Positions 1-33,294 of a DNA stretch of 33,294 bases are shown here, piece by piece. The translations under genes and the position numbers were made by a program. Source of the stretch: Bacteroidaceae bacterium (GTDB lineage Bacteria > Bacteroidota > Bacteroidia > Bacteroidales > Bacteroidaceae); contig JAFUVE010000024.1 in the NCBI GenBank assembly GCA_017483765.1, forward strand, positions 1 to 33,294. The letters run 5' to 3'. How positions within the stretch are numbered: the stretch's first letter is position 1; each line of letters opens with the position of its first letter. The notes beneath the pieces are model-generated. The model saw nothing but the letters and a program-made list of their open reading frames with translations. It made no database searches and was not told where the DNA came from.

Positions 1-55
1 TAATTAATAAATCCAAGAGAATTATCTTTGCCTGTGTTTGCCTCTTTTTGGCATC

Positions 56-112
56 TTTGCCCTTAACCTCTTGAACCGTAGCTCGCTACGCTTCTGCGAG
101 TTTGCGGGCAAA
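56..112. repeat. Two-stem hairpin just upstream of the mannanase breakpoint
   Basis: A 7-bp outer stem (TTTGCCC 56-62 with GGGCAAA 106-112) encloses two unpaired sides of 14 and 15 bases and a perfect inner stem CGTAGC/GCTACG (77-82/85-90) with a two-base loop. The geometry resembles the hairpin elements found later in this window, but the internal-loop sequences are different, so membership in that family is only a guess. It lies about 55 bases before the point where mannanase homology starts. Confidence 0.5.
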
Positions 113-169
113 TCTGCTCAAAAATAGTCTAAACACAGCCTAAAGCTAATTTTTAGAACCTGCCATAAA

Positions 170-892
170 TATATCATCCATGACATCGACAAGGTGGCCG
201 ACTATCTGCTTGAGCTGCAAAAGGAGGACGTCGCAGTTGTGTTCAGACCGCTCCATGAGGCCAGCGGAGGATGGTTCTGGTGGGGGCGAGAAGGGGCTTC
301 GTCATTTATCAAACTCTACCGGCTGATTTACGATGAGATGGTCCGCGTGAAAGGCGTACACAATGTGATATGGGTGTGGAACGCGGGCGACAAAGACCAG
401 CAGTGGACCCCGGGAGTGCAGTATTACGACGTGGTGTCGGCCGATATCTACAACCCCGACTTCGATTATTCCAGCAATTACGTATCGTTCGACCACCTCA
501 AGACGCTCACGGCTGGACGAAAAATCATCGCACTTTCTGAGAACGGACCGATTCCAGACATCGACAAAGAAAAGGAAGACGAGGCTATGTGGTCGTGGTG
601 GATGCCATGGTATCAGACGTGGAATGGAAATTTCGTGGACAAAACGAGCAAGGCCGAATGGCGCAAATGCATGAGCCACGAATTGGTTGTCACGCTTGAC
701 GAGATGAATGACGGATGGTTCAGCACTTATGACGTCAACCTTGACGGACAGGTCGACATCAGCGACATCGTGGCCATCATCAACACCATTGCAGGCGACA
801 CAACTTTCACACAGACCGCCAACGTCAACGGCGACGACAATATCGACATCTCCGACATCGTCGCTGTCATCAACTACATAGCCTCATTATAG
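170..892 (+). pseudogene. 5'-truncated GH26 beta-mannanase with C-terminal dockerin-like doublet
   Basis: This is the C-terminal part of a secreted glycoside hydrolase family 26 enzyme (endo-beta-1,4-mannanase type). RPLHEASGGWFWWG carries the acid/base Glu and ALSENGP carries the nucleophile Glu, so both catalytic residues remain. The tail holds two dockerin-like calcium-loop repeats (DVNLDGQVDISDI and NVNGDDNIDISDI), which in Bacteroidota secreted proteins are taken as attachment or interaction modules. The signal peptide and first strands of the TIM barrel are missing: the frame is open back to about 128, where a TAG occurs, there is no in-frame ATG, and the family-like sequence (IIHDIDKVADY) starts only near 170. 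A GTG at 194 could start a 232-residue product but would not give a complete barrel. It is either a decayed gene or one broken by an assembly or recombination joint. Confidence 0.8.
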
Positions 893-958
893 GAGTGTAA
901 TTTTGATTTTGGAATGCTGCTACATAACGGTAAAACGGAGAATGCGACAGTAAGCACT

Positions 959-990
959 ATTGAGAACATACCGTATCTGTAATATCTTTG
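959..990 (+). promoter_or_regulatory. Promoter-like site pointing into the 3' end of the AAA-ATPase gene
   Basis: ATTG at 959-962, 20 bases, then TATCTTTG at 983-990 matches the Bacteroidetes -33/-7 pattern. No plus-strand gene follows; a transcript would begin near 997 and run antisense into the gene that ends at 1008. It may be a relic promoter or may drive an antisense RNA. Confidence 0.4.
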
Positions 991-1007
991 TGCGGATTTC
1001 ACCACCA

Positions 1008-2576
1008 TCATGCTTTCTCGATAATGCAACTATGATGTTTGGATTTCTCGTCGTAGTTGATTCCGACAAGAAGAATGTCGTTGCTGTATTCACGCACTTG
1101 ATTTGTGTATTTTCTCTCCTTGATTTGCTTGATGGCCTCCTCGGCTGAGTGTCCCTGTTTGAGCTCCACAATCAGAGCTGGCTTTGAGACATTCTCGCGC
1201 GGCGTGAACACGAGGTCGGCAAAGCCATATCCGGAGGGATACTCACGATGGATGATATAGTCGTTGCGGGCATAGTAATATGCGATGCTGACAACACAAG
1301 AGAGGGAGTTCTCGTCGTTGTAGGAAAGGATACTGGTTTCTTTGCTGTGGATGGCATCAATGGCTCTGGCCACAGCCTCACTGTTGCCCCGTATGGTGTC
1401 TTCCAGAAGTTGTTTTGACTGCTGTATGGCGTCTGACACTGTTTTCCAACTGGTTTTCTTCACGGCGTTGGCCATCTCTCCCGCCACTTCTCGATTAGGG
1501 ATGAAACACTCCTCTTTGTCCCAGTCGTAAGTCAGGTAGCCAAGGTGTATGAGAACTGTAAGTACGTCGTCTCTGCTACTGATTTCCGACAAGTCGTTCT
1601 GGAATCCTGTTGGGTCTACAGGACTGCGCATCCCAGCCAACATTTTGATGATGTCGTCCTTCAGTCCACAGTAGTTCTTCTGAATGTACTCCGCCACGGC
1701 ATCATATGTGCCAGTCTTTCCCCAGTAGCTGCGACAGCGGCGTCGCCTTAGTGCTTCCATTACAGAGTTGGGATTAAATATCGATGATTCGTCCCCAATG
1801 CGGTAGCCGTCATACCATTTTTCCAATTCCTCGTAATCCATTCCGTGTTTGACGGCCAAAGCCTGAACCTCAGATGGGGTGAAACCGAAGAACGGAGACA
1901 CGTCTCCAGGCTCTACCATGGAGTACTCTGTAAAGTTGTTAAGAGCGGACTCTGTGTTGTATTTCTTGATGGGAAGTATGCCAGTCATGTAAACACAAGA
2001 AAAGACATCGGCTGTCTTTATCTGCTTGAACATCCGTCGCAGCCAGTCCACATATTTGTCTACGACGTTTTTTTTCCCTTCGAACTCGCGAAGGATTCCG
2101 TCCCACTCATCGATGATGAAGATGAACTTTTGGCTTGTCTTTCCGATGACCCGGAGAAGACAGTCCATGAGATCGTCCTTCTCGCTTCCTGGACAGTCAG
2201 GGTATGTGGCATAGATGTCCTCCCTGATAGCCTCGTCAATGATGTCCACCACGTCGTCAGTCTTGTACCGAGTGATGAATGCATTCATGTCGAGATAAAT
2301 CAATGGATATTTATTCAGATGCTTTTCATAGGAAGGGTCGGAGGCTATTTTCAAGTCGTCGAAGAGGTGGCGGGACTCACATGATTTATCATAGTAGGCG
2401 CATAACATCTTGGCTGCCATGGACTTGCCGAAACGGCGAGAGCGTGTTACGCAGCTGAACATATGTTCTGTGTCAATCGTGGAGTTAACCACGGTGATAA
2501 GACCAGACTTGTCCACGTATTCGCTGTTGCGTGAAAGGGTGAATGCAGCATTGCCAAGATTGATGTAATTGCCCAT
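1008..2576 (-). CDS. AAA-ATPase-like / PDDEXK nuclease-like protein
   Basis: A 522-residue protein of the large Bacteroidota family that joins an N-terminal AAA-ATPase-like domain to a C-terminal PDDEXK nuclease-like domain. The N terminus has the family-typical stretch ending VDKSGLI, then a P-loop-like RSRRFGKS near residues 46-52; a Walker B-like FIIDEWDG follows near residue 155. The C-terminal part shows the nuclease signature GFADLVF, then ALIVELK (D...ExK). The ATG at 2576 was chosen because the family starts MGNYINLG; an upstream TTG would add ten untypical residues. The gene is isolated, convergent with the mannanase remnant and divergent from the efflux operon. Cellular role is not established for the family; these genes are usually multicopy and have been suspected of mobility or defence roles. 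Confidence 0.88.
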   Translation of the reverse strand: MGNYINLGNAAFTLSRNSEYVDKSGLITVVNSTIDTEHMFSCVTRSRRFGKSMAAKMLCAYYDKSCESRHLFDDLKIASDPSYEKHLNKYPLIYLDMNAFITRYKTDDVVDIIDEAIREDIYATYPDCPGSEKDDLMDCLLRVIGKTSQKFIFIIDEWDGILREFEGKKNVVDKYVDWLRRMFKQIKTADVFSCVYMTGILPIKKYNTESALNNFTEYSMVEPGDVSPFFGFTPSEVQALAVKHGMDYEELEKWYDGYRIGDESSIFNPNSVMEALRRRRCRSYWGKTGTYDAVAEYIQKNYCGLKDDIIKMLAGMRSPVDPTGFQNDLSEISSRDDVLTVLIHLGYLTYDWDKEECFIPNREVAGEMANAVKKTSWKTVSDAIQQSKQLLEDTIRGNSEAVARAIDAIHSKETSILSYNDENSLSCVVSIAYYYARNDYIIHREYPSGYGFADLVFTPRENVSKPALIVELKQGHSAEEAIKQIKERKYTNQVREYSNDILLVGINYDEKSKHHSCIIEKA

Positions 2577-2603
2577 TGTTTTATGATTTTGTAGTTGTTT
2601 TTG

Positions 2604-2632
2604 CAAAAATACGAAAAATAAATGAGAACAAT
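2604..2632 (-). promoter_or_regulatory. Weak promoter of the AAA-ATPase gene
   Basis: On the minus strand TATTTTTG (2604-2611) fits the -7 consensus TAnnTTTG about 30 bases before the ATG. The only -33-like motif, ATTG (2629-2632), is 17 bases away instead of about 20, so the match is partial. Confidence 0.4.
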
Positions 2633-2796
2633 GAATTTATTCGAAAGTTTTGTAATGATGAAGAAATAAATCGATGCTGTTGGCTCCGGTTTCGGAGACA
2701 ATTTTGCTTGTTTTCGTAGGATTGATGGGCATGGAAGTGCTGGAGTAAAACCATATTTTTTTGAATGTCAAAATGGGTGTTTTGTGTGTCATGGGA

Positions 2797-2828
2797 TTTG
2801 TTTTTTTCAGTTCTTTTTTGTAACTTTG
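2797..2828 (+). promoter_or_regulatory. Consensus promoter of the efflux operon
   Basis: TTTG at 2797-2800, a 20-base spacer, and TAACTTTG at 2821-2828 form a full match to the Bacteroidetes housekeeping promoter. Transcription should start near 2836, giving a leader of about 240 bases before the first structural gene at 3078, far longer than usual for such a gene. Confidence 0.8.
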
Positions 2829-2858
2829 CAGAGCAAATCAAATAACAATAAAGGATAC

Positions 2859-2957
2859 ATGCCTATATTATACATATCATTAAATCAGGGCTTAATTGCT
2901 TCTTCTCCAATGACTTTTCTGTGGGGAAGCGAGTATCCTTTCAATCAAATCATTTAA
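2859..2957 (+). CDS. Putative 32-codon leader peptide of the efflux operon
   Basis: An ORF too short for ordinary gene calling begins MPILYISLNQ and ends EYPFNQII, stopping with TAA at 2955-2957. It is preceded by AAAGGA at 2850-2855, one of the best Shine-Dalgarno-like sites in the window and notable in a phylum that seldom uses them. It lies about 23 bases after the predicted transcription start and ends just before two hairpins and a terminator-like structure. Translation could therefore control whether transcription continues into the pump genes, as leader peptides do for several resistance genes (tetQ in Bacteroides is a known leader-peptide case). I do not recognise the peptide. The alternative is that the ORF is fortuitous inside a structured RNA. 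Confidence 0.5.
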   Translation: MPILYISLNQGLIASSPMTFLWGSEYPFNQII

Positions 2958-2990
2958 GCTTTTCTTTGTGGCTTATCGTCTAAGCCTGAT
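2884..2990 (+). promoter_or_regulatory. Competing RNA pairings in the efflux-operon leader
   Basis: ATCAGGGCTTA (2884-2894) can pair with TAAGCCTGAT (2981-2990), ten pairs with one bulged G, closing a domain of about 107 bases. Inside it GCTTC (2898-2902) and TCC (2906-2908) can pair with GGG and GAAGC at 2923-2930. The same 3' strand can instead pair locally: GGCTTA (2970-2975) with TAAGCC (2981-2986). A third choice pairs TAAGC at the leader-ORF stop (2955-2959) with GCTTA (2971-2975), which a ribosome at the stop would block. Mutually exclusive helices before a terminator are what an attenuator or riboswitch needs. No known riboswitch consensus was recognised. Confidence 0.5.
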
Positions 2991-2997
2991 GGTTTTT

Positions 2998-3035
2998 GCT
3001 TTGCCCTCAAAAGGGCAAGGCATGGCGTTTTTTTT
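2998..3035 (+). terminator. Terminator-like hairpin inside the efflux leader
   Basis: GCTTTGCCCT (2998-3007) and AGGGCAAGGC (3012-3021) form a ten-pair stem (one G-U) with a CAAA loop. Eight T residues follow at 3028-3035, six bases after the stem. It precedes the first structural gene by about 40 bases, so if functional it would act as a conditional terminator, not an operon end. Confidence 0.6.
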
Positions 3036-3077
3036 GTCAGTTAAATGATTTTTTTGGAACAACCGTTTTTTTGAAAT

Positions 3078-4184
3078 ATGAATAAAAGAGTGAAGAAAAC
3101 AATTGCGAATATCATCATTATCGCAATGATTCTGTGTGGTGCAGCATGGATTGCCAGTGTGTTTATTCATGTGGGTGGAGAATTCACCGACAATGCTCAG
3201 GTGGAACAGGACATCGTGACCGTGAACGCCCGTTTGCAGGGATTTGTGAGAAAGGTTTATGTAGGAGAGTATCAGCATGTGCATAAAGGCGACACCCTCC
3301 TGACTATTGATGACACAGAGTACCGCTTGCGTATAGCTCAGGCAGAGTCAGCTCTGGCCCAGGCCAAGGCTGAGAAGTTTGCCACAGAGAAGTCAGTTCA
3401 GGAGGTGTCAAACCAGATAAAGGTGAATTCAGCTGCGATAGACGAGGTGAAGGTGCTGCTTGAGAATGCCCGGGCAGATTATGAGCGCTACCAGGCTCTC
3501 TATGACGATGAGGCAGTCACCAAGCAGGAACTAGAACAGATTCAGACACGATATGAGTCGCTGAAGGCCAAGGTTGAGACAATGGAGCATCAGAACACGG
3601 GAACGAATATCACTCGTGAGATGACCACAGTTCGTGTTGAGCAGGGCAAGACATCGATTGAGGCCGCAGCAATAGCCGTGGAGCTCGCACGACTCAACCT
3701 CAGTTATTGCACAGTGACAGCTCCATGCGACGGCTACACGGCCAAAAAACAAGTGCAGGACGGCGAACTGGCGATGCCTGGTATGAAACTGTTTACTATA
3801 GTCAGCGACCAATCCAGATGGGTGACGGCAAATTTCCGTGAGACACAACGCGGAGGCATAAAGGTGGGAAATCTGGTGGAGATGAGCATCGACGCCTTTA
3901 AGGATGTCAAGTTCGAGGGGACTGTGGTGAAGATTGCCAATGCCACTGGTGCCTCATTCTCCCCTGTAGCCCCCGACAACTCCACCGGTAACTTTGTCAA
4001 GGTGGAACAGAGGATTCCGGTCAAAATCGAGTTCACGGCAAACAACGACAGCAGCCTGCTCAGCCAGCTTTCGGCAGGAATGAACGTGGAGTGTCTCGTA
4101 CTTTCTGATTCAATCAGCAAGCTGAGGAGGGCAGAACGAGAGAATCCCTTGCGCCCCAAGCATCAGATCAAACTCAAAAACTAA
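3078..4184 (+). CDS. HlyD/EmrA-type membrane fusion protein
   Basis: The periplasmic adaptor of a tripartite efflux pump, 368 residues. One N-terminal membrane anchor (about residues 9-30) is followed by a lipoyl-like half motif (VNARLQGFVRKVYV, then KGDTLLTIDD, residues 49-79), a long alpha-hairpin of Ala/Glu/Lys-rich coiled coil (about 82-200), then the second lipoyl half (TAPCDGYTAKK) and a beta-barrel ending near residue 345. It should link the inner-membrane MFS pump to the TolC-like channel encoded next. The gene is first of a three-gene operon; the gap to the MFS gene is ten bases. There is no strong ribosome site before its ATG, unlike the leader ORF upstream. The exported substrate cannot be read from the sequence. 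Confidence 0.92.
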   Translation: MNKRVKKTIANIIIIAMILCGAAWIASVFIHVGGEFTDNAQVEQDIVTVNARLQGFVRKVYVGEYQHVHKGDTLLTIDDTEYRLRIAQAESALAQAKAEKFATEKSVQEVSNQIKVNSAAIDEVKVLLENARADYERYQALYDDEAVTKQELEQIQTRYESLKAKVETMEHQNTGTNITREMTTVRVEQGKTSIEAAAIAVELARLNLSYCTVTAPCDGYTAKKQVQDGELAMPGMKLFTIVSDQSRWVTANFRETQRGGIKVGNLVEMSIDAFKDVKFEGTVVKIANATGASFSPVAPDNSTGNFVKVEQRIPVKIEFTANNDSSLLSQLSAGMNVECLVLSDSISKLRRAERENPLRPKHQIKLKN

Positions 4185-4194
4185 ACTGTATTGT

Positions 4195-5787
4195 ATGGCA
4201 GAATATGGCAAGCAAGGAAAGGCCAGGCTGATGAACTTCAAGGATTGGGTTCCCGACTGGTTGCGCATCGTGATATATGCTATGTTCGTTGTGGTGTTTC
4301 AGTTCTCCAATGGATTCTATTTCACCACGATGATGCAGCTGGAAGGGGCTAGAAACCTCACCATGAGCGACACACACATGATGGGACAGACGCTTCTGAC
4401 GGGGCTCTGCTTCTATTTCCCACTAGCATTCCGCCTGAAATTCCGCTTCACAAACAAGACATCCCTTACCTTGGCTGCTGCCGGACAGCTAATCGTAAAT
4501 CTCATATTCCCCAATGTTCATTCATTCCCTTTGCTCCTCGCTTTGTGCTATATAGGAGGATTCTTCAGATTGTATGGCACGTTTGAGTGTTTTTCAAACC
4601 TTCTCCCCAAAGTCACTCCTACCTACAATTATGCCGTTTTCCTCTCATTTGTCTTCTTTATTGTCATTGGGTGTGTGGGAGTGTTCGATTGGCTGGCCAT
4701 ACATATTATTTATTATTATGGCTGGAAACATGTACATCTAGCCGCTGTCGGACTTTGCCTGCTTGTGCTCCTGATGGTAAGGATTTTTATGAGGGATTTC
4801 AGGCCTGTGCCTAAGATGCGGCTTCTTGGAATTGACTGGCTGGGCATGTGTATGTGGACCATCGTCATCCTCTCTATGCTCTTTGTTGTGGCGTATGGGG
4901 AGGAGTTGGAATGGCTGAATAGCCCACGTATCCGTGTCGCAATCGGAATTTCTATTGTGATGTTGGCTCTCTGTTTCCTCAGGATGAACCACATCAGACA
5001 TTCCTTCATAGAATATGGCGCTTTCAAATGCCCAAACTTGTTCAACCTGATGATATTGTTTCTTGGACTCGACATACTCCTGGCTTCTCAGAATGTGTTG
5101 CAGAACGCATTCATGTCGGGAGTGCTTCATTACGGGCAACTGACCGTGGCACAGCTGAAATGGCCTGAGTTCCTCGGGGCTGCGGCTGCCGCTCTCTTCT
5201 GCTGGCTGGCCCGAACACAGCTGAAATGGCATCTGAAGACAATCACGTTCTGGACGATGGGTGCCATGATGCTTTATGAATTCATCATGATGAGAATGAT
5301 TTGGCCTGGCATCAGCATATCTTACCTCTGGCTGCCATCCTTTTTTATCGGATTCGGCCACGTTGGGGTTTTCATCGTGCTCACTGTTTATGCACAAGCC
5401 TATTGCAACTTCAAATACTATTTTCAGGTGCTCTGCATTCTTGGATTCATCAGGATGGGAGTGGGTGACCTCATCGGGACAGCAGTATGGAGCCGCCTGA
5501 TGAACGGACTGATGGGGCAGCATATCGCAGATATCGGTATGGCTGCGGACTATTCAGCCGCACCTTTTCACCAACTGGCTGAGAACGTCGCTCAGGCTGC
5601 ATTGTTGTCAACAATCAGGGAGCTCTATGGATGGGCGGTGGTGATTGGTGTAGTCCTGTTGCTGCTTATATTGGTAGGACATTTCGACGCACTCCGAAAT
5701 CCTCTTCCGAAATTGAGGCAGGCTTATGCCATAATCCGAAAACGGAGAATCATTGAAAGAGAAAAGAACAACAAAAACCATAAATAA
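4195..5787 (+). CDS. MFS drug:proton antiporter, 14-helix EmrB-like
   Basis: An inner-membrane transporter of 530 residues with roughly fourteen hydrophobic segments, the size and layout of the DHA2/EmrB branch of the major facilitator superfamily. A cytoplasmic N-terminal stretch of about 22 residues precedes the first helix (LRIVIYAMFVVVF) and a basic tail (IIRKRRIIEREKNNKNHK) ends the protein. It is placed between its adaptor and its outer-membrane channel, so it should be the energy-coupled pump of the complex. It is divergent from the Proteobacterial EmrB sequences I know, so the exact subfamily is inferred from neighbours and topology. Its stop codon lies one base before the TolC ATG, suggesting translational coupling. 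Confidence 0.88.
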   Translation: MAEYGKQGKARLMNFKDWVPDWLRIVIYAMFVVVFQFSNGFYFTTMMQLEGARNLTMSDTHMMGQTLLTGLCFYFPLAFRLKFRFTNKTSLTLAAAGQLIVNLIFPNVHSFPLLLALCYIGGFFRLYGTFECFSNLLPKVTPTYNYAVFLSFVFFIVIGCVGVFDWLAIHIIYYYGWKHVHLAAVGLCLLVLLMVRIFMRDFRPVPKMRLLGIDWLGMCMWTIVILSMLFVVAYGEELEWLNSPRIRVAIGISIVMLALCFLRMNHIRHSFIEYGAFKCPNLFNLMILFLGLDILLASQNVLQNAFMSGVLHYGQLTVAQLKWPEFLGAAAAALFCWLARTQLKWHLKTITFWTMGAMMLYEFIMMRMIWPGISISYLWLPSFFIGFGHVGVFIVLTVYAQAYCNFKYYFQVLCILGFIRMGVGDLIGTAVWSRLMNGLMGQHIADIGMAADYSAAPFHQLAENVAQAALLSTIRELYGWAVVIGVVLLLLILVGHFDALRNPLPKLRQAYAIIRKRRIIEREKNNKNHK

Positions 5788-5788
5788 A

Positions 5789-7162
5789 ATGATGAAAATG
5801 AAATGTTTCTGTCTTGCAGCCTTAATAATGACAATGACGTCGGTCAACGCATGGTCACAAAGGATGATGACTCTTCAGCAGTTCTACGACCGTGCAGAGA
5901 CAGAGAGCCGGCGCATTAGTGTGGACCGATTCGCTCTGCATGCCGCGAAGGAGAGTGTTGAAATCGCACGTAATGAGGCTTTGCCAAAGGTGTCTGCTGG
6001 AATGACGTTCAGTTATATTGGTAGCGCCCTTCTCATGAGCCGCGGATTTTCCACATCAGGAACAACCGACGTCATCGTGCCAGGGATAGGACCTCAGAAA
6101 GTTCAGAACGGAATCCAGGACAACCCACATTGGGGGAATATGTTCTCTGTGCAGGCTTTGCAGGTGGTATACGCGGGAGGTGCAGTCTCAACTGGCATCA
6201 GAATGGCGGAGTTGGCCGAGCAGATGGCTGTACTAGATATCACAAAGAGCAGGCAGGATGTGAGATTCATGCTCACCGGCTTTTTTCTTGACTTATGCAA
6301 GATGAGAAATCTCATTGAAGTCATCGATAAAAATATAGAACAGAGCCAGGGTGTGATTCGTAATATGGAGTCACGTAAGCGGCAGGGCATGTTGCTGCAG
6401 CGCGACATCACACGGTATGAATATCAACTCAAGAACATGGAGCTGTCGAAACAGAAGATAGTCGATGCTATGGACATCGTAAACCATCAGATTGTCAGTG
6501 CACTCCATCTTGAAGAGGGAACTGTCGTCGTTCCTGACGCTAAAATGCTGGATGATGATTATCTCTCTCTTCAGGATCTTGCTTCGCATGAGATTTGGCA
6601 GAACACGGCGTCGGACAATAACGTTGGTGTGAGAAAGAGTGAAATCGCCTCTGAACTGGCGGAACAGAAAATTCGTGCCGTAAAGGCTGAGAAAAAGCCG
6701 ACCGTGGCACTGATGTTCGAGGATAATTTCTTCGGACCATACACCAACGACCTAATTCCAGTCAATGCCAATGTGAATTCCTGGTTTGTTGGGGTGGGTG
6801 TGAAATACAATCTGAGTAGCCTCTGGACCAACAAGCGAAAGATGAATAAGGCCAAGTTCGAATTGATGCAGTCCAGAGAGCAAGTTGAGTTGACGAAAGA
6901 GGCCGTCGGAAACGAGGTGAAAACGGCATACGTCAATCTGCTCACTTCTTTTAAGGAGGAGCAGACACTGAAAAAACAGGTGGAGATGGCGCAGCAAAAC
7001 TACTCCGTCGTTAGCAAACGATATGAGAACGGAATCTCGCTGCTCACCGACATGGTTGATGCATCCAATATGATGCTTGCTGCCGACATGGATCTGGTCA
7101 ATGCACGGCTGTCCATGCTCTATGCCTATTACAGACTGAAATACGTCACCAATTCTTTGTGA
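5789..7162 (+). CDS. TolC-family outer-membrane efflux channel
   Basis: The outer-membrane component of the pump, 457 residues. A signal peptide (hydrophobic stretch CFCLAALIMTMTSVNA) is followed by the two repeated outer-membrane-efflux-protein halves, each with long amphipathic helices, and a C-terminal repeat ending in RLKYVTNSL. The ATG at 5789 was chosen because it immediately follows the MFS stop and gives a normal signal peptide; ATGs at 5792 and 5798 are equally possible, while a TTG at 5753 would overlap the MFS gene and add an untypical basic lead. It is the last gene of the operon; no clear terminator is visible in the 230 bases that follow, which otherwise hold nothing I can recognise. 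Confidence 0.92.
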   Translation: MMKMKCFCLAALIMTMTSVNAWSQRMMTLQQFYDRAETESRRISVDRFALHAAKESVEIARNEALPKVSAGMTFSYIGSALLMSRGFSTSGTTDVIVPGIGPQKVQNGIQDNPHWGNMFSVQALQVVYAGGAVSTGIRMAELAEQMAVLDITKSRQDVRFMLTGFFLDLCKMRNLIEVIDKNIEQSQGVIRNMESRKRQGMLLQRDITRYEYQLKNMELSKQKIVDAMDIVNHQIVSALHLEEGTVVVPDAKMLDDDYLSLQDLASHEIWQNTASDNNVGVRKSEIASELAEQKIRAVKAEKKPTVALMFEDNFFGPYTNDLIPVNANVNSWFVGVGVKYNLSSLWTNKRKMNKAKFELMQSREQVELTKEAVGNEVKTAYVNLLTSFKEEQTLKKQVEMAQQNYSVVSKRYENGISLLTDMVDASNMMLAADMDLVNARLSMLYAYYRLKYVTNSL

Positions 7163-7392
7163 GTCCCTGGGAAAATGCCGACATCTACCTGCCTCTGCTT
7201 GTTTGTCTGTTGCAACACGTTCTGGCTTGGCTTGTCTATATAGCAAAAAAACATGACAATAATTCCTATTCTGCTCTCTGTCAGCCCCTTTTTAACATCA
7301 TTTCAGATTTCGATATGAAATAAATCTTCAGACTTCGACGTTAGAATAGTCAAAACTACACATTTATTTTTAACTGATAAAACCTACTGACT

Positions 7393-9291
7393 ATGACAAA
7401 AAATCTGAAGAGAATGGCGTATGCCCTATTCACGATTTCTTTGATGAATGCCTTCACGGCATGCTCCACCGACGACGATGTCGACGACTATGTCAATCCC
7501 AGCAACACGGGCGGGAACACCTCAGGACAGGGCTCCGGTTCAAGTGGCTCCACTGCCTCGACGTCTGCATCCGGATCGCTCAAGGAACTCCTCAGCCTCG
7601 ACATCGCGTTCGACACCAGCGAACTCTCCGAGACCGAGACCATCCCCGACCAGACCGACGAACTATATGAAAATTATATTGAGAACGACTTCGAACAGGT
7701 CTACACCGTCAGCATCACTTATGACGGCACCAACGCCACGGCCTCTGGCGACACCGAAGCCGTAAATATCACAAGGGGCGAAAATCCTTCCGACATCGTC
7801 GTCACCAGTGAGGTGAAAGGTGTGCGCTACATTCTCAAGGGTGCCACCTCCGACGGGTCGTTCAAAATCTACAGCGAGAAGAAGTTCGCGCTTGAGCTGA
7901 GCGGGGTCAGCATCACCAACCCTACAGGCGCTGCCATAAACAACCAAGGGAAACGGGCCTTCGTTGTCCTTACCGACGGAACGACCAACTCGCTCTGCGA
8001 CGGTGCCGTCAACTCATCTGGCGACTACCCCGACCAGTCGGGGAGCGACGAGGACATGAAAGCCACATTCTTCAGCGAGGGAAAACTCACGTTCTCCGGT
8101 TCCGGCACACTTAACATCACGTCAAAAGGAAAGAATGGTCTCGTCAGCGACGATTTCGTGCTTTTCCGACCAGGATGTCACGTCACGGTCAGCTCAACCT
8201 CTGGACATTGCATCAAGACCAACGACGGAATCTTCGTACGCGGTGGCGTCATCAACTGCCAGACGTCCGCTACTGCGGCCAAAGCACTCAAGACCGACAG
8301 CATCTTCCGAATGCAGGGTGGAAGGGTCACGGCCATCACAACTGGTGGAGGAGCGTATGACTCCGACGAGAACGACGTCAGTGCAGCTGCTGGCGTGCGG
8401 GCCGACCAGGATATTCTCATAAGTGGGGGCGAACTCCTGTGCAAGAGCACCGGGGCAGGTGGAAAGGGCATCAGCACCGATAAGGCGCTCACCGTCAGCG
8501 GCGGAACAGTCAAAGTGTACACCACAGGCAGGACTTACACCTACACCAGCAACCTCGACTCCAAGGCCAAGGGCATCAAGGCCGACGGCAATATCCTCGT
8601 AAGCGGAGGAACAGTCTGGGCCCGTGCAATGGGCGACAGCGGATCGGCAGGCATCGAGACCAAGGGAACCTACACGCAGGAAGGCGGAACCGTGGCCGTC
8701 TATTCAGTGGACGACGCTGTCAACTCCAAATCACACATGGTTATCAACGACGGATTCCTATATGGCTATGCCACAGGCAACGACGGCATTGACTCCAACG
8801 GCAACCTCACCGTCAACGGTGGCGTACTCATCGGATGCGGGGCCGGTGCTCCAGAAGAGGGTGTCGACGCGGCAGAGGGGTATCAGTTTATTGTCAATGG
8901 CGGCACCGTCATCGGTATTGGCGGCGGTGGGGAGTCTGTCAGCGGAAGCCAGCAGAAAGCTGCCGTGTCCGGTGTCTCAGTCAGCGGAGGCAGCTATATC
9001 GCTGTCAGCGGAGGCAGCACGGCACTTTTTGCATTGCAACTGCCGTGTCAGTACAACAACGCAACCGTACAACTGAGTTCGCCCAAGTTCTCGTCAAACA
9101 CTACGTATTCCTTCCTTACAGCTTCTGACGTTTCAGGAGACGAGGTGTTCGGATTCATTGCCGCGCCAACCATCTCTTCCAGTTCATCACTGACGTCCTT
9201 CACCACTTCCTCAAGCATTTCTGGAGGTATGGGAGGCGGTATGGGTGGAGGCAATCAGGGAGGCGGCCCTGGCGGCGGATTCCCGCATTAA
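7393..9291 (+). CDS. Carbohydrate-binding beta-helix lipoprotein (Cthe_2159-like)
   Basis: A 632-residue secreted lipoprotein. The signal peptide ends in NAFTAC with Cys24 as probable lipidation site; the acidic run right after it (STDDDVDD) resembles the surface-export signal described for Bacteroidota lipoproteins. A Ser/Gly/Thr-rich linker is followed by a domain typical of the Cthe_2159-type carbohydrate-binding family: repeated short turns such as FALELSGVSI, ILISGGELLC and LTVSGGTVKVY that stack as a right-handed beta-helix. That family was characterised as binding polygalacturonate, but the ligand here is unknown. The C terminus is a Gly/Met-rich tail (GGMGGGMGGGNQGGG). The gene stands alone, about 230 bases after the efflux operon, and ends at two hairpins. 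No consensus promoter was found upstream. Confidence 0.85.
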   Translation: MTKNLKRMAYALFTISLMNAFTACSTDDDVDDYVNPSNTGGNTSGQGSGSSGSTASTSASGSLKELLSLDIAFDTSELSETETIPDQTDELYENYIENDFEQVYTVSITYDGTNATASGDTEAVNITRGENPSDIVVTSEVKGVRYILKGATSDGSFKIYSEKKFALELSGVSITNPTGAAINNQGKRAFVVLTDGTTNSLCDGAVNSSGDYPDQSGSDEDMKATFFSEGKLTFSGSGTLNITSKGKNGLVSDDFVLFRPGCHVTVSSTSGHCIKTNDGIFVRGGVINCQTSATAAKALKTDSIFRMQGGRVTAITTGGGAYDSDENDVSAAAGVRADQDILISGGELLCKSTGAGGKGISTDKALTVSGGTVKVYTTGRTYTYTSNLDSKAKGIKADGNILVSGGTVWARAMGDSGSAGIETKGTYTQEGGTVAVYSVDDAVNSKSHMVINDGFLYGYATGNDGIDSNGNLTVNGGVLIGCGAGAPEEGVDAAEGYQFIVNGGTVIGIGGGGESVSGSQQKAAVSGVSVSGGSYIAVSGGSTALFALQLPCQYNNATVQLSSPKFSSNTTYSFLTASDVSGDEVFGFIAAPTISSSSSLTSFTTSSSISGGMGGGMGGGNQGGGPGGGFPH

Positions 9292-9315
9292 TACTTAGCA
9301 CTCTTTAGAATAAGT

Positions 9316-9354
9316 GGCAAAGGCGCGACGTCAGGACGACGGAATGCCTTTGCC
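9316..9354 (+). terminator. Hairpin after the lipoprotein gene
   Basis: GGCAAAGGC (9316-9324) pairs perfectly with GCCTTTGCC (9346-9354) around a 21-base loop. No T tract follows, so it may stabilise the 3' end or form part of a double terminator with the next hairpin. Confidence 0.5.
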
Positions 9355-9431
9355 GGCTGAGCCGATAGGGGACAACAACAAAATGTCTTTATGGTAATCC
9401 GAAAATATAGTTTTGAAAATTGTTATAATTG

Positions 9432-9463
9432 AAGGCGGGATGCGCACATGCGCATCCCGCCTT
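9432..9463. terminator. Bidirectional terminator between convergent genes
   Basis: A perfect inverted repeat: AAGGCGGGATGCGCA and TGCGCATCCCGCCTT with a two-base loop. It lies between the convergent lipoprotein and COG0523 genes and continues with TT on the plus side; the minus-strand gene stops at 9492, so it can serve both. Confidence 0.85.
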
Positions 9464-9491
9464 TTATGTTCTTCCTTTTCTACTTCCATTT

Positions 9492-10655
9492 TTAAAACAG
9501 ACATTCGTCGAGCAGACGGCTGATTTCCTTCTTGTCCATTTTCTGACCGATGAACACAAGTTTCTGCATGCGGTCGCCCACTTCGTCGTCCCAGTCACGC
9601 ATGATGTCGGGGTGTTGCATCACGAAGGTCTCCAGCTCGTCGGCCGGCATCGTGGCGTACCAAGCACCGGCATTGCGCAGCCCAACCTGCTTGCCTGCCT
9701 GCTCAAACACGTAGCAAGTGTCTGGCTCATTGCGGAAATAGCAGATGCCTTTGGCACGGATCACGCTCTTCGGCCATTTGCGTGCCACAAACTCGTCGAA
9801 ACGGCCAAGGTCGAACGGACGGCGGCGGTAGTAGACGAATGTGCCGATGCCGTATTCCTCAGCTTCGCCCTCACCGTGATGATGGTGTTCCTCTTCGTCG
9901 AGATCCTCCTCCTCGTATTCACCTTCCACTTTCTCAATCCAAGCGGCGGATGTGGCCACTTTCATGAAGTCGAACATCCCCGTGTTCAGAATCTTCTCGA
10001 ACGGCACGTCGCCATAGTTGCAATCTATAATCTCGGCCTTGGGTTGGAGGGCGTGAACTATCTCACGGATGCGGCGCAGTTCGCCAGGCTCCACTTCCGC
10101 AGCCTTGTTCAGCAATACGATGTTGCAGAACTCAATCTGCTGTATCACCAAGTTCTCAATGTCCTCATCGCCGATGTTCTTCTTCAGCAAGTCCATGCCC
10201 GAGCCGAACTCGTCTTTCATGCGCAGGGCGTCCACCACGGTCACGATGCAGTCAAGCACAGGAATGCCGTCGGCATCATAAGTCTGAGGATCCTGAATCT
10301 GGGGAATCGAGCAGATAGTCTGGGCGATTGGTGCCGGCTCGCAGATGCCACTTGCCTCTATCACGATATAATCGAATTTCTTCATGGCAATCAAGTCGCT
10401 TAATTGCTTGATCAGGTCTGTCTGAAGCGTGCAGCAGATACATCCGTTCTGAAGCGGCACGAGGCTGCCGTCCTGTGAGTACACCACGTCGTTCTGCTCT
10501 ATCAGCCTGGCGTCGATATTCACTTCCCCGATGTCGTTCACGATGACGGCAAATTTTATTCCTTTCTCGTTCGACAGGATACGGTTCAGCAGTGTTGTCT
10601 TACCGCTTCCGAGGTATCCTGTCAGCAACAACACCGGTGTTTTTTCTCTTTCCAT
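9492..10655 (-). CDS. COG0523 (CobW/YjiA-like) metal-chaperone GTPase
   Basis: A 387-residue G3E-family P-loop GTPase thought to deliver a metal, usually zinc, to client enzymes in the cytoplasm. Walker A is GYLGSGKTT (residues 13-21); the diagnostic CxCC metal site is GCICC (71-75); IEASGICEP (about 98-106) is the switch/Walker B neighbourhood. An acidic then histidine-rich loop (EEEHHHHGEGE) sits before the C-terminal CobW_C domain and would add metal-binding capacity. The plus-strand neighbour is convergent, and the nuclease gene lies upstream in the same direction after a 163-base gap with repeats, so it probably has its own promoter, although none with the full consensus is visible. Whether it serves zinc, cobalt or another metal cannot be read from the sequence. 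Confidence 0.92.
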   Translation of the reverse strand: MEREKTPVLLLTGYLGSGKTTLLNRILSNEKGIKFAVIVNDIGEVNIDARLIEQNDVVYSQDGSLVPLQNGCICCTLQTDLIKQLSDLIAMKKFDYIVIEASGICEPAPIAQTICSIPQIQDPQTYDADGIPVLDCIVTVVDALRMKDEFGSGMDLLKKNIGDEDIENLVIQQIEFCNIVLLNKAAEVEPGELRRIREIVHALQPKAEIIDCNYGDVPFEKILNTGMFDFMKVATSAAWIEKVEGEYEEEDLDEEEHHHHGEGEAEEYGIGTFVYYRRRPFDLGRFDEFVARKWPKSVIRAKGICYFRNEPDTCYVFEQAGKQVGLRNAGAWYATMPADELETFVMQHPDIMRDWDDEVGDRMQKLVFIGQKMDKKEISRLLDECLF

Positions 10656-10747
10656 TATTATGTTGAATTTTATGTTATGTTAGATGTAGCAGAGACAAAG
10701 GAATGACTTGTTTTCCTGTGACATGGGATTGTCAGTATATTCACTTT

Positions 10748-10783
10748 CGTCTCGTCTTCTCGTCTTCTTGCCTTCTTGTTTTC
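10748..10783 (-). repeat. Purine-rich intergenic tract (GAAGACGAG type)
   Basis: On the minus strand this is a run of GAAGRCRAGA units downstream of the nuclease stop codon. The same kind of tract occurs at 19938-19956, 23571-23588 and 27033-27094, each time after the stop codon of a minus-strand gene. Confidence 0.5.
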
Positions 10784-10799
10784 TATGTTAAAGTTACAA

Positions 10800-10817
10800 G
10801 ACGCACCACGGTGCGTC
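10800..10817. repeat. Palindromic element at the nuclease stop codon
   Basis: GACGCACC and GGTGCGTC with a two-base loop. With its flank (GTAGAGACGC on the minus strand) it resembles the dispersed GTAGAGAC...GTCTC palindromes common in Bacteroidota. Here the TAG of the flank is the stop codon of the nuclease gene. It may also act as a weak terminator. Confidence 0.6.
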
Positions 10818-10818
10818 T

Positions 10819-13239
10819 CTACTTTCCCGAGGATTTCGATATTCCCCAATACGAGAGGTTGAGCGTCGATTCCACTTTGTTTTCCATATGGTCGGGCAGG
10901 TTGCAGAAGAAGTCGATGCCGGTCCTGCGCTCCAGCTCGTCAATCGTGATGGCATAGTCACCGTAGTTCTTGTTGGAGTCGTTGGCGTTCTCATGAACGG
11001 TCCACAGGCCGATGGCCTCGTAGGAGTCAGTCTGGCGGCTATAGGCCAGCACGGCCATGTAGAAATAGCGTGGTACTGGCAGTCGGCCGTTGCATTTGAA
11101 ACTGTAGATGCCGTCCGTCACCTTTCCGTCGAGGGTCACGTCTCCGATGGTGGCTGCCTTCACCACGTACAGCGTGTCGCAGTCGCCGGCCCAATCGCGT
11201 ACCATGTCTTCCATTCGTCCCCATAGTCCGCCGTTATGCGACTGCCACTGAGGCTGCATGTTCGTCAGGAAGAATGTCTGTGAGTTCTGCTCGCGTGAGC
11301 ACAGACGGTCGGCAGAGGGGCAGAGGTGCCCACGGGAGTAGCCGCTGCTGGAGTAGTCGCCCAGCTGTGCACTGTTTTCCACGTCGGGGTCGGCCTTGAA
11401 CGAGTCATTGCGTTTCACGATCTGTAGCAGATTCCTGGCGTGGAGTGTGTAGCAGGTCCAGCGGTTGGCTATCTGTGTGTTGTCCCATTCCAGGGAGAAC
11501 GTGATGCCGTAGTCGCTCGTCTCTTTCACCACCACCTGGTTGCCGCCTTTATTGGAAGCGGAATACTGGTTGCTGTTCAGATGGGGGTATTCCAGACGGT
11601 AGGCATAGCGAAGGTTGCCGCTCACGGTGGAGCTCAGGTCGAACTCCTTCCAGTTGGCATTGGCATTATCGTCTTCCTGAATTTCCTCCTCATACACGTA
11701 TTCTATCTTCACAATCTGCGAATACAGGAAATCGAGGCATAAGCCCGTGCTCGACAGGTGAATCTTCATGCCGATGTAGGGGATATAGGTGATGCTCTCT
11801 ATCTGGTCGATGGTCAGCGTCACGGTAGTTCCATTCACGAAGTAGATGGTCAGCGACTTGAATGTGGGGTCGGCTGGCGGACCTGCGGGCTCCACGGTCT
11901 TCACCACTTCCTGGACAGCTTCCTTTCGGCCGGCTACATTCGTAGATGTGGTGTCGCCTTCAGCGATGATGTTGATCACAGCCACGATGTCGCTGATGTC
12001 CACCTTGTTGTCCTCGTTTACGTCGGCGTAGCGGTAGGTGGCTGTGCCTGCTATTTGGTTAATCACGGCCACGATGTCGCTGATGTCCACCTTACCGTCT
12101 TCGTTCACGTCTCCCTTCTTGTGTGAGGGGGGCAGCTCTGTCACCTCTATCGGCAGATAAGGGTCGATGTATATAGGCGCAATCTGCTCGGTCGTGTCGC
12201 TCGGGATGGCTATGCCCGTGATGTTGACGGTCGATCCGTCGGGTGGGGTGGAGTAGAGGTCGTCCTCTCCTAAGCCAAAGCGGTTGACCACGCTGAAGTA
12301 CATGTCGTCGTAGTCGATGGTCACGTCGTCTCCGTCGTGGCTCACATGCATGCCTGTCAGCGTCACCCAGTCAGCATAGTAGGCGCCGAATTCCTCCACG
12401 TCTATTTCTTCCGGCTTTGTGTCGGGCTCGCTCACCTGGTCGGCAAAAAGCATGTATTCGGTTTCGGTCAGGTCTGTGGCAACAAACAACGGTAATCCCT
12501 GCTCTGTCTCGTAGCGGCCTGTCATGTAGCCTGCCACGTGCTGGTTGTGGGCTGGTATGGGGTTGTAGAGCGTGTCGGCGAGGGTCAGGCATATCGCGCC
12601 GCTCTTGTCGCGGAGATACACTTCGCCGCTGCTTTTGTGTATCACGCGGGCGTTCATCGCGTCTGACAGATAGAGCTGGGCACTTGTCCCCTCACTCAGC
12701 GACTTGAATTCCTGGATGCTGTAGACGGTCTGGAGTGTGTCTGGTTTGTCTGGTTTGTCTGGGTCATCCGGGTTGTCCGGGTCGTCCGTCTCATAGGTCA
12801 CGGCTATTCCGGCGATTCTGCGATGACCCGACGAGCCTTCGACGGTGAAGGTCACTACGTTCGACTTGCCTGTCCATATACCCTCAGGGGTGTATGTGCC
12901 GCAGTTTGCCGTGATTTCGTTCGTCTTGTCGCCACTGCCGAAGGTCAAGGTGATGCCGATGATGCCTTCGCCTCGTACTGTCATGCTGTTGCCGGCATAA
13001 AGGCGTACAGACGTGCCGCTGTCGTAATAGGCAGGCTGGTTGCTGCCGCTACCCGTGTAGAATATCACACTGGTAGTTTCGTCTATTGCTGCCGTCACTT
13101 CGTCCCGTTTCTCGGAATTTCCATAGCCGGCTTCCGAGGCAGTCCATTCCACGGTTTTCTCTCCTCCATATGCTGAGGAGCTTAATGTCACCAACAGGAA
13201 CAACAGTGATAATCTGAATAAAAGTGTTGTATTTCTCAT
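10819..13239 (-). CDS. Secreted DNA/RNA non-specific endonuclease with internal dockerin-like doublet
   Basis: An 806-residue secreted protein in modules: signal peptide (residues 1-25); a beta-rich domain (to about 150); a DDPDNPDDPDKPDKPD linker (152-167); an OB-fold-like domain (about 170-365); a dockerin-like doublet (GDVNEDGKVDISDI and DVNEDNKVDISDI, 376-428); a short module common in this group (LTIYFVNGTTVTLTIDQIES, about 463-482); and a C-terminal NUC1-type nuclease (about 530-800). The nuclease has SRGHLCPSADR with the catalytic His near 638 (DRGH in relatives) and the metal-binding Asn in FFLTNMQPQ near 660. It should cut extracellular nucleic acid. The dockerin-like repeats match those of the mannanase remnant and sit mid-protein here, not at the end. 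Its stop codon comes from a palindromic repeat. Confidence 0.88.
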   Translation of the reverse strand: MRNTTLLFRLSLLFLLVTLSSSAYGGEKTVEWTASEAGYGNSEKRDEVTAAIDETTSVIFYTGSGSNQPAYYDSGTSVRLYAGNSMTVRGEGIIGITLTFGSGDKTNEITANCGTYTPEGIWTGKSNVVTFTVEGSSGHRRIAGIAVTYETDDPDNPDDPDKPDKPDTLQTVYSIQEFKSLSEGTSAQLYLSDAMNARVIHKSSGEVYLRDKSGAICLTLADTLYNPIPAHNQHVAGYMTGRYETEQGLPLFVATDLTETEYMLFADQVSEPDTKPEEIDVEEFGAYYADWVTLTGMHVSHDGDDVTIDYDDMYFSVVNRFGLGEDDLYSTPPDGSTVNITGIAIPSDTTEQIAPIYIDPYLPIEVTELPPSHKKGDVNEDGKVDISDIVAVINQIAGTATYRYADVNEDNKVDISDIVAVINIIAEGDTTSTNVAGRKEAVQEVVKTVEPAGPPADPTFKSLTIYFVNGTTVTLTIDQIESITYIPYIGMKIHLSSTGLCLDFLYSQIVKIEYVYEEEIQEDDNANANWKEFDLSSTVSGNLRYAYRLEYPHLNSNQYSASNKGGNQVVVKETSDYGITFSLEWDNTQIANRWTCYTLHARNLLQIVKRNDSFKADPDVENSAQLGDYSSSGYSRGHLCPSADRLCSREQNSQTFFLTNMQPQWQSHNGGLWGRMEDMVRDWAGDCDTLYVVKAATIGDVTLDGKVTDGIYSFKCNGRLPVPRYFYMAVLAYSRQTDSYEAIGLWTVHENANDSNKNYGDYAITIDELERRTGIDFFCNLPDHMENKVESTLNLSYWGISKSSGK

Positions 13240-13265
13240 TTTATCTTTTGATTACTTATAAATCG

Positions 13266-13273
13266 CAAATATA
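13266..13273 (-). promoter_or_regulatory. -7 box of the nuclease promoter
   Basis: TATATTTG on the minus strand fully fits TAnnTTTG, 27-34 bases before the ATG. The position expected for the -33 box does not read TTTG, so only half of the promoter is convincing. Confidence 0.5.
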
Positions 13274-13328
13274 ACACTTTTTTGTTAATTTTTCCGATTT
13301 TTTCCCATTTATTTTTGTTTTCTCCCTG

Positions 13329-13360
13329 TTTTTTCCGATTTTTGTGATTCTTTTACTTTG
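13329..13360 (+). promoter_or_regulatory. Imperfect promoter of the 13369 lipoprotein gene
   Basis: TTTT (13329-13332), 20 bases, then TTACTTTG (13353-13360), one base off at each box. It lies only eight bases before the ATG, so a transcript from it would be leaderless or nearly so. Confidence 0.35.
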
Positions 13361-13368
13361 ACAGCTTT

Positions 13369-14283
13369 ATGTATCAGAAACTCTATATTTGTATTTTATG
13401 CCTGCTTGCCCTTTCTTGCTCCACAGCCACAGAGCAGGAACGCATACACAGTGCATACTATTGGACAACTTCCTTCCAATGGTCTGAAAAAAAGACTGAT
13501 TTCATACGCGACAACCATATCCGCCGTCTGTACATACGTTTTTTCGATGTCGTCATGACCGACAACGGCCCCATGCCCAATGCCACCATCGAATTTCAAG
13601 ACACTATTCCGAAGGACATCGAGGTCGTGCCTACGGTATTTATCATGAACGAGTGTATGGCGGTGAGGAAGGATGAGCTTCCCCACAGAATCGTGGACAG
13701 AATTTTGAAAATGTGCTCCACACACGAACTGCCGAATGTCCGTGAAATTCAAATCGACTGCGACTGGACAGCCCGCACGCAGGACAACTTCTTCCATTTC
13801 CTTGAGGAAGTCAGAGAACTGCTAAAAGCTAAGGGAAAACAACTCTCGGTCACCATCCGCCTCCATCAGCTCAGCATGATGACGCCTCCTGCCGACCGGG
13901 GCATACTCATGGTGTACAACACCGGTGATGTCACCGACCGCTCTTGTCCAAACCCCATTCTCGACATACGTGATGTGCAGCCTTACCTTGAGGCACTTGA
14001 TGATTATAAGCTGAGCCTATCGGCTGCCTATCCCGTTTTCTCGTGGGATGTGTTGTTCCATGGCAACCATTTCGTAGGCATTCAGCATTACGAAGGGGAA
14101 TACCCGACTATGCCCGGCGACACCGTCATCACCCACTCGCCATCATCTTCTGAGATTCTCAAGGTCAAACAGGCTGTCGGGAAGGCTGATTCTGGGGTGA
14201 ACGATGAAATCATCCTCTACGACCTATCTGACAAAAACCTGAATCGATACTCGAAGGATGATTTTGCTGACTTTTACGAGTGA
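13369..14283 (+). CDS. Lipoprotein, DUF3142-like predicted TIM barrel
   Basis: A 304-residue lipoprotein: signal peptide LYICILCLLALSC with the lipobox Cys at residue 17. The body has features of glycoside hydrolase-like barrels of the DUF3142 kind: RRLYIRFFDV near 53-62, the motif EIQIDCDWTARTQDNFFHFL around residues 125-145 with an acidic pair at a strand end, then LSVTIRLHQL and GILMVYNTGDV. I assign the family from this pattern only, and no activity should be assumed. It is a single gene divergent from the nuclease gene and separated from the convergent membrane-protein gene by a strong terminator. Confidence 0.65.
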   Translation: MYQKLYICILCLLALSCSTATEQERIHSAYYWTTSFQWSEKKTDFIRDNHIRRLYIRFFDVVMTDNGPMPNATIEFQDTIPKDIEVVPTVFIMNECMAVRKDELPHRIVDRILKMCSTHELPNVREIQIDCDWTARTQDNFFHFLEEVRELLKAKGKQLSVTIRLHQLSMMTPPADRGILMVYNTGDVTDRSCPNPILDIRDVQPYLEALDDYKLSLSAAYPVFSWDVLFHGNHFVGIQHYEGEYPTMPGDTVITHSPSSSEILKVKQAVGKADSGVNDEIILYDLSDKNLNRYSKDDFADFYE

Positions 14284-14312
14284 GACAAACTGCTGAAACT
14301 CTGCAGCAAAAT

Positions 14313-14364
14313 AAAAACGGCCAGGCTTCCGTCCGTCTTGACTTGGAGCCTGGCCGTTTTTTTT
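14313..14364. terminator. Strong bidirectional terminator
   Basis: AACGGCCAGGCTTCC and its partner GGAGCCTGGCCGTT form a long stem with A residues on the left and eight T residues on the right (to 14364). It serves the lipoprotein gene and the convergent gene that stops at 14377. Confidence 0.88.
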
Positions 14365-14376
14365 ATGTTTAATCAG

Positions 14377-15720
14377 CTATGCCATGTGGCTTTTGGTTCC
14401 CACCTTCCTGCTGCTGCCAGGATTGAACGGCAGGTATTTGCGGTGCAGGAAGCAATAAATACTGAATGCCAGATATATCTGTGTGTAAACTGTTCGATAG
14501 CGGAGGTTGATCAAGGCTGGCAGACCGATTCCTATGGCAAAGAAGAACACGACTGCGGTTATGCCAAAGAACTGGATATGGGGAGGTAGTTTCTTGTAGT
14601 TCCTCAGCCCACGGTATGCAAACGGCAGCAGGAAGAATATTGCTAGTGATGCCAAGTTTCCTTCAAGACGCAGGGAGGTAGGGTCGAACTGTGTGGCGAA
14701 GTTCGTCACCATGTGAGGTGCCGGCAGTACGTATGCAAGTGAACGTATGATACCGAAAGCGAAGTATTCGAAGGTGTTGTGAGGAATCAGCATTTTCGTC
14801 AGGCCCTCCCGTACGTCTCCACGTGCCTTTACGTCACCGGACATCGTAGTCTGAACACGTTCCGTCAGAAAGTCTTGGTTGAATGATGATCCCAGCTGGT
14901 CGGAAAAATAGAATCCCAACAAGATGAGCAGACCCATGATAGAGATGAGAACCAAGTTTCGTGTCCGGTGTTTCGAATTGGACATCAAAATGGTGTGAAC
15001 ACCGATGGCTACGACGAGCATGGCTGCCATTGGTGGTCGAACAAATGCCATCAATAGGAAAAAGACGATAAACACTGCAATTTTTGCATTCGTTCGTTTC
15101 TCCCTAATTTCCAAATATTTCACCGCACACACTGTTGCTCCTACCATACAGAATATCTCGCGTGAAGTCATCATGTTGTACTGAAGAAGGTCGGGGAAGA
15201 AAATCACCCACACATATTTGTTGATGTTCTTACTGTCGGCCATGCGGGCAATAAGAGTTCCGGCATAAAGGGTGAGCAAGGCATTGGCATACAAGGGCAC
15301 CAGAGGGTCGAAACCAAACACTTTCATCAGCCAATAATATGAATAGACAACACCGAAATAGTTCAGACCGTGAGTCACCCTTCCATATTCACGTACGTCA
15401 AGTGTATATCTGTAATAACGAGCTGCGTCGTACATGTTTGTCGGAATTGTCTCAACCCAAATGAATCTCAGTAGAATCATACTGATAATCAAACTCATTA
15501 AGTAGAAGTTAAAGTATCGAGTACGAGTCTGAATACTGTATTTTCTCAGTACGTTGTTGATAATGTACCAACCTCCGACAATCATTCCAATTTGTTCGAG
15601 AAATAGAAAAAACGGGTCAGCAAAGCTCAGGCCTTCCGGAGGATCCAGACTAAGCGAAAATGGAATGAAAGATACGATGATAAGTATGAAAGGAAGGATT
15701 CTTTTCATCGGATACGACAT
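14377..15720 (-). CDS. Multi-pass membrane protein, polysaccharide polymerase-like
   Basis: A 447-residue integral membrane protein with about ten to eleven hydrophobic segments and a larger loop in the second half (about residues 265-320). The general look, with Arg-rich loops (SREIFCMVGA, AFVRPPMAAM) and an early loop containing DAARYYRYT, resembles EpsG/Wzy-type polymerases of surface polysaccharides. It is not next to a full polysaccharide cluster, although GT2 and GT11 glycosyltransferases lie 2-4 kb upstream on the same strand. The start may be the ATG at 15720 or the one at 15708 (MKRILPF); the first lies four bases from a hairpin. A candidate promoter lies at 15753-15784. The function is inferred from topology, so confidence in the product name is modest. 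Confidence 0.6.
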   Translation of the reverse strand: MSYPMKRILPFILIIVSFIPFSLSLDPPEGLSFADPFFLFLEQIGMIVGGWYIINNVLRKYSIQTRTRYFNFYLMSLIISMILLRFIWVETIPTNMYDAARYYRYTLDVREYGRVTHGLNYFGVVYSYYWLMKVFGFDPLVPLYANALLTLYAGTLIARMADSKNINKYVWVIFFPDLLQYNMMTSREIFCMVGATVCAVKYLEIREKRTNAKIAVFIVFFLLMAFVRPPMAAMLVVAIGVHTILMSNSKHRTRNLVLISIMGLLILLGFYFSDQLGSSFNQDFLTERVQTTMSGDVKARGDVREGLTKMLIPHNTFEYFAFGIIRSLAYVLPAPHMVTNFATQFDPTSLRLEGNLASLAIFFLLPFAYRGLRNYKKLPPHIQFFGITAVVFFFAIGIGLPALINLRYRTVYTQIYLAFSIYCFLHRKYLPFNPGSSRKVGTKSHMA

Positions 15721-15723
15721 TTG

Positions 15724-15744
15724 ACGGTATAGAAATTATACCGT
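15724..15744 (-). promoter_or_regulatory. Hairpin at the 5' end of the polymerase-like mRNA
   Basis: ACGGTATA and TATACCGT, perfect eight-base arms around a five-base loop, end three bases before the ATG at 15720. If the promoter at 15753-15784 is used, the transcript starts at about the first base of the hairpin. It may stabilise the mRNA, hide the ribosome site, or be a dyad operator. Confidence 0.5.
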
Positions 15745-15752
15745 TGCATTGA

Positions 15753-15784
15753 ATAAACTATGATTGCTTTAATTATTTTGCAAA
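15753..15784 (-). promoter_or_regulatory. Candidate promoter of the polymerase-like gene
   Basis: On the minus strand TTTG (15781-15784), 20 bases, then TAGTTTAT (15753-15760). The -33 box is exact; the -7 box matches TA and TT but not the final TG. Confidence 0.45.
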
Positions 15785-15874
15785 TTTAAGAAAAAAAGTA
15801 GGAAAAAAAAAGTAATACTAAGAAAATACCTTCAAAAAGGATGGATGAAAGTTTTTTTCTGCGTTGAAAATAAA

Positions 15875-15902
15875 AATGGATGCCCATAAAAGGGCATCCA
15901 TT
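15875..15902 (-). terminator. Terminator of the aldolase gene
   Basis: AATGGATGCCC (15875-15885) pairs with GGGCATCCATT (15892-15902) around a six-base loop. On the minus strand a T-rich stretch follows. It lies 25 bases after the aldolase stop. Confidence 0.85.
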
Positions 15903-15926
15903 CTGAATTATATTCATGCGTGATAA

Positions 15927-16934
15927 TTAGCACTGAGCGAGCTTTCCGTCCGATCCGAGCACGTTCACAATCTTGTGGATGTACATCTTCTTCATGTTCT
16001 CGCGTGCAGGTTTGAGATACTGACGCGGGTCGAAGTGGTCGGGGTGCTCAGCCAGGTGCTTGCGGATGGCTGCAGTCATGGCCAGGCGGGAGTCTGAGTC
16101 GATGTTGATCTTGCATACGGCAGACTTCGATGCCTTGCGCAACTGGTCCTCAGGAATACCGATGGCATCAGGCAGCTTGCCTCCGAACGAGTTGATCGTG
16201 GCTACCTCGTCCTGAGGTACAGAACTTGAACCGTGAAGAACGATAGGGAATCCAGGAAGCTTCTTCTCAATCTCCTCAAGCACGTCGAAGGCGAGTGGCG
16301 GAGGCACGAGCAGACCTGTCTTCGGGTCGCGGGTGCACTGCTCAGGAGTGAACTTGTAGGCACCGTGGCTTGTGCCGATAGAGATGGCAAGAGAGTCGCA
16401 GCCGCTCTTGGTCGTGAAGTCAATCACTTCTTCAGGTTTTGTGTAGTGAGACTCAGCAGCAACCACTTCGTCCTCAACACCGGCCAAAACGCCGAGCTCT
16501 GCCTCTACGGTCACGTCGTATTTGTGAGCGTATTCCACCACCTTCTTCGTGATGGCGATGTTCTCTTCGTAAGGAAGGGAGCTACCGTCGAACATCACAG
16601 ATGAGAAGCCCATGTCGATGCAGTCCTTGCAAATCTCGAAGCTGTCGCCGTGGTCAAGGTGAAGAACAATCTCAGGATGCTCGCAACCCAGCTCCTTGGC
16701 ATAGGCTACCGCACCTTCTGCCATATAGCGCAGAATCGTGGCGTTGGCATAGTTACGTGCACCTTTTGATACCTGCATGATAACAGGTGACTTGGTCTCG
16801 ACAGCAGCCATTACGATGGCTTGCATCTGCTCCATTGTGTTGAAGTTGAACGCAGGGATTGCATAACCGCCTGCTACGGCTCTTGCAAACATGTCGCGCG
16901 TGTTCACAAGTCCTAAATCTTTGTAATTTACCAT
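15927..16934 (-). CDS. fba: Class II fructose-1,6-bisphosphate aldolase
   Basis: A 335-residue zinc-dependent aldolase that interconverts fructose 1,6-bisphosphate with glyceraldehyde 3-phosphate and dihydroxyacetone phosphate in glycolysis and gluconeogenesis. IPAFNFNTMEQ near the N terminus, HLDHGDSFE (residues 92-100, with the metal-binding His and catalytic Asp region), VEAELGVLAG (143-152) and SIGTSHGAYKF carry the expected metal and phosphate contacts. Length is normal for the family. It has its own terminator and a -7 box at 16983-16990, so it can be expressed separately from the SemiSWEET gene just upstream. fbp, which runs the opposite gluconeogenic step, lies about 8 kb away in the same window. 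Confidence 0.96.
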   Translation of the reverse strand: MVNYKDLGLVNTRDMFARAVAGGYAIPAFNFNTMEQMQAIVMAAVETKSPVIMQVSKGARNYANATILRYMAEGAVAYAKELGCEHPEIVLHLDHGDSFEICKDCIDMGFSSVMFDGSSLPYEENIAITKKVVEYAHKYDVTVEAELGVLAGVEDEVVAAESHYTKPEEVIDFTTKSGCDSLAISIGTSHGAYKFTPEQCTRDPKTGLLVPPPLAFDVLEEIEKKLPGFPIVLHGSSSVPQDEVATINSFGGKLPDAIGIPEDQLRKASKSAVCKINIDSDSRLAMTAAIRKHLAEHPDHFDPRQYLKPARENMKKMYIHKIVNVLGSDGKLAQC

Positions 16935-16982
16935 AATAATTTAGTTATAAAGTGTGAAAAACATTTTCTCTCTTTCAGAATG

Positions 16983-16990
16983 CAAAGTTA
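16983..16990 (-). promoter_or_regulatory. -7 box of the aldolase promoter
   Basis: TAACTTTG on the minus strand fits the consensus fully, about 50 bases before the aldolase ATG and inside the gap after the SemiSWEET stop. The expected -33 position reads GGGG, so the upstream half is poor. Confidence 0.5.
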
Positions 16991-17001
16991 GCAATAATTT
17001 T

Positions 17002-17307
17002 TCACTTTTTCCCCTGCTCTCTTCTTTTTTTAAAGTAATCGTTGTATATTTTTATCCCGAAGATGATAATACAGCAGATAGTGGTAACCAGATTTGTCAA
17101 AAACAAGGACCATATGATGTCGGGCTGGTGCAATAAGCCCTGTAGCATGAAGAATGTGCCGCCAACTCCCATCATCAGGAAGGTGGGAAGGGCAATGCCG
17201 TCCGTGTTTCTGGTGCGTATGGTCTTTATCGACTGGGGGAGATAGCCCAATATCATGCAGACGCTGGCAAGAATGCCGCATAACTCATAAAAACTGCTTT
17301 GTACCAT
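17002..17307 (-). CDS. SemiSWEET-type sugar transporter (PQ-loop protein)
   Basis: A 101-residue membrane protein with three predicted helices (about residues 5-25, 42-60 and 65-88), the half-size bacterial form of SWEET transporters that works as a dimer to let sugars move down their gradient. The signature GYLPQSIKTIRTRNTDGI (residues 21-38) includes the Pro-Gln motif of the family. It lies between the DUF3256 gene and the aldolase gene on the same strand, 63 bases after DUF3256 and 67 before aldolase. Neighbourhood with a glycolytic gene fits a sugar-related role, but the substrate is unknown. Confidence 0.9.
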   Translation of the reverse strand: MVQSSFYELCGILASVCMILGYLPQSIKTIRTRNTDGIALPTFLMMGVGGTFFMLQGLLHQPDIIWSLFLTNLVTTICCIIIFGIKIYNDYFKKRREQGKK

Positions 17308-17370
17308 TATGTCTTTTTAAAAAATGTTGATATGAGGGTTTGAATCTGAAATCTTCTGAATTTGGGATGT

Positions 17371-17961
17371 TCAGTCTTTGAACGTGAAAACGCCTTTGCG
17401 TGCATCCCATTCAGCATGTCTTGTGTTTACAGTGTCGTTGGTTTTATCCTGAGACTCGCCTTCAAAACACAATGATCGTTGTGTCTCCGTCAACATCATT
17501 TTTTTTGTATGAGGGTCTATTACCACCTCATTGAAACACTGAGGATGATGATTGGGTATTTTGAATCCCGGTGCTGCCGGATGCCACTTACTGTCGTACA
17601 CTTTCACTTCGCTGTCTCTCAGAGAGTCTGCTGTCTCTGTTGTGTTAATCACGTAAATCATCGTTTCATTGTCTGCTCGTGTCATGAGATGGATGTTAAC
17701 ACGTGTGGTTGAACTGAGCTTGATGGCAGCGCTGCTCTCGCTCAGCTCCGTCATTTCACTTTTGCCGTTCAGACGGTTGGTCACTTCTGCTTTCTGACCG
17801 ACACCTGTGAAATCCAACATGTCAAGCACGTTGTTGTGGGTCAAGACAGGGATGACACTTTCTGGCATCTGTCTTAACAAGTTTTTTGCGGATGTGGGCT
17901 CTTGTGCGTTGATGTTTATTTGAACACACAATATTGCTATGAGTATAAGTATTTTTCTCAT
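17371..17961 (-). CDS. DUF3256 family secreted protein
   Basis: A 196-residue exported protein with signal peptide MRKILILIAILCVQININAQ, then a domain with the features of the Bacteroidota-specific DUF3256 family (NLLRQMPESVIPVLTHNN near the start, mixed beta structure after). No catalytic motif is visible and the function is unknown. The ATG at 17961 gives the normal signal peptide; a GTG at 17985 would overlap the stop of the upstream GT2 gene as GTGA and add eight residues, which would suggest translational coupling. Either way it is transcribed with the GT2 gene. Confidence 0.8.
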   Translation of the reverse strand: MRKILILIAILCVQININAQEPTSAKNLLRQMPESVIPVLTHNNVLDMLDFTGVGQKAEVTNRLNGKSEMTELSESSAAIKLSSTTRVNIHLMTRADNETMIYVINTTETADSLRDSEVKVYDSKWHPAAPGFKIPNHHPQCFNEVVIDPHTKKMMLTETQRSLCFEGESQDKTNDTVNTRHAEWDARKGVFTFKD

Positions 17962-17981
17962 CTGCTTGAATGTTTTTTCCG

Positions 17982-18896
17982 TCACCTTCTTTTTCTGTTC
18001 CTTAAAAATACATAAGTGTTTTTTAGAAAAAAAACAAAGTCGGTGGACAGTTTCTCACCAAGGACATATTTAAGTGCGTGCTGGGCTTTTTCTTCAATGG
18101 AGGTGTGGTATTTAAAGGGCTGTCTGTCTTTCTTCGTTTGTTGAGCGTACTTCTTCCCAAGTCGATAAAGGTGGTTCTGAAGTTCTATGTCATCTTCTAA
18201 AACTTCAGATTCATTGCACATCTTGCTTCTGACAGCCAGCATAATCTTTTTGTATGGATTCTTGCTGTCTATCATGTGTGACAAGGATGTTGAAACCATC
18301 CTGTACTTCAAAAGGGGTTCTTTCAACACACTGAATTTTCCGAAATCAATGAGTTTTGACCAAAGGACTCTGTCCTCGCATCCCAATAAGTCCAAATAGC
18401 CGCATGATTGTCTGTAAGCGTCGGTTCTGAACATTGTCGCCGGATGGACCACGCTGATATGGTTGTTCTGGTTGTGCGCCCATGTCCAGGGAAAACTGCG
18501 TCCCAGCACTTTGTCGTTCTCGTCAATGTAAATGACAGAACTGGATACCAGAACGTGGCCGGGGTGGGATTCCAGAAATTCATATTCTTTTTGTAAACGT
18601 TCGGGCATACATAGGTCGTCGCTGTCCATGCGTGCTATATATTTGCCATTCACTTCTCTGCATGCTAACTGCAGAGATTTTCCCAGCCCACGGTTGACCT
18701 GGTTGAAAAATACTCTGATTCGTTTGTCATTATAATTCTTTAGAATGCTTGGAGTATTGTCTGTGGAACAGTCGTCCCAAATGATGAATTCAAAGTCCGT
18801 GAACGTCTGATTCAAGACGCTTTCTATTGATTCGGCTATAGTTTTCTGGGCATTGTAGCAGCAGAGAACCACTGACACTTGTGGAGATTTATCCAT
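17982..18896 (-). CDS. Family 2 glycosyltransferase
   Basis: A 304-residue GT-A fold inverting glycosyltransferase. VSVVLCCYNAQKTI (residues 7-20) opens the nucleotide-binding domain, IIWDDCSTDNT (38-48) follows, and ARMDSDDLCMPERL has the DxD metal site at 91-94. The rest (CEDRVLWSKL and the basic tail) is like enzymes that decorate capsule, LPS or glycoprotein glycans. The donor and acceptor sugars cannot be told. It is followed directly by DUF3256 and lies 109 bases after the GT11 gene, so the two glycosyltransferases may be co-expressed. The C terminus is basic (FLRNRKRR) and could help membrane contact. Confidence 0.92.
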   Translation of the reverse strand: MDKSPQVSVVLCCYNAQKTIAESIESVLNQTFTDFEFIIWDDCSTDNTPSILKNYNDKRIRVFFNQVNRGLGKSLQLACREVNGKYIARMDSDDLCMPERLQKEYEFLESHPGHVLVSSSVIYIDENDKVLGRSFPWTWAHNQNNHISVVHPATMFRTDAYRQSCGYLDLLGCEDRVLWSKLIDFGKFSVLKEPLLKYRMVSTSLSHMIDSKNPYKKIMLAVRSKMCNESEVLEDDIELQNHLYRLGKKYAQQTKKDRQPFKYHTSIEEKAQHALKYVLGEKLSTDFVFFLKNTYVFLRNRKRR

Positions 18897-19005
18897 AATT
18901 TGCCTGTTTATTTCCTGTTGAATGCAGTTATCTGTTTATGGTGATCTTTACTTATGTTTTTTCCCCATATGGCAAAAGTTGTACGAAGATAAATAATATT
19001 TGCCT

Positions 19006-19824
19006 CTATAGAAGAATCCAGTCTTTCAGTTGGGGATGATATTCAGGATGTTTGGAGTCCCATACCTGCGGGGCTGTCACCACCTTGCTCTTGTTGGCGT
19101 TAAGCCATGCGCCCCACCAGCTGAAACTGCTGTTGGCTATGATGTTGTGCTTGCAGTTGCTCATCAGGTACATGTCCTTATAGGAGGAGTCGCCTCGGTT
19201 GTGGCCCATCAGTCTGTAGCGGATACCGACGTTCTTCGCCATGGCCTCGGCCGCCTCCTTGTCGTCGGAGAAGATATAGAATACAGGGTCTGAGGTTCTC
19301 TCCAAGATAGTAGACACGGCTTTTTTGTAATAATCCTCTCCAAGGAGCGTCATCCCATAGGCGCTGTAGTCGCCACGTCGTAGGTGGAAACTGACTGATT
19401 CTACCTTCTTCATCTCCTCTGCGATGGACTGGTTTTGGGGGTCGATGCCGGCAAAGGTCAGTGCCTGCCGGAGCGATGGCTCCACGTCCTTGAAATAGCG
19501 TTCGTCCTGCCAGTAGCCGTTGATATATTTTTTTGGACTGGTCAGTAGGTCAGGATTATATGTGCCTGTGTCTGTAAGGTAGAGCGACGAGGGACGGAAC
19601 TTGTGAAGCAGACGGAGCTTCAGCAAATGCAGGCCGCCTTTGGTAATTATAGGGGCGTTTATGCCGAACACACGGTCGAGCTCATATCCATTATGCATCT
19701 TGACCATGTCGTACATCGACGTGTCCAGCCGGACTTCATGTCCTTGATTGCGGAGCGAGGTGGCCAGGGCGTACTGGAAAATCTGGTTTCCTAAACCGCC
19801 TCTTATTATTAAGTTTATCTTCAT
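19006..19824 (-). CDS. Family 11 glycosyltransferase, alpha-1,2-fucosyltransferase-like
   Basis: A 272-residue enzyme with the three GT11 signatures: GGLGNQIFQYALA near residues 9-21, HLRRGDY at 147-153 for GDP-fucose binding, and NSSFSWWGAWL at 231-241. It should move L-fucose from GDP-fucose in alpha-1,2 linkage to a sugar of a surface glycan; some GT11 members use other acceptors. Length is normal. It lies upstream of the GT2 gene on the same strand. There is no full polysaccharide locus in the window. No consensus promoter was seen in the 200 bases upstream, which hold a dispersed repeat. Confidence 0.93.
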   Translation of the reverse strand: MKINLIIRGGLGNQIFQYALATSLRNQGHEVRLDTSMYDMVKMHNGYELDRVFGINAPIITKGGLHLLKLRLLHKFRPSSLYLTDTGTYNPDLLTSPKKYINGYWQDERYFKDVEPSLRQALTFAGIDPQNQSIAEEMKKVESVSFHLRRGDYSAYGMTLLGEDYYKKAVSTILERTSDPVFYIFSDDKEAAEAMAKNVGIRYRLMGHNRGDSSYKDMYLMSNCKHNIIANSSFSWWGAWLNANKSKVVTAPQVWDSKHPEYHPQLKDWILL

Positions 19825-19931
19825 AATTCGTTTGAGTATCTTGCTTTCTGGCCTGGCTTTGCATTGTCGGCCTTTTTAATAGCCATTTAATATTCAACTA
19901 AATAAGTATTCGCATATCCCTCACATGGCAG

Positions 19932-20021
19932 ACTATCGTCTCGTCTTCTTGTCTTAATGAAATCGAGACAACTTATTATTTCCTCATTACTTAATTCCCG
20001 TTGCCGGAGTAAATAAACTAT

Positions 20022-20034
<13 letters not shown>
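19932..20034. repeat. Dispersed intergenic repeat, copy A
   Basis: About 103 bases that recur with about seven differences at 23565-23674. It contains an inverted pair GTCTCG (19938-19943) and CGAGAC (19964-19969) and ends in a TTCACTTTTCACTT run. Its right end overlaps the last codons and the stop of metH. Confidence 0.8.
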
Positions 20035-22823
<2,789 letters not shown>

Positions 22824-22911
22824 TTGTTCCTCGTCTCTAAATTATTATGTTCTATTTGTAATCCATCCGCATGGAAATAATAAAATTCTAAAATGACCAA
22901 ATAAATTGGAA

Positions 22912-22973
22912 AACTTTGGAGCAGCGAATACATAGCTAAGCTTGCTTGAGCTATGTTGAGTCGTGACAAAGTT
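22912..22973. repeat. Hairpin element type A, copy 1
   Basis: Outer stem AACTTTG/CAAAGTT (22912-22918/22967-22973); left internal loop GAGCAGCGAAT; inner stem ACATAGCT/AGCTATGT (22930-22937/22949-22956); loop AAGCTTGCTTG; right internal loop TGAGTCGTGA. GCGA and TCGT inside the internal loops can also pair. It lies 25 bases after the smpB stop and about 90 before the metH start. An AAATAAAT occurs close to both ends but the region is AT-rich. Confidence 0.85.
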
Positions 22974-22998
22974 CATGAAATAAATAGTAAATCGTAAA

Positions 22999-23475
22999 TC
23001 ACAATAGTGCTTTGTACACTCGGTCCATCTCGCGGCGGTCTTCCTTCTCTTTCAGAGTCTGGCGTTTGTCGTACTCTTTCTTTCCCTTTGCCAGTGCGAT
23101 GTCGAGTTTGGCGAAGCCCTTCTCGTTGATGTGCAGCAGCACGGGCACGATAGTGTAGCCAGGAGATTTGATGTCCTGTGCCAGACTACGAAGCTCTTTT
23201 TTGTTGAGTAGCAGCTTGCGGTCGCGACGCTCCACGTGGTTGTTGTATGAGCCATAGCTGTACTGTGAGATGTGCATGTTCTTCACCCACAACTCGCCGT
23301 TCACGAAATAGCAGTAGGTGTCCACCAGACTGGCCTTGCCGTTACGGATGGACTTGATCTCCGTGCCGGTCAGAACGATGCCGGCGGTATACGTGTCTAC
23401 CAGAATATACTCAAATTCTGCGCGTTTGTTCTTTATGTTTACTTTTGATTTGTATGCTTGTTGTTTCTTTGCCAT
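22999..23475 (-). CDS. smpB: SsrA (tmRNA)-binding protein SmpB
   Basis: A 158-residue RNA-binding protein that carries tmRNA to stalled ribosomes in trans-translation. The OB-fold core is clear: [20 protein letters not shown], then [18 protein letters not shown] and the [14 protein letters not shown] stretch, with [18 protein letters not shown] as the basic C-terminal tail that enters the ribosome. Length is normal. It lies downstream of the DMP19-like gene with a repeat-bearing gap of about 215 bases. The tmRNA gene itself was not found in this window. Confidence 0.97.
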
Positions 23476-23564
23476 TTTTCTTCGATTTTGATTCTCTTGA
23501 AAATCTTTCTGTGAGCTAAATAATCTGATTCGCTTTCCTCTTGTTGAGGCATTCCAATCAATAA

Positions 23565-23674
23565 ACTATCGTCTCGTATTCTTGTCTTCAAGAAATCGAG
23601 ACAACTTATTATTTCCTCATTACTTAATTTCCATCACCGGAGTAAATAAACTATTCACTTTTCACTTTTCACTT
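23565..23674. repeat. Dispersed intergenic repeat, copy B
   Basis: Second copy of the element at 19932-20034, same orientation, with an additional TTCACTTT unit at its right end. The inverted pair GTCTCG/CGAGAC is kept (23571-23576/23597-23602). It lies just after the stop of the DMP19-like gene in transcription order. Confidence 0.8.
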
Positions 23675-23689
23675 GTCTCATCTTCTTTA

Positions 23690-24181
23690 TCACAAAAACC
23701 TCTCTTGATGTTCCCGTACATAGTTTGCGATGGCGGGAGTCATCGTCTCTTCCCATTCATCGAGAAAGTCGTCGCCCAGGTTGTTCATTGCGTCTTGCTG
23801 CTCGTAGAGAGCCATGAACTGCTCTTCGTCGAGGTCAGCTTCCAAGGCATCGCGGTTGCGGTTGTATTCTTTTCGTACTTCGTACATGAACTTGCCGAAT
23901 TCCACGAATCCCCATTCTTTCTTCATCATCATCGGAAAGGGACCACCCAAAACGTAAGGCCCGTAGCCGTTCTGAATCAACTGAATGAAACCTCCCTCGC
24001 ACACCTCATCCAGCAAGATGCGATAGGCAAGCAGCGTATGCTGGTCGGCGGTCAGAAGCTCCATTGTCTCTGGTGTCAGGCTGCCACCGACCATTTCCAT
24101 ATAGGCATCTGTCAGTGCTATGATGTAGTGGTCTGGACCCGCATCCCATGCTGTTTCCAATTTTTTATTGTCTATTTCCAT
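23690..24181 (-). CDS. DMP19 / DUF4375-like protein
   Basis: A 163-residue acidic cytoplasmic protein with the pattern of the DMP19-type family: LLAYRILLDEVCEGGFIQLIQNGYGPYV in the middle, with conserved Gly-Gly-Phe and Gly-Tyr-Gly, and an acidic second half. Neisserial DMP19 is described as a DNA mimic, but most relatives have no known role, so function should not be transferred. The ATG at 24181 is preferred over an in-frame TTG three codons upstream. Only 16 bases separate it from the fbp stop, so it is very probably translated from the fbp mRNA. Confidence 0.75.
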   Translation of the reverse strand: MEIDNKKLETAWDAGPDHYIIALTDAYMEMVGGSLTPETMELLTADQHTLLAYRILLDEVCEGGFIQLIQNGYGPYVLGGPFPMMMKKEWGFVEFGKFMYEVRKEYNRNRDALEADLDEEQFMALYEQQDAMNNLGDDFLDEWEETMTPAIANYVREHQERFL

Positions 24182-24197
24182 CGATTTCAACTTTAAA

Positions 24198-26195
24198 CTA
24201 TTTCAGCAGTCCGTTACGGTAGGCATATAGTAGCTTCTTGAGGTTCTCCACCTTCGACTGGATCACCTTTCCCTTGTCCGTGTCCTTCACGTACATCCGG
24301 TGCTCGCTCATCTCGACTATCTGCACGGCGCTTTTGATGTCATCGCCTTTCTTGATGGCTTCCTCGGCGCTGCGGAAGGGCTGGTGCTGCATCAGCTCGA
24401 GCCCACGGGAGTGGAATATCAGCGTGTAGCCGGCGATGCCCGTCTCGGGTTGGTAGGCTTTGGAGAAGCCGCCGTCGATGACGAGCAGCTTGCCGTTGGC
24501 CTTGATGGGGGTCTCGCCTTTCGTAGTCTTCACAGGCACATGGCCGTTGATGATATGGCGGTGCGTGCCCTCCACATCGAAGCTGTCGAGAATCATGTCG
24601 ATGGTTGCCTCGTCGTTGTTGTACTGGTAGTAGTAGCCTTTCTTTTCCTTGTGGGTCTTAGGGTCGGCTATGAAGTAGCGTTCGAAGGTGGCCATCTTGT
24701 CTTTGTCGAACAGCGGGGAGTCGGGGCCGCACCATAGGTACCACATGTAGTCGGTGCTGAAACGGCGTTTTTCTGCCGACAGTTCCGTGTTGAAGGCATT
24801 GCGGACGATGCGGTCGATTTTCTGCATCAGTTCTTTCCCTTTGTAAAGCTTGCCTTCTATCTCCACCTCTTTCAGCTGTCCGTCGGCGTTGAGGGGAACG
24901 GAGCCATGGAACATCAGGTTGGAGTTGCTCACCTTGTACATGCCGCCTCGTGAGAGCAGGCAGTCGATATGGCGACGAAGTTTCTCGCTGGCGCGGAAGG
25001 AATGCTCAATCTTTGTCATCAGTTTCTCTTCCTCCTTCGTCAGTTTGTTAGGAGAATCAGGGATGAGGGTGGGGAAGTTCGTGTCTTTGAGAGCATATAC
25101 TTTTCCTTCTATCTCTACGGTGCCCTCTTCCAGGTTGATATGCTCAAGCAGTTTGCGTCCCTCCATGCCGAATTCCGGACGTCGGTCGAGGATGCGGGCT
25201 TCTTCTTTGAACTGGATGATGGTGATGGCCTTGTGCATCTGGGTGAGCATCCGCATGGTCTGCTCGTCGAGGCTTCCGTCTTTGATGAGGTCTCTCACTG
25301 CGAACTCCGTGCAAGGGTCGTCCTTGTAGGTGTCCATAGCAAAGGTTGCGAGTGGAAGCAAGTTGATGCCGTAACCATCCTCCAGAGTCGACATGTTGCC
25401 ATAGCGCATGCACAAGCGAAGTACGTTGCATATGCAGGCACGGTTGCCTGCGCAGGCGCCTATCCATTCGATGTCGTGGTTGCCCCACACGATGTCGAAG
25501 TGCTTGTAGTCGCAGAGCGTGTCCATGATTTTGTCGGCGCCTGGACCACGGTCGTAGATGTCGCCAAGCAGATGCAAGCGGTCTATAGCCAGTCGCTGGA
25601 TGAGCTTGCTGATTTCGGTGATGAACGCGTCGGCGCGTCGGGTGTCGATGATGGACTCCACGATCATCTGGTAGTACTTATGCTTTTTCTCTCCATAGCC
25701 GCTGTATGACTCATGGAGAAGTTCCTCGATGATGTATTCGAAGTCCTTCGGCAGTTCTTTTCGGATTTTCGAGCGGGTGTATTTGGACGACACCTCCCGG
25801 CATACGCCAATCAGCCGGACAAGCGAGTTGCGGTAGAATTCGTTCAGGTCGCGCTTCTCCAGCTTCACCAGCTGCAGCTTCTGCTCAGGATAGTAAATCA
25901 AGGTGCACAGTTCCTTCTTCTCGGCCTTGTCGAGTGTGTCGCCGAAGAGCTCGTTCACTTTCCGTTTCACGTAGCCCGACGCATTGCGTAGCACGTGGTT
26001 GAAGGCATCGCTCTCACCGTGGGGATCGCTGATGAAGTGCTCCGTTGGCTTAGGAAGGTTCAGGATGGCCTCCAGATTGATGATTTCCGTGCTTGCGTCG
26101 GCTATCGTAGGGTAGGAGTGCGACAGCAGTTCCAGATAGCGAAGGTCCTGCTTTATCGACTCTTCTATTTGTTGTTTCGGATCCTTTTTCTCCAT
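24198..26195 (-). CDS. fbp: Class III fructose-1,6-bisphosphatase
   Basis: A 665-residue gluconeogenic phosphatase that removes the 1-phosphate of fructose 1,6-bisphosphate. It belongs to the metallophosphoesterase-type class III found in Firmicutes and Bacteroidota, not to the usual class I. Metal ligands are visible in HFISDPHGESDAF (residues 53-65), HLLGDIYDRGPG and IVWGNHDIEWIG; a further His lies in RHIINGHVPV near the end. Length is normal. The ATG at 26195 was chosen over an in-frame TTG at 26243 because it gives MEKKDPKQQ and sits about 18 bases from a consensus -7 box. It leads a probable two-gene unit with the DMP19-like gene. Confidence 0.96.
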   Translation of the reverse strand: MEKKDPKQQIEESIKQDLRYLELLSHSYPTIADASTEIINLEAILNLPKPTEHFISDPHGESDAFNHVLRNASGYVKRKVNELFGDTLDKAEKKELCTLIYYPEQKLQLVKLEKRDLNEFYRNSLVRLIGVCREVSSKYTRSKIRKELPKDFEYIIEELLHESYSGYGEKKHKYYQMIVESIIDTRRADAFITEISKLIQRLAIDRLHLLGDIYDRGPGADKIMDTLCDYKHFDIVWGNHDIEWIGACAGNRACICNVLRLCMRYGNMSTLEDGYGINLLPLATFAMDTYKDDPCTEFAVRDLIKDGSLDEQTMRMLTQMHKAITIIQFKEEARILDRRPEFGMEGRKLLEHINLEEGTVEIEGKVYALKDTNFPTLIPDSPNKLTKEEEKLMTKIEHSFRASEKLRRHIDCLLSRGGMYKVSNSNLMFHGSVPLNADGQLKEVEIEGKLYKGKELMQKIDRIVRNAFNTELSAEKRRFSTDYMWYLWCGPDSPLFDKDKMATFERYFIADPKTHKEKKGYYYQYNNDEATIDMILDSFDVEGTHRHIINGHVPVKTTKGETPIKANGKLLVIDGGFSKAYQPETGIAGYTLIFHSRGLELMQHQPFRSAEEAIKKGDDIKSAVQIVEMSEHRMYVKDTDKGKVIQSKVENLKKLLYAYRNGLLK

Positions 26196-26212
26196 TTTTT
26201 TGCAATTATTTG

Positions 26213-26244
26213 CAAATTTACGATTAAGCGAGCACAAAAGCAAA
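26213..26244 (-). promoter_or_regulatory. Consensus promoter of fbp
   Basis: On the minus strand TTTG (26241-26244), 20 bases, TAAATTTG (26213-26220): a full match. The spacer and -33 box lie inside a 26-base segment that is repeated at 26307-26332. Confidence 0.8.
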
Positions 26245-26289
26245 TAAAAACGAAGTTTTTAATTTGATTTTGTCGAGCGATAGTAAATT
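26215..26289. repeat. Hairpin element type B over the fbp promoter
   Basis: Outer stem AATTTAC/GTAAATT (26215-26221/26283-26289), left internal loop beginning GATTAAGCGAGC, and a long AT-rich inner stem made of the halves around AAAAACGAAGTTTTT, closed by ACAAAA/TTTTGT. The type shares GATTAAGC and the 7-bp outer stem with the element at 33071-33133. The fbp promoter is contained in its left half. Confidence 0.6.
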
Positions 26290-26306
26290 CGAGCGCAGCT
26301 CAAATA

Positions 26307-26420
26307 ACGATTAAGCGAGCACAAAAGCAAATTTTGGAGCAGCGAATGCAAAATATGCTCGCATATTTTGCTGAGTCGCGACAAAATTCGGCGGAGACAA
26401 ATAAAAACGAAGTTTTTAAT
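26307..26420. repeat. Partial type B copy interrupted by a type A element
   Basis: 26307-26332 repeats 26220-26245 exactly (26 bases) and 26398-26420 repeats 26241-26263 exactly (23 bases). In the first copy these halves are continuous and share CAAAT; in this copy 65 bases (26333-26397) lie between them and CAAAT is present on both sides. This looks like an insertion with a 5-bp target duplication. Confidence 0.75.
26330..26388. repeat. Hairpin element type A, copy 2
   Basis: Outer stem AATTTTG/CAAAATT (26330-26336/26382-26388); left internal loop GAGCAGCGAAT; perfect inner stem GCAAAATATGC/GCATATTTTGC (26348-26358/26361-26371) with a two-base loop; right internal loop TGAGTCGCGA. Compared with copy 1 the TCGT is TCGC, changing a G-U into a G-C pair with GCGA. 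It is the copy that interrupts the type B segment. Confidence 0.85.
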
Positions 26421-26425
26421 CACAA

Positions 26426-26462
26426 AAAAACAAGGCCACCGTTATGTGCTGACCTTGTTTTT
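26426..26462 (-). terminator. Terminator of the Spy-like gene
   Basis: AAAAACAAGG (26426-26435) and CCTTGTTTTT (26453-26462) form a ten-pair stem; on the minus strand it continues into further T residues. It starts 12 bases after the stop at 26475. Confidence 0.8.
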
Positions 26463-26474
26463 GGAACTTTTTAT

Positions 26475-26957
26475 TTAGTGTTGATGTCCACCTCCGCCTG
26501 GACCTCGTCGTCCGCCTCCGCGGCGGGGGTTGAACCGGTTGAGGGCCTCGCGGTTGAATTTGTAAAGTGCAGCACGCACTTTGAACACCTTTTCCCAACT
26601 CATCACTGTATGGAACTTCTTGTAATAAGTCTCTTCTATCCGGCGGTTCTCAACATCCAGCTCCAACAGCTGCTTCACTGCTGTTCCGTACTCCGACTCT
26701 GTCGTTCCTTCACCGCAAGAACGGATGATGTCGAAGCTTTTGCGGTTATTCTTGTGCTGCTCGTCCATCATCTCCTTCATCAAGGGGATGAATCCGTCGG
26801 CTTCTTCTGTAGTCAGTCCGGCTTCACGCGCTACGAATTCTTTCAGGTTTTTCCAGTATTCCTCAGGAGAGAAGTCACGACGCTGAGGGTGGTTGCCCTG
26901 GGCTATGGCAGCCATGCTGACGCATAACAGTAATATGTTGATTAAAATCCGTTTCAT
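26475..26957 (-). CDS. Spy/CpxP-like small periplasmic protein
   Basis: A 160-residue exported protein with signal peptide MKRILINILLLCVSMAAIAQ. The mature part is helical and charged (FSPEEYWKNLKEFVAREAGLT, then EEADGFIPLMKEMMDEQ and a WEKVFKVRAALYKFNREALNRF helix), resembling Bacteroidota relatives of the Spy/CpxP envelope chaperones, though the LTxxQ motif is not clear. The tail is Gly/Arg-rich with terminal His (RGGGRRGPGGGGHQH), possibly metal-binding. It is the third gene after an ECF sigma factor and a membrane anti-sigma-like protein, which fits an envelope-stress unit. Family assignment is moderate. Confidence 0.65.
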   Translation of the reverse strand: MKRILINILLLCVSMAAIAQGNHPQRRDFSPEEYWKNLKEFVAREAGLTTEEADGFIPLMKEMMDEQHKNNRKSFDIIRSCGEGTTESEYGTAVKQLLELDVENRRIEETYYKKFHTVMSWEKVFKVRAALYKFNREALNRFNPRRGGGRRGPGGGGHQH

Positions 26958-27032
26958 TACTCTGGTAGTTTAGTTCTTGTAAAAAATACTTAATAGGGGG
27001 AAATCGGCTATTTGTCATCCAATGTCATAACT

Positions 27033-27094
27033 GACGTCTCTTCTGCTTGTCTTCTTTTCTTCTCGCCTTCTTTTTTTTCTCGTCTTCTTTTTTA
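27033..27094 (-). repeat. Purine-rich intergenic tract
   Basis: On the minus strand the last bases of the anti-sigma-like gene and the next 55 are nearly pure A and G with units such as GAAGACGAG and GAAGGCGAG. It is the longest of four such tracts in the window. Confidence 0.5.
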
Positions 27095-27850
27095 GTAATA
27101 CTCGTTCCCTGCGAGATAGTCGTAAATTTCAGTTCCGCTCATGTTGGTGTAGTCAAGCATGTCGTATTCAGCAGCATAGGTGTCGGTGTCAGACTGGCTG
27201 GTTTGTGATACAATGGCCTTAGGCGTTGTGTTGGAGGCCAGCATCGCTGTCTGTGCTGATGGAGCATAGACTACGGTTTTTGCGGGTGTTGTGGCTGCCG
27301 GCGCGGAGGTTGTGGTCTTCGTGCTTGCCATCTGTACGCTTGGTGTCCTTATTGTTGTAGATGTGCGGACAACGGGTTGTGGTGTGATGTTGGCGGGAGC
27401 GGGAGTAGCACTCCGGCGCACATGATGAGAGAGGTCGTATGCATTGTTTGCATAGACTTTTGCCGGAGCTGTCTCTTGCTCTACTGCCTCTGCCTCTGTC
27501 TCGTCATTGACGGTAGGCGTGGTCGTTGCAGTTGCAGGCTTCATGTTGGCCAGCTGGCCTGTGGCGTTGCCACTCTCTCCGCCCTGCTGGCTGGCAACGA
27601 AGAAAGCGACGCCGCATAGGCATGCGGCAGCTGCCACCCATTTCACCCAGCCGTTCTTTTTCTTCCTTGGCAACAGGCCAACTACCTTTGGATTTCCCGT
27701 GCTTGAGGCTGCGGAAGAAGAAGCGCGCGCATCGCCTTCTGCCTCCGGTATGGACGACATCACACGGCTGGCGAGCCCTTCGAAATAACCGTTGGGCACG
27801 CTGAACGGATTTTTCCGTTCTAAGGCTTCTATGTTGATTTTCTTTTTCAT
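27092..27850 (-). CDS. Single-pass membrane protein, probable anti-sigma factor
   Basis: A 252-residue protein with a cytoplasmic N-terminal part beginning MKKKINIEALERKNPFSVPNGYFEGL, the opening typical of proteins encoded next to ECF sigma factors in Bacteroidota, then one membrane helix (about residues 67-87, WVKWVAAAACLCGVAFFVAS) and a low-complexity Thr/Ala/Pro-rich periplasmic part. The end (YDMLDYTNMSGTEIYDYLAGNEYY) is acidic and Tyr-rich. It lacks the zinc-binding HxxxCxxC of classical anti-sigma factors. Its place 115 bases after the sigma gene and the NPFxVPxGYFE motif support a regulatory role; direct binding to the sigma factor is inference. Confidence 0.65.
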   Translation of the reverse strand: MKKKINIEALERKNPFSVPNGYFEGLASRVMSSIPEAEGDARASSSAASSTGNPKVVGLLPRKKKNGWVKWVAAAACLCGVAFFVASQQGGESGNATGQLANMKPATATTTPTVNDETEAEAVEQETAPAKVYANNAYDLSHHVRRSATPAPANITPQPVVRTSTTIRTPSVQMASTKTTTSAPAATTPAKTVVYAPSAQTAMLASNTTPKAIVSQTSQSDTDTYAAEYDMLDYTNMSGTEIYDYLAGNEYY

Positions 27851-27965
27851 AATTGTGTCCTTTTGTCTATTTGACGGAGTTTCAGCGGGAAAGTTTAAAG
27901 CAATTATGATTTTTTTTGTTCTCTGTCGATTTTTTTCGTAGTCTGTCCGACGAATGTGCTAACCG

Positions 27966-28532
27966 TTAGTCCTGGTTGTTGATGAATTCTTCTATTTTCT
28001 TTACGGCCAGATGGTAGGAGGCTTTCAGCGCACCTATGCTGGTGCCCGTCACTTCCGACATCTCCTCGTATTTCATCTCGTCGAAATATTTCATCGTGAA
28101 TACGGAGCGTTGTTTGGCTGGCAGTCCTGCAATCGCGGCCTGCAGAAGCTGCATCGTGCGGTCTCCGTCGAAATAGGTGTCGCTCTCTAAAGTGTTCAGA
28201 ATGCTTGTGGAGTTTTCCTCGTCGAAGTCAGTCGTCCCGTCTATCGATATCGTCTCGCGTTGCTTGCTCAGGAAGGTGAGCGTCTCGTTATATGCGATTT
28301 TGTAAAGCCATGTAGACAGCTTGCTGTCTCCACGGAAGTGGTCTATTCCGTTCCAGGCTTTGATAAAGGTGTTCTGCAACACATCGTCGGCGTCGTCGTG
28401 GTATGTCACCATCCGGCGAATTTGCCAGTATAGGCGACTGCTGAACGCGTTCACCATGTCCTCGAAGGCTTTGCGGCGGGTGGATGGGTCGCACAGGCGG
28501 GCGGTTATGTCTTTTTCTTTGTCTTTGGACAT
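27966..28532 (-). CDS. ECF-type RNA polymerase sigma factor
   Basis: A 188-residue sigma-70 family factor of the ECF group. Region 2 spans about residues 20-90, with DDADDVLQNTFIKAWNGIDHF and STWLYKIAYNETL for core binding and -10 recognition; region 4 spans about 130-185 with LPAKQRSVFTMKYFDEMKYEEM and a helix-turn-helix (SEVTGTSIGALKASYHLAVKKI). It leads a three-gene set with the anti-sigma-like membrane protein and the Spy-like protein, so it probably responds to an envelope signal. It lies just after a terminator; no housekeeping-type promoter was seen, which would fit self-activation. Confidence 0.93.
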   Translation of the reverse strand: MSKDKEKDITARLCDPSTRRKAFEDMVNAFSSRLYWQIRRMVTYHDDADDVLQNTFIKAWNGIDHFRGDSKLSTWLYKIAYNETLTFLSKQRETISIDGTTDFDEENSTSILNTLESDTYFDGDRTMQLLQAAIAGLPAKQRSVFTMKYFDEMKYEEMSEVTGTSIGALKASYHLAVKKIEEFINNQD

Positions 28533-28595
28533 TGCTTGTTGTCGGGGGCTTGAGCGGAGCGGAGCGGCAGGAAGGCCGGAATCCGATTGCTTGCT

Positions 28596-28628
28596 TAAAA
28601 AAACTTGCCTATGATGTCATAGACAAGT
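28596..28628 (-). terminator. Terminator of the small T9SS-tail gene
   Basis: ACTTGCCTATGA and TCATAGACAAGT form a near-perfect stem with a two-base loop (28603-28628, one mismatch); on the minus strand it runs into seven or more T residues. It separates the 28678 gene from the sigma gene. Confidence 0.85.
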
Positions 28629-28677
28629 CTTTAGTTCTCTTTGTTTTTGATTGTGGATAATTGCTTATCACGCCATC

Positions 28678-28995
28678 TTAGCGAAGATATACCTTACGGG
28701 CGACATTGCCGATTTTGATGATGTAGCAACCCTTGGGCAGAAAATTCAGGTCGATTGTCTTAGATGGACTGTCGATGCTGATGCGCTTCACTTCCACACC
28801 GGTCAGATTGAATATCGACACGACTTTCTTGTCTGCGTTCTTGATGTGGACGGTCGACTCGTTTACGGTTATGGTGATAGGGGCTTGCTCATTCTCTATG
28901 GCACTCCGTGATATATCTTGTGCGCGCATCTCGCCGGGCATGGCCAGCAGGAATGCGCCGATTGTAAGTATCAGTAGCTTTTTCTTCATAGGCAT
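28678..28995 (-). CDS. Small secreted protein made of a T9SS sorting-tail-like domain
   Basis: A 105-residue protein: signal peptide MKKKLLILTIGAFLLAMPGEMRAQ, then almost nothing but a domain like the type IX secretion C-terminal sorting tail (VHIKNADKKVVSIFNLTGVEVKRI, ending GCYIIKIGNVARKVYLR). Such tails normally follow a large cargo; here the cargo is absent. It could be a free-standing form used for something else or the remainder of a longer gene. The start at 28995 has AAAGGA just upstream; the ATG two codons later gives better spacing and is also possible. It has its own consensus promoter and terminator, so it is a complete single-gene unit. Confidence 0.75.
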   Translation of the reverse strand: MPMKKKLLILTIGAFLLAMPGEMRAQDISRSAIENEQAPITITVNESTVHIKNADKKVVSIFNLTGVEVKRISIDSPSKTIDLNFLPKGCYIIKIGNVARKVYLR

Positions 28996-29028
28996 CGTCC
29001 TTTTTTTACGTTATACCATCATGCATCG

Positions 29029-29044
29029 GTATGCTTTTGCATAC
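29029..29044 (-). promoter_or_regulatory. 5'-UTR hairpin of the small T9SS-tail gene
   Basis: GTATGC and GCATAC with an AAAA loop (minus strand), about 12 bases after the predicted transcription start near 29056. It probably stabilises or tunes translation of the short leader. Confidence 0.4.
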
Positions 29045-29062
29045 TTCACACCTTTTCAAGTG

Positions 29063-29094
29063 CAAATATATAATTTGTATTTCAATCCACCAAA
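29063..29094 (-). promoter_or_regulatory. Consensus promoter of the small T9SS-tail gene
   Basis: On the minus strand TTTG (29091-29094), 20 bases, TATATTTG (29063-29070): a full match to the Bacteroidetes pattern. Confidence 0.8.
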
Positions 29095-29238
29095 GATTTT
29101 TAGAAAAAAATCATTTTTTTTTATTCTTTTTTACTTCCAGAGCACAATTTTATGTGTTTTGTTACGTTTCGACTTGCCAAGTTCTGGATGTGTCTGAAGA
29201 GGTGGTCCTCGCTTCGGAATCTATCTTTTCAAAAACGT

Positions 29239-29269
29239 AGACCGGAGCTCCTATGTAGGGCTCCGGTCT
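29239..29269. terminator. Orphan hairpin left of the insertion sequence
   Basis: AGACCGGAGC (29239-29248) and GCTCCGGTCT (29260-29269) form a perfect ten-pair stem with an 11-base loop. On the minus strand TTTTTG follows shortly. No gene now ends here; it may be the terminator of a gene lost when the insertion sequence and the mobile remnant arrived. Confidence 0.5.
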
Positions 29270-29360
29270 GCTTATGTAGTGTCGTTTGTGCTCGTGGATT
29301 ACTCGGAAGTTTGACACTTTAGCCCTTTGAAAAAATAATTGAAAGTTTTTTGCAAAAAGG

Positions 29361-29392
29361 CTTGGCGGTGTCAAATATTTTTTGTACCTTTG
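29361..29392 (+). promoter_or_regulatory. Promoter of the transposase gene
   Basis: CTTG (29361-29364), 20 bases, TACCTTTG (29385-29392). The -7 box is exact, and the -33 box is one base off. It overlaps the inner inverted repeat of the element. Confidence 0.6.
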
Positions 29393-29421
29393 TAGTATAT
29401 TGTAGAATATACTTAATTATT

Positions 29422-31233
29422 ATGCATTTATCACCATCAAAGCCCCAGGAGGGCAAAATCTATTACATAGCCAAGTCTTTCCGTAACGACCGTGGCGTGA
29501 GTACAAAGAAGAACGTGCGCCGCCTTGGCACCCTGGCCGAAATCCGCGAGCGCGAGGGCGTGTCAGACGCATGGGCCTGGGCAAAGTCCCAGCTTGAGAC
29601 AGAGAACTCAAATGACGCCATGAACCAGCGTGCGGTCACCATCAGGCTCCATGCCGGCAAAATCATCGGGAAGGACGAGCGGCGCTCCTACAACGTCGGC
29701 TACCTGATACTCAACAAGCTGTATTACGCTCTTGGGATGGACAAGATCTGCGCAGGCATCATGCGCCGGTGCAAGTCCAAGTTCGACCTGAACGAGATAC
29801 TCCGGCAACTGGTCCTGTGCCGCATCTTATGGCCTTCCTCCAAACTGGAGACATGGAAGCAGTCACGCTCGCTTGCCTTGGTCAAACCGGTTGAGCTGCA
29901 TCAGATTTACCGTGCCCTGCTGTCAATCGAGAGCCACATGGACTATCTGCAGGAACGCATGTTCCATTACAGCAAGGACATGCTTGAGCGAAACACGTCC
30001 GTCATCTACTACGACTGCACAAACTTCTTCTACGAATCCACGCGGGAGACCGTCCTGAGACGCCCCGGAGCATCAAAGGAGAACAGGCGCACCCCAATCG
30101 TGCAGATGGGCGTCTTCATGGATGCGGACGGGCTGCCACTGGCGTTCAACATAAACCCAGGCAACACAAACGAGCAAAAGACGCTGCTGCCCACGGAGAA
30201 AATGATTGGAGAGCGTATGGAGATAGAGGAGTTCATCATGTGCACGGACGCAGGCCTGTCGTCAGGGAGCAACAAGCTGTACAACGACACCGACCAGAGG
30301 AAGTTCATCACGGTCCAGTCCGTGAAGGCGCTGCCCAACACGGCGGGAGGGAAAAAAAGCCCGGGAAGGATAAAGGACTGGGCGATGGAGGACGGAGGGT
30401 GGATGCTTCCGGGCGACACGGAAAAAAAATATGCGATGGAAGAGATACGGAAGCAGGAGAACCGAGATTTGTTTTACGACCGCACATTCTATAAGGAAAG
30501 ATGGATCAAGACGTGGGTCAGGGACACGCAGACGGGGAAAGAGCGCGAGCTGGAGCAACGACTGGTCGTGTCCTTCTCCTTGAAGTACATGGAATACCAA
30601 AGGCATAAGAGACTTCAGAACATCGAAAAGGCGGAGAAGGCGATTGCCAACGGAAATGCGGCAGACCCGCCAAAGAACTTCAGAAGCTACATTGTCTCCG
30701 ACAAATGCACGGAGGACGGCGAGCTTGCCATGGTCAACGCGGGATTCAGAATCGACGGACAGAGAGTCGAGGAAGAGGAAAAATACGACGGGTTCTATGC
30801 TATCTGCACAAACCTGGCGCATTACACGGACAAATCGGGAAAGACGCACCACACCATAACCGACCTGCTGAAAATAAACAGGGCAAGGTGGGAAATAGAG
30901 GAGTCGTTCAGAATAATGAAGACCCAAATGAAAGCACGTCCTGTCTACCACAGGACGGACAGGGCAATAAAGGCACACTTTGCCACATGCTTCGTGGCAC
31001 TGTTCCTATACAGGGTGCTGGAACACAAACTTGGAGAAACCGCAACGACCAACGAAATCATAAACACGATCAGGGACATGAATGCATGGTATATACCATC
31101 TGAAGGATTTGTGCCGACATTCACAAGAACAAGCCTGACAGACAAATTGTTTGAAATCAGCGGATTTAGATTAGACACTGAAATCATAACGTTAAAAAAA
31201 CTTAAATCAATTTTGGCGATGACGAAAGGGTAG
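29422..31233 (+). CDS. IS1634 family DDE transposase
   Basis: A 603-residue transposase of the IS4-like/IS1634 group. An N-terminal segment (GKIYYIAKSFRNDRGVSTKK) typical of the family is followed by a split DDE catalytic core: YYDCTNFF with Asp198, FIMCTDAGLSSGSNK with Asp276, a long insertion (about residues 300-450), and RARWEIEESFRIMKTQ with the third acid near residue 493-494. The frame is intact, so the element may be active. The ATG at 29422 was chosen over an upstream in-frame TTG near 29350 because the TTG lies before the promoter and inner repeat. A terminator follows inside the element. Confidence 0.93.
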   Translation: MHLSPSKPQEGKIYYIAKSFRNDRGVSTKKNVRRLGTLAEIREREGVSDAWAWAKSQLETENSNDAMNQRAVTIRLHAGKIIGKDERRSYNVGYLILNKLYYALGMDKICAGIMRRCKSKFDLNEILRQLVLCRILWPSSKLETWKQSRSLALVKPVELHQIYRALLSIESHMDYLQERMFHYSKDMLERNTSVIYYDCTNFFYESTRETVLRRPGASKENRRTPIVQMGVFMDADGLPLAFNINPGNTNEQKTLLPTEKMIGERMEIEEFIMCTDAGLSSGSNKLYNDTDQRKFITVQSVKALPNTAGGKKSPGRIKDWAMEDGGWMLPGDTEKKYAMEEIRKQENRDLFYDRTFYKERWIKTWVRDTQTGKERELEQRLVVSFSLKYMEYQRHKRLQNIEKAEKAIANGNAADPPKNFRSYIVSDKCTEDGELAMVNAGFRIDGQRVEEEEKYDGFYAICTNLAHYTDKSGKTHHTITDLLKINRARWEIEESFRIMKTQMKARPVYHRTDRAIKAHFATCFVALFLYRVLEHKLGETATTNEIINTIRDMNAWYIPSEGFVPTFTRTSLTDKLFEISGFRLDTEIITLKKLKSILAMTKG

Positions 31234-31260
31234 ATATACTACAAAGTTTGAAAAAGGGAA

Positions 31261-31300
31261 AACACCTTCTAACCCATATCCAATGGGGCTTGAAGGTGTT
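31261..31300 (+). terminator. Terminator of the transposase gene
   Basis: AACACCTTC (31261-31269) and GAAGGTGTT (31292-31300) form a perfect nine-pair stem; at least seven T residues follow. Confidence 0.85.
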
Positions 31301-31408
31301 TTTTTTCTTTTTCAAGTGTCAAAGATGGGAAATTTACACAAAAATTTCCATACTCAATGTATATTAAGCAAAAAAAAGTAATATTAAGTTGAAAAAATGT
31401 GTTTAAAT

Positions 31409-31834
31409 TCAATTCTCCTTGCCAATTCGATGATTTTCATACCTAATAGTTAGTTCTACGACTTTATGCATAATCTGCACTAATTGCATCATATAATTCT
31501 CCAACTTACATACAAGTGCCATCGCCCTACGTTCTGAAAAATGACACTTTAGTTCCTTTAACGTTTGGTTATAGTTATTGCCAACCATAAGGAACTGAGC
31601 ATGAAAGTCAATTAACTTGGCATAATATTCATGTTGGCACTTGTCGAATGTCACAACATGAAATGGCTTTCCAAAGATTCGCGCCTTGATGAATGCTGAC
31701 TTGCTTGTCATGCCAGAACGGTTATACATCTTCAAAAAGGGAAATTGGCGCAGTATCAACGATTTACGCTATTTTTTTGCTATGATCTCATCATTCCCAA
31801 CAACCTTGATATTCGTAAAAATAGTACATATTCC
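31409..31834 (-). pseudogene. Decayed mobilisation (MobA/MobC-like relaxosome) gene
   Basis: The open part (31409-31759) reads as the C-terminal two thirds of a small Bacteroidota mobilisation protein: SGMTSKSAFIKARIFGKPF, then VGNNYNQTLKELKCHFSERRAM (the NNxNQ region typical of relaxosome accessory proteins) and LENYMMQLVQIM. Upstream the same frame contains VVGNDEIIAKK, then TAG at 31769-31771, before an earlier stop. The ORF has no good ATG before residue 11 and lacks the normal N-terminal ribbon-helix-helix part, which suggests at least a nonsense change and a deletion. No relaxase gene is present, so this is a remnant of a mobilisable element. Confidence 0.6.
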
Positions 31835-31932
31835 TTATAGTCCCACAAGCCTGTAGACAAAATATCATAAATAAAGACTACAGACTCATGAGACTATCCT
31901 ATATCAGGGCGCACTCAAGATGAATGAAGCTG

Positions 31933-32598
31933 CTATTTCTTCTTATATACCCCCAGCTCGACTGCCCATTGGCCTACGACGTTCTGAAGGTGGATATTGC
32001 TTTCGTCAGCCTCCTTCACTTTTACGGGCGGTTCTACATACACCATCTTGAATATGGAGACAGGGCGTTTGCGGTTCGACATGCTGCCATAGACGGCGTC
32101 TTTGGTCAGGGGAATGCCAGCCGTTTTGATGTCGCCGACCAGTCTGGTGTAGAATTGCTGTGCCTCAGATTTGGTGTCGAAATAGAAGATGTACCAATGA
32201 CGGTTGTCGTACCAGTCGGCATAGCACACCCCAATCGGAACGCCTCTGTAGCTGTAGTTGTAGGAGTCGCTGAGGTGGAGCCCCTCATAGAGGTTTATGG
32301 TTTCGTAGGAGCCGAAATTGGACTCCAGCACGTTTTTTGCCTCGTCGGAACTGCCAATCTCGTCGGGCAGACATCCGTAAGCAAAGAACAGCAGGTCGCC
32401 GATCGTACGCTCCTGCACGTCGAGCGGGCTTGGTGCGGCAGGTCGGCGGATCTTGGAGGCAGCGGAATTGGGGCGGTACTGCCGCTGACGTCTGCTGTTT
32501 CGGTTCTGTGCATTTGCCGACAGGGACGAGAACAGCAGGAGCATTCCGGTCATAAGCACCATGAGTGTGCGGGTGGTTTCTGTTTTCATAATGGTCAT
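31933..32598 (-). CDS. Secreted protein of unknown function
   Basis: A 221-residue exported protein with signal peptide TLMVLMTGMLLLFSSLSANAQ, then a basic low-complexity stretch (NRNSRRQRQYRP) and a compact domain rich in aromatic residues (YNYSYRGVPIGVCYADWYDNRHWYIFYF). DTKSEAQQFYTRLVGDIK suggests a helix after a beta meander. I do not recognise the family. The start may be 32598 or the ATG at 32589 (MKTETTR); neither has a clear ribosome site. It has a near-consensus promoter, and stands alone between the mobile remnant and the palindrome cluster. Confidence 0.75.
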   Translation of the reverse strand: MTIMKTETTRTLMVLMTGMLLLFSSLSANAQNRNSRRQRQYRPNSAASKIRRPAAPSPLDVQERTIGDLLFFAYGCLPDEIGSSDEAKNVLESNFGSYETINLYEGLHLSDSYNYSYRGVPIGVCYADWYDNRHWYIFYFDTKSEAQQFYTRLVGDIKTAGIPLTKDAVYGSMSNRKRPVSIFKMVYVEPPVKVKEADESNIHLQNVVGQWAVELGVYKKK

Positions 32599-32673
32599 AG
32601 GTCTGATTGATGGTTTTGGGATTATAACTCAGTTTGGTCGCACATGAAATGATGGAACATTTCAATGGTATGG

Positions 32674-32705
32674 CAAAGATAAGACTAATATTCGATAAAA
32701 TCAAT
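32674..32705 (-). promoter_or_regulatory. Promoter of the unknown secreted protein
   Basis: On the minus strand ATTG (32702-32705), 20 bases, TATCTTTG (32674-32681). The -7 box is exact and the -33 box keeps TTG. Confidence 0.65.
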
Positions 32706-32785
32706 AATTCAGAGCATAATTTTCTTGCCATTCCTGCTATTTTTTCCATCCACCGTTGCAACCCATGCGTAGGAAGCGAACTCTC

Positions 32786-32904
32786 CAGACTTTGCAAGTA
32801 AAAACGAGTCTGATACGTACCAAGCCCAACACATGAAAACAATTATTTTGGGCGTACGTATCCGGAGCGGCGTACGTGTAAAAACAGATTTTTCACCTCC
32901 TACT
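32786..32904. repeat. 119-base direct repeat, copy 1
   Basis: Identical to 33176-33294. It contains a CAGACT/AGTCTG hairpin (32786-32791/32807-32812) and a larger one: ATACGTAC and GCCCAA (32813-32820, 32824-32829) with TTGGGC and GTACGTAT (32848-32853, 32854-32861), interrupted by one three-base bulge. No gene is visible from 32706 to the end of the window; the whole stretch is palindromic. Confidence 0.9.
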
Positions 32905-32946
32905 ACTCCGTTGTACAGCCAGTCGGGCTTGGATACCAGTAGGAGG
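32896..32946. repeat. Hairpin bridging the 119-base repeat and the type A elements
   Basis: CCTCCTACT (32896-32904) pairs with AGTAGGAGG (32938-32946), nine pairs. The left arm is exactly the right end of the 119-base repeat, so the second copy stops in the middle of this hairpin where the window ends. Confidence 0.7.
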
Positions 32947-32949
32947 CGA

Positions 32950-33011
32950 GATTCTGGAGCAGCGAACGAAATGCCAAGCTTGCTTGGGCAATTCTGAGTC
33001 GTGACAGAATC
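32950..33011. repeat. Hairpin element type A, copy 3
   Basis: Outer stem GATTCTG/CAGAATC (32950-32956/33005-33011); left internal loop GAGCAGCGAAC; inner stem GAAATGCC/GGCAATTC (32968-32975/32987-32994, one A-A mismatch); loop AAGCTTGCTTG; right internal loop TGAGTCGTGA. It is followed by CCTGCGAAGCGAA, which also follows the next copy. Confidence 0.85.
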
Positions 33012-33022
33012 CTGCGAAGCGA

Positions 33023-33158
33023 AATTCTGGAGCAGCGAACGAAATGCCAAGCTTGCTTGAGCATTACTGAAACTTCCGATTAAGCCGAATGTAATGCCAA
33101 GCTTGCTTGAGCATTACTGAGGCGTAGGAAGTTCGCCGTAGGCAATCGTGACAGAATC
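33023..33158. repeat. Hairpin element type A, copy 4, interrupted by a type B element
   Basis: AATTCTG (33023-33029), GAGCAGCGAAC, stem and loop as in copy 3 up to TGA at 33070; then a type B element with a short tail is inserted, and the rest of copy 4 (TCGTGACAGAATCC) resumes near 33146. ATTCTG and CAGAAT still pair across the insertion. Confidence 0.7.
33071..33133. repeat. Hairpin element type B, copy 2
   Basis: Outer stem AACTTCC/GGAAGTT (33071-33077/33127-33133); left internal loop GATTAAGCCGAAT; inner stem GTAATGC/GCATTAC (33091-33097/33111-33117); loop CAAGCTTGCTTGA; right internal loop TGAGGCGTA. GCC and GGC inside the internal loops can pair. The stretch AATGCCAAGCTTGCTTGAGC, with eight more bases, occurs both here (33093-33120) and in the host copy (33043-33070). 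Confidence 0.75.
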
Positions 33159-33175
33159 CTGCGAAGCGAAATTTT

Positions 33176-33294
33176 CAGACTTTGCAAGTAAAAACGAGTC
33201 TGATACGTACCAAGCCCAACACATGAAAACAATTATTTTGGGCGTACGTATCCGGAGCGGCGTACGTGTAAAAACAGATTTTTCACCTCCTACT
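33176..33294. repeat. 119-base direct repeat, copy 2, at the window end
   Basis: Exact second copy of 32786-32904, offset by 390 bases. The window stops at its last base. A repeat that ends exactly at a sequence end can be a sign of an assembly graph loop, so the real number of 390-base units is uncertain. Confidence 0.9.

Follow-up and report, generated by a model that had tools for sequence, protein, structure and literature searches.

Palindrome-associated (PATE) elements are derivatives of IS200/IS605, and a MITE of Porphyromonas gingivalis is reportedly a short non-autonomous repeat with inverted arms in Bacteroidales. In the available part of PMC6006769, genes of subclass 2.6, found mostly in Bacteroidetes, are described as flanked by atypical structures without GTAG that have copies elsewhere in the genome, and genes of subclass 1.2 as generally without typical terminal structures. 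For the GTAG- and CGTC-tagged palindromic repeats, the available part of PMC3733652 describes a tag at one hairpin end and neither a second hairpin nor arms of free sequence. The repeats reported here, designated families A, B and C, were found in the window, the whole stretch of 33,294 nt of Bacteroidaceae DNA that was analysed (contig JAFUVE010000024.1). Rfam gave no match in the window at gathering score; at E<=1 there was none in 22800-23100, and one chance-level mir-19 match over a family C part was found in 26150-26480. No description of these repeats was found in the open-access literature searched (supplements excluded), and the opinion of the sequence-only reading that they match no named element stood in both searches. 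According to the available part of PMC8040213, its supplements hold thousands of candidate structured RNAs, and family A may sit unnamed among them.

The elements of the window are given below; R1 is the covariance model made from 79 family A copies, and R2 is the family C model, the family C set being 12 copies.

22912..22973, + strand, family A copy 1; R1 85.0 bits, model span 22909-22994
26331..26400, + strand, family A copy 2, with decayed second hairpin and terminal AA; R1 80.0 bits, 26327-26409
32950..33023, + strand, family A copy 3, with second hairpin TGC-GAA-GCG (33013-33021) and terminal AA; R1 67.8 bits
33024..33170, + strand, family A copy 4, its right block split by a family B element; repeat comparison and R1
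33071..33144, + strand, family B element; R2 43.4 bits, 33069-33156; fold z -2.8
26213..26313, + strand, family C element; R2 64.8 bits, E 9e-13
26301..26420, + strand, second family C copy, apparently incomplete, host of family A copy 2; repeats D8 and D12

Copies 1 to 3 had been placed correctly by the sequence-only reading. Of the inner stems it proposed, that of copy 3, with the two sides GAAATGCC and GGCAATTC, contained one mismatch. The spacing was not identical as had been claimed, the block-to-block part being 25 nt in copy 2 compared to 28 nt in copies 1 and 3, and the 3' ends had been set too early: the element continues into a second small hairpin, which was readable in copy 3, had decayed in copy 2 and could not be recognised in copy 1. 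Copy 1, with stems AACTTTG/CAAAGTT and ACATAGC/GCTATGT, lies between smpB (22999-23475, - strand) and metH (20022-22823, - strand). Copy 2 is an insertion within a family C copy, with CAA (26328-26330) directly before it, and a paralogous empty site, GCAAAT followed directly by AAAAACG, is present beside it at 26240-26252.

Copy 4 consists of an A left part (33024-33070), an A right part (~33145-33157) and a second hairpin (33160-33168), followed by AA. The inserted family B element is arranged as AACTTCC - GATTAAGCCGAAT - inner hairpin - TGAGGCGTA - GGAAGTT, with the second hairpin GCC-GTA-GGC, and the family C element of the window has the arms AATTTAC/GTAAATT, the left block GATTAAGCGAG, the right block CGAGCGATA and the second hairpin GAGC-GCA-GCTC. 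A 132-nt repeat was also observed in the window (32773-33294), its units 98% identical and 390 nt apart; it reaches the window end, and the contig break there may be repeat-caused. An IS1634-family transposase gene occupies 29389-31233; inverted repeats of 22 nt, 86% complementary to each other, lie at 29379-29400 and 31234-31255.

The exact two-block pattern gave 13 matches in the 3.13-Mb genome of origin and none when read backwards. The covariance model, which the sequence-only reading had proposed to build and search with, gave 130 matches (E<=0.01; 150 candidates scored) in the same genome, and of 81 related genomes 24 had hits; copies per genome within one genus ranged from 0 to at least 55 by R1, and 3 of 32 genomes of other families had a single R1 match each. 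The two-block pattern was present in at least 114 stretches in named genomes and on one viral contig. Among the 80 titled rows listed, 79 bore Bacteroidales names (Prevotella, Prevotellaceae, Bacteroidaceae and others), many of them from ruminant guts, and one was from Planctomycetes. Copies were also present in the culturable Xylanibacter ruminicola D31d. The latter (L021) has no outer stem and was taken as chance; it was excluded from the A1 alignment described below and from the GC-skew, geometry, end-agreement and target tests, and kept in the neighbour-orientation, relaxed-set and flank-string counts. Family A copies were located mostly between genes (simple ORF rule, part of the copies), tandem copies occurred at 75-nt spacing, and several copies sit at contig ends, including the window's own end. 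Left blocks numbered 61 in genome G000 and 41 in genome G012; among the 22 that were read, in 20 stretches, 18 had a right half within ~200 nt, either whole, variant or interrupted by B, 3 ran off contig ends and one (L265) had no right half within 400 nt. Families A, B and C occur across a part of the Bacteroidales, and many of the carriers come from ruminant guts.

The fold was assessed in A1, an alignment of 79 of the 143 exact-pattern rows from which L021, short-flanked copies and near duplicates had been dropped. Pairing was found in 90.3% of the cells in A1 compared to 75.1% in shuffles, 18 of the 22 pairs were altered on both sides, and two-sided changed cells amounted to 245, compared to 78 in shuffled and 42-66 in slid versions. 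These findings bear out the earlier proposal of stem covariation from selection on the fold, and that the family A fold is under selection is supported. The mid-stem GCGA/TCGY was nearly invariant in A1 because the search pattern fixed those bases, and its G-U/G-C freedom favours the given strand. In a relaxed set of 159 unique copies, L021 included, in which either of two bases was permitted per side, the next pair inward, not forced by the pattern, was A-T in 122, G-C in 36 and A-C in 1. The loops had been described as fixed; their blocks were indeed conserved, but this covariation indicates a real pair within them, leaving a GAG bulge on the 3' side. Folding of the window copies as single-strand DNA gave z values against shuffles of -2.4, -2.1 and 0.04 for copies 1, 2 and 3, respectively, the predicted fold of copy 3 being no better than shuffles. 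For L143, z was -1.4 and the best predicted fold was without the inner hairpin. By eye, neither GTAG nor GTGG was seen at the 5' foot of the 79 A1 rows, which start with flank, arm and GAGCAGCGAA; this block was forced in A1 by the search pattern, and the relaxed set adds GCGAG forms only. The consensus boxes of the integron attC and of the kink-turn did not fit by eye.

Insertion geometry was determined in 126 non-redundant copies, short-flanked and duplicate rows having been dropped. AA was found exactly 6 nt 5' of the left block in 113 of the 126 compared to a far-flank background of 11%, and (G/C)AA at the same offset in 99 compared to 5%. Because copies with the ATTTTG arm, the commonest (49), often sit in family C, the count was repeated without them and gave 67/77 for AA and 56/77 for (G/C)AA; with one copy per arm, the values were 26/33 and 20/33, respectively. 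The second hairpin, hairpin B, was present in 84/126 copies compared to 15/126 with shuffled tails, and was not found in 42/126. It began at a single start offset in 68 of the 84 and was directly followed by AA in 71, its loop being most often GAA, AAA or GTA. The element thus comprises a 6-nt left arm, left block, inner hairpin, right block, 6-nt right arm, 2-nt linker, often hairpin B, and AA, and these offsets give as the typical unit, after (G/C)AA, arm - GAGCAGCGAR - inner hairpin - YGAGTCGYGA - arm - 2 nt - hairpin B - AA.

Insertion mostly occurs 3' of a fixed short target, (G/C)AA, with only partial end agreement around AA; outside the ATTTTG class, the bases before AA at the two ends did not match (p 0.095 for 1 nt, 0.21 for 3 nt). 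The longest string that the left flank shared with the stretch following the right arm had a mean of 5.71 compared to 4.69 (sd 0.09) in 153 copies. A simple fixed-length target duplication was suggested by these shared strings but weakened by the inconsistent flank match around AA. The left arm matched the host sequence right of the insertion at 2.94 of 6 positions compared to 2.06 (sd 0.13) in 47 pairs, with a peak at register 0 (z 6.7; next best register 3.3). Without TTTTG arms, the 23 remaining pairs gave 2.48 compared to 1.56 (sd 0.20; z 4.5; next best 2.2). This arm-target test was devised after the data had been seen, with tandem copies and L145 also dropped, and the match was almost nil at some sites (etfBA). 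In the predicted DNA fold of L059, a family C copy, the right arm pairs with the right-hand copy and not with the left. Together, the target likeness and this fold suggest that the right arm is possibly a shared guide.

Occupancy of orthologous sites was compared at two junctions. At smpB-metH, 30 loci were fetched, of which 22 had both genes; the element was present in 2 (the genome of origin and the 95%-identical G012) and absent in 18, the other 2 being unread long gaps. In L226, one of the 18, the gap contained a lone GAGCAGCGAA without the remainder of the element. At etfB-etfA, six filled loci were obtained from the pattern matches in named genomes, and 30 further loci were taken from genomes with a match, which numbered 354 of 399. 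The gap was <=23 nt in 19 of these 30 (for instance TAATTGAGATATGAAC in L303), and the element was not seen in the printed junctions of any of the 30, L328 being printed in part. Filled sites read ATGAA, element, ...ATGAAC, except for L041 with ATGTA at the left, and therefore both the etfB stop and the etfA start are kept. All 27 pairs were kept in the six orthologous copies (162/162 cells), with two pairs changed on both sides. Blast of joined flanks yielded further empty sites. These findings show that family A is mobile.

The sequence around window copy 2 was found to be itself a folded repeat, family C. R2 gave C-like matches in 29/81 genomes, and it also detected family B, both in the window and in L014, as well as some A copies, which scored lower; in turn, R1 scored the L014 family B copy at 33.5 bits. 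Since no B sequence entered R1 or R2, this cross-detection is read as homology, and A, B and C are read as at least three homologous families. Family B sits at one site in the A right block, the same A/B composite as copy 4 being present in L014 and in 14 of the 22 left blocks read in G000 and G012, which were picked mainly for no, weak or shifted model match. Among R2 matches of >=60 bits, 8/37 span an A inside a C, two of which (L024 and L060) are the same site in two genomes. Both A and C matches were found in 20 genomes, only A in 4, only C in 9 and neither in 48 (p 1e-8, kinship ignored); since some A and B copies are also hit by R2, this co-occurrence is in part overstated. The outer helix of family C is biased because its copies were chosen partly for arm complementarity.

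Family C copies (window 26213-26313, L059, L116, L332 and others) carry CAAANNTA and CAAA at promoter spacing. These are the reverse complement of the -7 TAnnTTTG and -33 TTTG boxes, given as the Bacteroidetes-type promoter consensus in the available part of PMC7366714. The box pair was present in 26 of 36 family C copies, a count that is partly circular because many copies behind the model share these letters, and the left neighbour was transcribed away from the element in 24/31 (simple ORF rule). The check covered 36 of the 74 R2 matches and left out the higher-scoring L329 1515-1589 and L019 5735-5811. The boxes suggest that family C is possibly a mobile promoter.

A Y1 transposase (PF01797) was detected in 44/81 genomes and undetected in 4 of the 11 genomes, themselves incomplete, with 11 or more copies. 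In two sets of Y1 loci, both of which include L014 and L015, R1 matches were found in 1/32 and 2/20 and R2 matches in 2/32 and 2/20, respectively; L341 in the 20-locus set had been chosen knowing of a nearby A copy, and a motif pattern recognised the Y1 protein in 13 of these 20. The R1 matches of L341 are 0.6 and 1.2 kb from the frame with the Y1 domain. The association in L014 was promising for Y1 as the mobiliser, but the R1 match there is an insertion within the Y1 gene's own flanking repeat, and this candidate was unsupported overall. Within the family, A and PF01797 co-occurred (14/21 compared to 6/28, p 0.003, kinship ignored), with p 0.086 for all 81 genomes. IS608-type elements are described, in the available part of the source, as targeting one replication strand; no bias of family A strand was seen against GC skew (38/84 positive, p 0.79), and a lagging-strand bias was rejected.

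Several Y1 genes have repeats of other kinds at their sides. In L014 (~700-2100, G000 contig C62), a RAYT-like gene lies between long direct repeats with a GGAG-CCGACG..CGTCGG hairpin, which are likely the gene's own repeat family. In L341 (1404-4967, relative G010), a RAYT-like tyrosine-transposase domain is in frame inside a 1188-codon reading frame, which looks like a DNA methyltransferase and which is flanked by repeats encoding NRSAGVSPASxITAGGT. In L201, L203, L214 and L215, subclass-1.2-like Y1 genes (Y motif then HH) are flanked by short hairpins such as GCCCCTTCGGGGC, and these flanking hairpins of the relatives differ from family A.

Family A is probably a non-autonomous mobile DNA repeat of ~70-80 nt whose folded strand is recognised in the manner of a REP or of an IS200/IS605 end. 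What was observed directly is the fold of two hairpins with its covariation, the usual geometry, the presence and absence at sites, the nesting and the A/B/C cross-detection. Among the three functional options of the sequence-only reading, the best fit is the small non-autonomous element that moves in the form of a folded strand, and the transcript-end element was unsupported. The copy at the etfB-etfA junction would need read-through, which argues against a transcript-end role, and a transcription terminator or an RNA tied to one gene was rejected on this position, on site occupancy at both junctions, with absence from 18/22 smpB-metH loci, and on mixed neighbour orientation. For 88 copies with both neighbours within 600 nt (simple ORF rule), the orientation was (-,-) in 29, (-,+) in 27, (+,+) in 16 and (+,-) in 16. 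The same counts bear on a host-function structured RNA (an mRNA stabiliser, attenuator or protein-binding site) that has spread as a repeat and whose fold is kept for its RNA role. The strand preference at the mid-stem favours it, as do the etfB-etfA copies with every pair cell kept; their in-place compensatory changes would also fit a host-level role and were counted against the mobile repeat. However, with mixed orientation, few occupied sites in the genomes read, regular insertion geometry, nesting and no Rfam match, we consider this quite unlikely.

A MITE that a DDE transposase moves in double-stranded form, its terminal inverted repeats being the outer arms, would account for the complementarity of these arms and for the short strings shared by left flank and post-right-arm sequence. 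It is improbable, however: the arms differ from one subfamily to another and conservation is found in the internal blocks, the opposite of what a terminal-repeat element shows; in the 84 copies that have hairpin B this hairpin is located beyond the right arm, so that the arms are not the element ends; and flank duplication around AA is inconsistent. Equally improbable is an atypical REP mobilised by a Bacteroidetes subclass 2.6 tyrosine transposase (TnpA-REP), even though the GTAG-less flanking structures with copies elsewhere (available part of PMC6006769) and the within-family co-occurrence with PF01797 are in its favour. Against it are the rarity of family A matches in Y1 loci, the copy-rich genomes without a PF01797 match, and L352 and L353, which have the subclass 2.6 motif YIHQNP and showed neither R1 nor R2 matches.

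If family A is such a mobile repeat, its mobilising enzyme would act in trans and probably recognises the folded single strand. The right arm comes just before hairpin B, the place that a guide takes in an IS200/IS605 right end, and it may have two pairing states, one with the left flank and the other with the target or right end. A stronger form, a self-guiding repeat in which one arm sets both ends via hairpins A and B and picks targets resembling the left arm, with an enzyme in trans and with family C planting promoters upstream of genes, is rather doubtful, and we put it forward tentatively. The repeats are carried by many ruminant-gut Prevotella-type genomes at gene ends, operon junctions and promoters, and they may break assemblies, several copies being at contig ends. 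Outside the GTAG-REP world they offer a model for folded mobile repeats in which an insertion rule is predicted and a single guide is possible, and family C could be a source of mobile promoters.

Compared to known systems, family A is REP-like in its behaviour and is not a REP member by the features tested. With REP and the subclass 2.6 RAYT/TnpA-REP systems, as described in the available part of PMC6006769, it shares small folded repeats in many copies, patchy among relatives, tandem and nested arrays, and a fold with bulges; the many folded copies per genome expected of REP were found. Unlike REP, it has no GTAG/GTGG foot, it carries a second hairpin, often with a GAA-type loop, its usual ends are (G/C)AA ... 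AA, and its copies were rarely beside the transposase genes examined rather than flanking a cognate tyrosine-transposase gene. With the GTAG- and CGTC-tagged repeats (PMC3733652, available part) it has in common the short hairpin repeat, and CGTC repeats likewise occur without a known transposase. With MITEs it shares small size, non-autonomy, inverted arms and occurrence in Bacteroidales; in contrast to them, its outer arms are neither the ends nor conserved, the conserved parts are internal, and conserved terminal inverted repeats with a constant-length duplication were not found. With IS200/IS605 ends and PATE it shares insertion 3' of a short target and non-autonomous copies, together with the right-end order of guide, hairpin and terminal nucleotides (for the guide, available part of PMC6006769). 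It differs from IS200/IS605 in that no autonomous copy was seen among the left blocks read, no guide precedes the left hairpin on its 5' side at the left end, and one right arm may serve both ends.
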